This document shows, piece after piece, positions 1-64,000 of a stretch of DNA of 64,000 bases. This stretch comes from Mycolicibacterium sp. HK-90. Its GTDB lineage: Bacteria; Actinomycetota; Actinomycetes; Mycobacteriales; Mycobacteriaceae. Numbering within the stretch: the stretch's first letter is position 1; each line of letters begins with the position of its first letter. The position numbers were made by a program, and so were the translations under genes. The DNA is taken from the NCBI RefSeq assembly GCF_030486405.1, contig NZ_CP129613.1, forward strand, positions 4,588,001-4,652,000, read 5' to 3'. The notes below the pieces were generated by a model. The model saw only the letters and a program-made list of their open reading frames with translations, did no database searches and was not told the origin of the DNA.

Positions 1-173
1 CAATCCTGCTCACCGCCGGTGACGTCGACGAGGCAGTGTCAGGCATCCTGACCAACGGGCTGGCGGCCAGTGACGTCAACGGCGAATCGGTGCCGTCGGG
101 CTTCGCCCGCATCGATGCCTTCCGGGTCGGCATCCTCGGCGACGAGGAGCGCTGCTTCAAACGGTTCGCCTGA
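1..173 (+). CDS. C-terminal fragment, probable neutral zinc metallopeptidase
   Basis: An open frame enters from the left edge and stops with TGA at 171-173, so only about 56 C-terminal residues are visible. The fragment contains AGDVDEAVSGILTNG, then VPSGFARIDAFRVG, and ends near a single cysteine. This resembles the tail of the YpfJ/Rv2575-type neutral zinc metallopeptidase family, where a 'GDVDEAL' helix is followed by an F-x-R-x-x-x-F-x-x-G segment. The HExxH catalytic part lies outside the window, so the family call rests on recall of the C-terminal pattern only. Being a fragment is an effect of the window edge, not evidence of a broken gene. Confidence 0.45.
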   Translation, partial: ILLTAGDVDEAVSGILTNGLAASDVNGESVPSGFARIDAFRVGILGDEERCFKRFA

Positions 174-203
174 CCGCCGTCCGATCTGCTCCTCGCGTGC
201 GGG

Positions 204-929
204 TCACACCACCTTCGTGGTCCCGTACCAGGCCAGCACCGCCTCGGATTCATCGGTCGACCGGGTGAGCACCGCGTAGGACCGGATGAACGACTGCCCC
301 ACGCAGCCGTCGATCTTGACCCGGAAGTTGCTGATCATCACCCACGGCTCGGTGCCCTTGAATTCCTTCTCCGTCACCGGGATGAGGTTGATGATGCCGG
401 GCTTGAGACCGATGGTGATACCCCCGCCGATGTTGGCGCCCACCCCGGGCAGGATGCCCTCGGGCCAGGGCGAGGCCATATCGGTGCCGAGAATTCCGAT
501 GGACGAGTTGAGCCCGGCGGTGCCGGTCAGCGCCACGCCGTTGGACGTGCTCATGTCGATGCCGCAACCGATCTGGTAGCCGGCCTCCAAGGTGCCGCCG
601 GGCTTGTCACCGCCGTCGGGGCCGCTCATCGTGCCGCGGTAGGTCCCCCCGACGACGTACTCGCGGGACGAGATCGCGGTGGTGAGAGGTGGCACCGAGG
701 CCTGGGTCTCGTCACTGGCCGACACGGTCAGGTCCCACCCGTCCGGGGTCTTGAGGGTTGCCGGCGGCGTCGACTCGACCAGGCCGGGCGCCGGTTCCCC
801 CGGCGCGGGCACCACGTCGGCGACCACCTCGACTTCGGGTGCGACGACAGGATCGGCCGACGCCGGTGACACCGATGCCGCGCCCGCCAGGCACACGGCG
901 GTGAGCAGTCCGAACGAGCGAATCAACAC
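204..929 (-). CDS. MspA-family porin-like exported protein
   Basis: A 241-residue protein with a clear Sec signal peptide (hydrophobic residues 6-18, predicted cleavage after SPASA at residue 25). It is followed by a Pro/Val-rich linker and a beta-rich domain. The segment GTLEAGYQIGCGIDMSTSNG at about residues 112-131 is the signature of the MspA family, which includes the octameric outer-membrane porins of rapidly growing mycobacteria. This member differs from classical MspA by its proline-rich N-terminal linker and extra cysteines, so whether it forms a channel is not shown. The start is GTG at 929 with a GAGAGG Shine-Dalgarno-like sequence just upstream. It is a single gene on the minus strand. 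Confidence 0.8.
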   Translation of the reverse strand: MLIRSFGLLTAVCLAGAASVSPASADPVVAPEVEVVADVVPAPGEPAPGLVESTPPATLKTPDGWDLTVSASDETQASVPPLTTAISSREYVVGGTYRGTMSGPDGGDKPGGTLEAGYQIGCGIDMSTSNGVALTGTAGLNSSIGILGTDMASPWPEGILPGVGANIGGGITIGLKPGIINLIPVTEKEFKGTEPWVMISNFRVKIDGCVGQSFIRSYAVLTRSTDESEAVLAWYGTTKVV

Positions 930-1005
930 GGGCGGCCTCTCGTTACAGTTCCCCGCGGGAACGTACCGCCTATTTCTTTACCCGACCGTTACCACCGGTC
1001 GACAC

Positions 1006-1854
1006 TCAGGTGGGCATTTTCAGGACGAACCCGGACTCCAGCGCCACCCAGCAGGCGCCGTCGGGACCGATCGCGAGGCCGTGCGGTTCGCTGCCGGACG
1101 GTAGGTCGATCGTCACGACATCCCCGTCACCGCTGATCCGGGCGATCTGGTCGGCACCCCACAGACTGACCCACACCCCGTCGGTCGGGTCAGCGACCAC
1201 CGCATGCGGTTTACCCGGGAGGTCGAGCTCCTGGATGGCGTCATTGACCGGGATCCGGCCGATCTTGTCCGCGCGGATCTCGGTGAACCACACGGCGTCG
1301 TCATGAGTGGCCGCGATGCCAACGGGACCGGCTGCGGCAGTGGGTAATTCGCGCACCGTGAGCGCCCCGCGGATGGTCAGCCGGCCCACCGCGCCGGTCT
1401 CGTTGAGCGTGAACCACAGCGCATCGTCGGGACCCTTGGTGATCATCGACGGCATTCCGCCTACCGTGGCCGCAGTGGTGATCTCACCATCGGTGCCGAT
1501 CCGGCCGATCGTCCCCGACGACATCGTGGTGAACCACAACGCTTCGTCGGGACCCGCGGTGATCCCGAACGGTGCACTGCCGTCGGGCAATTCAAACGAG
1601 CTCAACTCCCCGGCCGTGGTGATCCGACCGATCCGATCATCGCCGGACCGGGTGAACCACAGGGCCCCGTCGGGTCCGGCCACGATGATCGAGGGACGCG
1701 CGCACTCCCCTACCGGGAACCGGGTGACCTCACCGCTCGCCGACACCCGGGCGACATCTCCGCTGTGAACCAGGGTCACCCACATCGCGCCGTCGCTGCC
1801 GGCGGCCAGCGCGTACGGTCCACCGTCGAGCTGAACTTTGAGCGCTTTACTCAA
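1006..1854 (-). CDS. streptogramin (virginiamycin B) lyase-like beta-propeller
   Basis: A 282-residue protein made of repeated blades of the form GPDGALWFT...IGRI, about 42 residues each, the seven-bladed propeller of Vgb lyases, which linearise type B streptogramins. In the staphylococcal enzyme the catalytic residues are His228, Glu268 and His270. Here H217 (KPHAVV) and the pair E256/H258 (SEPHGL) are present at matching spacing. There is no signal peptide, so it is probably cytosolic. The start is TTG at 1854, overlapping the glgP stop as TTGA and suggesting translational coupling. Many genomic Vgb homologues have unknown substrates, so activity on streptogramins is inference. Confidence 0.75.
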   Translation of the reverse strand: MSKALKVQLDGGPYALAAGSDGAMWVTLVHSGDVARVSASGEVTRFPVGECARPSIIVAGPDGALWFTRSGDDRIGRITTAGELSSFELPDGSAPFGITAGPDEALWFTTMSSGTIGRIGTDGEITTAATVGGMPSMITKGPDDALWFTLNETGAVGRLTIRGALTVRELPTAAAGPVGIAATHDDAVWFTEIRADKIGRIPVNDAIQELDLPGKPHAVVADPTDGVWVSLWGADQIARISGDGDVVTIDLPSGSEPHGLAIGPDGACWVALESGFVLKMPT

Positions 1855-4472
1855 GCCAGTGCCACCAAGCCCAGCTCATTGTCGGCCGTGAGCAGCCGAT
1901 GGTGCGGCAGCACCCGGACGGTGTAACCCACCGGCCCGGCGACCGGCAGCGGGGCCGTGGTCGAGAAGACGTCGGTGCCGCCGTCGGCCGATCCGGTGTG
2001 CGTCATCGGCACCGTCACCGGGTTCACGATCACGTCACTGGCGTCCACCCGGCCCAGTACCGCCTGCACCGTGACCTCGTCGGGCCGCAGGCCGGCCAGC
2101 TGCACCGTGGCGCACAGGGTCAGCTCCGACCCCAGCAACGGGGTGTCGGGCAGGCCGTAGCTGTCCACATCGGTGACCTGGATCTTCGGCCAGGCTTCCT
2201 GAACCCGTCGCCGGTAGTCGGCCAGTTCGCGCGCCGCGCCGAACGGCTCACCCGAGGTGGCCTCGACGGTCTGGCGCAACGACAGCGCGGAGGGCAGGTA
2301 GTACTGCTCGGTGTAGTCCCGCACCATGCGGGAGGCCAGCACCTTCGGACCGAGCACCTGCAGGGTGTGGCGCACCATCTCGACCCAACGGGTCGGCACC
2401 CCGTTCTCGTCGCGCTCGTAGAACTTCGGCGTCACGGCGTGTTCGAGGAGGTCGTAGAGGGCCGCGGCCTCCAGGTCGTCGCGCCGGGCCTCGTCGGCGA
2501 CCCCGTCGGCGGTCGGGATCTCCCAGCCGTTCTCGCCGTCGTACCACTCATCCCACCAGCCGTCCCTGATCGACAGGTTCAGGCCGCCGTTGAGCGCACT
2601 CTTCATCCCCGACGTACCGCAGGCCTCCAACGGGCGCAGCGGATTGTTCAGCCAGACATCGCAACCCCAGTACAACAACCGGGCCATCGACATGTCGTAA
2701 TCCGGCAGGAACGCGATCCGGTGGCGCACCTCCGGCCGGTCGGCGAACCGAACGATCTGCTGGATCAGCGCCTTGCCGCCGTCATCGGCGGGGTGCGACT
2801 TGCCCGCCACGATCAACTGCACCGGGCGCTTCTCGTCGAGCAGCAGTTTTTCCAGCCGCTCCGGGTCGCGCAACATCAACGTCAGGCGCTTATAGGTGGG
2901 CACCCGCCGGGCGAAACCGACGGTCAGCACCGATGGATCGAAAGCCGTTGCGATCCAGCCCAGTTCGGCCTCGGACGCACCGCGTTCCAGCCAGGAGCGG
3001 CGCAGCCGTTCACGCACGTCGGCGATCAGCGTCTCCCGCAATTGCGAACGGATCGACCACATGTGCCCCGGGTCCACCTCCTGCAGGCGCTCCCACACCG
3101 CAGGTTCGGCGGCCTCGGAACCGATCAACTCGCGGCCCAGGGCCAGCCATTGCGGGGCCGCCCAGGTCGGTGCGTGCACACCGTTGGTGATCGATCCGAT
3201 CGGCACCTCCGGCCGGTCGAAGCCCGGCCACAGGTCGTTGAACATGGCCCGGCTGACCCGACCGTGCAGCAGAGACACCCCGTTGGCCCGTTGCGCCAGC
3301 CGAAGACCCATGTGCGCCATGTTGAACTTCGAGGGATCGTCCTCGGCACCGAACGCGATCACCCGCTCCAGCGGCACGCCGGGAAGCAGGCGACTGTCGG
3401 GCGGCCCGCTCCATTGACGCTCTTCGCGCGAGCGCTCATCGGCTGGGCTGCCGAAGTAGCGCCTGATCATCTCGACCGGGAATCGGTCGATCCCGGCAGG
3501 CACCGGGGTATGGGTGGTGAACACGGTCGAGGACCGCACCACGGTCAACGCGGTGTCGAAATCCAGCCCGGCGGCGACCAGTTCGCGGATACGTTCCACG
3601 CCGAGGAACCCGGCGTGGCCCTCGTTCATGTGGAACACCTCAGGGGCGGGCAGGTTTTCGATCTCGGTGAATGCGCGGATCGCTCGGATGCCGCCGATGC
3701 CGGCCAGGATCTCCTGCTTGATGCGATGTTCTTGATCGCCGCCGTAGAGCCGGTCGGTGACACCGCGCAGTTCGTGTTCGTTCTCGGGGACGTCGGAATC
3801 GAGCAGGAGCAACGGGATCCGTCCCACCTGCGCGATCCACACCCGTGCCCTCAGCTCACGGGCGTCAGGAAGCGCCAGCGTCACCAGCACCGGCGCGCCG
3901 GACGCATCGGTGAGCAGGCGCAGCGGCAACCCCTGCGGGTCCAGCGACGGATAGGTCTCGTGCTGCCAGCCGTCGGCGGTCAGGGACTGCCGGAAGTAAC
4001 CCGAGCGGTAGTACAGGCCGACCGCGACCAACGGCAGACCCAGATCCGACGCGGATTTCAGATGATCTCCGGCGAGGATGCCGAGACCGCCCGAATAGTT
4101 GGGCAGCACCTCGGCGACGCCGAACTCCATCGAGAAGTACGCGATCCCCTTCGGCATCTCGACACCGTCGGCGATCTGCTGCTGGTACCACAACGGCCGC
4201 CCGAGGTAGTTGTCGAGGTCGCCGGCCAACTCGTCGAGCCGACTCAGGAAAGATTCGTCCCCGGCGAGCTCGTCGAGCCGTTGCGGGCTCACCGCCCCGA
4301 GCAACGCCACCGGGTCGCCGTTCGTCTGCTGCCACAGCTCGGAATCGACCACAGCAAACAGATCCTGGGTCGGTTTGTGCCAGGACCAGCGCAGGTTGAT
4401 CGACAGTCGTTCCAGCGCCGACAACCGCTCGGGAAGGTGAGCGCGGACAGTGAACCTTCTCAGGGCTTTCAC
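1851..4472 (-). CDS. glgP: alpha-glucan (glycogen) phosphorylase
   Basis: A GT35 phosphorylase of 873 residues that releases glucose-1-phosphate from alpha-1,4-glucan using pyridoxal phosphate. It begins like mycobacterial GlgP, with KALRRFTVRAHLPERL followed by the N-terminal DUF3417 region. The PLP-binding segment CGTSGMKSALNGG places the lysine at about residue 624. I chose GTG at 4472 because it matches the usual N-terminus and has an AAGG-type ribosome site. A TTG at 4493 would add seven residues. It is divergent from glgE across about 150 bp and is the Rv1328 orthologue by synteny. It probably recycles glucan made by the adjacent GlgE-GlgB route. Confidence 0.93.
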   Translation of the reverse strand: MKALRRFTVRAHLPERLSALERLSINLRWSWHKPTQDLFAVVDSELWQQTNGDPVALLGAVSPQRLDELAGDESFLSRLDELAGDLDNYLGRPLWYQQQIADGVEMPKGIAYFSMEFGVAEVLPNYSGGLGILAGDHLKSASDLGLPLVAVGLYYRSGYFRQSLTADGWQHETYPSLDPQGLPLRLLTDASGAPVLVTLALPDARELRARVWIAQVGRIPLLLLDSDVPENEHELRGVTDRLYGGDQEHRIKQEILAGIGGIRAIRAFTEIENLPAPEVFHMNEGHAGFLGVERIRELVAAGLDFDTALTVVRSSTVFTTHTPVPAGIDRFPVEMIRRYFGSPADERSREERQWSGPPDSRLLPGVPLERVIAFGAEDDPSKFNMAHMGLRLAQRANGVSLLHGRVSRAMFNDLWPGFDRPEVPIGSITNGVHAPTWAAPQWLALGRELIGSEAAEPAVWERLQEVDPGHMWSIRSQLRETLIADVRERLRRSWLERGASEAELGWIATAFDPSVLTVGFARRVPTYKRLTLMLRDPERLEKLLLDEKRPVQLIVAGKSHPADDGGKALIQQIVRFADRPEVRHRIAFLPDYDMSMARLLYWGCDVWLNNPLRPLEACGTSGMKSALNGGLNLSIRDGWWDEWYDGENGWEIPTADGVADEARRDDLEAAALYDLLEHAVTPKFYERDENGVPTRWVEMVRHTLQVLGPKVLASRMVRDYTEQYYLPSALSLRQTVEATSGEPFGAARELADYRRRVQEAWPKIQVTDVDSYGLPDTPLLGSELTLCATVQLAGLRPDEVTVQAVLGRVDASDVIVNPVTVPMTHTGSADGGTDVFSTTAPLPVAGPVGYTVRVLPHHRLLTADNELGLVALA

Positions 4473-4623
4473 GCGAACCAACCTTACTGACAAATCCCGT
4501 TCGTGCAGCCGCGAGCGATGTCCGTACAGAAGGCGTTCAGCTTGCGCTTAGCGCCCGCGAGATTGGGCAGCCCACTACGGTGGGTATCAGACGCGACGAG
4601 GCGAACGAACGAGAGACAGCCGC

Positions 4624-6732
4624 TTGACCGTGGACGACGTGAGGAGTGGATGGGTGGCCGGTCGTATCGGAATCGACGATGTCGCGCCAGTGGTTCTCGG
4701 CGGACAGTTCCCGGCAAAAGCCGTCGTGGGCGAGGTGGTGCCGGTCCGCGCGACGGTCTGGCGTGAAGGCCACGACGCGGTGTCGGCCACTCTGGTGGTG
4801 CGCTACCTGGGCACGGACTACCCACGGCTGGCCACCGGCCCGGGTACCGCATCGGTACCGGTGCCCATCGATACGGTGATGCAGCCCACCGCGCGGATCA
4901 AACCGCAGGCCCTTCCCATGTCCACCGGACACATCCCCGATGTCTTCCACGGCCAGTTCACCCCCGACAGCGTGGGGTTGTGGACCTACCGGGTCGACGG
5001 CTGGGGTGATCCACTGGCCACCTGGCGGCACGCGGTCGAGGCCAAGCTCGGCGCCGGCCAGAGCGAGGCGGAGCTGTCGAACGACCTGCTGGTCGGCGCC
5101 CGCCTGCTGGAACGCGCCGCCGCCGGCATCCCCCGCAAACTGCGCGATCCGCTGATCGAGGCGGCCGCGGCGCTGCGCACCCCCGGCGACCCGTTCCTGC
5201 GGGCCGGAGCCGCGCTGTCCGAAGAGGTCACCGAGCTGCTCGAGCAGTACCCGCTGCGTGAGTTGGTCACCCGCGGTGAGCAATACGGGGTCTGGGTGGA
5301 CCGGCCCCTGGCCCGGTTCTCGGCGTGGTACGAGCTGTTCCCGCGGTCGACCGGCGGCTGGGATGCGGCCGGACATCCCGTCCACGGCACGTTCGCGACG
5401 GCTGCCGAGCAACTGCCCCGGATCGCCCGGATGGGTTTCAACATCGTCTACCTGCCGCCCATCCACCCGATCGGCAAGGTGCACCGCAAGGGCCGCAACA
5501 ACGCCGTCACCGCCGGACCCGGCGACGTCGGGTCGCCGTGGGCCATCGGAAGCGACGAGGGCGGCCACGACGCCGTACATCCGGCACTTGGCACCATCGA
5601 GGACTTCGACGCCTTCGTCTCCGCGGCCCGCACGCAAGGCGTCGAGGTGGCGCTGGATCTTGCGCTGCAGTGCGCGCCGGATCACCCATGGGCCGCAGCG
5701 CATCCGGAGTGGTTCACGGTCCTGCCCGACGGCACCATCGCCTACGCCGAGAACCCGCCCAAGAAGTACCAGGACATCTACCCACTGAACTTCGACAACG
5801 ATCCCGCCGGCCTCTACCACGAGGTGTTGCGGGTGGTCCGGTTCTGGATTTCACACGGTGTCAAGGTCTTTCGCGTCGACAACCCGCACACCAAGCCACC
5901 CAACTTCTGGGTCTGGCTGATCGCCGAGATCAAGAACGAAGATCCGGACGTGCTGTTCCTGTCCGAGGCCTTCACCCGGCCGGCCCGACTGTACGGCCTG
6001 GCCAAACGGGGCTTCACGCAGTCCTACACGTACTTCACCTGGCGCACCAACAAGTGGGAGCTCACCGAGTTCGGCAACGAGATCACCGCCAATGCCGACA
6101 ACGCGCGGCCCAGCCTGTGGGTCAACACCCCCGACATCCTGCACGAATCGCTACAGCACGGTGGCCCGGGCATGTTCGCGATCCGGGCGGTACTGGCGGC
6201 CACGATGAGTTCGTCGTGGGGCATGTACTCGGGTTTCGAGCTCTTCGAACACCGGGCCGTCCGGGAGGGCAGCGAGGAGTACCTGGACTCCGAGAAGTAC
6301 GAGCTGCGCCCCCGCGACTTCGCGGCAGCACTCGCCGAGGGACGCTCCCTCGAACCGCTTGTGTCCCGCCTCAACGAGATCCGGCGCCTGCATCCGGCGC
6401 TGCGCCAGCTCCGCACCCTCACCTTCCACCACATCGACAACGACGCGCTGCTGGCCTACAGCAAGTTCGATCCGATCACCGGGGACACCGTGCTCGTGGT
6501 GGTCACGCTCAACCCGTTCAGCGCGGAGGAAGCCACATTGTGGTTGAACATGGAGGCGCTGGGTATGGAATGGCATGACCGGTTCTGGGTACGCGACGAG
6601 ATCACCGGCGAGGAATATCAGTGGGGGCAGTCGAATTACGTCCGCATCGACCCCGCCAAGGCGGTGGCACATGTGCTGAACATGCCACTCGTACCCTATG
6701 AGCAACGACTGGGCTTGCTACGCAGGGAATGA
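4624..6732 (+). CDS. glgE: alpha-1,4-glucan:maltose-1-phosphate maltosyltransferase
   Basis: A GH13_3 enzyme of 702 residues that transfers maltosyl units from maltose-1-phosphate onto alpha-1,4-glucan, the key step of the trehalose-to-glucan GlgE pathway. The sequence closely follows M. tuberculosis GlgE, including [16 protein letters not shown] and [14 protein letters not shown]. The nucleophile is D419 (FRVDNPHTK) and the acid/base is E448 (FLSEAF). Their spacing of 29 matches the characterised Streptomyces enzyme (D394/E423). The annotated start is TTG at 4624; GTG at 4630 is equally possible. It lies 7 nt upstream of glgB, so the two are an operon. Confidence 0.96.
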
Positions 6733-6739
6733 GAACACG

Positions 6740-8947
6740 ATGACGAGAAGCAATCACCTGACCGACACGCATCTGCGGCCCGACCCAACCGACATCCAGC
6801 GGCTGCTGATCGGCCAGCACCATGATCCGCATTCGGTGCTCGGCGCTCACGAGTATTCCGGCCGCACCGTGATCCGGGCCTATCGCCCGCACGCCGCCAA
6901 GGTGGTGGCGGTGATCGGCGGTGATCGATTCCCGTTGCAACACATCGAATCCGGGCTCTTCGCGGTGGCCGTCCCGTTCACCAACCTGGCTGACTACCGG
7001 TTGGAGATCAGTTACCCGGGCGCCGACGACACCATCTTCACCCACACCACCGCCGACGCCTACCGCTTCCTGCCCACCCTCGGTGAGCTCGATCTGCACC
7101 TGTTCTCCGAAGGGCGGCACGAGCGGCTGTGGGAGATCCTCGGCGCGCATCCGCGTAGCTTCACCACCCCCGACGGCATCGTGGAAGGTGTGTCGTTCGC
7201 CGTATGGGCGCCGAATGCCAAGGGCGTCAGTGTGGTCGGCGACTTCAATCACTGGGACGGCAACGAGGCACAGATGCGGGTGATGGGCTCGTCAGGTGTC
7301 TGGGAGCTGTTCTGGCCCGGTTTCCCTGCCGACGGGTTGTACAAGTTCCGGGTTCACGGGGCCGGCGGTGTCACCACCGACCGGGCCGACCCGATGGCCT
7401 TCGCCACCGAGGTACCGCCCCAGACCGCGTCCCGGGTGACCACCAGTTCCTACACGTGGCGTGATGGCGAGTGGATGACCCGCAGGGCCGCGCAGAACCC
7501 GGTGTTCGAGCCGATGAGCACCTACGAGGTGCACCTGATGTCCTGGCGCCCCGGGCTCAGTTACCGGCAGCTGGCCACCGAGCTCACCGAATATGTTGTG
7601 GAGCAGGGGTTCACCCATGTTGAGCTGCTCCCGGTCGCCGAGCATCCGTTCGGCGGCTCTTGGGGCTATCAGGTCACCTCCTACTACGCGCCGACCTCCC
7701 GGCTCGGCACTCCCGACGATTTCCGCTACCTCGTGGACACCCTGCATCGGGCCGGGATCGGGGTGATCGTGGACTGGGTGCCGGCCCACTTCCCGAAGGA
7801 CGCATGGGCTCTGGGGCGGTTCGACGGCACCCCGCTCTACGAACATTCCGACCCGCACCGCGGGGAGCAACTGGACTGGGGTACTTACGTTTTCGACTTC
7901 GGACGCCCCGAGGTGCGCAACTTCCTGGTCGCCAACGCGCTGTACTGGCTGCAGGAATACCACGTCGACGGCCTCCGGGTCGACGCCGTCGCCTCGATGC
8001 TCTACCTCGACTACTCCCGCCCCGAGGGCGGCTGGACGCCCAACATCCACGGCGGCCGGGAGAACCTGGAGGCGGTGCAGTTCCTCCAGGAGATGAACGC
8101 CACGGTGCACAAGCTGAGCCCGGGCATCGTCACCATCGCCGAGGAGTCGACCTCCTGGCCCGGTGTCACCCGGCCGACCAACCTTGGCGGCCTCGGCTTC
8201 TCGATGAAGTGGAACATGGGCTGGATGAACGACACGCTCGACTACGTCAGCCATGATCCGGTGCACCGCAGTTATCACCACCACGAGATGACGTTCTCGA
8301 TGCTGTACGCGTTCAGCGAGAACTACGTGCTGCCGATCAGCCACGACGAGGTTGTGCACGGCAAGGGCACGCTGTGGGGCCGGATGCCCGGCGACGATCA
8401 CGCCAAGGCCGCGGGGCTGCGCAGCCTGCTGGCCTATCAGTGGGCGCATCCGGGCAAGCAATTGCTGTTCATGGGTCAGGAATTCGGGCAACGGGCCGAA
8501 TGGTCGGAGGAGCGCGGGCTCGACTGGTACCAACTCGACGAGCAGGGCTTCTCCGGCGGCGTCCAACGGCTGGTGCGTGATCTCAACGGGATCTACCGCC
8601 GCCACTCCGCACTGTGGAGTCGCGATACCAGCCCCGAGGGCTACTCCTGGATCGACGCCAACGACTCGGCCAACAACGTACTGAGCTTCCTGCGATTCGG
8701 CGCCGACGGTTCCGTGCTGGCCTGTGTGGTCAACTTCGCCGGCAGTGAGCACAGCGAATACCGGCTCGGGTTGCCGCACGCCGGCGCCTGGCAGGAGGTG
8801 CTGAACACCGACGCGACCATCTACAACGGGTCGGGCATCGGAAACCTGGGCGCGGTGCAGGCGACCGACGAACCGTGGCACGGCCGTCCGGCCTCGGCAG
8901 TGATGGTGCTGCCGCCGCTGGCGATGCTCTGGTTCGAGCCCGCCTGA
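6740..8947 (+). CDS. glgB: 1,4-alpha-glucan branching enzyme
   Basis: A GH13_9 branching enzyme of 735 residues that introduces alpha-1,6 branches into the glucan elongated by GlgE. It has an N-terminal CBM48 region ([12 protein letters not shown]), a TIM-barrel core and a C-terminal beta domain. Catalytic residues are D415 in [10 protein letters not shown] and E468 in TIAEEST. The D-to-E spacing of 53 is the same as in M. tuberculosis GlgB (D411/E464). The ATG at 6740 is preferred over an upstream in-frame ATG at 6698, because the shorter form gives the normal N-terminus and the longer one would overlap glgE. It is the second gene of the glgE-glgB operon. Confidence 0.96.
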
Positions 8948-8971
8948 CCTACACCCGCGAGCAGGAGAAGG

Positions 8972-9868
8972 TCAGTACAGCGCGTTGGCCAGATTGCGCC
9001 GGCCCGCGACCACGTCGGGGTCGGCCGCGTCGAACAGGTCGAACAACTCGACGAGCCGAGTCCGAACCTTGGTCCGGTCGTCCCCTGCGGTGCGTTTGAT
9101 CAGCGCGATGAGCCGGTCGAAGGCCGCTGACACCTGCTGCGCGAGGATCTCGGCGTCGGCCGCGGCGAACGCGGCCTCGATGTCGTCGGGAGCCGCGTCG
9201 GCCGCCGCCACCGCATCGGGACGCTGCGCGCTGGCCCGCTCCAGGAACGCGATCTGCCGCACCGCGCCCTTGGCTTCGGCGTGGTTGGGCTGGGCATCGA
9301 GAATCGCCTGATAGGCGGCTCGTGCCGCGGCGAAGTTCCCCTCGTCCAGATGCGCGCGGGCAGCGGCCAGCTCGGGGTCGACCTGTTCGGGCTCACCGTC
9401 ACCGCCACCGGTCAGCTTGCCCGCGGTCGCCTCGAGCAGCGAGTCGACCCAGCGACGCAACTGGTCGGCCGGCTGCGTGCCCTGGAAGCTGGCGACCGGC
9501 TGGCCGCCCGCGAGCGCGACCACCGTCGGCACACCCTGGATGCCGAACATCTGCGCCACCCGGGGCGCGGTGTCGACGTTGACCAGGCCGAGCGACCACT
9601 TGCCGTTGTCGGCGGCGGCCAGGCCTGCCAGGGCGTCCCCGAGCGCCAGGCTGGCCTCACTGCGCGGCGACAGCAGCAGCACCACCACCGGCACCTGGCC
9701 GGACCGGACCAGCACCTCGGCCTCGAAGTTGGCCTCGGTGACCTCGGTGACGTTCGGGCCGCCGGGTGCACCGGGGCTGTCGCCGCCCGTGGCGGGCCGC
9801 TGCTTGAGTGCCGAGAGATCAACCGCACCGGCCAGCGCCGGGCCGACAGAAGGTCGTGGACGAGTCAC
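8972..9868 (-). CDS. thioredoxin-domain co-chaperone, YbbN/CnoX-like (Rv1324 type)
   Basis: A 298-residue protein with a thioredoxin fold at about residues 40-145 (VEVTEANFEAEV-like start, FGIQGVPTVVALAGG) followed by a helical TPR-like C-terminal half (LDEGNFAAARAAYQAIL). The usual CxxC redox pair is replaced by S-P-R-S, so it cannot act as a dithiol oxidoreductase. This architecture and loss match the YbbN/CnoX group, which helps chaperones protect proteins during oxidative stress. The start is GTG at 9868. It is convergent with glgB across 24 nt and is the synteny counterpart of Rv1324. The role in this organism is inferred from the family. Confidence 0.85.
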   Translation of the reverse strand: MTRPRPSVGPALAGAVDLSALKQRPATGGDSPGAPGGPNVTEVTEANFEAEVLVRSGQVPVVVLLLSPRSEASLALGDALAGLAAADNGKWSLGLVNVDTAPRVAQMFGIQGVPTVVALAGGQPVASFQGTQPADQLRRWVDSLLEATAGKLTGGGDGEPEQVDPELAAARAHLDEGNFAAARAAYQAILDAQPNHAEAKGAVRQIAFLERASAQRPDAVAAADAAPDDIEAAFAAADAEILAQQVSAAFDRLIALIKRTAGDDRTKVRTRLVELFDLFDAADPDVVAGRRNLANALY

Positions 9869-9881
9869 GCCACCAAGTCTG

Positions 9882-10265
9882 TCACGTCGTTTCCGGAACA
9901 GCCCCGCCCGGTTGCACCGTGGCTGCCGCTACGCCAGTTGCTTCCAGCCGGGCGGTGCGATCGGCCCAGATGACGAAGATCACACTGCCCAAGGGCACGA
10001 TGCTGGCCAGCAACGCCAGAATCCAGGTGACGACGTCCCACTTTCGGGCGAGTCCGACCAGGACCGCCGCGATCACGAACGCGACGAAGATGCCGCCATG
10101 GATCGGCCCGAACACCTTCACACCGATCTCGGTGCGGGGACTGCCCAGGTACTTGAAGTACATCCCGACCAGCAGACCGGCCCAGCTGAGCGCTTCAGCG
10201 AGGGCGATCAGCCGAAACCAGCCGGGGATCGAGCGCAGGTCGAAGGAGCTTGTCATGGGCGCCAT
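9882..10265 (-). CDS. DUF3817 family small membrane protein
   Basis: A 127-residue integral membrane protein with about three hydrophobic segments (near residues 18-38, 52-70 and 78-98) and the motif FGPIHGGIFVAFV characteristic of DUF3817/YdzA-like proteins. A Glu-rich first helix (LIALAEALSWAGLL) is also typical. The function of the family is unknown. ATG at 10265 is the listed start; a second ATG three codons later at 10256 is possible, and neither has a strong ribosome site. It lies 13 nt upstream of the thioredoxin-like gene on the same strand, so the two may be co-transcribed. Confidence 0.8.
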   Translation of the reverse strand: MAPMTSSFDLRSIPGWFRLIALAEALSWAGLLVGMYFKYLGSPRTEIGVKVFGPIHGGIFVAFVIAAVLVGLARKWDVVTWILALLASIVPLGSVIFVIWADRTARLEATGVAAATVQPGGAVPETT

Positions 10266-10312
10266 TGTGCCCGACCCGCCGGCTAGCTACTACACGCTGT
10301 CGTTGATTGCTG

Positions 10313-11503
10313 TCAGCGACGCAGGATCAGGGCATCACCCTGGCCACCGGCGCCGCAGAGCGCGGCCACCGCATAGCCGGACCCCTTGCGGGCCAGCTCC
10401 AGCGCCGCATGCAGGGTGATGCGTGCCCCCGACATGCCGATCGGGTGACCGATCGCGATCGCACCGCCGTTGACGTTCACCTTCGCCGGGTCGACACCGA
10501 GCTCCTTGGTCGACGCCAACGACACCGCGGCGAACGCCTCATTGATCTCGAGGACGTCCAGCTGATCGACGCTGATGCCCTCACGCTCGAGCGCCTTCTT
10601 GATCGCGTTGGCCGGCTGGCTCTGCAGTGTGGAGTCCGGGCCGGCCACCACGCCGTGCGCGCCGATCTCACACAACCAGTCCAGGCCCAGCTCCTGCGCC
10701 TTGGCCTTGCTCATCACCACGACGGCCGCCGCACCGTCGGAGATCTGCGACGACGAGCCCGCCGTGATGGTGCCGTCCTTGCGGAAGGCCGGTCGCAGGC
10801 CACCCAGCGATTCGGCGGTCGTGTTGGCCCGGATGCCCTCGTCCTCGGCGAACTCGATCGGATCACCCTTGCGCTGCGGGATCGACACGGGAACCACCTC
10901 GTCGGCGTACACCCCGTCCTTCCACGCCGCGGCGGCCTTCTGATGCGACTGGGCGGCGAATTCGTCCTGCTCGGCGCGGGTGAACTTGTCGGTCTCGTTG
11001 CGCTGCTCGGTGAGGGCGCCCATCGGCTGGTCGGTGAACACGTCGTGCAGACCGTCGTAGGCCAGGTGGTCGACCAGCGTGGCATCGCCGTACTTGTAGC
11101 CCTCGCGGCTCTTGGGGAGCAGGTGCGGGGCCTGGCTCATCGACTCCTGGCCACCGGCCACGACGACCTCGAACTCACCGGCGCGGATCAGCTGGTCGGC
11201 CAGCGCGATCGCGTCGATGCCGGACAGGCACATCTTGTTGATCGACAGAGCCGGCACATCCCAGGGGATGCCGGCGGCCACCGCGGACTGGCGGGCGGGC
11301 ATCTGACCGGCGCCGGCGGTCAGCACCTGACCCATGATCACGTAGTCCACCAGCGAAGCGTCCACCTTCGCCTTCTCCAGGGCACCCCGGATGGCGATCG
11401 CTCCCAGGTCACTGCCCGAAAAATCCTTCAGCGAGCCCATCAACCTGCCGACCGGAGTACGTGCTCCAGCAACGATCACCGACGTGCGATTGTCCGCAGT
11501 CAT
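10313..11503 (-). CDS. fadA4: acetyl-CoA C-acetyltransferase (thiolase)
   Basis: A thiolase of 396 residues that interconverts two acetyl-CoA with acetoacetyl-CoA (biosynthetic type). Catalytic residues are visible: C92 in INKMCLSG, the NEAFA motif, H353 in [10 protein letters not shown] and C383 in CGAGGQGD. Length and motifs match the family, and it is the Rv1323 orthologue by synteny. The ATG at 11503 has a strong GGAGG ribosome site 7-8 nt upstream. It is divergent from the methylmalonyl-CoA epimerase gene, and the 83-bp gap carries a CRP-like palindrome (11534-11549) that could link both genes to cAMP signalling. Confidence 0.94.
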
Positions 11504-11533
11504 TTCCTACCTCCAAAGCCAGGGTCCAAGAGC

Positions 11534-11549
11534 TGTGTGGGCGATCACA
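11534..11549. promoter_or_regulatory. CRP-like binding site between fadA4 and mce
   Basis: The 16-mer TGTGTGGGCGATCACA matches the mycobacterial CRP (Rv3676) pattern TGTGA-N6-TCACA at nine of ten defined positions. It lies inside an 18-bp stretch with perfect 6-bp inverted arms (TGTGTG/CACACA). It sits 31 bp upstream of fadA4 and 38 bp upstream of the epimerase start, in the only intergenic space of the divergent pair. Binding is inferred from the consensus. Confidence 0.5.
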
Positions 11550-11586
11550 CATGCGCAAACGTTCAGGTTGAGGTTACCGTTACGTT

Positions 11587-12063
11587 ATGACCGCCGATCA
11601 GGTTGATGCCCGTCCCGCACTCGCTTCCGCGCTGGTGACGGCAATCGATCATGTCGGCATCGCCGTCCCCGATCTCGATGCCGCGGCCAAGTGGTACCAC
11701 GACAACCTCGGCATGATCGTCCTCCACGAGGAGATCAACGAGGAGCAGGGCGTGCGTGAGGCCATGCTCTCGGTGCGCGGCGCGCCCAAGGGCAGCGCCC
11801 AGATCCAGCTCCTGGCCCCGCTCGATGAAAAGTCGACGATCGCCAAGTTCATCGACCGCAGCGGTCCCGGCCTGCAGCAGCTGGCTTACCGGACCAGCGA
11901 TATCGACGCGCTGAGTGAACGCCTGCGCAGCCAGGGTGTTCGGCTGCTCTACGAAGCCCCCCGCAAGGGCACAGCCAACTCGCGCATCAACTTCATCCAC
12001 CCCAAGGATGCCGGCGGCGTACTGATCGAACTGGTCGAGCCGGCCGCCGATTCAAAGCACTAA
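11587..12063 (+). CDS. mce: methylmalonyl-CoA epimerase
   Basis: A 158-residue VOC-fold protein that converts (S)- to (R)-methylmalonyl-CoA in propionyl-CoA metabolism. The signature IDHVGIAVPDLDAAAKWY starts the first beta-alpha-beta unit. The metal ligands are expected among the first-motif His, the Q of IQLL, the Q-Q/L region and the terminal E of GVLIELVE. It is the Rv1322A orthologue by synteny. The start is ATG at 11587, in a divergent arrangement with fadA4. Its TAA stop shares three bases with the stop of the convergent gene at 12060. Confidence 0.9.
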   Translation: MTADQVDARPALASALVTAIDHVGIAVPDLDAAAKWYHDNLGMIVLHEEINEEQGVREAMLSVRGAPKGSAQIQLLAPLDEKSTIAKFIDRSGPGLQQLAYRTSDIDALSERLRSQGVRLLYEAPRKGTANSRINFIHPKDAGGVLIELVEPAADSKH

Positions 12064-12341
12064 GACCACTTTCTCGTCGGGCCGCGAGTGGCCCGATTCG
12101 ACCAACACGACGTGTGCCAATGCCTACGGTCCTCGACGTCTCCGACGTCGACCGGTAGCACGACCACGTGCGCTGTCCCGATGCGGATCTCGTGATCGCA
12201 CCCAGGGCACCGATAGACCTTCACCGCGCGCGAGGCGCTGACCATCCGAACCTCGTAGTCGTAGCCGTCGGGCCCCGTCTCGACGCGCCGGGCCGGTGGC
12301 AGCGGCGCCAACCGGCGGTGTTCACGGGGCCGACGACGCAT
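12060..12341 (-). CDS. small zinc-ribbon-like protein coupled to nucS (Rv1322 position)
   Basis: A 93-residue basic protein. The N-terminus is Arg-rich ([11 protein letters not shown]) and the C-terminal half has CPGCDHEI followed about 25 residues later by HWHTSCW, a plausible four-ligand zinc site. Actinobacterial relatives are often labelled 'ATP/GTP-binding protein', but no P-loop is visible here and I would not use that name. The ATG at 12341 overlaps the nucS stop as TGATG, so it is probably translationally coupled to nucS. The pair is also adjacent in M. tuberculosis (Rv1321/Rv1322). The function is unknown; a nucleic-acid role is suggested only by context and charge. Confidence 0.75.
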   Translation of the reverse strand: MRRRPREHRRLAPLPPARRVETGPDGYDYEVRMVSASRAVKVYRCPGCDHEIRIGTAHVVVLPVDVGDVEDRRHWHTSCWSNRATRGPTRKWS

Positions 12342-13012
12342 CAGAACAGCCGGTACTCGTCGCTGTCCATGCCCCGCATCTGATCGTAATCCAATGTCAC
12401 ACAACGTATTCCGCGGTCAGTAGCCAGGGTTCGGGCCTGCGGCTTGATCTGTTGGGCGGCGAACACACCCGTCACCGGAGCCAGCACGGTGTCGCGGTTG
12501 AGCAGTTCGAGGTAGCGCGTCAGCTGTTCGACGCCGTCGATCTCCCCGCGGCGTTTGATCTCCACAGCCACCGAGCGACCGAGCTCGTCACGGCACATCA
12601 GATCCACCGGGCCGATCGCGGTGGGGTACTCACGGCGCACCAGGGTGTAGCCGGCGCCCAGCAGTTCGACATGCTCGGCCAAAAGGACCTGCAGGTGCGC
12701 CTCCACGCCGTCCTTCACCAAGCCGGGATCGACCCCGAGTTCATGGCTGGAGTCGTGCTCGACATCCTCAACCGTGATACGCAACTGTTCGCCTGCCTTG
12801 TTCTCGACCACCCAGACCGGCACGCCGTCGCCGTCATTCTCGGTGAGCCAGCAGGGCGGACTCATCCAGTTCAGCGGCTTGTAAGCGCGATCGTCGGCAT
12901 GGACACTGACCGAACCGTCGGACTTGAACAACAACAGCCTGCGGGCCGAAGGCAGGTGGGCGGTCAGCCGCCCGACATAGTCGACGGTGCACTGGGCAAT
13001 CACGAGGCGCAC
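12341..13012 (-). CDS. nucS: mismatch-specific endonuclease NucS/EndoMS
   Basis: A 223-residue RecB-like nuclease that cuts both strands at mismatches and provides the non-MutS mismatch repair of actinobacteria. The N-terminal dimerisation/DNA-binding part starts [15 protein letters not shown]. The catalytic part shows D137 (GPVDL), E151 and K153 ([14 protein letters not shown]), whose spacing matches D160/E174/K176 of the archaeal enzyme. GTG at 13012 gives the conserved N-terminus; the reading frame extends upstream to 13084 but those residues are not family-like and would run into the divergent cyclase gene. It is the Rv1321 orthologue. The lack of MutS/MutL in mycobacteria makes this gene the main guard against mutators. 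Confidence 0.95.
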
Positions 13013-13059
13013 TCGAACCACCTTAGGGGCATCCCCGGACGAACTAGGCTGACGCCACA

Positions 13060-14667
13060 ATGAACTCCGACAAATCGCTGGCACGACGGCTGGGCCGAGT
13101 CCTTGAGGGCGTTACCCGCCAGAGCAGCCGGCTTCCGGCGACCACACCGGAATACGGTTCGTGGGTGCTGGGCCGGGTATCGGAGAGCCAGCGCCGCCGC
13201 AGGGTTCGCATCCAGGCCATCCTCACGGCGTTCGTGATCCTGGGAAACCTGCTCGGCATCTGCATCTCGATGATCATCGTCACGGTGCTGTTCCCCACCC
13301 CGGCTGTGTTCGCTCCGTCAGTCCGCTGGATCACCTTCATCGTGGCGCCCATCTACATGGCCACAGCCTTGATCGTGGGGGTGTTCTGGGCGACAACCCG
13401 GGTGATCGACAACGTGCGCTGGGCCATCGAGGAACGCCCGCCCACTGTGGCCGATCAACGGAACACCTTCCTCGCCCCGTTCCGGCTGACCCGTGTACTG
13501 CTGTTCCTCTGGGGAGTGGGCACCGCGCTGCTGACGACCCTCTACGGACTCGTCGACACCAACTACATTCCGAAGTTCCTACTGGGCATCAGTTTTCCCG
13601 GGATCGTGGTGTCGGTCAGTTGTCATCTCTTTACCGAGTTCGCACTACGGCCGGTGGCCGCGCAGGCACTGGAGGCCGGCCCGCCGCCGATCCGGCTGGC
13701 TCCAGGCATCATGGGCCGCACCATGGTGGTGTGGGCACTGAGCTCGGGCGTCCCGATCGTGGGGATCATGTTGGCGGCGATGTTCTCCGTGACGCTGAAC
13801 AACCTGACCCCGACCCAATTCGCTTACGCCGTCATCGGTCTCGGCTCGTTCGCGTTGGTATTCGGCTTCCTGCTGATGTGGATCCTGTCCTATCTGACCG
13901 CCACACCCATCCGCGTGGTGCGCGCTGCCCTCAACCGTGTCGAACAGGGCGATCTGGACACCAATCTCGTGGTGTTCGACGGCACCGAACTGGGCCAGCT
14001 GCAGCGCGGGTTCAACTCGATGGTGCACGGTCTGCGCGAGCGTGAACGGGTGCGCGACCTGTTCGGCCGCCACGTCGGCCGCGAGGTCGCCGCGCTGGCC
14101 GAGCAGGAAAGGCCCGTCCTCGGCGGCGAGGAGCGCCACGCCGCAGTGATTTTCGTCGACGTCATCGGATCGACGCAGCTGGTGACCACGCGACCCGCGG
14201 TCGAGGTGGTCGACCTGCTCAACAGGTTCTTCGCGGTCATCGTCGATGAGGTCGACAATCACCGGGGCCTGGTGAACAAGTTCGAGGGCGACGCGATCCT
14301 CGCCGTGTTCGGTGCGCCGGTGTCGCTGGACAATGCCGAGGACGAAGCCCTGGCGGCCGCCCGGGCAATCGCACGGCGGCTGCGTGCGGAGGTGCCCGAA
14401 CTCGAAGCCGGTATCGGCGTTGCGGCCGGCCAGGTGGTCGCGGGCAACGTGGGCGCCAAACAACGGTTCGAATACACCGTGATCGGCGAGCCGGTCAACG
14501 AGGCGGCGCGGCTCTGCGACTTCTCCAAGCAGGTACCGGGACATCTGGTCGCCTCGTCGGACACCATCGCCAACGCGTCCGAAACGGAAAGGTCGCGTTG
14601 GTCGCTGGGCGAATCGGTCACCTTGCGCGGCCTGGGCGAGCCGACCCGGGTGGCCGTGCCCGCCTAA
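13060..14667 (+). CDS. membrane-bound class III adenylate cyclase with HAMP domain
   Basis: A 535-residue protein of the Rv1318c/Rv1319c/Rv1320c type. About six membrane segments lie between residues 52 and 282, then a HAMP linker ([19 protein letters not shown]) and a C-terminal cyclase domain (about 350-520). Metal-binding aspartates are D367 (FVDVIGS) and D411 (KFEGDAIL); K407 is the likely adenine-specifying lysine, and VNEAAR supplies the transition-state Asn and Arg. It should make cAMP in response to an unknown membrane signal. It is divergent from nucS, with 47 bp between starts. Its TAA stop shares bases with the convergent glutaminase stop at 14664-14667. Confidence 0.92.
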
Positions 14668-15947
14668 CCGGCACCCGACTGCCGCGCGGCCTCCAACGCC
14701 TCGTCGACGGTGCCGAACACGATGCCGTCGTAATCGGCGCGCCGGTCGGCGGGAACCACCCGGCCGTCCGGGTCGACGAGGTAGGCCTCCTTGCCCGCGG
14801 CGGTCAGGCCGGCCCGCATGCCGGTCAGCATTCCGCGCGCGGCATTGTCGATGTCGTCGACCCGGGTGACGTCCAGAACGGCGACCTCGTACTGTCCACG
14901 GTCCTGCTCGGCGGTCCGCAGCACCTGTTCGGCACCGGCGAACAGCAGATCACCTTGAACCTCATACACCCGGACGCCCGGGCCGGCATCGAATACCGCC
15001 CGCAACGTCGCCGACGACTCGCGGCTGACGGTGAGGAAATGCAATCCCAGCTGTGAGGACAGGTTTCGGCACACCTCCACCCCACGAACACTGTTGCCGC
15101 GGGGATCCAGGCGCGGCGAGTAGACCCCGATGCCGAGCTGCCCGGGAAGCACCGCGACGATGCCGCCTCCGACGCCACTCTTGGCAGGCATACCCACGGC
15201 ACTGACCCAATCCCCCGCCGCGTCGTACATGCCGCACGTCACCATCACGCTCAGGGTGCGACGCACCACGTTGGCGTCCGTCACCCGGCGGCCGGTCAAC
15301 GGGTTGAGTCCGCCCCGGGCCAGCGTCGCAGCCATGCGGGCCAGGTCGGTGCTGGTCACCTTGACCGAGCACTGCCGGAAATACACGTCGAGGACCTCAT
15401 CCGGATCACCCTCCAGCACACCGAAACTGGTGAGCATGTAGGCGATGGCCCGGTTGCGGTTTCCGGTCGCCTTCTCCGACGCGTAAACAGCCGGGTCGAA
15501 ATCGAGGCTACGGCCGGCGCATGCCGAGTAGAACTGGTGGATCCGATCGAAACGTTCGTCGGCATCGACACCGGGTATCAGCGAAACCGCGGCGATGGCA
15601 CCGGCATTGATCATCGGGTTCTTCGGCGTCTTGGTGGCCTTGTCGACACTGATCTCGTTGAAGGCCTCACCAGAGGGCTCTACGCCGATGCGGGCATCGA
15701 CGGCATCCTGACCGAGCTGATCCAGGGCCAGCGCATAGGTGAACGGCTTCGAGATCGACTGGATGGTGAATTCCAGTGCGCTGTCTCCGGATTCGTAAAC
15801 ATAGCCGTCGGAGGACGACAGGCTGAGGCCGAATCCGTCGGGGTCGACATTGGCCAGCTCCGGGATATAGCTTGCCGGGGCGCCATCGCGCAGGCCGATC
15901 TGCTCGGCACGAATCTGGTCCAGGTACTTCTGCACCAGAGCGGCCAC
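14664..15947 (-). CDS. glsA: glutaminase A with C-terminal STAS domain
   Basis: A serine-dependent glutaminase converting glutamine to glutamate and ammonia. From the GTG at 15947 it is 427 residues. The catalytic S64-x-x-K67 pair is in QSISKPFT, and EKATGNRNRAIAYML and SGVGGGIVAVLPG are typical of the family. The last ~110 residues form a STAS domain (VYEVQGDLLFAGAEQV), an extension found in several actinobacterial glutaminases. The frame continues upstream to an ATG at 16040, but that would overlap the divergent ada/alkA gene and adds residues that do not look like the family. No clear ribosome site marks either start. Confidence 0.88.
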   Translation of the reverse strand: MAALVQKYLDQIRAEQIGLRDGAPASYIPELANVDPDGFGLSLSSSDGYVYESGDSALEFTIQSISKPFTYALALDQLGQDAVDARIGVEPSGEAFNEISVDKATKTPKNPMINAGAIAAVSLIPGVDADERFDRIHQFYSACAGRSLDFDPAVYASEKATGNRNRAIAYMLTSFGVLEGDPDEVLDVYFRQCSVKVTSTDLARMAATLARGGLNPLTGRRVTDANVVRRTLSVMVTCGMYDAAGDWVSAVGMPAKSGVGGGIVAVLPGQLGIGVYSPRLDPRGNSVRGVEVCRNLSSQLGLHFLTVSRESSATLRAVFDAGPGVRVYEVQGDLLFAGAEQVLRTAEQDRGQYEVAVLDVTRVDDIDNAARGMLTGMRAGLTAAGKEAYLVDPDGRVVPADRRADYDGIVFGTVDEALEAARQSGAG

Positions 15948-16034
15948 GAGATGCAGTCTAGTCGGGAGCCCGCTCCCACTACGATGTCGTTTTTCCGCTA
16001 GTCGTGCACCGTCAGGCGTGCCATCGTGGAGCAC

Positions 16035-17528
16035 ATGCACGAGGATTTCGACCGCTGTTACCGGGCCGTCCAGTCCAAGGACGCCCGGTTCGACGGCTGG
16101 TTCGTCACCGCCGTGCTCACCACGGGCATCTACTGCCGCCCCAGCTGTCCGGTGCGCCCGCCGTTCGCCCGCAACATGCGTTTCTACCCGACCGCGGCCG
16201 CCGCGCAGGCTGCCGGCTTCCGAGCGTGCAAGCGATGCCGCCCTGATGCGTCCCCGGGCTCGCCCGAATGGAATGTGCGTGGCGATGTCGTCGCCCGGTG
16301 TATGCGGCTGATCGCAGACGGCACCGTGGACCGCGAAGGAGTGACGGGGCTGGCCGCCCGAATCGGTTACACCACCCGGCAGTTACAGCGCATCATGCAG
16401 GCCGAACTGGGCGCGAATCCCCTGGCCCTGGCCCGGGCTCAACGGGCCCAGACAGCCCGGGTGTTGATCGAAACCACCGAATTACCGTTCGCCGATGTGG
16501 CATTCGCCGCCGGCTTCGCCAGCATCCGGCAGTTCAACGACACCGTCCGTGCGGTGAGTGATCTGACGCCGACGCAGCTGCGGGAACGTGCCCGCCGGCG
16601 GTTCGCCGCCGACGCCTCTGCAGCCCCCGGGGTGTTGTCGCTGCGGTTACCGGTCCGGACCCCGTTCTCCTACGAAGGGTTGTTCGGCCACCTGGCAGCC
16701 AGCGCCGTGCGCGGTTTGGAGGAGGTGCGCGACGGCCAGTACCGGCGAACCCTGCGGCTGCCGCATGGCCACGGCGTGGTGGGCCTGGCGCCCCAACCCG
16801 ATCACGTGCGGTGCCAGCTGGTCCTCGACGACTTCCGCGACCTCTCTGCTGCCATCGCCCGCTGCCGGCGCCTGCTGGACCTCGATGCCGACCCCGAGGC
16901 AGTCGTGGAGACGTTGCAGGCGGACCCGAACCTGGCCGCGGTGGTGGCGAAGGCCCCGGGACAGCGCATCCCCCGCACCGTGGACGAATCCGAACTGGCA
17001 CTCCGGGTGGTCATCGGCCAGCAGGTGTCGATCAAGGCGGCGCGAACCCATGTGGGACGCCTCGTCATTCGATACGGGACTCCGATCACCGACGAAGCGG
17101 GCGGTCTGACGCACGTGTTCCCCAGTAACGCCGATCTGGCCGACCTGGACCCCGACCACCTGGCGATGCCTACGTCCAGACGTCGGACGGTGGCCGCCCT
17201 GGTGCGGGCGATCGCCGATGGCGAGCTCGTCCTCGACCCGGGCTGCGACTGGGACCGGGCCCGTGAGCAACTCCTGGCGCTTCCCGGGGTGGGGCCGTGG
17301 ACGACCGAGGTGATCTCCATGCGCGGACTGGGCGACCCCGACGCCTTTCCAGCCACCGATCTCGGGGTCCGGGCGGCGGCCACGCTTCTCGACCTTCCGG
17401 CCGATCGCCTCGTGGAGCACAGCACCCGATGGAGACCCTGGCGTGCGTACGCGACCCAACACCTCTGGACCACACTGGACCACGCGGTGAACCACTGGCC
17501 CCCGCACGATCAACAGGAGACGTCATGA
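16035..17528 (+). CDS. alkA: Ada-AlkA fusion: AraC-type activator, DNA-methylphosphotriester repair and 3-methyladenine glycosylase
   Basis: A 497-residue fusion, orthologue of Rv1317c. The Ada N-terminal zinc domain carries C34/C38 (GIYCRPSCPVRP) and CKRC, one of which accepts methyl from phosphotriesters. An AraC helix-turn-helix follows (ARIGYTTRQLQRIM). The C-terminal half is a HhH-GPD DNA glycosylase (LPGVGPWTTEVISMRGLGD, catalytic Asp in FPATDLG). It should sense alkylation damage and excise 3-methyladenine. I chose ATG at 16035, matching the M. tuberculosis N-terminus, over GTG at 16026. Its TGA overlaps the ogt ATG (ATGA), giving a two-gene adaptive-response operon. Confidence 0.93.
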   Translation: MHEDFDRCYRAVQSKDARFDGWFVTAVLTTGIYCRPSCPVRPPFARNMRFYPTAAAAQAAGFRACKRCRPDASPGSPEWNVRGDVVARCMRLIADGTVDREGVTGLAARIGYTTRQLQRIMQAELGANPLALARAQRAQTARVLIETTELPFADVAFAAGFASIRQFNDTVRAVSDLTPTQLRERARRRFAADASAAPGVLSLRLPVRTPFSYEGLFGHLAASAVRGLEEVRDGQYRRTLRLPHGHGVVGLAPQPDHVRCQLVLDDFRDLSAAIARCRRLLDLDADPEAVVETLQADPNLAAVVAKAPGQRIPRTVDESELALRVVIGQQVSIKAARTHVGRLVIRYGTPITDEAGGLTHVFPSNADLADLDPDHLAMPTSRRRTVAALVRAIADGELVLDPGCDWDRAREQLLALPGVGPWTTEVISMRGLGDPDAFPATDLGVRAAATLLDLPADRLVEHSTRWRPWRAYATQHLWTTLDHAVNHWPPHDQQETS

Positions 17529-18022
17529 CAACACTGCAATGCCGCACCGTGGACAGCCCGGTGGGTCTGTTGACCCTGGCCGGCCGTGACGGACGGCTGA
17601 TGCATCTCCGGATGGTCGATCAGACGTATGAGCCGAGCCGTACCGGCTGGGAAGCCGACGACACCGCTTTTCCCGACGCCGTGGAGCAGTTGGCCGCGTA
17701 CTTCGCCGGCGAACTGACTGAGTTCGATCTCGAGCTGGACATGGTGGGAACACAGTTTCAGCGCCGGGTGTGGGAAGCGTTGCGAACCATTCCGTACGGG
17801 GAGACGTGCTCCTACGGCGAGCTCGCTCGCCAGATCGGGTCACCCGCTGCATTCCGGGCAGTCGGCCTGGCCAATGGGCACAATCCGATCGGAATCATCG
17901 TGCCGTGCCATCGGGTGATAGGCGCCAACGGCAGCCTCACCGGTTATGGCGGGGGCCTCGACCGCAAACGGGCATTGTTGGAATTGGAAAAGAGCCGCGC
18001 GACGCCGGCACTTTTCAATTAA
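17525..18022 (+). CDS. ogt: O6-methylguanine-DNA methyltransferase
   Basis: A 165-residue suicide methyltransferase that removes methyl from O6 of guanine. The active site is C128 in VPCHRV, followed by the usual NGSLTGYGGGLDRKR. The recognition-helix arginine lies in AFRAVGLANGHNP. It starts with the ATG embedded in the ada/alkA stop (ATGA) and is the Rv1316c orthologue. It ends 97 nt before the convergent 5S rRNA gene, with two strong hairpins in between. Confidence 0.96.
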   Translation: MTTLQCRTVDSPVGLLTLAGRDGRLMHLRMVDQTYEPSRTGWEADDTAFPDAVEQLAAYFAGELTEFDLELDMVGTQFQRRVWEALRTIPYGETCSYGELARQIGSPAAFRAVGLANGHNPIGIIVPCHRVIGANGSLTGYGGGLDRKRALLELEKSRATPALFN

Positions 18023-18028
18023 GAGTCG

Positions 18029-18060
18029 AGGGGTTTTCAATTCATCGATTGAAAACCCCT
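18029..18060. terminator. hairpin downstream of ogt, probably bidirectional
   Basis: A perfect 13-bp inverted repeat (arms 18029-18041 and 18048-18060, AGGGGTTTTCAAT/ATTGAAAACCCCT) with a 6-nt loop, seven bases after the ogt stop. A/T-rich stem ends give short T runs in either direction. It lies between convergent ogt and the rRNA operon and probably ends ogt transcription. Confidence 0.7.
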
Positions 18061-18073
18061 GAAAGCACAAATG

Positions 18074-18107
18074 CCCGGGCCCTCCGATCGAAATCGGAGG
18101 GCCCGGG
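18074..18107 (-). terminator. rRNA operon terminator
   Basis: A perfect 15-bp GC-rich inverted repeat (arms 18074-18088 and 18093-18107, CCCGGGCCCTCCGAT/ATCGGAGGGCCCGGG) with the tetraloop CGAA. It begins 11 nt beyond the 3' end of 5S rRNA on the minus strand and is followed there by CATTTGTGC, only moderately T-rich. It is the obvious transcription end of the rrn operon. Confidence 0.85.
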
Positions 18108-18118
18108 ACTTAATTTGT

Positions 18119-18233
18119 GTTCGGCGGTGTCCTACTTTTCCACCCGTGTGGGTAGTATCATCGGCGCTGGCAGGCTTAGCTTCCGGGTTCGGGATGGGAC
18201 CGGGCGTTTCCCTGCCGCTATGGACCGCCGTAA
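18119..18233 (-). rRNA. rrf: 5S ribosomal RNA
   Basis: The minus strand from 18233 reads TTACGGCGGTCC and ends at GGACACCGCCGAACA. It shows the mycobacterial 5S core GGGAAACGCCCGGTCC and GAACCCGGAAGCTAAGCC. The length of about 115 nt is normal. It is the last gene of the rrs-rrl-rrf operon. Ends are good to within one or two bases. Confidence 0.95.
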
Positions 18234-18390
18234 CTTTATTCACCCGTTTCTGGGTGTAAACCTGTGTGTTTTGGTGGTGGGGTGCGGGTTGCACTCCGAC
18301 ACGAGGTCGTGGTGTTCATGAATTGTGGTTGCGAGGTCAGATATGCGTCTTACATTTTGTCAACTCACCATTGTTTTGGTGTTTGTTGGT

Positions 18391-23377
<4,987 letters not shown>

Positions 23378-23535
23378 CTCCCCAGCCAAAAACCAGGGCA
23401 GAATTACAAGTTCAGAACAATCTGACCTAAACAAAAGACACCAAACAAACTGGCATCAAAAAACAAAACCACCCACCATGATCGGAAGACGGGGAGTCCC
23501 CCAAGATGAGTGGCAAAAACAACAAACAAAAACCA

Positions 23536-23566
23536 CCAAACACACTATTGAGTTCTCAAACAACAG
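23536..23566 (-). promoter_or_regulatory. rRNA leader antitermination/processing motif
   Basis: The minus strand reads GTTGTTTGAGAACTC followed by AATAGTGTGTTTGG, a block strongly conserved in mycobacterial rRNA leaders between the promoters and 16S. It includes the Nus-dependent antitermination boxes. The assignment rests on recalled conservation and position. Confidence 0.7.
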
Positions 23567-23606
23567 ACTTTTTTGCTTTGCTGCCCTATTTTGGGGCAAC
23601 CCCACC

Positions 23607-23636
23607 AGCTTAATTTGAATCTTGCCGGTGAGTCAA
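23607..23636 (-). promoter_or_regulatory. rrn promoter, proximal
   Basis: On the minus strand, -35 TTGACT (23631-23636), an 18-bp spacer and -10 TAAGCT (23607-23612), about 230 nt before 16S. The sequence after the -10 (GGTGGGGTTGCCCCA) is nearly the same as after the distal promoter, suggesting duplication. Confidence 0.7.
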
Positions 23637-23682
23637 GTTGCCTCGTTTTGGCTTATTTCATCCGGTCTGAGGCAACCTCGCC

Positions 23683-23712
23683 AGCTTAGTACGATCTCCG
23701 CTGGCTTGTCAA
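23683..23712 (-). promoter_or_regulatory. rrn promoter, distal
   Basis: On the minus strand, a perfect -35 TTGACA (23707-23712), an 18-bp spacer and -10 TAAGCT (23683-23688). It lies 76 bp upstream of the proximal copy with matching -10 and early transcribed sequence (GGCGAGGTTGCCTCA). Confidence 0.75.
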
Positions 23713-23774
23713 GTCGCTGTGGCCCGGGCTCTTTCTCCCCGCTCCGCGGCGACTTCAAAAGATTAGCGCGGGCC

Positions 23775-23802
23775 AGCCTACAAGGTCAAATCGGCTGGTC
23801 AA
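23775..23802 (-). promoter_or_regulatory. possible third rrn promoter near the murA stop
   Basis: On the minus strand, TTGACC (23797-23802), a 16-bp spacer and TAGGCT (23775-23780), about 40 bp after the murA stop. It resembles the two downstream promoters but is weaker and has a shorter spacer. Confidence 0.4.
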
Positions 23803-23840
23803 CGGCATTTCGAGACTGAAGGACAGGCTCGAAGTGCTGT

Positions 23841-25097
23841 CTACGACCCTACTCTTTCGATCTCGGCTCCGAGGCTCAACAGGTTTTCCACGAACAGCGG
23901 GTACCCGCGATCGATGTGGAACACGTCGTGGACCTCGGTTTCGCCGTCGGCGACCAGGCCGGCGAGCACCAGGCCGGCGCCGGCCCGGATGTCCGAGGAC
24001 CACACCGGTGCACTCGACAACTGCGGAATGCCCCGCACCACCGCATGATGACCATCCGTTCGGGCGTCAGCCCCCAACCGGATCATCTCCTCGACGAACC
24101 GGAACCGAGCTTCGAATACGTTCTCGGTGATCATCGAGGTGCCGTCGGCCACCGCCGCCAGTCCGATCGCCATCGGCTGCAAGTCGGTCGGGAACCCCGG
24201 GAACGGCAATGTCGCCACGTTGACCGCCTTGGGCCGCTCGTACTGGACCACCCGGAAGCCGTTGTCGTTCTGGGTCACCGTCGCGCCGGCGTCGTGCAAC
24301 TTGTGCAGCACCAGCTGCAGGTGTTGTGGGTCCACCCCGGTCACCGAGATGTCACCGCGCGTCATCGCAGCGGCTATCCCCCACGTGGCCGCAACGATCC
24401 GATCGCCGATCACCCGGTGTTGCGTCGGATACAGACGATCGACACCGGTGATCGTCAAGGTCGAGGTGCCCGCGCCGCTGACCTTGGCGCCCATCTGGTT
24501 GAGCATCGCGCAGATGTCGACGATGTCGGGTTCGCGCGCCGCATTGTGGATCGTCGTGACACCCTCGGCCAACACCGCGGCCATCAGGATGTTCTCCGTC
24601 GCCCCCACCGACGGGAACTCCAGCTGGATCTCGGCTCCACGCAGATGGTCGGCCTCGGCCACCACGCAACCGTGCTCGATATTGCAGGTCGCACCGAGCT
24701 GGCGCAGTCCGGCCTGGTGCATGTCAAGGGGCCGCGATCCGATCGCGTCCCCACCGGGAAGGGCGACCTTGGCCTTGCGACAGCGGCCCACCAATGGACC
24801 GAGCACACACACCGACGCGCGGAACTGGCGCACCGCCGCGAAATCGGCGTCGTACTTGGGCTCGTCAGGGGAGGTGATCCGGACGGTGTCGCCGTCCAGT
24901 TCGACCGTGGCGCCCAACCCCCGCAGGACCTCCGCCATCAGCGGCACGTCCAGGATGTCAGGGCAATTGGTGATCGTGCTGGTGCCCTCGGCCAGCAACG
25001 AGGCGGCCATCAGTTTCAGCACACTGTTCTTCGCGCCACCGACAGCAACTTCGCCTGATAACCGGTTTCCCCCGGTCACCACGAAACGCTCGCTCAC
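23841..25097 (-). CDS. murA: UDP-N-acetylglucosamine 1-carboxyvinyltransferase
   Basis: The first committed enzyme of peptidoglycan synthesis, 418 residues, transferring enolpyruvate from PEP to UDP-GlcNAc. The active-site loop reads [15 protein letters not shown]117 replaces the cysteine (Cys115 in E. coli) that fosfomycin alkylates. This is the natural, catalytically competent mycobacterial form and gives intrinsic fosfomycin resistance. [10 protein letters not shown] near the N-terminus supplies the conserved Lys/Asn. The start is GTG at 25097. It is the Rv1315 orthologue, directly upstream of the rRNA operon on the same strand. Confidence 0.96.
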
Positions 25098-25194
25098 GCC
25101 GGTTAGTGTAAACAGCCCGACCGCGAGTTTCCGCCCGCTCGCACAGATCCGGCGAGCTCCGCTCGACCGTGCCGAAGCCCGGTACGGTTCAGCT

Positions 25195-25767
25195 ATGGCG
25201 GTTCATCTCACCCGTATCTACACCCGCACCGGCGACGACGGCACCACCGGGCTGAGTGACTTCAGCCGCGTCTCGAAGAACGATTCGAGGTTGGCGGCCT
25301 ACGCCGATTGTGACGAAGCCAACGCCGCCATCGGCGTAGCTGTGGCGCTGGGCGGTCCAGGTGAGCAAATGTTGGCGGTATTGCGCCAGATTCAGAATGA
25401 CCTTTTCGACGCGGGCGCCGATCTCTCAACTCCAGTCGTGGAAAATCCCGAGTATCCGCCACTGCGGATCTCGCAGGCGTACATCGATCGGCTGGAGAAG
25501 TGGTGTGACGAGTTCAATGAGCCGCTGCCGGCCTTGAACTCATTCATCCTGCCCGGTGGCACTCCCCTGTCGGCACTGTTGCATGTGGCACGCACCGTGG
25601 CACGCCGCGCCGAGCGGTCAGCCTGGATCGCGGTTGCCGAGCACGGTGATTCGGTGAGTGTGCTGCCGGCCAAGTACCTCAACCGGCTGTCGGACCTGTT
25701 GTTCATCCTGTCGCGGGTCGCGAATCCGGATGGGGACGTCCTCTGGAAGCCGGGAACGGGTCAGTAA
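25195..25767 (+). CDS. cob(I)alamin adenosyltransferase, PduO type
   Basis: A 190-residue ATP:corrinoid adenosyltransferase that makes adenosylcobalamin, the cofactor of methylmalonyl-CoA mutase. The N-terminal ATP-binding motif [11 protein letters not shown] and C-terminal helices with RRAERSAW and [11 protein letters not shown] are typical of PduO/MMAB trimers. It is the Rv1314c orthologue. ATG at 25195, 97 bp from divergent murA. It may serve the same propionate pathway as the epimerase at 11587. Its 3' end overlaps the convergent DUF2550 gene by 7 bp. Confidence 0.93.
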
Positions 25768-26207
25768 GTCCGCCGCCGGGCCCGTGGCGACGGCCGCGAC
25801 TCCAGCCAGGAGGTGAAGGCCGTCAAGGCGCCCCGGTCCAGGGCGATCTCATAACCCTGCCGGCGTTCGGGGCTGGTGTCGCGCAGTTCCAGGATCGCAA
25901 TCTGATCCGTCATGATGTCGAACTCATCGCCACGCGGGGCTCGGCGCGACACCACTTCCAGCCCCCGCCGGCTCAACCGTCGGTCAGGCCACCACCGCAT
26001 GCTCGAGAGCCGGTAGAAACCGGCCTCCCCGCCCCGGTAGCGCATCACGCCATGACGCCAGCCGTGGCCGCCTTCGGCCGGGAAATCGCGCAGGATCGCA
26101 GCGGTGCCGCCAACCTGACGCAACTTCCAGAGCCGGTAGCTCAGCGCGGCGACCACCAGTAGCAGAACGCAGATGAGCGCGACCATGACAATCATGGGCG
26201 CGCTCAT
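25761..26207 (-). CDS. DUF2550 single-pass membrane protein
   Basis: A 148-residue protein with one N-terminal membrane segment (about residues 4-24) and a basic cytosolic part rich in Arg and Trp (YRLSSMRWWPDRRLSRRG). This is the actinobacterial DUF2550 family, Rv1312 in M. tuberculosis, always next to atpC. The function is unknown; its fixed position as the last gene after atpC (15-nt gap) suggests co-expression with ATP synthase. ATG at 26207. Confidence 0.85.
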   Translation of the reverse strand: MSAPMIVMVALICVLLLVVAALSYRLWKLRQVGGTAAILRDFPAEGGHGWRHGVMRYRGGEAGFYRLSSMRWWPDRRLSRRGLEVVSRRAPRGDEFDIMTDQIAILELRDTSPERRQGYEIALDRGALTAFTSWLESRPSPRARRRTY

Positions 26208-26222
26208 CTGTCGTCTCTGTCG

Positions 26223-26588
26223 TCAGTCGATCTGGCCGAGGGCGCGCAACCGCGCCCGGCCCCATGCCGCGGTCTGCTCGTCGTCGGACTCCGCATCCCG
26301 CTTGGCCGAGTCGGCGTCGATCTCGGATTCGAACTGAGCGTTCTCCACCAGGATCCGCACTGTCTCCTCGGTCACCGACAGGAAACCGCCGTCGACAGCG
26401 ATACGCAGATCGTCCTCGCCTTCACGCTCGACCCGCACCATGGCGTCGTCGACCAGCTGCGCCACCAACGGAATGTGGCGAGGCAGGATGCCGATCTCAC
26501 CAGCGGTGGTCCGGGTGAAGACGAACGTGGCGGTGCCGGACCAGAGCTCACGCTCGACGGCGACGATCTCGACGTTCAAATCGGCCAT
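26223..26588 (-). CDS. atpC: ATP synthase epsilon subunit
   Basis: A 121-residue subunit of the F1 central stalk, with the beta-sandwich ([34 protein letters not shown]) followed by a short C-terminal helical region. Like other mycobacterial epsilon subunits, the C-terminal part is shorter than in E. coli (about 139 residues). Last atp gene, 33 nt after atpD. Confidence 0.94.
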
Positions 26589-26621
26589 GTCACACCACCT
26601 CCCTGTTTCCGAACGGCTTCA

Positions 26622-28064
<1,443 letters not shown>

Positions 28065-28090
28065 CTACGAGGCTTTCGTCTTTGGTCCGG

Positions 28091-29014
28091 CTAGCGCGCG
28101 TCGGCCAGCGCGTTCGCGCCGCCCACGATCTCGCTGATTTCCTGAGTGATCTGCGCCTGACGTTCGCGGTTGGCCGCGAGCGTGAGCGCCTTGATCAGAT
28201 CGTCGGCGTTGTCGGTGGCCGACTTCATGGCGCGCCGGCGCGAAGCCGACTCCGAGGCCGCCGCCTCCAGCAGCGCTGCGTACACGCGGGTGGCGATGTA
28301 ACGCGGCAGCAGCGCGTCGAACAGGTCCTCGGCATTCGGCTCGAACGAATACAACGTGTGCGGACCGGTTTCCGGCTCGCCGACGTACTCGACGACCAGC
28401 GGCGCAATCCGATGCGCCACCGCGGTCTGCGAAAGCATCGACCGGAACTCGGTGGAGACGATGTGCAGTTCGTCGACGCCGAGGATGCCGTCGGCACCCG
28501 CATCGTCGCCGTCGTCGTCAGCGCCGGACATGAACGCCGTCACCAGGGTGTCGGCGATCTCCTTGGCGTCCTCGTAGGCGGGCCGCTCGGAGAATCCGGT
28601 CCACGACTCGGTCACCGCACGCTGCCGGAAGCTGTAGTAGCCCAAGGCTTTCCGGCCGACGACGTAGAGCACCGGGGTCTTGCCCTCGTCGCGCAGCAGC
28701 GAGAACAGTTCTTCGGCCCGGCGCAGCACGTTGGCGTTGTAACCGCCGCAGAGACCGCGGTCCGAGGACACCACCAGCACACCGGCCCGCTTGGGGTTCT
28801 CCCGCTGAACGAGCAGCGGGTGATCCAGCGCGCTGGCACCGGCCAGCTCGGTGAGCATGTTGGTGATCTCGGTGGAGTAGGGCCGGGCCGCATCGACCCG
28901 GGCCTGCGCCTTGGCGATCCGCGACGTGGCGATCAGCTCCTGTGCCTTCGTGATCTTCTTGATCGACGAAGCGGAGCGGATACGCCCGCGTAGCTCGCGA
29001 AGTGTGGCTGCCAT
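28091..29014 (-). CDS. atpG: ATP synthase gamma subunit
   Basis: The central rotor of F1, 307 residues, with the N- and C-terminal coiled-coil helices ([19 protein letters not shown] and [18 protein letters not shown]). An acidic insertion at about residues 164-178 ([14 protein letters not shown]) corresponds to the mycobacteria-specific gamma loop linked to poor ATP hydrolysis and proposed as a drug target; here it is especially Asp-rich. ATG at 29014, 7 nt after atpA. Confidence 0.96.
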
Positions 29015-29021
29015 TGGTTAC

Positions 29022-30671
29022 CTAGGCCTTCTTCGGAGCCGGCTTGCGGACCTTGACCGATTCCTTCTCCAGGTCTTCAGGATTCAAGGCTTCGGCCTCT
29101 GCGTCCTTCACGACCACGGAGCTGCCGTCGGTGGCGGCGAAGCCCTTCTTGAACTCGTTGATGACCGAGACCAGCTTCTCCTCGGCCTCTTCGGAGAGCT
29201 TCTTGGTCTCCTTGATGCCGGTGAGGATGTCCGAGTGGCTGGCCTTGACGTGCTCCAGCAGCTCCGAAGAGAAGCGGGAGACGTCCTCGGCGGGAACCGA
29301 ATCGAGGTGACCCTGGGTACCGAGGAAGATCTCGATGACCTGGTCCTCGACCGCCAGCGGGCTGTACTGGGGCTGCTTGAGCAGCTCGACCAGGCGGACA
29401 CCGCGGTCCAGCTGGGCCTTGGATGCCGCGTCCAGGTCGGAGGCGAAGGCCGCGAAGGCCTCCAGCTCGCGGTACTGCGACAGATCCAGGCGCAGCGAGC
29501 CCGCGACCTCTTTCATGGCCTTGATCTGCGCGGCACCACCGACGCGGGACACCGACACACCGACGTTGACGGCCGGGCGCACACCCTGGTTGAACAGGTC
29601 GGACTCCAGGAAGCACTGGCCGTCGGTGATCGAGATGACGTTGGTCGGGATGTAGGCCGAGATGTCGTTGGCCTTGGTCTCGATGATCGGCAGACCCGTC
29701 ATCGAACCACCGCCCAGCTCGTCGGAGAGCTTTGCGCAACGCTCCAGCAGACGCGAGTGCAGGTAGAAGACGTCACCCGGGTATGCCTCGCGGCCCGGCG
29801 GGCGACGCAGCAGCAGCGAGATGGCGCGGTAGGCCTCGGCCTGCTTGGTCAGGTCGTCGAAGACGATCAGCACGTGCTTGCCGTCGTACATCCAGTGCTG
29901 GCCGATGGCCGAACCGGTGTACGGCGCCAGCCACTTGAAGCCGGCCGGGTCAGAGGCGGGGGCCGCGACGATGGTGGTGTACTCCATCGCGCCACCCTCT
30001 TCCAGCGCGCGCTTCACGCTGGCGATGGTGGTGCCCTTCTGGCCGACGGCGACGTACACGCAGCGCACCTGCTGCTTCGGATCGCCGGTCAGCCAGGCCT
30101 CGCGCTGGTTCAGGATGGTGTCGACGCAGAGCGCGGTCTTACCGGTCTTGCGGTCACCGATGATCAGCTGACGCTGGCCGCGGCCGATCGGGGTCATGGC
30201 GTCGACGGCCTTGATACCGGTCTGCAGCGGCTCGCCGACGCCCTGGCGCTGCACCACCGAAGGGGCCTGCAGCTCGAGTGCGCGCCGCTCGTCGGCGGCG
30301 ATGTCACCCTGGCCGTCGATCGGCTGGCCGAGCGGGTTGACGACGCGACCGAGGAACGCGTCGCCGACCGGCACCGAGAGCACCTCGCCGGTGCGCTTGA
30401 CCTGCTGGCCCTCTTCGATCTTCTCGAACTCACCCAGGATGACGGCGCCGACGCTGTGCTCGTCGAGGTTGAGCGCCACACCCAACACACCGCCCGGGAA
30501 CTCGAGAAGCTCCTGGGTCATGACCGAGGGCAGGCCCTCGACGTGAGCGATGCCGTCACCGGCGTCGACGACGGTGCCGATCTCTTCACGCTCGGTGTCG
30601 GCGGAAAACGAGGATACGTAGTCCTCGATGGCACCTTCGATATCAGCAGCCGAGATTGTCAACTCTGCCAT
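29022..30671 (-). CDS. atpA: ATP synthase alpha subunit
   Basis: The non-catalytic nucleotide-binding F1 subunit, 549 residues, with the P-loop [11 protein letters not shown]. It carries the mycobacterial C-terminal extension beyond about residue 510 ([20 protein letters not shown]), which is known to suppress ATP hydrolysis. ATG at 30671. The cluster order is standard, with atpFH upstream (46 nt) and atpG downstream. Confidence 0.98.
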
Positions 30672-30717
30672 GGTTTTTCGTCTTCCTACCTTGTTCTTGG
30701 GTGGTTCGTGGGGGTTA

Positions 30718-32055
30718 TCAGTCCGGCAGCTGGCTCTGTGCCGCAGCCAGACGGGATGCGATGGAGCCGTCGATCACTTCGTCACCGACGGTGATCGACA
30801 GACCACCGAGCAGTTCCGGGTCGACGTGCAGCTGCACCGACACCGGGTGTCCGTAGATGCGGGTGAGCACCTCCGACAGCCGGGTCCGCTGGGTATCGGT
30901 GAGCTCAGCCGCGGCGGTCACGTGGGCGACCACCTCACCGCGACGGGCCACTGCGAGCTCGGCGAGGTCGATGACCGCCTCGTCGGCCCGCTCACCGCGC
31001 AGCAACCCCACGGTCTGGGTCAGCAGCGCCGCTGCGGTTCCGTTCACACCCGTGTTTCCGACGAGAACCTTGTCCAGCAAGGCAACTCGACCGTCGGCCG
31101 GAGTGGTGTAGTCACTGAGCAGGGCCGAGAGCTTGGGCTCTGCGTCGAGCAGGCGGCCGAACCGGAACAGCTGGTCCTCCACCTCGTCGACCTCACCGGC
31201 GGTCTCGGCGCGCTTGAGCAGCGCCAGACGTGCGGTGTGTTCAATGGCGTCGACCAGGTTCGACTCGGTCGACCAGCGCTGCGAGACCGCGGTCCGCAGC
31301 AGATCCAGGGCGGTGTCGCCGACCTTGCCTGACAGCAACGTCTCGAGCAGCCGCACCTTGGGTGCGGCATCGTCCGTCGGCTCGGCGAGATGCTTGCCGA
31401 GCACCGACTCCGACAGCAGCAGCTTGGCCACCGACGTCAGCTCGTTGGCGAGCGTGGTCAGCGCGTCGGCATCGAGATCGCTTGCGACCGAATCGAATTT
31501 GTCGACCAGGACGGCCAGTGACTCACGGCTGGCCGCGCGCAGCTTGGCCGTCGCGGCGGTGTCGATCACGAAGGCAGACGGAGCCATCTGCTCCAGCTCG
31601 GCGAGGAACCGGTCCACGGTGGCCGCCTGCGCGGCCGGATCGGCAACGTGGGCGCGCACCAGAGCGTCGGCCTTGGCAACCGATTCCGATCCGAGACCGG
31701 TCCGCAGCTGGCGGATGAGCTGCTGGCGCATCAGCTGAACCTGCTGAGCACCCTGCGCCTTGATCCGCTCGGCCTCCGTGCCCGCCTGCTCGGCCAGTGC
31801 AGCGGTGATCCGCTCAGAGTCCTGCGTGGCCTCATCGGTCACCTTGGCCGATTCGGCCTTGGCGTCGGCAAGTGCCTTGGCGTGCATGTCATCGGCCTCG
31901 GCGAGCTTCTTCGCCGCTTCAGCACTCTCTGCGAGGGCGACCCGCACGGCTTCCTGCTGCCTCTGCATCAGGTTCCGCACCGGAGGCACCACCCACTTGA
32001 TGATGATGAATGCGATGACGGCAAAGCCGATCAGCTGCCCGATAAATATCGACAT
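30718..32055 (-). CDS. atpFH: ATP synthase fused b-delta subunit
   Basis: A 445-residue fusion typical of mycobacteria. One N-terminal membrane segment ([19 protein letters not shown]) is followed by a long Ala/Glu-rich stator coiled coil, and the delta subunit occupies roughly the last 175 residues ([20 protein letters not shown]). It links the membrane Fo part to F1. ATG at 32055 directly follows the atpF TAG with no intervening base, so the two are tightly coupled. Confidence 0.95.
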
Positions 32056-32571
32056 CTACTGCGTCCCACCTGATTTCACGTCGACGCCCAAAATTCGGCT
32101 GGCCAAGGTCTGCGAGAGTCCGTCCACCGACGACTCCAGACCCGACCGCACCTCGGCACTCTGGGCAGCGAGCTGCTCATCGGCCTGGCGCACATTCTCG
32201 GCCACTTCGGAGCCGGCCTCGGCACGCTTGGCATCGACCACCTCGCGGCCCGCGGCACGGGCCTCGTCACGAATGGCCGACGCCTGGGTACGGGCCCCGG
32301 CCATCGCCTCGTCGTAGTCGGCCTGCGCCGCGGCCACCTGCTCGGCTGACTTCCGATTGTCGGCGGCGGTCTTCGCCAGCATCGCTTCGCGCTCTGCCAG
32401 CACCTTGCCGACCGGTGGCACAACCCACTTCCCGATCACGGCCAGCGTGATCAGGAAGATGATCAGCACGGCGAAGAAGGTGCCGTTGGGGACCAGGAAG
32501 TTGCTCTGGCCCCCTCCGCCTTCCTCCGCTGCCTGGCTGGCAGCCAGGATCGATGCGCTCAGTTCACCCAT
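32056..32571 (-). CDS. atpF: ATP synthase b subunit
   Basis: A 171-residue stator subunit with one membrane helix ([21 protein letters not shown], about residues 29-49) and a long cytosolic coiled coil. It pairs with the b-like part of the fusion protein encoded next. The start is ATG at 32571; the TAG stop abuts the next ATG. Confidence 0.95.
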
Positions 32572-32580
32572 GCTGATGGA

Positions 32581-32907
<327 letters not shown>

Positions 32908-32929
32908 CTAATGGTCCAGCTGGTCGTGC

Positions 32930-33706
32930 TCAGTGGTCGTCGTGCTCGAGCTCCATCGACTGGCTGAAGTACAGGATCGTCAGCAGCGAGAAGATGAATG
33001 CCTGGATCAGGCCGACGAACAGGTCGAAGGTCTTCCAGATCGCGTTGGGGGCCCACTGGATGTACCAGGGGAACATCGCGATCAGCGCGACCAGGATGCC
33101 GCCGGCGAAGATGTTGCCGAAAAGACGGAGGGCCAGCGAGATCGGCTTGGCGAGTTCCTCGACGATGTTGATCGGCATGAGCGCGGTGACGTGCCCCTTG
33201 AGCAACTGCTTCGGGTGGCCGATGATGCCGCGGCGCCAGATGCCGGCCGCGTGATAGCAGACGAACACGAACAGGGCCAGGGCCAGCACGAAGTTGATGT
33301 CGGAGGCCGGCGGCTTGTACCACTCCGCGGCCGCGCCGTCGGCCCCGCCGTACTGCAGCGGAAGAACGGCAAGCCAGTTGGAGATCAAGATGAACGAGAA
33401 CAGCGCAACAGCCAGGGGCAGCACGAAGGGCGCGACCTTCATACCGATCGAGCTCTCGATCTGGCCGCGCATCTGGATGGTCAGGGCCTCCCAGAACAGC
33501 TGCACGCCACCCGGGACCCCGGTCGAGGTGACCTTGGCCCGCAGGACGAACGCCAGGGCGATCACGATCACCGCGGTGATCGCGGTGGCCAGGATGGTGT
33601 CACCGTTGAACGTCATCCCGAACAGCTCGAACACCATGGTGTGGTGGCCGACGTGGATGGCGGCGCCACCCTCTTCGGCTGCGAGCACGGTCGTCGTCTG
33701 AGTCAT
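32930..33706 (-). CDS. atpB: ATP synthase a subunit
   Basis: A 258-residue Fo channel subunit with five or six membrane helices. The essential arginine is in [15 protein letters not shown], and the second proton-path helix is near the C-terminus ([19 protein letters not shown]). ATG at 33706, 10 nt after the AtpI-like gene. Confidence 0.96.
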
Positions 33707-33716
33707 TTAGGTCAGC

Positions 33717-34163
33717 TCAACCCTTCGATTCCGTATCCAAGACATCCAGGCCGTTCGAGCGGATCTTCCGCAGCACGGGGATGCTGGTGCTCATCACCAG
33801 CAGAGCCTGGAAAATCGCCAATCCGAACAGCACCGCGATGCCGCCCGAGGTTTTGAAGACAAATGCGATCGAAAGTGCGATCGCGGTGATGATCAGCAGC
33901 CGCGTCGCGGAGTTCACCGCCATTTTTTTCTTGAGCGGATGGTCCTCGGCGGTGATGGACTCGACGGCCCGGCGCACCAGCAGTGCGTTCACCAGACCGA
34001 GGCCAAGGCCGACGCCGAAGAAGGCTCCGAAAAGAATGTGTCCGGTGAAGCCGGCGGCCAGCAGGGCCAGCGCGGTCAGGGCTACGCAAACAATGAGGAG
34101 GCGCAGCGGCCGGAAGGCCACTGACGGGAACACCAACGGCGCGTCTTGCGCTGGTGTCGTCAC
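33717..34163 (-). CDS. AtpI-like small membrane protein (Rv1303 type)
   Basis: A 148-residue protein with about four membrane segments (near residues 21-40, 43-62, 88-106 and 112-130), in the position of atpI at the head of the atp operon. AtpI proteins help c-ring assembly in other bacteria. The mycobacterial version is divergent, so the role is inferred from position. The 266 bp between wecA and this gene must carry the atp promoter; I could not single out one convincing -10/-35 pair there. Confidence 0.85.
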
Positions 34164-34429
34164 CGCTTCACCCCAATCCCGCTGTCACGGAAAGTTGTCC
34201 CCTCGGATGCGCCAGGCACGGATACCGCCTGGCAAAACCCTGTGCGTGCCCGACGAGAATATCGGAGGGCAACGGGCGGGCTGGAATCACCCACGGGGTA
34301 GCTCCCTTTGTCGGTCGTTGATCGGCGCCTGACGGTTCGTCGAACCGAAGGGCCGGGCCGGCAACCCGCGAGGTTTTTCGGGTTCTGGCAGCACGGTACC
34401 ACATGGTAGACACCCTAAAACGGGGCCTA

Positions 34430-35677
34430 CTACTTTTTGTCGTACTCGCTTTCGTGCTCGTCTTCTGGGCCCTCGTTCCCGCGTTGCAACAGCGGTATCA
34501 GAGTCACCACGATCGCCACCAGAATGGCCGCCGCGACCACCGCGCCGGTGTACCGCGGATCGAAGAAGATCGTCGCGGCCGCACCGAACGCGATGATGCC
34601 CACCCAGAGGTAGATCAACAACACCGCGCGGCGATGCGAATGCCCGATCTGCAGTAGCCGGTGGTGCAGATGCATCTTGTCCGGACTGAGCGGGCTGCGG
34701 CCGGCGCGGGTGCGCCGCACGATGGCCAGCAACGTATCCAAGGCGGGCACCAGCATCACCGCGATCACCAGGAGGAACGGTGACAGCAGCGCGAACACGT
34801 CGCGCGCGCCGTAGGCGTTCTGCGAAATCGGTCCGGCGGCGGTGGTCGCCGCGGCGCCCAGCATCAGGCCGATCAGCATCGACCCGGAGTCGCCCATGAA
34901 GATCTTGGCCTTGTGGAAGTTGTGCGGCAGAAAGCCCAGACAGGCCCCGGCCAGCACCACCGAGATCACCGCGGGCGGATAGAACAGCACGTCACCGCCG
35001 TGGTCGCGCAGCAGCCCGACCGAGAACACACAGATGGCCAGGGCGGTGATCAGGCCCAGCCCGGCAGCCAGGCCGTCGAGGCCGTCGACGAAGTTCATCG
35101 CGTTGACGATCGACACCGTCAACGCCAGCGTCAGCAGGATCGAGGACACCTGATCCAGGACGATGGTGCCCACTCCCCCGATCGGGATGTACAGCACGCT
35201 CCACGCCACGCCCATGGTGACCAGCACGCTGGCCGCCGTGATCTGCCCGGCGAATTTCGTCAGGGCGTCCAGCCCCCAGCGGTCGTCGATCAGCCCGATG
35301 GCCATGATCAGCCCGCCGGCCACCACCACCGCGGGCATGCCGGTGGAGTAGACGAAACCCCGGGTGAGCGCCGGTAGCTGGGAGGCCAGCAGCACTGCGG
35401 CAGCCACCCCGACGTACATCGCCAGCCCACCCATCCGCGGGGTCGGCTGTACGTGGACATCGCGTTCCCGGGGGTAGGCGACGGCGCCGAGCCGGATGGC
35501 CAGCACGCGCACCCAGCCGGTGGCGAAGTAGGTGATGATCGCGGCGGTCAGCCCGACGAGTGCCAGCTCACGCAGCGGGACGCCGGCACCCTGGTCCGAC
35601 AGCGCGAGAAGGACGGCATCCCCCGCGGGGATCACTGCGTCGCCGGCCGCCATCACCGATGCACCGTACTGCAGCAA
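34430..35677 (-). CDS. wecA: undecaprenyl-phosphate GlcNAc-1-phosphate transferase
   Basis: A polytopic membrane enzyme (415 residues) that puts GlcNAc-1-phosphate on decaprenyl phosphate, starting the linker that joins arabinogalactan to peptidoglycan in mycobacteria. Hallmarks: IGLIDDRWGLD, NAMNFVDGLDGLAAG, and HLHHRLLQIGHSHRR in a cytosolic loop. Also called rfe (Rv1302). The frame's first start is TTG at 35677, giving LQYGASV, which aligns with the M. tuberculosis N-terminus. ATG at 35653 is an alternative. It lies 7 nt after the Sua5-like gene. Confidence 0.94.
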   Translation of the reverse strand: MLQYGASVMAAGDAVIPAGDAVLLALSDQGAGVPLRELALVGLTAAIITYFATGWVRVLAIRLGAVAYPRERDVHVQPTPRMGGLAMYVGVAAAVLLASQLPALTRGFVYSTGMPAVVVAGGLIMAIGLIDDRWGLDALTKFAGQITAASVLVTMGVAWSVLYIPIGGVGTIVLDQVSSILLTLALTVSIVNAMNFVDGLDGLAAGLGLITALAICVFSVGLLRDHGGDVLFYPPAVISVVLAGACLGFLPHNFHKAKIFMGDSGSMLIGLMLGAAATTAAGPISQNAYGARDVFALLSPFLLVIAVMLVPALDTLLAIVRRTRAGRSPLSPDKMHLHHRLLQIGHSHRRAVLLIYLWVGIIAFGAAATIFFDPRYTGAVVAAAILVAIVVTLIPLLQRGNEGPEDEHESEYDKK

Positions 35678-35684
35678 GCTGTGT

Positions 35685-36350
35685 TCACTCCGTAGGCGTT
35701 GTGGTGAGTGTCGACGGTTCGACGTCGAGAACTCTCGCGATGGCCTCGACGCTGATCGGCCCCTCCCGCAGGATGCGTGGCTGGGCGCTGGTGAGGTCCA
35801 CGATGGTGGATGCCGCCTGCCGTTCGGCCGGCCCGCCGTCCAGATATACCTCGACCTTGTCGCCGAGCTGACCGCGCGCCTCCGTGGCGGTCACGGCCGC
35901 CGGCTGACCGGACACGTTGGCACTCGACACGGCCATCGGCCCGACCTCGCGCAAGAGCTCGATCGCGACCGGGTGCAGGGGCATCCGCAGCATGACACTG
36001 CCGTTGGCGTCGCCGAGATCCCATCGAAGCGACGGCGCCTGCTCGACGACGAGGCTCAGTGCACCCGGCCAGAACGCGCGGATCAGTTCGCGGGCGGCCG
36101 GGGGTACCGAGTAGACCAGGCCGTCGATGGTGGTCCAGGATCCGACCAGCACGCCAACCGGCATGTCCCGGCCCCGGCCCTTGGCAGCCAGTAACGCGCC
36201 AACGGCTTCTGAGTCGAACGCGTCGGCGCCGATTCCGTAGACGGTGTCGGTCGGCATGACCACGAGCCGCCCACCCTTGACGGCACTGACCGCCGAGGCG
36301 ATCCCGACGGCACGCTGCTCGGCGTCGGCGCAGTCGAACAGTTCGGTCAT
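35685..36350 (-). CDS. L-threonylcarbamoyladenylate synthase (Sua5/YrdC)
   Basis: A 221-residue enzyme that makes threonylcarbamoyl-AMP for the t6A37 modification of ANN-decoding tRNAs. The YrdC fold signature is PTDTVYGIGADAF, then KGRGRDMPVGVLV and SSANVSGQPA. It lacks the extra C-terminal Sua5 domain. It is the Rv1301 orthologue, 5 nt downstream of prmC, inside a translation-related operon (rpmE, prfA, prmC). ATG at 36350. Confidence 0.92.
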   Translation of the reverse strand: MTELFDCADAEQRAVGIASAVSAVKGGRLVVMPTDTVYGIGADAFDSEAVGALLAAKGRGRDMPVGVLVGSWTTIDGLVYSVPPAARELIRAFWPGALSLVVEQAPSLRWDLGDANGSVMLRMPLHPVAIELLREVGPMAVSSANVSGQPAAVTATEARGQLGDKVEVYLDGGPAERQAASTIVDLTSAQPRILREGPISVEAIARVLDVEPSTLTTTPTE

Positions 36351-36355
36351 GTGTT

Positions 36356-37225
36356 TCAGCTTCGCCCAATCCTGGTCGCCGTGACAAAGCGGGGTCGTCC
36401 GGCCAGGTCACGGCGGGGGGTCACCTCGGCGAAGTGTCCGTCGTGGGTGAAGGTTCCGACGGTCAGCTCTGAGGTGGTGTCGTCGTGCTCGACTCCGCAG
36501 CGCGCGCCGTCGCGCAGCCAGCGGGCCGCCAGTGCGACGATCGGCCGGATCACCGCCATACCGTCGGGGCCGCCGAACAGGGCATGCGCGGGATCGTGTT
36601 CGGCCACTTCGGGTTCCAGTACCGCCGCCTCGGGGATGTACGGCGGGTTGGATACCAGCAGGTCCACCCGGCCGTCGAGGTCAGGGAGGAGATCCGGGCT
36701 GGTGACGTCGGCAGCGAGGACCTCGACGCGCGTCCCGGCGGCGTTGCGCCGGGCGTATTCGAGGGCCGCCGGCGAGTCCTCGACGGCGATCACCCGGGCA
36801 TCCGGTCGGTGCTCGGCCAACGCCAGCGCCAACGCCCCCGACCCGGTGCACAGGTCGACGATCACGGGCCCAGCTGGAAGTTGTCGCGCCATTGCCCATT
36901 CCAGCAATGACTCGGTCTCCGGCCGCGGGATGAACACACCGGGGCCGACGGTGAGCGTCAACGGACCGAACGCCGCGGAGCCGACGAGATGTTGCAGGGG
37001 TACCCGACGGGCCCGTGCGGCGACGAGCTCGTCGAAGGCGTGCTGGAACTGCTCCCCGGGGTGGTCGAGCAGCATCAGCCGGCCGCGGTCGACGCCCGCG
37101 ACGTGCGCGGCCAGCAGTTCGGCGTCGATGCGCGGGGAGGCGACGCCCGCGGCGGCCAGCCGGGCCGCGGCGGCGTCGATCGCCTGACGCACCGAGGTCG
37201 TGCCGTTGCCGGCGGGCCGGGTCAT
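36356..37225 (-). CDS. prmC: peptide chain release factor N5-glutamine methyltransferase
   Basis: A 289-residue SAM-dependent methyltransferase that methylates the Gln of the GGQ motif in release factors. SAM motif [15 protein letters not shown], catalytic NPPY in [11 protein letters not shown], and FIPRPETE before the SAM site. It is the Rv1300 (hemK) orthologue. Its ATG overlaps the stop of its substrate's gene prfA (ATGA, 37222-37225). Confidence 0.95.
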
Positions 37226-38307
37226 GCCTGCTGCTGCAGCCGGGCCTGCTTGTCGGCGGCGCCCAGCGCGTCGAGCAGCGCGTCCATGTCGCCGTCGAGC
37301 ACCTGGTCGAGGTTGTGCGCCTTGAAGTTGATCCGGTGATCGGCGATCCGGTTCTCGGGGAAGTTGTAGGTCCGGATCCGTTCACTGCGGTCGACGGTGC
37401 GGATCTGGCTGGCCCGGTCCGCCGACGCATCGGCTGAGGCCTGCTCCTCGGCCAGCGCCTGCAACCGGGCAGCCAGCACCTGCATGGCGCGGGCCTTGTT
37501 CTGCAGCTGAGACCGTTCGTTCTGGCAGGTGACGACGATGCCGGTGGGCAGGTGGGTGATGCGAACCGCCGAGTCGGTGGTGTTCACGCCCTGCCCGCCC
37601 TTGCCCGAGGATCGGTAGACGTCGATGCGCAGGTCTGATTCGTCGATCTGGACCTGCTCGACCTCGTCGGGCTCGGGGTAGACCAGCACGCCGGCCGCCG
37701 ACGTGTGTACGCGACCCTGCGATTCGGTGACCGGCACCCGCTGCACGCGGTGGACGCCACCCTCGAATTTCATCCGCGACCACACGCCGTCGGCGGAATC
37801 GCCCTTGCCGGCGATGGTGATGGTGGCGTCCTTGTAGCCGCCCAGGTCCGACCATGTCTCGTCGAGCACGGTGACCGTCCAGCCATGGCGTTCGGCGTAT
37901 CGGATGTACATGCGGGCCAGGTCGGCGGCGAACAGCGCCGACTCCTCGCCACCTTCCCCGGACTTGACCTCCAACACGATGTCATCGGCGTCGTGCGGGT
38001 CCCGGGGTGCGAGCTGGTCGGTCAGCTGCGCGTCGAGTTCGGCGACCTTGGCGGTCAGCTCGTCCACCTCGTCGGCGAAGCTGGCGTCGTCGGCCGCGAG
38101 TTCGCGGGCCGCTTCCAGGTCGCCGCGGGCGGCCTCGAGCTTGCGGTAGGTGCCGACGACGGGTGACACCTGGGCGAAACGCCGGCCCACCTTGCGGGCA
38201 GCCGCGGCGTCGGCGTGCAGGTTGGGGTCGGCGAGTTGGCGCTCGAGATCAGCGTGTTCGGCCAACAACGCCTCGATCGCGGGTGCGGTATCCGTCACGT
38301 CAGCCAC
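37222..38307 (-). CDS. prfA: peptide chain release factor 1
   Basis: A 361-residue class I release factor recognising UAA and UAG. The catalytic loop is [19 protein letters not shown]. The N-terminal coiled-coil domain ([18 protein letters not shown]) is normal. The start is GTG at 38307. It lies 93 nt downstream of rpmE, with a rho-independent hairpin in between, so it may also have its own promoter. Confidence 0.97.
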
Positions 38308-38352
38308 ATCCTTTCCACTCGTGCCGCCAACTCGTTCCTGGAAACGAGAACA

Positions 38353-38389
38353 GCGCCCAGATCTGACGCATATGCGACAGATCGGGCGC
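38353..38389 (-). terminator. hairpin after rpmE
   Basis: Arms 38353-38365 and 38378-38389 (GCGCCC-A-GATCTG against CAGATCGGGCGC) form a 12-bp stem with one bulged A and a 12-nt loop. It starts 12 nt after the rpmE stop on the minus strand. A short T-rich tail is lacking, so it may be an attenuator between rpmE and prfA rather than a full stop. Confidence 0.55.
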
Positions 38390-38400
38390 CGTTGACGTAG

Positions 38401-38640
38401 CTACTTGTCGGCTGCAGCCGTCTCGCCGGCAGGCTTGCGCTTGCCGTAGCGCTTCTCGAAGCGGGCCACGCGGCCGCCGCTGTCGAGGATCTTCTGCTTG
38501 CCGGTGTAGAACGGGTGGCACTGCGAGCAGACCTCGACCACGATCTGGCCGCTCTGCTTGGTGCTACGGGTCTGGAAGGTGTTGCCGCAGCCACAGTGCA
38601 CCGTGGTCTCGACATACTCAGGGTGAATGCCTGTTTTCAT
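38401..38640 (-). CDS. rpmE: 50S ribosomal protein L31, zinc-binding form
   Basis: A 79-residue L31 beginning [19 protein letters not shown]. Cysteines in HCGCG and VCSQC identify the zinc-binding C+ paralogue. ATG at 38640 has a GAGGA ribosome site; an upstream in-frame extension is not family-like. It is the Rv1298 orthologue. In M. tuberculosis it lies next to rho, but here a 3.5-kb block intervenes. Confidence 0.96.
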
Positions 38641-38716
38641 GGGTTCCTCTTCAATCGTTGGCCCGGGTCGCCCGAAATTCAGGTGGACGTGAACCGGGAC
38701 CGAGGGTCGGCGGTCC

Positions 38717-38722
38717 ATTATG
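38717..38722 (-). promoter_or_regulatory. possible -10 element for rpmE
   Basis: The minus strand has CATAAT at 38717-38722, about 77 nt before rpmE, close to the TATAAT consensus. No good -35 is seen at 17 bp, so this is a weak suggestion. Confidence 0.25.
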
Positions 38723-38778
38723 CCAGGTCAACCGCCAACCGCCTAAACGCCTGCGGACCGGCGACTATTCCACCACCC

Positions 38779-40332
38779 TCACACCCGCGCGTATGTCCTG
38801 CCGTCACGCTTCCACAACAACCGGCCGGCCGGATCGGCCCCAAGGGCGACCAGCTCACGCTTGAGAATCTTGTTGGTCGCGGTGCTGGGCAGGTCGTCGG
38901 CGAGCCAGACGTACCGCGGCCAGGATTTGGGCGACAGATCGGCTTGAGCGGCGAGGAACTCTGCGAACGATTCCGGTGTCAGGGTCTGACCGTCGCGCAG
39001 GACGACCGCGGCCATCACCTGGTCTCCGACGAACTCGTCGGGCACCGGATAGACCGCCACCCGGCTGACCAGGGGCTGGCGCAGCAGGATTCGTTCGATC
39101 GGCGCCGCGGTGATGTTCTCGCCGTCCACCCGCATCCAGTCCGCGGTGCGCCCGGCCAGGTAGATCCAGCCGTCGGCATCGCGGTAGGCCAGGTCACCCG
39201 ACCAGTACATGCCATGTCGCAGCCGTTCGTCGGTGGCGCCGGGATCGTTGTGGTAACCGCGAAACATGCCGCTGCCGTCGGTGTTGACCAGCTCACCGGT
39301 GGCCGCCTCGGCATTGATCAGGGCGCCGGTGTCGTCGAACTGTGCGACGGCGCACTCTTCGACGGTGTCCGGGTTGTAGATCGCCACGCCCGGAAAGCCC
39401 TTGCCGACGCTGCCGGCCGGGGTCCCTTCGGAACGGGTGATGATGATCGCCAGCTCCGTCGAGCCGAAGCCGTCCCACACGCTGCAGCCGAACCGGCGGC
39501 TGAACTCGTCGATGTCGCGGTCGGCGGCCTCGTTGCCGAACGCCACCCGCAGTGGGTTGTCGTGGTCGTCGTCCTGCTCGGCGGTGGCCAGGATGTACGC
39601 CAGCGGCTTGCCGACGTAGTTCATGTACGTCGCACCGTAGCGACGGATGTCCGGGAGGAAGCCCGAAGCGGAGAACTGCGCCGGGGCCATCGCCGCGCCG
39701 GAACTGAGCGCAACGCCCCATCCGGCGTACACCCCGTTCGAGTGGAACAGCGGCATGGACAGGTAGCAGGTGTCGGCCTCGGTGAGGTCGTAACGCTGGA
39801 CCAGCGCCGCCGCGGAGAACAGCACGATGGAATGCGCCACCTCGACCGCCTTGGGCTCGCCGCTGGTCCCCGAGGTGAAGATCATCATGAAGGTGTCGTC
39901 GGGCTTGACCTCGCGGTGCGGCGTCAATTCCCGCGGCGACCAGGCGGTATCCGATACGTCGATGACGATGACGCCCGGCAGGTCGACGCCCTCGAGCAAC
40001 TCGCGATGCTGGGAGTCGACCAGCACAATCTGGCATTCGACCCGGGCGATGTCGCGGGCGAGCGCCTCCCCCCGCCGGGTGTTGTTGATGCCGCAGAGCA
40101 CATATCCCCCGAGCGCGGCGGCCGCCAGGGCGGTCAGCATGTCGGGTGTGTTGCCCAGCAGCGTGCCGACATGCAGCGGCCGATCCGGATCGGCCATCCC
40201 GATCAGCGTCGCGGCCTGAGCCTTCGCCTCCGCGATGTGTTCACGCCAGGTCCAGCTGTCGTCGCCGTACTTGACGGCAACCGTGTCGCTCCCTTCGCGC
40301 TCGCGGAGCAGCTGCTGCAGCGTTTCGGCCAT
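38779..40332 (-). CDS. acyl-CoA synthetase (FadD, AMP-binding)
   Basis: A 517-residue adenylate-forming ligase that activates a carboxylic acid as CoA thioester. The P-loop is MIFTSGTSGEPKAVEV, the aromatic/hinge region is YLAGRTADWMRVDGENI, and the catalytic Lys is in the C-terminal NKILKREL. Overall it resembles mycobacterial FadD1/FadD17-type enzymes; the substrate is unknown. I prefer ATG at 40332 (MAETLQQLLRER) to an upstream ATG at 40380, because the extra 16 residues are not conserved in type. Divergent from a TetR regulator, which probably controls it. Part of the block separating rpmE from rho. Confidence 0.9.
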   Translation of the reverse strand: MAETLQQLLREREGSDTVAVKYGDDSWTWREHIAEAKAQAATLIGMADPDRPLHVGTLLGNTPDMLTALAAAALGGYVLCGINNTRRGEALARDIARVECQIVLVDSQHRELLEGVDLPGVIVIDVSDTAWSPRELTPHREVKPDDTFMMIFTSGTSGEPKAVEVAHSIVLFSAAALVQRYDLTEADTCYLSMPLFHSNGVYAGWGVALSSGAAMAPAQFSASGFLPDIRRYGATYMNYVGKPLAYILATAEQDDDHDNPLRVAFGNEAADRDIDEFSRRFGCSVWDGFGSTELAIIITRSEGTPAGSVGKGFPGVAIYNPDTVEECAVAQFDDTGALINAEAATGELVNTDGSGMFRGYHNDPGATDERLRHGMYWSGDLAYRDADGWIYLAGRTADWMRVDGENITAAPIERILLRQPLVSRVAVYPVPDEFVGDQVMAAVVLRDGQTLTPESFAEFLAAQADLSPKSWPRYVWLADDLPSTATNKILKRELVALGADPAGRLLWKRDGRTYARV

Positions 40333-40417
40333 CCGATGATCCCCAAGGTTAGTGAACAGATTGCGAAAACTGTCTACCATGGTTGTGGCGCGGCAGTGGC
40401 GCCCTTGGCAGAATCAT

Positions 40418-40432
40418 GTACCTGACCGGTAC
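40418..40432. promoter_or_regulatory. short inverted repeat, possible TetR operator
   Basis: GTACC-TGACC-GGTAC has 5-bp arms and a 5-bp spacer. It lies in the 123-bp divergent gap between the acyl-CoA synthetase and TetR genes, 24 bp before the TetR start. TetR proteins often bind such sites in shared promoters. The arms are short, so chance is possible. Confidence 0.3.
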
Positions 40433-40455
40433 CCGAGGACCAGGAGACCCCACAG

Positions 40456-41061
40456 TTGACCAGCACCACGGCGGCCCGCAGCGTGCGCGATCGACTGATA
40501 GACGCTGCCGAAGAGTGTTTGCGGACCAAGGGGATTCGCGCCACCACCGTCTCGGAGGTGGCCGAGGCCGCGGGCGTGTCACGCGGCTGGCTGTACCGCC
40601 ACTTTCCCGACAAGGTGACGCTGCTGGGCGCGGTGATCGTGCGCCTCAACGACACGTTCTGGTCGGAAGCCCACGCCATGCTCGAACAGATCGAGGGTCT
40701 GGACCATCAACTGGCCTGGGGTGTCGGCAACGGCCTGCGGGCCTATGACGACCCCGGTGCGGTGTTGATGAAGCTCCGCAACGACGAACCCGAGGAATTC
40801 GCCGCCTGCGCGGGCGCCGGCGTTCAGGGCTTGATCCCCGACCTCGCCGATTTCTGGTCACGCTATCTGGTGGCCGCCCGCGACCGCGGCGAGGTCCGCT
40901 CCGACATCGACGTCCCGGAGGCGTCGGAATGGATTGCGCGAGTGGTGATCTCGCTGGCAACCGTGCCGGGCAACACGCTCGATCCCAGCGACGGCGACGC
41001 CGTGCTCGCCCACGTTCAGCGGTACGTGATGCCCGGCTTGAGGGCCGACGCCGCCATCTAG
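40456..41061 (+). CDS. TetR-family transcriptional regulator
   Basis: A 201-residue regulator with an N-terminal helix-turn-helix (IRATTVSEVAEAAGVSRGWLYRHFPDK, about residues 27-53, typical TetR) and an all-helical ligand domain. Start TTG at 40456 with AGGAG about 10 nt upstream. Divergent from the acyl-CoA synthetase gene, its likely target. Its TAG stop is shared as CTAG with the convergent PadR gene. The ligand is probably an acyl-CoA or fatty acid, by context only. Confidence 0.9.
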   Translation: MTSTTAARSVRDRLIDAAEECLRTKGIRATTVSEVAEAAGVSRGWLYRHFPDKVTLLGAVIVRLNDTFWSEAHAMLEQIEGLDHQLAWGVGNGLRAYDDPGAVLMKLRNDEPEEFAACAGAGVQGLIPDLADFWSRYLVAARDRGEVRSDIDVPEASEWIARVVISLATVPGNTLDPSDGDAVLAHVQRYVMPGLRADAAI

Positions 41062-41627
41062 GCTTCGTCAGCGAACCTGTACTCGCCGGCCCGCACCCGT
41101 TCCAGCATCGCCTCGGTCCAGGTCGCGTTGGCACCGAAGACACCGCTCCACAGGTCCAGGAGATGCTGGGCGTGCGGTGGCTGCTGCGGATCGGGCCAGT
41201 GGGGCTTCATCGCCTGCAGTTCGTCGGTGATCGTGCGACTCGTCGCCAGTTGTTCGGCCAGCAATTCGGCGACCCGGTACCGCGGCAGGCTGCGCATGAA
41301 CGCGATGCCTGCGCCGAGTTCCTCGATGTCGGGGCTCACCAGAGCCGCCTCGAGGAGCCGGAAGAACTCGGTGTCGCCGGCAGCGGTCACGGCGTAGACG
41401 ACTCGTCCCGGCCCCCGCGGGCTGACCTCCGAACGTACCGACCGGAGTTTGTCCTCACGCTCGAGTTGTTTGACCGCGTGATAGATCGACGGCGGCTTGA
41501 CCGCGGTCCAGGTGTCCACCCGCCACGACATGAGTTCCCGGTGCACCGCGTACCCGTGCGCTTCACCGAGCGCGCGGACCACGCCCAGGACCAACAGCCG
41601 GACCGTGGGTGCGGCTACGCCAGCCAC
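41058..41627 (-). CDS. PadR-family transcriptional regulator
   Basis: A 189-residue protein with the PadR winged helix at the N-terminus (RLLVLGVVRALGEAHGYAV, PPSIYHAVKQLERE, GRVVYAVTAAG) and a C-terminal helical dimer domain. GTG at 41627 overlaps the 3' end of the upstream VOC gene by 13 nt, so both are one transcript. It may regulate itself and the VOC gene. The target is unknown. Confidence 0.88.
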   Translation of the reverse strand: MAGVAAPTVRLLVLGVVRALGEAHGYAVHRELMSWRVDTWTAVKPPSIYHAVKQLEREDKLRSVRSEVSPRGPGRVVYAVTAAGDTEFFRLLEAALVSPDIEELGAGIAFMRSLPRYRVAELLAEQLATSRTITDELQAMKPHWPDPQQPPHAQHLLDLWSGVFGANATWTEAMLERVRAGEYRFADEA

Positions 41628-42325
41628 CGCTGAAGATCCGTGATCGCCCGCAATTCGGTAGCCGCAGCTTCAGTCTCGACGGGCGTCGGATCCATTGAAT
41701 CCAGTTCGGCGCGAACCGAATCCGCGATGCCGTCATCGCCCATCGCGATGGCGAGTTCGATCCGATCGGCGAGCGCCCTGATCAATTCGATTCGCGGCGC
41801 GCTGTCGCGGTACCTGCTCAATGCCGTATCGAGTGCCCGGGCCGCGAGCACGTCGTCCTCCTTGAAGTCCCGGAAGATCGCCACGTTGTCGAGCGCCTTC
41901 GCCAAACCGGACAATGCGCGCGAACCGCCGTAGGTTATCTCGGCCTCGTCGCGCCGGATGAACACCACGCAGTTGCCCGACGGGTCGTACAGGCAGAACC
42001 GGCTCTGCCCAGGGCGCAACCGCCTGATCCGTGGGAGCGCCGACACGGGCAGGTGCCCGTAGTGCGCGCGCAGTCCGGTGGAGAAGGCGGCGTGGTAGCT
42101 CGCAACCTCGTCGACCAAGACCAGGCACCCGCCGGACAGTTCGTCGGCGGCATTCAGCCCGGGTGCGGGCTCCTTGAAGTGGAGATCGATGCCGTCGAGC
42201 GAGAACGCCAGATGCAAGTAGGGCCTGGTCTGCTGGTCGGAGACGTCGAAGCCCAGCGCTCGGTAGAACTCGATGGTCGACTCCGGGGCGGTGCACGGCA
42301 GCAGCGGGATCGTCGTCGGAAGCAT
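41615..42325 (-). CDS. VOC (glyoxalase/bleomycin-resistance) superfamily protein with helical C-terminal extension
   Basis: A 236-residue protein. Residues 1-130 form a VOC fold (FYRALGFDVSDQQTRPYLHLAF, FCLYDPSGNCVVFIRR). The remaining ~100 residues are helical (AIFRDFKEDDVLAARALDTAL) and not part of a typical glyoxalase. No enzymatic activity can be assigned: the usual metal-ligand pattern is incomplete by eye. It starts with ATG at 42325, after the rho terminator, and is followed by the overlapping padR. Confidence 0.75.
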   Translation of the reverse strand: MLPTTIPLLPCTAPESTIEFYRALGFDVSDQQTRPYLHLAFSLDGIDLHFKEPAPGLNAADELSGGCLVLVDEVASYHAAFSTGLRAHYGHLPVSALPRIRRLRPGQSRFCLYDPSGNCVVFIRRDEAEITYGGSRALSGLAKALDNVAIFRDFKEDDVLAARALDTALSRYRDSAPRIELIRALADRIELAIAMGDDGIADSVRAELDSMDPTPVETEAAATELRAITDLQRWLA

Positions 42326-42369
42326 ACGCCGAGGGTAGTCAAAGTTGAGTAGTTTGTCCGCGCACGCAA

Positions 42370-42396
42370 AAGGCCCCCGCCGTCGGCGAGGGCCTT
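42370..42396 (-). terminator. rho gene terminator
   Basis: A 12-bp stem with one mismatch (arms 42370-42381 and 42385-42396, AAGGCCC-C-CGCC/GGCG-A-GGGCCTT) and a 3-nt loop. On the minus strand the 3' arm ends in CCTTTTGCG. It lies 16 nt after the rho stop, a classic intrinsic terminator ending the rho transcript. Confidence 0.85.
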
Positions 42397-42411
42397 GCGC
42401 GTCGAACCCGG

Positions 42412-44427
42412 TTAGTCGACGTCCATGGAGCCCGGGGCGGTCTTGGAGACCTGCACCAGGAACTCGTAGTTGTTCTTGGTCTTGCGCAGCTGGCTCATCA
42501 GCAGGTCGATGGCCTGGTGGCTGTCGAGCCCCGAGAGGACGCGGCGCAGCTTGTGCACGATCGCGAACTCGTCCGGCGAGAGCAGCAGCTCGTCCTTACG
42601 GGTGCCGGACGGGTTGACGTCGACCGCCGGGAACACCCGGCGCTCGGCGATCTTGCGGTCGAGCTTGAGCTCGGCGTTGCCGGTGCCCTTGAACTCTTCG
42701 AAGATCACGGTGTCACCGGTCGAGCCGGTCTCGACCATCGCGGTGGCGATGATGGTCAGCGAGCCGCCGTGCTCGATGTTGCGCGCCGCGCCGAGGAACC
42801 GCTTCGGCGGGTACAGCGCGGTGGAATCCACACCACCGGACAGGATGCGGCCCGAGGCCGGGGACGCGTTGTTGTACGCACGACCCAGACGGGTGATCGA
42901 ATCCAGCAGCACCACGACGTCCTTGCCCTGCTCGACCAGGCGCTTGGCGCGCTCGATGGCCAGCTCGGCGGCCTGGGTGTGGTCTGACGGCGGCCGGTCG
43001 AAGGTCGAGGCGATGACCTCACCCTTCACCGAACGCTGCATGTCGGTGACCTCTTCAGGACGCTCGTCCACCAGGACCACCATCAGGTGGCACTCCGGGT
43101 TGTTCTTGGTGATCGCGTTGGCGATGTCCTGCATGATCGTGGTCTTACCGGCCTTGGGCGGTGACACGATCAGGGCACGCTGGCCCTTGCCGATCGGCAT
43201 GATCAGGTCGATCACGCGAGTGGTCAGCCGCTCGGGCGTGGTCTCCAGGCGCAGCCGCTGGTTCGGGTACAGCGGGGTCAGCTTGGTGAAGTCGGGCCGG
43301 TTCTTGGCGTTCTCCACCGGGCCGCCGTTGACGCTGTCGAGACGCACCAGCGGATTGAACTTCTGCCGCGGGTTGTTGCCGCCGCTTTCGCCCTCGCGGG
43401 GCACCCGGACCGCGCCGGTGACGGCGTCACCACGGCGCAGACCGTTCTTGCGCACCATGTTCATCGACACGTACACGTCGTTCGGTCCGGCCAGGTAGCC
43501 CGAGGTGCGGACGAATGCGTAGTTGTCCAGGACGTCGAGGATGCCGGCGACCGGCTGGACGACGTCGTCCTCGCGCAACTCGGTGTCGTTACCGCCCTCG
43601 GCGCCCCGCTCGCCGCGACGGCGGCGGTCACGGTCGCGGAACCGGCGACCCCGGCGACCCTGACGGCCCTCGCCGTCGTCGTCACCGTCGGCGTTGGAGT
43701 TCCCGCCGCGGTTCTGCTGGTTGTCGGACTGGTCGGACTGATCGCGCTTGTCCTGCTTCTGGTCGCGATCCTGCTTCTGATCGCGCTTGTCGTCCTGCTT
43801 GGCGTCGGACTTGTTCTCGCCGTCGGACTGCTCGCGCTTGTCGCGCCGTTCCTGCCGCTCGCGCTTGTCCTGCTTGGCAGGCTTTTCCTGGGCCTCGGCG
43901 GGCGGTTCGGCGCCCTTGGTCTCGGTACCGGCCGCGACCGGGGCCTCGGCCTTCGCCTCGGCGGGGGCCGAATCCTCGCCCGCATCGGTCTTGACGGCAT
44001 CCGCGGCCGGGGAACCGGCCTGGCGCGACGAACCGCGACGCTCGCGGCGACGGGGCGCCGGCTGCTCGGCAGCTTCGGTTCCGGCGTCCGGCTGGACGTC
44101 GGTGGGGGCCTGTTCAGGAGCCTCGGCGGTGGCACCGTTGGACTCACCGCGGTGGGCGCGGATAGCTGCGATCAACTCACTCTTGCGCAAACCGGACGCG
44201 CCTTCAACACCGATTTCCTTGGCCAGCGCTCGCAGCTCAGGCAGCACCATGGTCGACAGCGACGCGGGACGGGCGCTCGAAGCGCGCCGCGCGGTGTCCG
44301 ATCCGGGCGCAGAGGCAGCAGCCGGCGCCGCGGTGTCAGCGGTCGCAGTGCTTTCAGATGTCACGGCGTTCGGCAAATCCCCAGTGCCGTTGGCGTTGTC
44401 AGCCGTGAAGAGGTCCGTATCTGTCAC
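42412..44427 (-). CDS. rho: transcription termination factor Rho
   Basis: A 671-residue RNA-dependent ATPase, far longer than E. coli Rho (419). N-terminal SAP-like Rho_N (about 55-95), then a roughly 190-residue low-complexity acidic/basic insertion rich in Glu, Asp, Lys, Arg and Gln (QDKRDQKQDRDQKQDKRDQ), then the RNA-binding domain and the motor: Walker A SPPKAGKTT, VVLVDERPEEV, SRLGRAYN-like LDSITRLGRAYN, and Q/R loops. The insertion is a known actinobacterial trait that lets Rho bind structured RNA. ATG at 44427. It is the Rv1297 orthologue, downstream of thrB. Confidence 0.97.
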   Translation of the reverse strand: MTDTDLFTADNANGTGDLPNAVTSESTATADTAAPAAASAPGSDTARRASSARPASLSTMVLPELRALAKEIGVEGASGLRKSELIAAIRAHRGESNGATAEAPEQAPTDVQPDAGTEAAEQPAPRRRERRGSSRQAGSPAADAVKTDAGEDSAPAEAKAEAPVAAGTETKGAEPPAEAQEKPAKQDKRERQERRDKREQSDGENKSDAKQDDKRDQKQDRDQKQDKRDQSDQSDNQQNRGGNSNADGDDDGEGRQGRRGRRFRDRDRRRRGERGAEGGNDTELREDDVVQPVAGILDVLDNYAFVRTSGYLAGPNDVYVSMNMVRKNGLRRGDAVTGAVRVPREGESGGNNPRQKFNPLVRLDSVNGGPVENAKNRPDFTKLTPLYPNQRLRLETTPERLTTRVIDLIMPIGKGQRALIVSPPKAGKTTIMQDIANAITKNNPECHLMVVLVDERPEEVTDMQRSVKGEVIASTFDRPPSDHTQAAELAIERAKRLVEQGKDVVVLLDSITRLGRAYNNASPASGRILSGGVDSTALYPPKRFLGAARNIEHGGSLTIIATAMVETGSTGDTVIFEEFKGTGNAELKLDRKIAERRVFPAVDVNPSGTRKDELLLSPDEFAIVHKLRRVLSGLDSHQAIDLLMSQLRKTKNNYEFLVQVSKTAPGSMDVD

Positions 44428-44737
44428 GGATTTCCTTTCTTTCCCCGCTCATCAGGTAGTGCGAGGGTTCCCCAAAGTCGAAGCGCGTTCAGCTGAACCG
44501 CTGAGCGCGTAGCTCACACCGTCGCCTGCGCAACGGCGATCGCCAGGATTCGCCGATATACGGCGAACCGTCAGTCCACGAGTAGAACACAAGAAGATTG
44601 GGTGGTCGTCCTGGTGTCGACGCAGGCAGAGACCCTGCGATTGCTGGACGAGAGCGAGAATAACTCGGTTTGGTGAAGTAATCAAGCAACGTCAACGCCG
44701 GGCGTGTGGCGGTTGCCTCTCCTCGTGCCGCCCATTC
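44428..44737 (-). other. rho leader region
   Basis: 310 bp between thrB and rho without a supported gene. A promoter candidate lies at 44657-44685, giving an untranslated leader of about 220 nt before rho. No rho-independent hairpin was seen. A long leader fits autoregulation of rho by premature termination as known in other bacteria; this is inference. Short frames here have no ribosome site or family features. Confidence 0.6.
44657..44685 (-). promoter_or_regulatory. candidate rho promoter
   Basis: On the minus strand TTGATT (44680-44685), a 17-bp spacer and TATTCT (44657-44662), each matching four of six consensus bases. It is placed just after the thrB end and upstream of a long leader. 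Confidence 0.5.
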
Positions 44738-46787
<2,050 letters not shown>

Positions 46788-46791
<4 letters not shown>

Positions 46792-48107
46792 GCGTTGTTT
46801 CCTTCCATACGCAGCACGCTGTTGATCGTCTGCACCGCGTCGAGATCGGCCAGTGCCTCGACGGTCTCCGACAGGGCGGCATCGGTGGCCTGGTGGGTGA
46901 CCACCACGATGCGCGCGCCGCTGGGCTGCCCGCCGTCGTCGACCATGCCCTCCTGGCGCACCTCGGCGATACTGACCTCACGCTTGCTGAATTCGGCTGC
47001 CACCGCGGACAACACGCCGGGCACGTCGGAGACGTTCATGTTCACGTAGTAACGGGTGGGAATGAACCCGATCGGGGCGATCGGCAACTTCGCGTACTTG
47101 GATTCCCGCGGCCCGCGGCCACCCTGGACCCGGTTGCGCGCGGCCATCACGACGTCACCCATCACCGCCGAGGCGGTCGGCGCTCCCCCGGCGCCCTGGC
47201 CGTAGAACATCAGCCGGCCGGCCGCCTCGGCCTCCACCACCACCGCGTTGAAGGCACCGTTGACCGCGGCCAGCGGGTGCGACAGGGGCACCAGCGCCGG
47301 GTAGACCCGCGCCGAAACACGTTGCTTGCCTTCATCACTGGTGAGCCGTTCGCAGATGGCCAGCAGCTTGATGGTGCAACCGAGGGCGCGGGCGGACTCG
47401 AAGTCGGCCGCGCTCACCTTGGTGATGCCTTCGCGGTAGACGTCGTCGGCGGTGACGCGGGTATGAAAAGCAATGGAGGCGAGAATGGCCGCCTTGGCCG
47501 CCGCGTCGTAGCCCTCGACATCGGCGGTGGGATCGGCCTCGGCGTAACCCAGCGCGCTGGCGTCGGCCAGCGCCGAGTCGTAATCGGCTCCGGTGCTGTC
47601 CATCTCGGACAGGATGTAGTTGGTGGTGCCGTTGACGATGCCGGCCACCCGCAACACCGAATCGCCGGCCAGCGACTGGGTCAGCGGGCGGATCACCGGG
47701 ATCGCGCCGGCCACCGCGGCCTCGAAATACAGATCGACGCGCGCCTTTTCGGCAGCCTGCGCCAGCTCGCCGGTCGACTGTGCCATCAGCGCCTTGTTGG
47801 CCGTCACCACCGACTTGCCCTGCTCGAGTGCGGCCAGGATGGCCTTGCGGGCCGGCTTCACGGGACCCATCAACTCGACCACGATGTCGACGTCGTCGCG
47901 CGACACCAGCTCGACGATGTCGTCGGTGAGCAGATCCTTCGGGACGCCACGGTCACCGGAGACCTTGCGGACGCCGATGCCCCGCAGCTCGAGCGGGGCG
48001 CCGATGCGGGCAGCGAGGTCGGCGGCGCTCTCGTTGATGATGCGCACCACTTCGCTGCCGACGTTGCCCAGCCCCAGTACCGCTACACCGATGGGCTTCT
48101 CACTCAT
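46788..48107 (-). CDS. thrA: homoserine dehydrogenase
   Basis: A 439-residue enzyme reducing aspartate semialdehyde to homoserine. Rossmann motif [14 protein letters not shown], catalytic region GGLG-like [12 protein letters not shown] with [16 protein letters not shown], and a C-terminal ACT domain (about 360-439, [16 protein letters not shown]) for threonine feedback. I chose ATG at 48107 ([12 protein letters not shown]) with GGAGGTGAG upstream, not the longer frame from 48239. The ATG overlaps the lysA stop (ATGA). It is monofunctional, without an aspartokinase domain. Rv1294 orthologue. Confidence 0.96.
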
Positions 48108-49528
48108 TGACCACTCACCTCCAGGCTCAACAGATCGTCGACTGTCTCTCGACGGAGCACCAGCCGCGCTTTGCCGTCCTTGACGGCGACCACGGCAGGT
48201 CGGCACAGCAGGTTGTACCGGCTCGACATCGAGTAGCAATAGGCGCCGGTCGCGGCGACTGCCAGTAGATCACCGGGCGCGACGTCGTCGGACACCCAGG
48301 TGTCGCGGACGATGATGTCTCCGGTTTCACAGTGCTTTCCGACGATCCGGGCCAGCACGGCCGACGCTTCGCTGGTCCGGGAGACCAGCCGCGCGTCGTA
48401 TTCGGCGTCGTACAGCGCGGGGCGGATGTTGTCGCTCATCCCACCGTCGACGCTGACGTAGCGCCGCTGCGCGGTAGCGCTGACCGCGACGTCTTTGACG
48501 GTGCCGACCTCGTAGAGAGTGACGGTGCCCGGGCCGGCGATGGCGCGGCCCGGCTCCACCACGAGCTTCGGCGTGGGCAACCCGACGGCCTCGGATTCGC
48601 TGCGCACGATGGCTTTGAGCTTGTCGGCCAGCTCCTGCATCGGCGGCGGATCGTCTTGCGGGGTGTAGGAGATGCCCAGTCCCCCACCGAGATCGATGAT
48701 CGACATCTGCGACGTCTTCTCGACGCCGAATTCGGAGACCACGTCCCGCAGCAGGCCGATCACCCGGTGGGCGGCCACCTCGAACCCGGCGACGTCGAAG
48801 ATCTGACTGCCGACGTGGCAGTGCAGGCCGACCAACCGGAGGTTGTCGGTGGCGAACACCTTGCGCACCGCTTCCATCGCCGCGCCACTGGCCAGCGACA
48901 GCCCGAACTTCTGGTCCTCGTGGGCGGTCGAGATGAACTCGTGGGTGTGCGCCTCGACGCCCGGGGTCACCCGGACCAGCACGTCCTGGACGATGCCGGC
49001 AGCCCCGGCCACGTCCTCCAGACGCTCGATCTCGATCAGGGAATCGACCACCACGTGCCCGACCCCGGCCTTGACCGCGGTGCTCAGCTCGGCGACGGAT
49101 TTGTTGTTGCCGTGCAAGGTGATTCGCTCCGGCGGGAAGTCCGCGTGCAGCGCCACCGCAAGCTCTCCCCCGGTGGCCACGTCAAGCGACAGGCCTTCTT
49201 GATTGACCCAGCGCGCGATCTCGCTGCACAGGAACGCCTTGGCCGCGTAGTGCACGTGATCGCCGCCGCCGAACGCCGCGGCGATCTCGCGGCAGCGCGA
49301 CCGGAAGTCGTCCTCGTCGATCACGAACAACGGGGTGCCGTACTCGGCCACCAGGTCGGTGACCGACACCCCGGCAATCGAGACCACACCGTCGTCGCCG
49401 CGAACCAGGTTGCGCGGCCACACCTTCGGGGCCAGCAACAGGATCTCGTCGGGGCTCTGCGGCTTCTCCGGCGCGCCGGGGTGGTGGATCTCCTCGGCGT
49501 GTCGAGGGCCGGCGGGATGCGCGTTCAC
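48104..49528 (-). CDS. lysA: diaminopimelate decarboxylase
   Basis: A 474-residue fold-III PLP enzyme that makes lysine from meso-diaminopimelate, the last step of lysine synthesis. PLP lysine K97 in [15 protein letters not shown] loop, GGGLGISY phosphate site, and the C-terminal catalytic Cys region KHCETGD. It is the Rv1293 orthologue. ATG at 49528 overlaps the argS stop by 4 nt. Confidence 0.97.
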
Positions 49529-51174
49529 ATGCGCTCCGGAGCGGTGACACCGAGGATGGCCAGTCCGTTCGCGATCACCTGGCGGGTGGCCTCACACAGG
49601 GCCAACCGCGCGGCGTTCAGATCGCCGGCCTCTTCGTCGCCCTGGGGCAGTACGCGGCAGGCGTCGTAGAACCGGTGGTAATCGCCGGCCAGATCCTCCA
49701 GGTACCGGCACACCCGGTGCGGTTCCCGCAGCGCCGCGGCGGCCTTCAGCACCCGGGGGAACTCGCCGAGGTTGCGGATCAGGATGCCCTCTTTCTCATG
49801 GGACAGCAGATCCAGGTGGGCGGTGTCGGCGGTGACGCCGAGGTCGGCGGCGTTGCGCGCCAGTGCCGACAGCCGGGCATGCGCGTATTGCACGTAGTAG
49901 ACCGGGTTTTCGTTGGACGCGCTGGACCACAGGGCCAGGTCGATGTCGATCGGGGTGTCGACCGAGGAGCGGATCAGCGAGTATCGCGCCGCGTCCACGC
50001 CGATGGCCTCGACGAGATCGTCGAGGGTGATGACGGTGCCGGCCCGCTTGCTCATCCGCACGGGCTGGCCATCGCGGACCAGGTTGACCATCTGGCCGAT
50101 CAGCACCTCGACGGTGTCCGGGTCATCGCCGAGCGCCGCGGCGGCGGCCTTCAGGCGCGCGATGTAGCCGTGGTGGTCGGCGCCGAGCATGTAGATGCAG
50201 AGATCGAATCCGCGCTGGCGCTTGTCCAGGTAGTACGCCAGGTCCCCGGCGATGTAAGCCGCGTTGCCGTCGCTCTTGATGACGACGCGGTCCTTGTCGT
50301 CACCGAATTCGGTGGTGCGCAACCAGGTTGCGCCGTCCTTCTCGTAGATGTTGCCGGTCTCGCGCAGTTTGGCGATGGCCTGATCGACGCGGCCGGAGGT
50401 GTGCATCGAGTCTTCGTGGGTGTACACGTCGAAGTCGGTGCCGAACTCGTGCAGCGATTCCTTGATGTGGGTGAACATCAGGTCCACGCCGATCGCCCGG
50501 AAGGTTTCCTGCTGCTCGTCGGCGGGCAGGCTCATCACATCGGGCTGTTTGGCCAGAACCGACACGGCGATGTCGTTGATGTAGGTGCCGGCGTAACCGT
50601 CCTCCGGCGCCGGCTCCCCCTTGGCGGCGGCGACCAACGAGCGGGCGAACCGGTCGATCTGGGCGCCGTGATCGTTGAAGTAGTACTCGCGGGTGACGTC
50701 GGCGCCCTGGGTGGACAGCAGCCGCCCGAGCGCGTCACCCACGGCGGCCCAGCGGGTACCGCCGATGTGGATCGGTCCGGTCGGGTTGGCCGAGACGAAC
50801 TCCAGGTTGACCTTCTCGGTCAGCTCGGTGGAGTCGCCGTACTTGTCGGCGGCGGCCAGCACGTTGGTGACGATGACGCCCTGTGCGGAGGTCTCGATGC
50901 GCAGGTTGACGAAGCCCGGTCCGGCGACCTCGGCGGCGGCGATGCCGTCGGCCGCGGCCAGCGCGGTGGCCAGCCAGCCGGCCAGTTCGCGCGGATTGAC
51001 ACCGACCTTCTTGCCGAGCTGCAGCGCGAGGTTGGTCGCGTAGTCGCCGTGCTCAAGGTTGCGCGGGCGCTCGACCGTGACGGTGTCGGGCAGCGCGGCG
51101 GGGTCCAGGTCGTGTTCGGTCAGCACTGCGGCGGCAGTAGCCTTGAGCAGCTCGGCGAGGTCGGCGGGGGTCAC
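49525..51174 (-). CDS. argS: arginyl-tRNA synthetase
   Basis: A 549-residue class I synthetase. HIGH-type motif [18 protein letters not shown] and KMSKS-type motif RMSKRAGTV. The N-terminal additional domain ([18 protein letters not shown]) and C-terminal DALR anticodon-binding domain are present. Start GTG at 51174. First gene of argS-lysA-thrA-thrC-thrB, fitting the M. tuberculosis order (Rv1292). Divergent from tRNA-Arg, a functional partner. Confidence 0.97.
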
Positions 51175-51280
51175 GAGGGTCCATCCTATGGTCTGGGGTC
51201 CCCGCGCCCCGAATCCGTATTCGCCGAGAGATGCGCTACGCTATGCAAGCCCAATCGGCGCAGCTGGTTTCCAGTCCCGC

Positions 51281-51353
51281 GCCCCCGTAGCTCAGGGGAT
51301 AGAGCGTCTGCCTCCGGAGCAGAAGGCCGCAGGTTCGAATCCTGCCGGGGGCA
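51281..51353 (+). tRNA. tRNA-Arg, anticodon CCG
   Basis: A full 73-nt cloverleaf: acceptor arms GCCCCCG/CGGGGGC, D-loop with AGCTCAGGGGATAGAGC, anticodon arm TCTGC-CTCCGGA-GCAGA giving anticodon CCG (reads CGG), and T-arm GGTTCGAATCC. The discriminator is A and CCA is not encoded. It is the last element of the conserved block; everything to its right is accessory. Confidence 0.97.
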
Positions 51354-51386
51354 CTCTTCAAAATCACCTTGACCTGCGAAAACAGG

Positions 51387-51800
51387 TTATGCCGGGCCGT
51401 TGACGCCCTTCGCCCACGCCCATGCGGTCAGCCGCCACTCGCCGGCGACCCTGCGCAGCGCAACCGTGAATATCGCGCCGGTCTGCGTGACCTTCTGACC
51501 CTTGAGGTCGAACGTCATCATCGTCGGGACAACGACATAGCCGTGGTCGCCGTTGACCTCGACGTGCCGCGGCTCGCCGAGCGTCAGGTGATAACCCGAC
51601 GCGCCGAGGTGCTCGCCCTCGGCAAGGACATCGCGCCACCAGTCCTGAGTGGCGGTCGGCCCCTGCCACACATGCGGGGACATGCCGTCGAGAATCTGCA
51701 TGGGGTCAGCGCATACCGCCGCCATCGCTTCGGCGTCGCCGTTGTTGAAGGCATCGACATACCGGCGGATCGTGACCATCGGATCGCTCGACTCAGGCAT
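51387..51800 (-). CDS. SnoaL/NTF2-like domain protein
   Basis: A 137-residue protein with the NTF2-like cone fold signature (RRYVDAFNNGDAEAMAAVCADP, and the C-terminal TGAIFTVALRRVAGEWRLTAWAWAKG). Such proteins act as small isomerases, hydrolases or binding proteins, and no catalytic residues can be named here. ATG at 51800. Divergent from an acyl-CoA dehydrogenase, sharing a 32-bp palindrome that starts 4 bp upstream of this gene. Confidence 0.8.
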   Translation of the reverse strand: MPESSDPMVTIRRYVDAFNNGDAEAMAAVCADPMQILDGMSPHVWQGPTATQDWWRDVLAEGEHLGASGYHLTLGEPRHVEVNGDHGYVVVPTMMTFDLKGQKVTQTGAIFTVALRRVAGEWRLTAWAWAKGVNGPA

Positions 51801-51803
51801 CGT

Positions 51804-51835
51804 CCAACTCTATAGAATATTTTCTATAGAGTTGG
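51804..51835. promoter_or_regulatory. 32-bp palindromic operator candidate
   Basis: Perfect 14-bp arms CCAACTCTATAGAA and TTCTATAGAGTTGG around a TATT spacer. The A/T-rich core stands out in a GC-rich genome. It fills the 50-bp divergent gap between the NTF2-like gene and the acyl-CoA dehydrogenase gene, and its right edge runs into the GGAGGAAGG ribosome site. The GntR regulator encoded in the same unit is the likely binder; a hairpin in the mRNA is also possible. Confidence 0.7.
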
Positions 51836-51850
51836 AGGAAGGATGCCACA

Positions 51851-53008
51851 TTGATCACGTTGTCCACCGAAGAGCAGGCCATCGTCGAAACCGTCCGCGA
51901 GTTCGTCGACAAGCAGGTCCGGCCCGTGGTCCGCGAGATGGAGCATGCCAACACCTACCCCGAGGCGCTGATCGAGGCGATGAAGGAGATGGGCATCTTC
52001 GGGCTGGCAATCCCGGAACCGTATGGCTTCGCCGCGGTTTCGATGCCGTGCTACGCACAGGTCACCGAGGAACTCGCCCGGGGCTGGATGAGCCTGGCCG
52101 GTGCGATGGGCGGGCACACCGTGGTCTCCAAACTCCTGTTGCAGTTCGGCACCGAGGAGCAGAAGCAGAAATACCTCCCCCGGATGGCCACGGGCGAGCT
52201 GCGCGCGACCATGGCCCTCACCGAGCCCGGTGGCGGCTCCGATCTGCAGGCCATGCGGACGATCGCGACGAAAGACGAAACGGACTATGTGATCAACGGA
52301 TCGAAGACGTGGATCAGCAATGCCCGCAAGGCGGGCCTCGTGGCGTTGCTGTGCAAGACCGATCCCGCCGCCTCCCCGGCGCACAAGGGCGTGTCGATCC
52401 TGTTGGTGGAAAAGGTCCCCGGGTTCGAGGTGTCCAAAGACCTGCCGAAGCTCGGTTACAAAGGCGTCGAGAGCTGCGAGATCAATTTCGTTGACTGCCA
52501 TGTGGATTCGGATGCACTGCTGGGTGGCGTCGAGGGACGTGGCTTCGCGCAGATGATGAAGGGACTCGAGGTCGGCCGGATCCAGGTGGCCGCCCGGGCA
52601 ACGGGGGTGGCCCGGGCCGCCTTCGATGACGCACTGCAATACGCGCAGGACCGGGAGAGCTTCGGGGTGCCGATCTGGCAGCACCAGTCCGTCGGCAACA
52701 TGCTCGCCGACATGGGAACCAAGCTCTACGCCGCCCGCAGCCTCCTGCTGGACGCGGCCGAACGGATCGACGCCGGTGGTCGCTGCGATATGGAAGCGGG
52801 TATGGCCAAGCTGTTCGCGTCCGAGACCGCGATGGAGATCGCGCTGAACGCGGTGCGCATCCACGGCGGGTACGGCTATTCCACCGAGTACGACGTTGAA
52901 CGCTATTTCCGCGACGCGCCACTGATGATCGTCGGCGAGGGCACCAACGAGATCCAGCGTGGCGTGATCGCCAAACAGTTGGTCAAACGCGGCGGACTCG
53001 ACCTCTGA
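51851..53008 (+). CDS. acyl-CoA dehydrogenase
   Basis: A 385-residue flavoenzyme oxidising an acyl-CoA to the enoyl-CoA. FAD/substrate motifs ATMALTEPGGGSDLQA and WISNARKAG, and the C-terminal HGGYGYSTEYDVERYFRDA with E363 in GEGTNEIQR at the catalytic-base position. The start is TTG at 51851, because the nearby ATG at 51843 runs into a stop after three codons; GGAGGAAGG lies 6-14 nt upstream. Followed 8 nt later by a GntR regulator. The substrate is unknown. Confidence 0.92.
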   Translation: MITLSTEEQAIVETVREFVDKQVRPVVREMEHANTYPEALIEAMKEMGIFGLAIPEPYGFAAVSMPCYAQVTEELARGWMSLAGAMGGHTVVSKLLLQFGTEEQKQKYLPRMATGELRATMALTEPGGGSDLQAMRTIATKDETDYVINGSKTWISNARKAGLVALLCKTDPAASPAHKGVSILLVEKVPGFEVSKDLPKLGYKGVESCEINFVDCHVDSDALLGGVEGRGFAQMMKGLEVGRIQVAARATGVARAAFDDALQYAQDRESFGVPIWQHQSVGNMLADMGTKLYAARSLLLDAAERIDAGGRCDMEAGMAKLFASETAMEIALNAVRIHGGYGYSTEYDVERYFRDAPLMIVGEGTNEIQRGVIAKQLVKRGGLDL

Positions 53009-53016
53009 GAGCCGAG

Positions 53017-53715
53017 ATGACCAACAGACGCGCCCCGATGCGGTTGTCCGACGTCGCCTCGGCCCATGTGCGCGAGCTCATCGTTTCGGGGCAGCTGCAT
53101 TCCGGCGAGTTCATCCGCCCGGAGACGGTCGCCGAGGAACTCGGGATCAGCGCCACCCCGGCCCGCGAGGGCCTGCTCCAACTGCAGACCGAGGGCTTTC
53201 TGTCGGTCGAACCTCGGCGCGGCTTCATGGTGACCGCGCTGTCGAGCGACGACATCCGCGACATCTATGACGCCCAGGCACTGTTGGGCGGGGAACTCAC
53301 GGCGCGCACCGCCGAGACCATCACGCCGGAAATGGTCGACGAACTCGAACGCATCCAGGACGCCCTCGAACGTGCCGCTGCCACCAACGATTTCGATGAA
53401 GAGGAACGCCTCAACCATCAGTTCCACGCGCTGATCTACCAGCTGAGCGGATCGCGCAAGATCCGCTGGCTGATCAAGACGACGCTGGCGTACGCACCGC
53501 GCAAGTTCTTCGCGGCCGTGGAAGGCTGGCCCGAGGCCTCGGCCCAGGACCACCGCGCGATCATCGAGCACCTGCGGGCCAACGACCCCGAGAAGGCCCG
53601 CGCCGCGATGGCCCGGCATATCCGGAATGCCGGTGCGCTGCTGGCCGAACACCTGGCGCAGACGGGCGACCCTGTGGTTCGGCAAACAGATTTCGACGAT
53701 GCAACCCAGGCGTGA
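53017..53715 (+). CDS. GntR-family regulator with FCD domain
   Basis: A 232-residue FadR-type regulator. Winged helix at about residues 8-75 (VRELIVSGQLHSGEFI, ELGISATPAREGLLQLQTEG) and a helical FCD ligand domain with metal-binding residues expected in HQFHALIYQLSG and MARHIRNAG. It is 8 nt after the acyl-CoA dehydrogenase gene, so the two form an operon, and it probably controls the palindrome at 51804-51835. The ligand is unknown. Confidence 0.92.
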   Translation: MTNRRAPMRLSDVASAHVRELIVSGQLHSGEFIRPETVAEELGISATPAREGLLQLQTEGFLSVEPRRGFMVTALSSDDIRDIYDAQALLGGELTARTAETITPEMVDELERIQDALERAAATNDFDEEERLNHQFHALIYQLSGSRKIRWLIKTTLAYAPRKFFAAVEGWPEASAQDHRAIIEHLRANDPEKARAAMARHIRNAGALLAEHLAQTGDPVVRQTDFDDATQA

Positions 53716-53845
53716 CCAGGCGGTACGCCCATTGTGAAGATCATGTTGAATCGATTCGAGAACCTGGAAAAGGGCCTTCGGCAAATCGGGCCGAGACGTT
53801 AGGGTGGCTGCAACACCATCGGCATCTCGGCAGGGGGAACAGAAC

Positions 53846-54187
53846 TTGAGCAAGCTCATCGCGGCGGCGCTGGCCACCGGAGCCCTGGGCGTGGGAATGG
53901 CGCTGGCCGCGCCGGCCGCGGCGGCACCGAACTGCTCCGACATCGTCGACCAGATCAACAGCGAGGACGGCTACACGCCGACCAGCGGTGAGAAGTGGAG
54001 CTGCGCCACCGAGATTCAGGCCAACAAGTGGGCCACCTTCCCGGGCGCGATCACCGAGAAATGGGCGAGCGCTCCCGCCAACACCGCCGACAAGTGGGCC
54101 AATGCCCCCGGCGAGGTCGCCAAGAAGTGGAACGACTTCCCCGGCAAGTTGAAGGACAAGTGGTCCGGTGGCGGTGAAGAGGAGTAA
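53846..54187 (+). CDS. small secreted protein with 11-residue KW repeats
   Basis: A 113-residue exported protein. A Sec signal peptide (residues 1-27, ending PAAAA) precedes two cysteines (C30, C53) and a repeat tract. Tryptophans sit at 51, 62, 73, 84, 95 and 106, exactly 11 apart, in units such as NKWATFPGAIT and KKWNDFPGKLK. The tail is acidic (GGGEEE). TTG at 53846 is preferred, because AGGGGGAA lies 8 nt upstream and it begins the signal peptide; the frame opens earlier without a ribosome site. A strong hairpin follows. I do not recognise the family. A second protein with the same repeat lies at 60202-60573. Confidence 0.85.
   Translation: MSKLIAAALATGALGVGMALAAPAAAAPNCSDIVDQINSEDGYTPTSGEKWSCATEIQANKWATFPGAITEKWASAPANTADKWANAPGEVAKKWNDFPGKLKDKWSGGGEEE
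53990..54169 (+). repeat. 33-bp coding repeat, six diverged units
   Basis: Residues 49-108 of the secreted protein are 11-residue units beginning (E/N/D/K)-K-W. Consensus K-W-x-x-(F/A)-P-(G/A). The DNA copies are well diverged, so conservation is at protein level. Confidence 0.85.
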
Positions 54188-54207
54188 ACCTCCGCACACC
54201 GCCCTAC

Positions 54208-54244
54208 ATCAGTGGTGATCCGTCAACAGCGGATCACCACTGAT
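54208..54244 (+). terminator. intrinsic terminator after the KW-repeat protein gene
   Basis: A perfect 15-bp stem (arms 54208-54222 and 54230-54244, ATCAGTGGTGATCCG/CGGATCACCACTGAT), 7-nt loop, followed by CTGTTTCC. It lies 20 nt after the stop and before the convergent SDR gene, which ends at 54278. Confidence 0.8.
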
Positions 54245-54277
54245 CTGTTTCCGGGCTCCTCCGCCCAGTCGCGCCGA

Positions 54278-55258
54278 TCAGCGCTTGTCGAGCTCGGCGT
54301 TGACCATCGCCTCGAGCTCCTCGCGGCCCCGGCTGCCGAGGGCGTCACCGAGTGCGGACGCCAGCCGGTCGAATGGGTCCTCCAGCGGCAACGTGGCCAG
54401 GTTCTTCGCGAGTTCCGGAACTGTCCAAAGCCCGGCTTGCTTGTCGACCTGCGCACCACGCGTCCAGCCCTGGTTGACCGCGATTGCACCGCCGCGCACC
54501 GATAGCACCTGGCCGGTCAGGGGACACCCCTCGCTGCTCAGGTACGCGACGACGGGGGCCACCACCATAGGGTCCTTCGGGTCCGGTTGCCCCACTGACG
54601 GCGTCTGATCCATGCCGGGCACCGAGTTGGTCAACCGAGTACGCACCATCGACGGGCTGACGCAGTTGACTCGGACCCCCAGCCGCCGCAGTTCCAGCGC
54701 GTGCACCACGGTCATGGCCGCGACTCCGGCGTTCGCCGCCGCGTAATTCGTTTGTGTGGGAAGCGGATTGAGCAGGCCCGAACCCGAAGCGGTGTTGACG
54801 ATGGCGCGGTCGGCGCGCACCCCTGCGTCCACCCGGCTGCGCCAGTACGACGTGGCGCAACGGCTCACCGCGAAGGTCCCTTTCAGCTTCACCGCGACGA
54901 CGTCGTCAAATTCGGCCTCCGACAACTGTTCGAGGCCCTTGTTCACCTCAATGGTGGCGTTGTTGACGACGGCATGCAGGTCGCCGAACTCCGCGACGGC
55001 CAGGTCGACCATGCGCTGGACGTCCGCCCATTTGGTGACGCTGCCGTTGTCTGCCACCGCTCGGCCACCGCGCCCACGAATCTCGTCGACCACTGCGGCG
55101 GCGACGCCGTCATCGCCTCCGCGCCCATCGATTTGCACGCCGGGGTCGTTCACCACGACGTTCGCACCCGCTGCCGCGAGATACAGCGCCTCTGCCCGCC
55201 CGATACCCCGACCCGCGCCGGTCACCAGCACAGTCCGTCCAGCCAATTCGCCCGTCAC
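54278..55258 (-). CDS. short-chain dehydrogenase/reductase family protein with altered active site
   Basis: A 326-residue SDR with the cofactor loop TGAGRGIGRAEAL, a long NDPGVQIDGRGGDDG loop typical of the HSD17B4-like acyl-CoA group, and a C-terminal extension of about 60 residues. S158 and Y172 are in the expected places, but the position four after Tyr is N176 (NYAAANAG) instead of Lys. NNA is followed by Thr instead of Gly. Activity may be reduced or the substrate unusual. Start ATG-equivalent at 55258. Divergent from a TetR regulator. Confidence 0.85.
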   Translation of the reverse strand: MTGELAGRTVLVTGAGRGIGRAEALYLAAAGANVVVNDPGVQIDGRGGDDGVAAAVVDEIRGRGGRAVADNGSVTKWADVQRMVDLAVAEFGDLHAVVNNATIEVNKGLEQLSEAEFDDVVAVKLKGTFAVSRCATSYWRSRVDAGVRADRAIVNTASGSGLLNPLPTQTNYAAANAGVAAMTVVHALELRRLGVRVNCVSPSMVRTRLTNSVPGMDQTPSVGQPDPKDPMVVAPVVAYLSSEGCPLTGQVLSVRGGAIAVNQGWTRGAQVDKQAGLWTVPELAKNLATLPLEDPFDRLASALGDALGSRGREELEAMVNAELDKR

Positions 55259-55301
55259 AACGCCCCTCCAAGTCTCATGCCGTCGTCAGTTCAATACACC
55301 T

Positions 55302-55326
55302 GATGCACTTATATACTGAGTGTATC
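55302..55326. promoter_or_regulatory. imperfect palindrome in the SDR/TetR divergent promoter
   Basis: GATGCACT-N9-AGTGTATC matches in seven of eight arm positions and covers an A/T-rich TATATACT core that could be a -10 element. It lies 29 bp before the TetR gene and 44 bp before the SDR gene. A likely TetR operator, by position. Confidence 0.5.
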
Positions 55327-55354
55327 GCTGCCGTCGGTGCACTACGCTCAGCCC

Positions 55355-56008
55355 ATGCCGGGCGAAGTCGGACGTCGCGAACGCAAGAAGCAACTCACCC
55401 GGCGGGCGCTGGTGGATGCGGCCGTCCGACTGTTCACGGAACGGGGCTACGACCAGACGGCCGTGGCTGACATCGCGGAAGCCGCCGACGTCAGCAAACG
55501 CACGTTTTTCCTGCACTTCCCCACCAAGGAGGACGTGCTTCTGGCCGACGCCGGCTCACGGGTCGACCTGGCTGTGCAGGCAATCGAGGGACGGCGGCCG
55601 GACGCGCCGATGCGCGAGGTGCTCGCCGACGCAACGCAGAACATGATCGCCAACACCGCTGACGGTGACCTGCCGAAGGGGGTGGCGGCCCTCCGTGCCC
55701 AGTTGGTGGTCACGACGCCCGCAGTTCAAGCGCGTGTATTGCACACAACTTTCACCGCGCAGACTCGTATCGCCGCAGCGCTGCGTGAGGCGTACCCGGA
55801 AACGCTCGACGACATCGCCGCGGCCAGCATCGTCGGCGCGCTGATGGGTGCCATCAGCGCCGCCGCCGTCACCAGCCTCCAACGCGGGGAGCCACCCGCG
55901 CGGACCCGGGCCGCGATGCAGCACGCAGCCGAGATCACCCTCGACTACGTGGAGTCGCTCAGCCCGTCCACAACCGGTGCGCACACCGAAGAACACCGAA
56001 ATCCCTAG
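55355..56008 (+). CDS. TetR-family transcriptional regulator
   Basis: A 217-residue regulator with N-terminal helix-turn-helix (TAVADIAEAADVSKRTFFLHFPTKED, about residues 40-64). ATG at 55355 (PGEVGRRERKKQLTRR) is preferred over GTG at 55337. Divergent from the SDR gene, with an imperfect palindrome between them. Its TAG stop is shared (CTAG, 56005-56008) with the convergent ABC ATPase gene. Confidence 0.9.
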   Translation: MPGEVGRRERKKQLTRRALVDAAVRLFTERGYDQTAVADIAEAADVSKRTFFLHFPTKEDVLLADAGSRVDLAVQAIEGRRPDAPMREVLADATQNMIANTADGDLPKGVAALRAQLVVTTPAVQARVLHTTFTAQTRIAAALREAYPETLDDIAAASIVGALMGAISAAAVTSLQRGEPPARTRAAMQHAAEITLDYVESLSPSTTGAHTEEHRNP

Positions 56009-56757
56009 GTGCGCAGCGCCATTTCCGACTCCCCCACCCCGAGCGCGGCGAGCAGCGCCTCACGATGGGCGACGAATTCCGGGTTGCGGTAGGTGCGGGC
56101 CTCCGGGGTGTGAAAGTCCAGCTGGCGGTCGACGACGAAGGCGCCGCCGTCGAGCACGAGCACCCGGTCGGCCAGGGTCACCGCCTCGTCGACATCGTGG
56201 GTCACCAACAGCACCCCGGGCTCGTACTTCCCGCACAGCTCCTGAAGCAGGTGATGCATGCGCACCCGAGTGAGGGCATCGAGCGCCCCGAAGGGTTCAT
56301 CGGCCAGCAGCAGCGCGGGATTGCGGACCAGCGACCGGGCCAGTGCGACGCGCTGCTGCTCTCCACCCGACAGTTCGTAGGGCCAGGCCTGTTCCCGTCC
56401 GGCCAGGCCGACGTCGGCGAGCACGGCACTCGCTCGCTGATTGACGTCGCGGCCGGACAGCCCCAACGCCACGTTGTCGAGTACCCGTAGCCACGGCAGC
56501 AGCCGGGAATCCTGGAACACCACCGAAACGTCACGGGCCACGAACAGGTCGCCGGCCCCGTCGACCCCGTGGTCGAGCCCCGCCAACGCACGCAGCAGCG
56601 TGCTCTTGCCCGAGCCACTGCGCCCCAGCAGGGCGACGAACTCGCCCTTGCGGATGGCCAGCTCCACCTCATCGAGAATCGTTGTCCCGCCGAATGATCG
56701 GGACAACCGACGAACGACGGCCACCTCCTCGGTCAGGTTCCCAGTGCGCGCCGCCAC
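56005..56757 (-). CDS. ABC transporter ATP-binding protein, sulfonate/nitrate/taurine type
   Basis: A 250-residue SsuB-like ATPase. Walker A GRSGSGKST, signature LSGGEQQRVALARSL, Walker B LLADEPFGALD, and switch His in VTHDVDEA. GTG at 56757 is chosen; the open frame extends to 57696, but that part is the antisense shadow of the permease gene. It overlaps the permease gene by 25 nt. It powers import with the genes at 56733 and 57608. Confidence 0.92.
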   Translation of the reverse strand: MAARTGNLTEEVAVVRRLSRSFGGTTILDEVELAIRKGEFVALLGRSGSGKSTLLRALAGLDHGVDGAGDLFVARDVSVVFQDSRLLPWLRVLDNVALGLSGRDVNQRASAVLADVGLAGREQAWPYELSGGEQQRVALARSLVRNPALLLADEPFGALDALTRVRMHHLLQELCGKYEPGVLLVTHDVDEAVTLADRVLVLDGGAFVVDRQLDFHTPEARTYRNPEFVAHREALLAALGVGESEMALRT

Positions 56758-57611
56758 GACAGGGCCCTCCTCTCGATGGCCCGGACCACGTAGTCCCCGG
56801 TGAGACCGAACACCGCGTAGACCAACAGACCGACCACCACGATGTCCAACTGTCCGTACATCCGGGCCTGGGTCATCAGGTAGCCGATGCCGCTGGTGGC
56901 GTTGACCTGTTCGACGACCACCAGCGCGGTCCACGAGATGGTGACCGCGAGCCGCAGACCGGTGAAGAATCCGGGCAGGGCACCCGGGATGGCCACCTTG
57001 CGGATGAACTGGCTGCGCGACAGCCCAACGGTTTCGGCCAGTTCGACGTGGCGCAGATCGACGCCCTTGAGCTGTGCAGTGGTGTTGATGTACACGGGGA
57101 TCAGCACGCTGGTGGCGATGATGATGATCTTCATGGTGTCGCCGATCCCGAACCAGATGATCGCCAACGGGATGATGGCCAAGGTCGGCACCGCGCGCTT
57201 GACCTGAATCGGTCCGTCGACGATCGCCTCGCCGATGCGGCTCAGCCCCGAGATCAGCGCGAGCGCCAGGCCCAGTGCCACCCCGATGGCCAGCGAGATC
57301 GAGGCCAGCTTCAACGACGCGGCGATGTTCGTGGGTAACCGCCCGTCCGACCACATCTCGCCGATCGTGCGCACGATGTCCAGCGGAGGCGGCAAGGTCC
57401 GGGGATCGAGGATGCCGAGCTGCGAGGTGACGATCCAGATCGCCACCAGCAGCAGCGGTCCGATCGCCAACGAGGCCGGGATGGCCCGCCCGGGCCCCAG
57501 CCGGCGTCGGCGCTGCGTGCCCGACCGGTGTTCCAGGTGCGGATAGTCCTGGCGCTCGACGGCCTCCGCTTCCGCTGTCGCCGAAGAGGGAGCCGCGTGG
57601 ACGGTGGTCAC
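56733..57611 (-). CDS. ABC transporter permease, SsuC-like
   Basis: A 292-residue inner-membrane permease with about six helices and the EAA loop ELAETVGLSRSQFIRKVAIPGALPGFFTGLR typical of the sulfonate/nitrate/taurine family (motif spans about residues 191-221). GTG at 57611 overlaps the binding-protein stop by 4 nt. N-terminal 40 residues are cytosolic and basic. Confidence 0.92.
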   Translation of the reverse strand: MTTVHAAPSSATAEAEAVERQDYPHLEHRSGTQRRRRLGPGRAIPASLAIGPLLLVAIWIVTSQLGILDPRTLPPPLDIVRTIGEMWSDGRLPTNIAASLKLASISLAIGVALGLALALISGLSRIGEAIVDGPIQVKRAVPTLAIIPLAIIWFGIGDTMKIIIIATSVLIPVYINTTAQLKGVDLRHVELAETVGLSRSQFIRKVAIPGALPGFFTGLRLAVTISWTALVVVEQVNATSGIGYLMTQARMYGQLDIVVVGLLVYAVFGLTGDYVVRAIERRALSWRRALGT

Positions 57612-58666
57612 TGGTCGCCCGCCGAGTTCGCGTTGAGATCGGCGAACCGGGAATCGAATTCGTCCTTGGCGCGCAACTCTTTTCCGGCGAACCCACCGGA
57701 CTCCTGCAACAGGTCGATGGTCTCCTGCTGGGTGGCGATCAGCTCTTCGGTGAACCCCGGCACCGAGGTGCGCCCGTCAGCTTCGGCAATCGCCCGGGCA
57801 TCCTCCGGGCTGACCTTCTGGTCCTTGATCAGGTACTCGTCGATCCAGGTCTGCTTGTTCTCGTTGAGCCAATTTTCGGCGCGGTACCACGCGATGACGA
57901 ATTCCCGGATCGCCGCGGCACGGGCCGGATCCGACAATGCCTCCTGGCTGGCGTAGACGTAGTAGAGACCGGGGTAGGCGCCTGGGGCATTGGGGATTTC
58001 GATGCTCCCCTCCCCCTCGGTCGAGGCGAGGTAGCGCACCCGGTCCGGCTGCTTGAGCACCGCGGCGTTGACCTGCTCGGCACGCAGACCGTCGGCGAAC
58101 TCGGCCAATCCCAGGTTGACCGGCTGCACATCTTTGATGGTCAGGCCGGCCGACTTGAGGTTGCGCAACACGACGGCCTGCTGAGCCGTGCCTTCGTTGA
58201 TCGCAATCTTCTTGCCGGCCAGGTCTTTCAGGGATGCGATACCCGACTTCGGCGAGGTCGCCAGCACCAGGCCGTTCCCGTCGTATTTCACCGCACCGAC
58301 GATGGGCACCCCGGCATCCGAATACTGCGCGAGGATCGGCGGGACGTCACCGACTCGGCCCAATTGCGCATTGCCCGAGCGGATCGCCTCCAAGCGCAGT
58401 GGGCCGCTGCTGAAATTCGCGTAGGACACGTCGGCGCTGAGCCGGTCCTGTTCCCCGGAGAGTTTGAACAGGGTCTTGAGCCGGTTGGCGTCGTCGGCCA
58501 CCACCAGGGTGGTGCCTTGCGGAACCGCCTCCGGAATCGGGGCATCGGCGGACAGCCCGCCGGTGCCCGACGCACCGGATCCGGACGACTGGCAGGCGGC
58601 CGCCGTGACCACCACCAGAGCTGCGGCCACGATCACCCGGGCCAAGGGGGTCAATCGATTAGGCAT
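57608..58666 (-). CDS. ABC transporter substrate-binding lipoprotein, SsuA-like
   Basis: A 352-residue lipoprotein: lipobox TAAAC near residue 27 then a periplasmic-binding fold of the NMT1/SsuA type (SGNAQLGRVGDVPPILAQY, KDLAGKKIAINEGTAQQ). It should capture aliphatic sulfonates or related organosulfur compounds. ATG at 58666 starts the signal sequence; longer frames upstream are not supported. It lies 13 nt after the monooxygenase gene. Sulfonate rather than nitrate or taurine is inferred from the flavin monooxygenase neighbour. Confidence 0.9.
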   Translation of the reverse strand: MPNRLTPLARVIVAAALVVVTAAACQSSGSGASGTGGLSADAPIPEAVPQGTTLVVADDANRLKTLFKLSGEQDRLSADVSYANFSSGPLRLEAIRSGNAQLGRVGDVPPILAQYSDAGVPIVGAVKYDGNGLVLATSPKSGIASLKDLAGKKIAINEGTAQQAVVLRNLKSAGLTIKDVQPVNLGLAEFADGLRAEQVNAAVLKQPDRVRYLASTEGEGSIEIPNAPGAYPGLYYVYASQEALSDPARAAAIREFVIAWYRAENWLNENKQTWIDEYLIKDQKVSPEDARAIAEADGRTSVPGFTEELIATQQETIDLLQESGGFAGKELRAKDEFDSRFADLNANSAGDQ

Positions 58667-58679
58667 GCACGGTCCCCTG

Positions 58680-60035
58680 TCAGCTCGCGGCCGACACGGG
58701 AGCGTCCGCGCCGGTGGTGAATCGGTTGGCCGGCCTGTCCAAACCGAGATGGTCACGGAGGGTGGTGCCGGTGTATTCCTCGCGGAAGATGCCGCGGCGC
58801 TGCAACTCTGGGACGACGTGGTCGACGAACTCGGCCAGTGAAGACGGCAGCGCCGGCGGGATGAGGTTGAAGCCGTCGGCCGCACCGGTGGTGAACCATT
58901 CCTCGATGGTGTCGGCCACCTGTTCGGGCGTGCCGGCGAACAATCGATGTCCCCGACCGCTGCTGAGCCGGAGCAACAGCTCACGAACGGTCAGGTTGTC
59001 GGTCTCGACCAACCGTTTCACCAGCGCGAGCCGACTCTTGATGAACGTGTCGCCCGGATCCTCGGCCGGGAAGGTCAACTTCCGGTCGAGATCGTCCTTG
59101 GTGACCGTGAATCCGACGATGGCGCTGAGTTGTTCGAGCCCGTAGTCGGGGACGGTGAGTTCTTCGAATTCACGTTGCCGCGCGCGGGCCTCGGCTTCGG
59201 TACCGCCGATGATCGTCGACAGGCCGGGGAGGATGTGCACCTGGTCCGGGTTGCGGCCATGACGGCGGACGCGGGCCTTGACGTCGCGGTAGAAGTCGCG
59301 GGCCTCGTCCAGCGTGGGTTGCGCGGTGAAGATGGCCTCGGCGTAGCGGGCCGCGAGATCCTTGCCGGGCTCGGACGATCCGGCCTGGAACAGCACCGGA
59401 TGTCCCTGAGGTGAGCGCGGCACCTCCAGCGGCCCGGCGACGTCGAAGTATGGGCCGGAGTGGTTGATCGCGTGGATCTTGCCGGGATCCACAAAGCGCG
59501 GCGCGATCTTGTCACCGACGATGGCGTCGTCGTCCCAGCTGTCCCACAACTTTAAAGCGACCTGGAGGAACTCGTCGGCACGCCGGTACCGGTCCGCCGG
59601 GTCAGGGTGATTCGGCACCCCGAAGTTGGCCGCGGCCGACGCATTGGCGGTCGTCACGACGTTCCAGCCGGCCCGTCCCCGGCTCACGTGGTCGAGGGTG
59701 GCGAACCGGCGCGCCAAACCATAGGGATCGTTATAGGTGGTGGATGCCGTCGCGATCAGGCCGACGGTGGTGGTGGCCCCGGCCAGCGCGGCGACCAGGG
59801 TGACGGGGTCGAGCGCGTCGAACGGGCGAAACTCGGTCTGGTCCTTGAGTACCGGATGGTCGGCGAAGAAGACGGCGTCGAGCTTGCCGCGCTCGGCGAT
59901 GCGGGCCAACTCGATGTAGTGGGCGATATCGGTGATGCCCGACAACTCGGTTTCGGGAAGGCGCCACGCCGCTTCGTGCTGGCCGATGTTGCGCAGGAAT
60001 GCATTGAGGTGCAACTGCCGTGCGGGCGCAGCCAT
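58680..60035 (-). CDS. flavin-dependent monooxygenase, NtaA/SnaA/DszA family
   Basis: A 451-residue bacterial-luciferase-like enzyme using reduced FMN from a separate reductase. Family marks are HLNAFLRNIGQHEAAWR, FFADHPVLK, and TASTTYNDPYGLARRFATLDHVSRGRAGWNVVTT (about residues 96-126, characteristic of this group). Relatives oxidise nitrilotriacetate or dibenzothiophene sulfone. First gene of the operon with the SsuA, SsuC and SsuB-like genes, so desulfonation of an organosulfur compound for sulfur supply is likely. ATG at 60035 with GAAGGAG upstream. Confidence 0.92.
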   Translation of the reverse strand: MAAPARQLHLNAFLRNIGQHEAAWRLPETELSGITDIAHYIELARIAERGKLDAVFFADHPVLKDQTEFRPFDALDPVTLVAALAGATTTVGLIATASTTYNDPYGLARRFATLDHVSRGRAGWNVVTTANASAAANFGVPNHPDPADRYRRADEFLQVALKLWDSWDDDAIVGDKIAPRFVDPGKIHAINHSGPYFDVAGPLEVPRSPQGHPVLFQAGSSEPGKDLAARYAEAIFTAQPTLDEARDFYRDVKARVRRHGRNPDQVHILPGLSTIIGGTEAEARARQREFEELTVPDYGLEQLSAIVGFTVTKDDLDRKLTFPAEDPGDTFIKSRLALVKRLVETDNLTVRELLLRLSSGRGHRLFAGTPEQVADTIEEWFTTGAADGFNLIPPALPSSLAEFVDHVVPELQRRGIFREEYTGTTLRDHLGLDRPANRFTTGADAPVSAAS

Positions 60036-60144
60036 TGCGACGAGCTCCTTCGGTCGGTGAACGGGCTGCGTCTATTTGAGGGGGTGGGCTGTGCTGCGAG
60101 AACAGTTAAGATCAGCGAAATTTCAGCTAACTCGCCAGACAGCA

Positions 60145-60174
60145 CACGAGCGTGCGGTCACCCGCACGCTCGTG
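60145..60174 (-). terminator. terminator after the second KW-repeat gene
   Basis: A perfect 13-bp stem (arms 60145-60157 and 60162-60174, CACGAGCGTGCGG/CCGCACGCTCGTG) with tetraloop TCAC. It lies 28 nt after the stop at 60202 on the minus strand and before the monooxygenase operon. The T tail is weak. Confidence 0.7.
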
Positions 60175-60201
60175 ATGGAGGCAGTTGGCGTCAGCCGGGG
60201 A

Positions 60202-60573
60202 TCAGCCCAGGCCGGTCCACTTCTTCAGGACCTTGCCCGGGAAGCCGCCCCACTTTTCGGCGGTCTTGCCGGGGAAGCCGGCCCACTTCTCGGCCGTCTT
60301 TCCGGGGAAACCGGCCCACTTCTCCGCCGTCTCGCCGGGGAAGTTCGTCCACTTCTCCACGATCGGACTCTCGGGCAGGTCGACTCCGCCGGTGAGGGCG
60401 TTCTCGGCGGCGTCGGTGACGGCATCAGTGACCGACGAAGACACGCGGTCACACGGCGAGCAGCCGACGGTGCTGTTGCCCTTGGAGTCGGCCGATGCCG
60501 GCGCGGACAGCGCGACCGCGGCACCGATCGCGCCCGCGGCGAGGGTCGTGGCGATCAAACTCTTCTGAATCAT
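60202..60573 (-). CDS. small secreted protein with 11-residue KW-FPG repeats
   Basis: A 123-residue exported protein: Sec signal peptide (about 1-28, ending PASA), a CSPC pair (C38, C41), a short helical stretch, then the repeat tract to the C-terminus. Tryptophans at 75, 86, 97, 108 and 119 are exactly 11 apart, in units EKWTNFPGETA, EKWAGFPGKTA (twice), EKWGGFPGKVL and KKWTGLG. ATG at 60573 with GGGGA upstream; the longer frame to 60873 has no signal-like start. Same repeat as the protein at 53846-54187 but a different N-terminal part. The family is unknown to me. Confidence 0.87.
   Translation of the reverse strand: MIQKSLIATTLAAGAIGAAVALSAPASADSKGNSTVGCSPCDRVSSSVTDAVTDAAENALTGGVDLPESPIVEKWTNFPGETAEKWAGFPGKTAEKWAGFPGKTAEKWGGFPGKVLKKWTGLG
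60217..60357 (-). repeat. 33-bp coding repeat, four full units and a partial
   Basis: Residues 73-119 are tandem 11-residue units. The two units identical in protein differ at about four silent positions, so the repeat is kept by selection on the protein and is not a recent DNA duplication. Confidence 0.85.
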
Positions 60574-60963
60574 GGTTCCCCAACCTGTCGTATCCGACGC
60601 CGTCTGACGACGACGCCGATTTGACACGCTAGTCCCAGAACCGCGTGAGCGCTGTGTCGGCCGACCGCCCGCGATGGTTTGCTGTAGCTGCCCGGTCCTG
60701 GCCGGGACCACGACCGTGTTCGCCACGGCCCCGGCTGACGGGCCACTGAAACCGAACATCGGGCAACCGGCAGGTGAACAGCGGTGCGGCGACGCCCGCG
60801 GAGATGGGCTGAGCAGGCAGTTTCCGGATGTTCGCAGATGGGGGCGCCGACCGTCTCCGACGGGAAGATCCACGAGAAGTTCGTCGCTAATGCGAGATCC
60901 AGACTACCCGTCGGGCCCTGAAATGATCTTGCTCACGTTTTGCTGAAACAGCCGAAGCCGGGC
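60574..60963. other. intergenic region without supported gene
   Basis: 390 bp between the KW-repeat gene and the LLM oxidoreductase gene. Short open frames on both strands have no ribosome site or family features. I looked for a riboswitch or a clear promoter and found nothing convincing; the repeat-protein promoter must lie here. Confidence 0.6.
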
Positions 60964-61857
60964 TCAGGCGAAGACCTTTGCCACCTCGGCCACCCGGCGC
61001 AGCTGGTCGATGTCGGAGCTGGTGGGGATCAGGTGTACCTCGTCGGTGCCGATGTCCTCGAACTTGCCCAGCACTTCGATCAGTTGCTCTTCGCTGCCGG
61101 CCCAGCCGGTCATGGGAGCCATGGCGTCGACGTACTCGGCCGGGATCCAGTTCATGTACCGGCGCAGGTGCCGGTGCACCTGGGCGCGGGCGTCCTCGGG
61201 CTCTCCGAGAGCGAACCAGAACGACGTGGCCAGGTGTGGCTTGGGCTTGCCGGCCTCGGCCCACGCCGTCCGGGCGATGTCGAACAACTCGGCCTGACGG
61301 GTCAGATCCAGATCCAGCGTCGTGCCGGCGACGCCGTCGGCCCAGGCCGCGGCATCACGGATGGTCTTGGGTCCGATAGTGCCGATGTGCAGGGAGGGCC
61401 CACCGCTCTGGACCGGTGGCGGGCCGACCGGAAGGACCGATTCGGTGACCTTCTCCCCCACCCACACTCGCTTCATCACCGCGACCCGCTCGGCCAGTGC
61501 CCGGCGGGTCTGGGTTGCCGGGTCGGCGCCGACGGCGTGGTAGTCCTCGTGGCGGCCGCCGACACCGATGCCCACGGTGAGCCGCCCACCGCTCAGCAGG
61601 TCGCCGGTGGCCAGGCCTTTGGCCAGCATCACCGGGTCGTGCAACTGGGGCACCACCACCGTGGTCACCAACCTGACCCGATCGGTCCACGCCGCGAGCG
61701 CGCCGAGCAGGGTCAGGCTGTCGGGATTGTCGAAGGCGATGCGTTCGCCCCAGCACAGCGACGAGAACGGACCCCCGTCGATGACGCGCGCCCAAGACCG
61801 CAGCGTCGTCGCATCCAACTGAGGTTCCATGACCGGCATCGTCATCCCCACGCGCAC
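60964..61857 (-). CDS. LLM-class F420-dependent oxidoreductase
   Basis: A 297-residue TIM-barrel luciferase-like protein (MRVGMTMPVMEPQL, TTVVVPQLHDPVMLAKGLATGDLLSGGRLTVGIGVGG). Mycobacteria have many such F420 or FMN enzymes acting on diverse ketones, alcohols and drugs; the substrate cannot be read from the sequence. GTG at 61857. Not clearly in an operon with the sulfur genes: the KW-repeat gene lies between. Confidence 0.88.
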   Translation of the reverse strand: MRVGMTMPVMEPQLDATTLRSWARVIDGGPFSSLCWGERIAFDNPDSLTLLGALAAWTDRVRLVTTVVVPQLHDPVMLAKGLATGDLLSGGRLTVGIGVGGRHEDYHAVGADPATQTRRALAERVAVMKRVWVGEKVTESVLPVGPPPVQSGGPSLHIGTIGPKTIRDAAAWADGVAGTTLDLDLTRQAELFDIARTAWAEAGKPKPHLATSFWFALGEPEDARAQVHRHLRRYMNWIPAEYVDAMAPMTGWAGSEEQLIEVLGKFEDIGTDEVHLIPTSSDIDQLRRVAEVAKVFA

Positions 61858-61887
61858 GAACGGATTCTGTCACGCCCGGGTGGCAGC

Positions 61888-62310
61888 ATGAACCCCATGG
61901 CCATCACCACGTCCTCGGTCGCCCACGTGCGGCTGACGGTCACCGATATCGAGCGGTCCCGGCAGTTCTACGAGAGTGTCTTCGGGTGGCCGGTTCTGAT
62001 CGAACTGCCGCAGGACGCCGACGCCGCCACCCGCGCGCGCCTGGGGTTCCTGTTCGGCGGGGTCATCTACGACGCCGGGGGGACCCTGATCGGGCTGCGT
62101 CCGGTCGGCCGGGATGTCTTCGACGAGAACCGAACCGGGCTGGACCACTTGGCCTTCCGGCTCCGGAGCCTCGCCGAGATGAACGACGCCGCGCGTCACC
62201 TCGACGATCTGGGAATCGCGCACCAACCCGTCAAGGACATCGGCCCGTCCTACATCCTCGAGTTCCGCGACCCGGACAACATCGCGTTGGAGCTCACGGC
62301 GCCGAAGTAG
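61888..62310 (+). CDS. VOC superfamily (glyoxalase-like) protein
   Basis: A 140-residue two-module VOC protein (VAHVRLTVTDIERSRQFYESVFGW, LDHLAFRLRSLAEMNDAARHL, ILEFRDPDNIALEL). H in the first motif, H in LDHLAF and E in ALEL could form a metal site as in dioxygenases or glyoxalases. Start ATG at 61888 or 61897. Divergent from the LLM gene. The substrate is unknown. Confidence 0.85.
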   Translation: MNPMAITTSSVAHVRLTVTDIERSRQFYESVFGWPVLIELPQDADAATRARLGFLFGGVIYDAGGTLIGLRPVGRDVFDENRTGLDHLAFRLRSLAEMNDAARHLDDLGIAHQPVKDIGPSYILEFRDPDNIALELTAPK

Positions 62311-62388
62311 GCCTGCGGGGGTTATCCCCCACCCGGATATCGGGAAAACGCTGTGTCGCCCGACGGAGCGACTTCGTAGGTTGAAGGC

Positions 62389-63696
62389 ATGGTCGCAATC
62401 AGCGAAACCGGACCGACGGTCCTGCCCGCCCCCACCGAGACCGTGACACCGCGCCGCAACCTCGGCGTCGTGCCCACCGCGTCGACGATCACCGGCGCCG
62501 CCGTCGCGCTGGTGTGGTTCTGGATTCCCTTGACCATCTCGGTGATCGGGTTCTCCTCGATTCCGTCGGTGATCGGATTCCTGCTCGCCGGTGTGGTGTT
62601 CATCTACCTGATGCGCGGCGTCGAGAAACTGGAACGGATCCGCAGCGAAGCGGTGTTCGGCCTCGGCATCGGTATCCCACCCCGTCGCATGTCACCTCAT
62701 ACCGGGTTTCAGGGCTGGGCCCACCAGCTCTGGCTGGACATCAGCGGCACCCGGTTCTGGAAAGGCGTCTGCCACAACTATCTGCGGATGCTCTACGACA
62801 TGCTGGCCACCGGCACCGCGTTCGCGCTACTGGCATTCGCCTTCGTCGGTCCGGCCGCTTCGGTCGCGATCCGTGACAGCGACAACGACGCCGGCCTGGT
62901 CTTCCTCTCGCCGCCGATAACCTGGCTGCTGGCGATCGTCGCCGTCGGCGCCGCGATCGCCATATTGATCTTCGCCCCCGCCATGGATGCGGCGATCGAC
63001 CGCTGGCTGTTGTCACCTTCCCCCACCGCGGAGCTGCAGTACCAGGTGAACGCGCTCGCCGACGCTCGGCAAGGCGCCGTGTCCTCGGCACAGACCGAAC
63101 GGCACCGCATCGAGCGGGATCTGCATGACAGTGTGCAACCGCGGCTGGTCTCCCTGGCGATGACGATAGGGCTGGCCCAGACCAAGCTGGATTCCGATCT
63201 GCCCTCGGCCAAGGCGTTGATCGCCGAGGCCCACGACGATGCCAAGAGCGCACTTGTCGAACTCCGCAACGTGGTGCGCGGCATCGCGCCGACGATCCTG
63301 GCCGACCGCGGCCTCGACGCCGCCCTGTCGTCGGTGGTGCAACGCACCGAAACGTCGGGAGTGCCAACCACACTGCACATCGACCTGCCCCGCCGACTGC
63401 CCGATGAGGTCGAATCGGTCGCCTACTTCGTGGTGGCCGAGGCGTTGACCAATGTCGCCAAACACGCGGCAGCCTCTCAGGCGGTGGTCACGGTCCGGTG
63501 GGATGAGCCCACCAACGTGCTCCACGTGTCGGTGTTCGACGACGGCCGGGGTGGTGCGGTGATCGACGCAGGCGAGAACGCCACCGGGCTACGCGGTCTG
63601 GAGGAACGTGTGCGCGCCGCCGGCGGGACGTTCGCGGTGTCCAGCCCCGTCACGGGCCCGACCATCGTCACGGCGGTGTTGCCATGCGCGTCATAA
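62389..63696 (+). CDS. sensor histidine kinase, NarL/HisKA_3 type
   Basis: A 435-residue membrane kinase with about four hydrophobic segments (near residues 36-52, 55-75, 141-161 and 177-200) and a cytosolic C-terminus. Dimerisation/phosphoacceptor segment ERHRIERDLHDSVQPRL with H246, then a HATPase_c domain (EALTNVAKHAAAS, DDGRGG, GLRGLEERV). The input domain has no recognisable sensor fold. ATG at 62389. It overlaps the response regulator gene by 13 nt. Confidence 0.92.
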   Translation: MVAISETGPTVLPAPTETVTPRRNLGVVPTASTITGAAVALVWFWIPLTISVIGFSSIPSVIGFLLAGVVFIYLMRGVEKLERIRSEAVFGLGIGIPPRRMSPHTGFQGWAHQLWLDISGTRFWKGVCHNYLRMLYDMLATGTAFALLAFAFVGPAASVAIRDSDNDAGLVFLSPPITWLLAIVAVGAAIAILIFAPAMDAAIDRWLLSPSPTAELQYQVNALADARQGAVSSAQTERHRIERDLHDSVQPRLVSLAMTIGLAQTKLDSDLPSAKALIAEAHDDAKSALVELRNVVRGIAPTILADRGLDAALSSVVQRTETSGVPTTLHIDLPRRLPDEVESVAYFVVAEALTNVAKHAAASQAVVTVRWDEPTNVLHVSVFDDGRGGAVIDAGENATGLRGLEERVRAAGGTFAVSSPVTGPTIVTAVLPCAS

Positions 63697-64000
63697 TCGC
63701 CGAGGATTCGGCCCTGCTGCGGGCCGGAATCGAGCGGATCCTGGCCGACGCCGGACACGAGGTCGTGGCCGGGGTTCCCGACGCCACCAACCTGCTGCGC
63801 CTGGTCAACGAGCACCACCCCGACCTGGCCATCCTCGACGTCCGGATGCCGCCGACCTTCACCGATGAGGGCATCCGGGCCGCGGCGCTGCTTCGCAGCC
63901 AGAACCCCGAATCCCCCGTGCTGGTGCTCTCCCACTACGTCGAAGAGCGCTACGCGGCAGATCTGATCTCTTCCGACACAAGAGGATTCGGCTATCTCCT
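63684..64000 (+). CDS. response regulator, NarL/LuxR type (N-terminal part)
   Basis: The first 105 residues of a receiver domain, cut by the window end. Acidic pair ED at 7-8, phosphorylation site D52 in LAILDVRMPP, Ser in VLVLSHYVEERYAADL and the start of the beta5 region RGFGYLL. A LuxR-type DNA-binding domain is expected beyond the edge. ATG at 63684 overlaps the kinase gene, forming a two-component pair. Confidence 0.9.
   Translation, partial: MRVIIAEDSALLRAGIERILADAGHEVVAGVPDATNLLRLVNEHHPDLAILDVRMPPTFTDEGIRAAALLRSQNPESPVLVLSHYVEERYAADLISSDTRGFGYL

Follow-up and report, generated by a model that had tools for sequence, protein, structure and literature searches.

An 11-residue tryptophan-proline repeat in a protein family of mycobacteria and their phages: a possible role at the envelope and perhaps against rival phages

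What could two small genes carrying the same strictly spaced repeat do in one chromosomal locus of Mycolicibacterium sp. HK-90, and do they belong to any family of known function? Both lie in the window, that is, the whole stretch of 64,000 nucleotides that was analysed, and their features are collected in Table 1. A sequence-only reading of this DNA had reported a strict 11-residue Trp repeat in both products, and the repeat proved to be real: six Trp in gene A (W51, 62, 73, 84, 95 and 106) and five in gene B (W75, 86, 97, 108 and 119) follow one another at a spacing of exactly 11 residues, a W run that no shuffle of either protein equalled (0 of 100,000 each), and a four-unit W...P pattern, sought at the DNA level, was found twice in the window but never in 100 shuffles. 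The gene coordinates given in that reading were right, except that gene B is encoded on the minus strand; the plus-strand frame at 60202 encodes a different peptide. The TTG start of gene A stands where six other gene A copies compared have ATG.

Table 1. Coordinates of the two repeat genes and their features in the window
Feature	Position	Strand	Remark
Gene A, repeat protein with signal-like N-terminus	53846..54187	+	113 aa, TTG start
Gene A signal-peptide-like segment, residues 1-27	53846..53926	+	end set by eye; hydrophobicity scan
Gene A 11-residue tract, K50-W51 to W106	53993..54166	+	
Gene B, repeat protein with signal-like N-terminus	60202..60573	-	123 aa
Gene B signal-peptide-like segment, residues 1-28	60490..60573	-	end set by eye; hydrophobicity scan
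Gene B head CSPC motif, C38-C41, common to phage proteins	60451..60462	-	
Gene B 11-residue tract, K74-W75 to W119	60217..60354	-	
Gene B conserved upstream footprint	60751..60780	-	7-bp elements at 11-bp spacing, starts GTTCACC, PHO-box-like

At both N-termini a hydrophobic stretch resembling a signal peptide precedes a site of the A-x-A type, as judged by eye and by a hydrophobicity scan, and together with the W shuffles this upholds the description of a regular repeat tract in apparently exported proteins. Each protein has two cysteines, C30 and C53 in gene A (the latter within the first unit of the tract, which lies in the head) and C38 and C41 in gene B. By eye, neither has a Cys directly after the hydrophobic stretch: the first Cys of gene A is preceded by P-N, and in gene B the T-V-G-C38 sequence comes about 15 residues past the stretch.

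The two proteins had been regarded as unrelated, a view that was rejected since BLASTP aligned them over 118 residues with 40% identity, the signal region and the repeats both aligning. The remark that their N-terminal parts differ is true of the mature heads, for which 2147 of 5000 shuffles aligned as well, and does not hold for the signal regions. On the preferred reading, the two genes are paralogues that have diverged within one uncharacterised mycobacterial family. No Pfam or NCBIfam family, those of cell-wall-binding repeats included, matched the repeat proteins above cut-off, in agreement with the earlier remark that the pattern is of no named family known to that reader.

The suggestion of a wider family was correct in that relatives exist beyond genes A and B; its members are scattered across species and phages and not within the genome. 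With gene B as query, gene A was found in the genome at E 1.3e-14 and nothing else at E < 0.05, thus the two are the sole clear copies and a family scattered in the genome was rejected. Across the genus the family is patchy (17 of 248 genomes), and the convergent A/B pair was present at one place in 9 of 396 genomes. The number of repeats varies, from three W..FP units in gene B of two genomes (G020 and G124) and four in the window to six in gene A of G281, and diverged members have N-Y, V-W or G-W instead of K-W. Matches in G116 and G227 were rejected by eye as chance, those in G437 and G133 as tandem DNA with neither signal nor head, and a loose W...P scan of genome contigs gave mostly noise among the matches listed. 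A plasmid search with gene B as query gave no match. A prophage origin of the window genes was rejected, since their neighbours are kept in relatives; named by eye, these neighbours resemble acyl-CoA dehydrogenase, GntR, ABC transporter, LLM enzymes and histidine kinase.

Upstream of gene B, the GTTCACC element was exact in 10 of 15 upstream regions, had a one-base variant in four and was absent in one (L070). A promoter scan found none of the sigma-70 type, and an Rfam search gave no match. The coding sequence of gene B is under purifying selection, the median dN/dS of its orthologues being 0.14. This value comes from 56 of the 120 pairs that 16 genes can form, those of equal length and dS > 0.05.

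The relatives in phages belong to phrog_6023, annotated in PHROGs as of unknown function, with members such as mycobacteriophage Blue7 gp76, DaVinci gp73 and EagleEye gp78. Its profile matches gene A at 5.4e-20 (residues 11-96) and gene B at 3.9e-18, where the best stretch, 71-120, is the repeat. The phage proteins share the signal-like N-terminus, the 11-residue K-W-x-x-F-P units and, with gene B, the CSPC head; they extend further at the N-terminus than A and B do and end in an acidic/serine tail, and their genes lie near the repressor, those of A and B in a locus of the chromosome. Gene B is 41% identical to the EagleEye-type protein over 109 aa, and its mature head alone aligned with the EagleEye and Blue7 heads better than all but 0 and 2 of 5000 shuffles, respectively, which indicates that the homology extends past the repeat to the Cys-Pro (CSPC) head. 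The head of gene A differs; compared with that of gene B, it showed no detectable relationship.

Relatives of one phage protein were found in 60 of 50,697 phage records, each covering at least 80% of the phage query and some phages being listed twice; all are mycobacteriophages with M. smegmatis as host, Gladiator among them, and where named they belong to cluster A (A6 and A16). The phage gene was the third after the immunity repressor in all four phages whose maps were examined, and its dN/dS was 0.17-0.32 (6 pairs of 4 genes). No published function for it was apparent among the entries listed by literature searches. The slot after cas4 was also considered as a general slot for exported proteins and rejected: in 12 other phages with cas4, the hydrophobicity scan of 27 translated genes picked out one as signal-like (prophiT49-3 gp37) and two as having a hydrophobic segment (Alvin gp67 and RER2 gp47). 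The phage-borne relatives, like the hendecad pattern of the repeat, had not been foreseen by the sequence-only reading.

In the 11-residue unit W stands at position a, F, A or Y at d, P at e and L, T, V or I at h, while g, j and k are mostly charged or polar. Among 56 units of 15 related, hand-chosen proteins, 51 have the W, 55 the P and 40 a K at position k. The moment of the profile was 0.51 at 98.2 degrees; 1.1% of column permutations came as high, or 3.8% when Pro was given the value zero. Taken singly, the proteins gave 0.26-0.70 at this angle against 0.01-0.34 at 160-180 degrees, and the pattern is missing from one of the 15, P0029 (16% of permutations as high). The description of the unit as an amphipathic hendecad is thus modestly supported. 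Helices of the apolipoprotein and LEA type have an 11-residue amphipathic period like that of the gene A and B tracts, and differ from them in that a proline in nearly every 11-mer and a fixed Trp are unusual there. A title in a reference list names an 11-amino-acid repeat of apolipoprotein A-I.

Structure prediction, proposed as a check in the sequence-only reading, was run on both proteins and gave models of low confidence, not good enough to search for related folds: pLDDT 59 and pTM 0.31 for gene A, with one long helix at 54-106, and pLDDT 45 and pTM 0.17 for gene B. A sequence search of solved structures returned nothing significant (best E 0.062). One proline per 11 residues is unusual within a helix, and short helices with turns, or disorder, are possible. 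The low-confidence models and the varying unit number would fit a disordered spacer, a linker of variable length in which repeats are gained and lost and sequence matters little; the purifying selection on gene B and on the phage gene and the nearly fixed W and P argue against it, and we consider it quite unlikely.

Somewhat less remote, but still improbable, is a tract that binds the cell wall (peptidoglycan or arabinogalactan), one of the options raised in the sequence-only reading, in which the surface Trp and Lys of each unit would contact sugar. The signal-like N-terminus and the regular aromatic residue plus Lys are consistent with it, but the placing of the aromatics on one helical face with L/T/V is the pattern of a buried face, the diverged members lack the K-W pair, and no cell-wall-binding family of Pfam was matched. 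Moreover, the supposed cationic character of the tract is not borne out: K is offset by E/D, and with cleavage sites set by eye the mature forms come out at a net charge of -5 (A), -1 (B) and 0 (the Blue7 phage form). Overall, the earlier interpretation is partly supported.

Taken as a whole, the best explanation, to which we give about an even chance, would be that genes A and B encode exported paralogues with a hendecad rod acting at the envelope. The products would be exported, with a short Cys-containing head followed by the hendecad tract. Eleven residues make three helical turns, and W, F/A, P and L so arranged would produce a proline-kinked, amphipathic rod that carries Trp and Phe along a single face, its length set by the number of units. 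Within the envelope, beyond the cytoplasmic membrane, the rod would most likely lie on lipid or pack against further hydrophobic helices. Some cluster A phages have it as an accessory gene close to their repressor, and there it would alter the envelope of the infected cell to the benefit of the phage.

The strongest competitor, although a good deal less probable, is superinfection exclusion: the exported rod would pair with the tape measure helices or the membrane channel of an incoming phage and block ejection in the manner of Ltp, with the genes of the chromosome as exclusion factors that are either domesticated or ancestral. The place of the phage gene after the repressor favours this, and so does the DaVinci rep-73 clone (41377-43932), which gave homotypic immunity at the level of a lysogen, cloned repressors alone being generally weaker than lysogens according to the available portion of PMC6550527; one end of this clone is the exact end of gp73 (41377-41784). 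The cause of the gain is left open in that portion, where two explanations are offered by its authors, a stabilised repressor and an extra stoperator. The same source also speaks against exclusion: in lysogen RNA-seq of Gladiator, and likewise of EagleEye as reported earlier, only the repressor and int/parABS were expressed, lysogen reads fall across the two genes preceding this gene, and no sign of other defence systems is given in the portion available. Gladiator carries the gene, yet the infection patterns of cloned-repressor strains generally matched those of lysogens (PMC6550527, same portion). Furthermore, gene A, gene B and Blue7 gp76 had no match among the PADLOC anti-phage defence families, and no relative was found among the 27 cas4-slot genes, most of which look non-exported.

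The supposed target has been compared as well. Repeats of W/F at 11 residues are described for tape measure proteins in the parts available of PMC3271669 and PMC5099701, and the Blue7 tape measure protein, the sole one examined, showed W/F pairing at lag 11 (9 pairs, z 5.0); for a broad hydrophobic set, however, lag 7 gave a stronger signal in it than lag 11, as any helix would. Tape measure proteins thus resemble the family in the spacing of W/F and in helical hendecad character, and differ in being much longer and encoded in the tail module, with no proline in the Blue7 run 421-454. Matches to them were weak and not significant: those of the phage forms had E 0.11 (the best) and 0.64, and none is among the matches listed for A or B. 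The family genes lie in the chromosomal locus or beside the repressor; the Blue7 tape measure gene lies elsewhere.

Ltp of the S. thermophilus phage TP-J34, a lipoprotein of the cell surface that has a repeat domain, is transcribed from the prophage and stops injection (PMC3952083, in the part available, whose reference list includes a 2013 Ltp paper naming the tape measure protein as target in its title). Like the phage forms, it is a short exported repeat-domain protein encoded in the lysogeny module of a temperate phage, with the repressor. It has a lipid anchor, for which the Cys of A and B, judged by eye, do not seem suitably placed, and it is transcribed in the prophage, whereas expression of the phage gene in lysogens appears low from the available text. 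A more specific version, which we hold to be rather doubtful, is that the rod would act on the hendecad helices of the incoming tape measure as a decoy or clamp, giving the phages a second layer of homotypic immunity, and that the two chromosomal copies would bar the entry of DNA.

With the envelope rod as the preferred reading, the family links unnamed, apparently exported mycobacterial proteins to an uncharacterised gene of 60 phage records, from phages that can be grown in a laboratory host, and the repeat proteins may act at the envelope, where they might help to exclude rival phages. The DaVinci rep versus rep-73 immunity result, as far as the published account is available, gains a candidate in the third gene after the repressor. 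Should this gene be the cause, its product would be an exclusion protein made of a simple repeat and acting at the envelope; otherwise, a phage-carried family of envelope proteins would still be new ground.

It was clearly demonstrated by translation that both window genes encode an exact 11-residue tryptophan tract, as the sequence-only reading had described: the Trp residues stand at 51-62-73-84-95-106 in gene A and at 75-86-97-108-119 in gene B, and the period-11 run was matched by 0 of 100,000 residue shuffles in each case. At the DNA level, four W...P units at 33-base spacing were found at 2 places in the window and in 0 of 100 shuffles. That reading had located both genes correctly; gene B lies on the minus strand, not on the plus strand. 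Its view of the two proteins as unrelated had to be abandoned, since they align by BLASTP with 40% identity over 118 residues, through the signal region and the repeats. The difference between their N-terminal parts is confined to the mature heads, the short Cys-containing stretches before the repeat tract, which do not resemble each other (2147 of 5000 shuffles scored as well), while the signal regions align. Neither is the family scattered in this genome: a search with B found B, A (E 1.3e-14) and nothing else at E <0.05. The gene B orthologues are under purifying selection (median dN/dS 0.14, range 0.03-0.30, in the 56 of 120 possible pairs having equal length and dS above 0.05); for gene A the median was 0.24 (0.13-1.66), with only 5 of 21 pairs usable.

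Coordinates of the repeat genes and associated features (window positions unless another record is named; G, compared genome; L, stretch of a genome or phage)
Feature	Position	Strand	Remark
Gene A	53846-54187	+	TTG start, 113 aa, by translation
Gene B	60573-60202	-	123 aa, by translation
SDR and TetR genes	54278-56008		between gene A and ABC transporter; absent in G141, G339
GTTCACC-N4-GGTTGCC-N4-GTTCGGT	60751-60780	-	7-bp elements, 11-bp spacing, upstream of gene B
Conserved block GCTACAGCAAAC	60677-60688	-	upstream of gene B, alignment
Conserved block CTAGCGTGT	60624-60632	-	upstream of gene B, alignment
W..EAPGKLVQG repeat member	L289 4843-5220 (G065); L292 (G107)		adjoins rbpA/ppm1/lnt-like genes
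DaVinci gene 73, repeat protein	DaVinci 41377-41784
DaVinci rep-73 clone (published)	JF937092 41377-43932		end coincides exactly with end of repeat-protein gene

The architecture was derived from 56 units of 15 hand-picked and mutually related proteins: W occupies position a in 51 units, F, A or Y position d in 52, P position e in 55, L, T, V or I position h in 50 and K position k in 40. By mean hydrophobicity a, d, e and h share one face of a helix with 11/3 residues per turn. Permuting the columns gave a profile moment as high as the observed 0.51 in 1.1% of cases (3.8% with Pro zeroed), and single-protein moments were 0.26-0.70 at the 11/3-helix angle versus 0.01-0.34 at 160-180 degrees, with one family protein, P0029, as an exception (16% of permutations as high). 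We favour, with middling confidence, the reading that the repeat protein would form a proline-kinked amphipathic rod in the envelope. AlphaFold2 gave a single helix for residues 54-106 of A, mean pLDDT being 59 for A and 45 for B, and both models were too poor for a fold search; that the tract is a disordered spacer seems quite improbable to us. The supposition that no named family is involved held for Pfam and NCBIfam, where no match exceeded the cut-off; PADLOC gave no match, and the existing phage family phrog_6023, which matches proteins A and B, has no function given. A cell-wall glycan binder is an unlikely reading too, slightly less so than the spacer.

The family extends beyond the two genes, as had been anticipated: a 14-member profile matched 66 of 297 genomes of the genus (Mycobacterium in the broad sense, judged by named relatives) at E <=0.001, where many weak matches cover the signal-peptide end only, and 21 of 297 at 1e-9 by our own count from the table. 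The strict two-unit DNA pattern matched 22 of 396 genus genomes and the reversed control 0; G116 and G227 among these were judged by eye to be chance. Matches to phrog_6023 at 1e-5 occurred in 17 of 248 genus and 0 of 14 control genomes, and searching 60 genus genomes with gene B protein alone gave matches in 7 at 0.001. Order-wide, the strict pattern was present in 3 of 298 genomes, every one of the genus, and a 29-row profile at 1e-6 gave 8 matches among 298, from which G437 and G133 were discarded by eye as spurious, so that 6 remain, all within the same genus. In diverged members on chromosomes the spacing is retained and the residues differ (W..EAPGKLVQG in G065 and G107, W.GAPAQV in G163, Y.ALP..T.. 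in G005), and the G246 member has W..FP units with an A-type head. Short exported-looking proteins in L080-L083 (G213, G087, G109, G291), in which a head of the CSPC, CSNPC or CAPC type precedes irregular APWExVF-like segments, may represent another branch; two matches lie within ~0.6 kb in each of G213, G087 and G109.

The locus of the repeat genes is conserved. Both-strand matches on one contig were present in 9 of the 22 pattern-positive genomes, the window's included, the A/B-type pair being ~4.3-4.5 kb apart in 7 genomes, ~6.1 kb in the window and ~0.2 kb in G281. Among 8 regions compared against the window's genes, with neighbours named by eye, G141 and G339 keep the order ACAD-GntR-A-ABC-LLM-B-LLM-VOC-HK (ACAD, acyl-CoA dehydrogenase; HK, histidine kinase); the SDR/TetR stretch is either a recent insertion here or a loss elsewhere. 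In the stretches examined, G049 is devoid of gene A, G124 of A, the transporter and the first LLM, and G281 has only A, the second LLM, HK and a gene B remnant without signal segment. The G281 gene A (L018, L056) has six W..FP units and eight Trp in register, and G281 has lost the genes that separate A from B. The repeat gene has a different setting in G395, G005 and G040; the G246 copy sits at the window's own locus, adjoining VOC, LLM and HK relatives (by eye). The G065 and G107 neighbours, which by eye we take to resemble rbpA, ppm1 and lnt, presumably point to lipoprotein and mannosyl lipid synthesis. No phage genes were recognised by eye, from the first 70 residues per ORF, near the G065, G107, G213 and G246 copies.

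The 7-bp elements upstream of gene B resemble a PHO box, the Streptomyces coelicolor element being given as GTTCACC in a review (PMC4415409). Of the 15 upstream regions of gene B relatives that were aligned, 10 have GTTCACC unchanged and 4 have it with one base altered; L070 lacks it. Judged from these motifs, control of gene B by phosphate or another response regulator is possible. AGCAAAC also occurs upstream of 4 of 8 aligned gene A copies, the window's gene A not being among them.

The family is common to chromosomes and phages. The four-unit pattern occurred in 52 stretches of viral contigs, 5 of them encoding family members, and tblastn with one phage member matched 60 of 50,697 phage records, several phages being entered twice; as seen in the 40 of 60 listed, all were mycobacteriophages with M. 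smegmatis as host, each with at least 80% query cover. With A and B as queries 60 mycobacteriophage records each were matched partially, no place covering 80% of the query (best for B EagleEye, 42.5% identity over 71%; best for A 47.9% over 42%), and a plasmid search with B gave no match. The phage gene is under purifying selection (dN/dS 0.17-0.32 over the first 104 codons, for 6 pairs drawn from 4 genes). GC is near that of the surroundings for the phage gene (0.616 vs 0.608 in Blue7, 0.614 vs 0.603 in Priamo) and for A (0.670) and B (0.683; window 0.658), thus base composition gives no clue to which way transfer went.

Blue7, Priamo, DaVinci and EagleEye share one gene order, in which the repressor (annotated in two pieces in Priamo) is followed by a small gene, a Cas4-like exonuclease and the repeat protein. 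A search for the exonuclease matched 1017 phage records, 56 at >=80% identity, and in 12 other cas4-bearing phages 0 of 27 translated slot genes, a few being left out, were related to the repeat protein. The M. abscessus prophage prophiT49-3 (L286 2673-2993) has a different signal-peptide-like protein two genes after cas4. The position of the phage gene speaks for the strongest rival reading, superinfection exclusion via the tape measure protein, and so does a DaVinci clone: according to PMC6550527, cloned repressors generally confer weaker homotypic immunity than lysogens, and in DaVinci immunity was restored by a larger clone from rep to gene 73. Since the clone ends where the repeat gene ends, a partial answer could come from plasmids that have already been made. 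Lysogen RNA-seq argues against this rival. The same paper reports expression of repressor and int/parABS in the Gladiator (A6) lysogen, and earlier in EagleEye (A16), with reads falling off across the repressor-adjacent gene and cas4, and no other defence seen in these lysogens; in a StarStuff lysogen, PMC5712189 gives the repressor and two downstream genes as the most highly expressed. In lysogens the phage repeat gene would be expressed weakly at most, and it may be mainly early lytic. Repeats of 11 aa with W/F are described in tape measure proteins (PMC3271669, PMC5099701). In the Blue7 one, 9 W/F pairs were counted at lag 11 (z 5.0, 300 shuffles), including F421-F432-W443-W454, and with a broader hydrophobic set lag 7 is stronger than lag 11. 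Profile matches to tape measure families had E 0.11 and 0.64, from phage forms only. As far as sequence comparison indicates, the likeness is one of period, not of homology. Superinfection exclusion is rather doubtful in our opinion.

Amphipathic repeats of 11 residues are known; for an apparently exported, proline-containing version common to mycobacteria and their phages we found no description, and for the phage gene no published function, in the open-licence literature. As proline-kinked rods, the proteins of both would be exported and helical, would be positioned in the envelope and might bind lipid or helices there.
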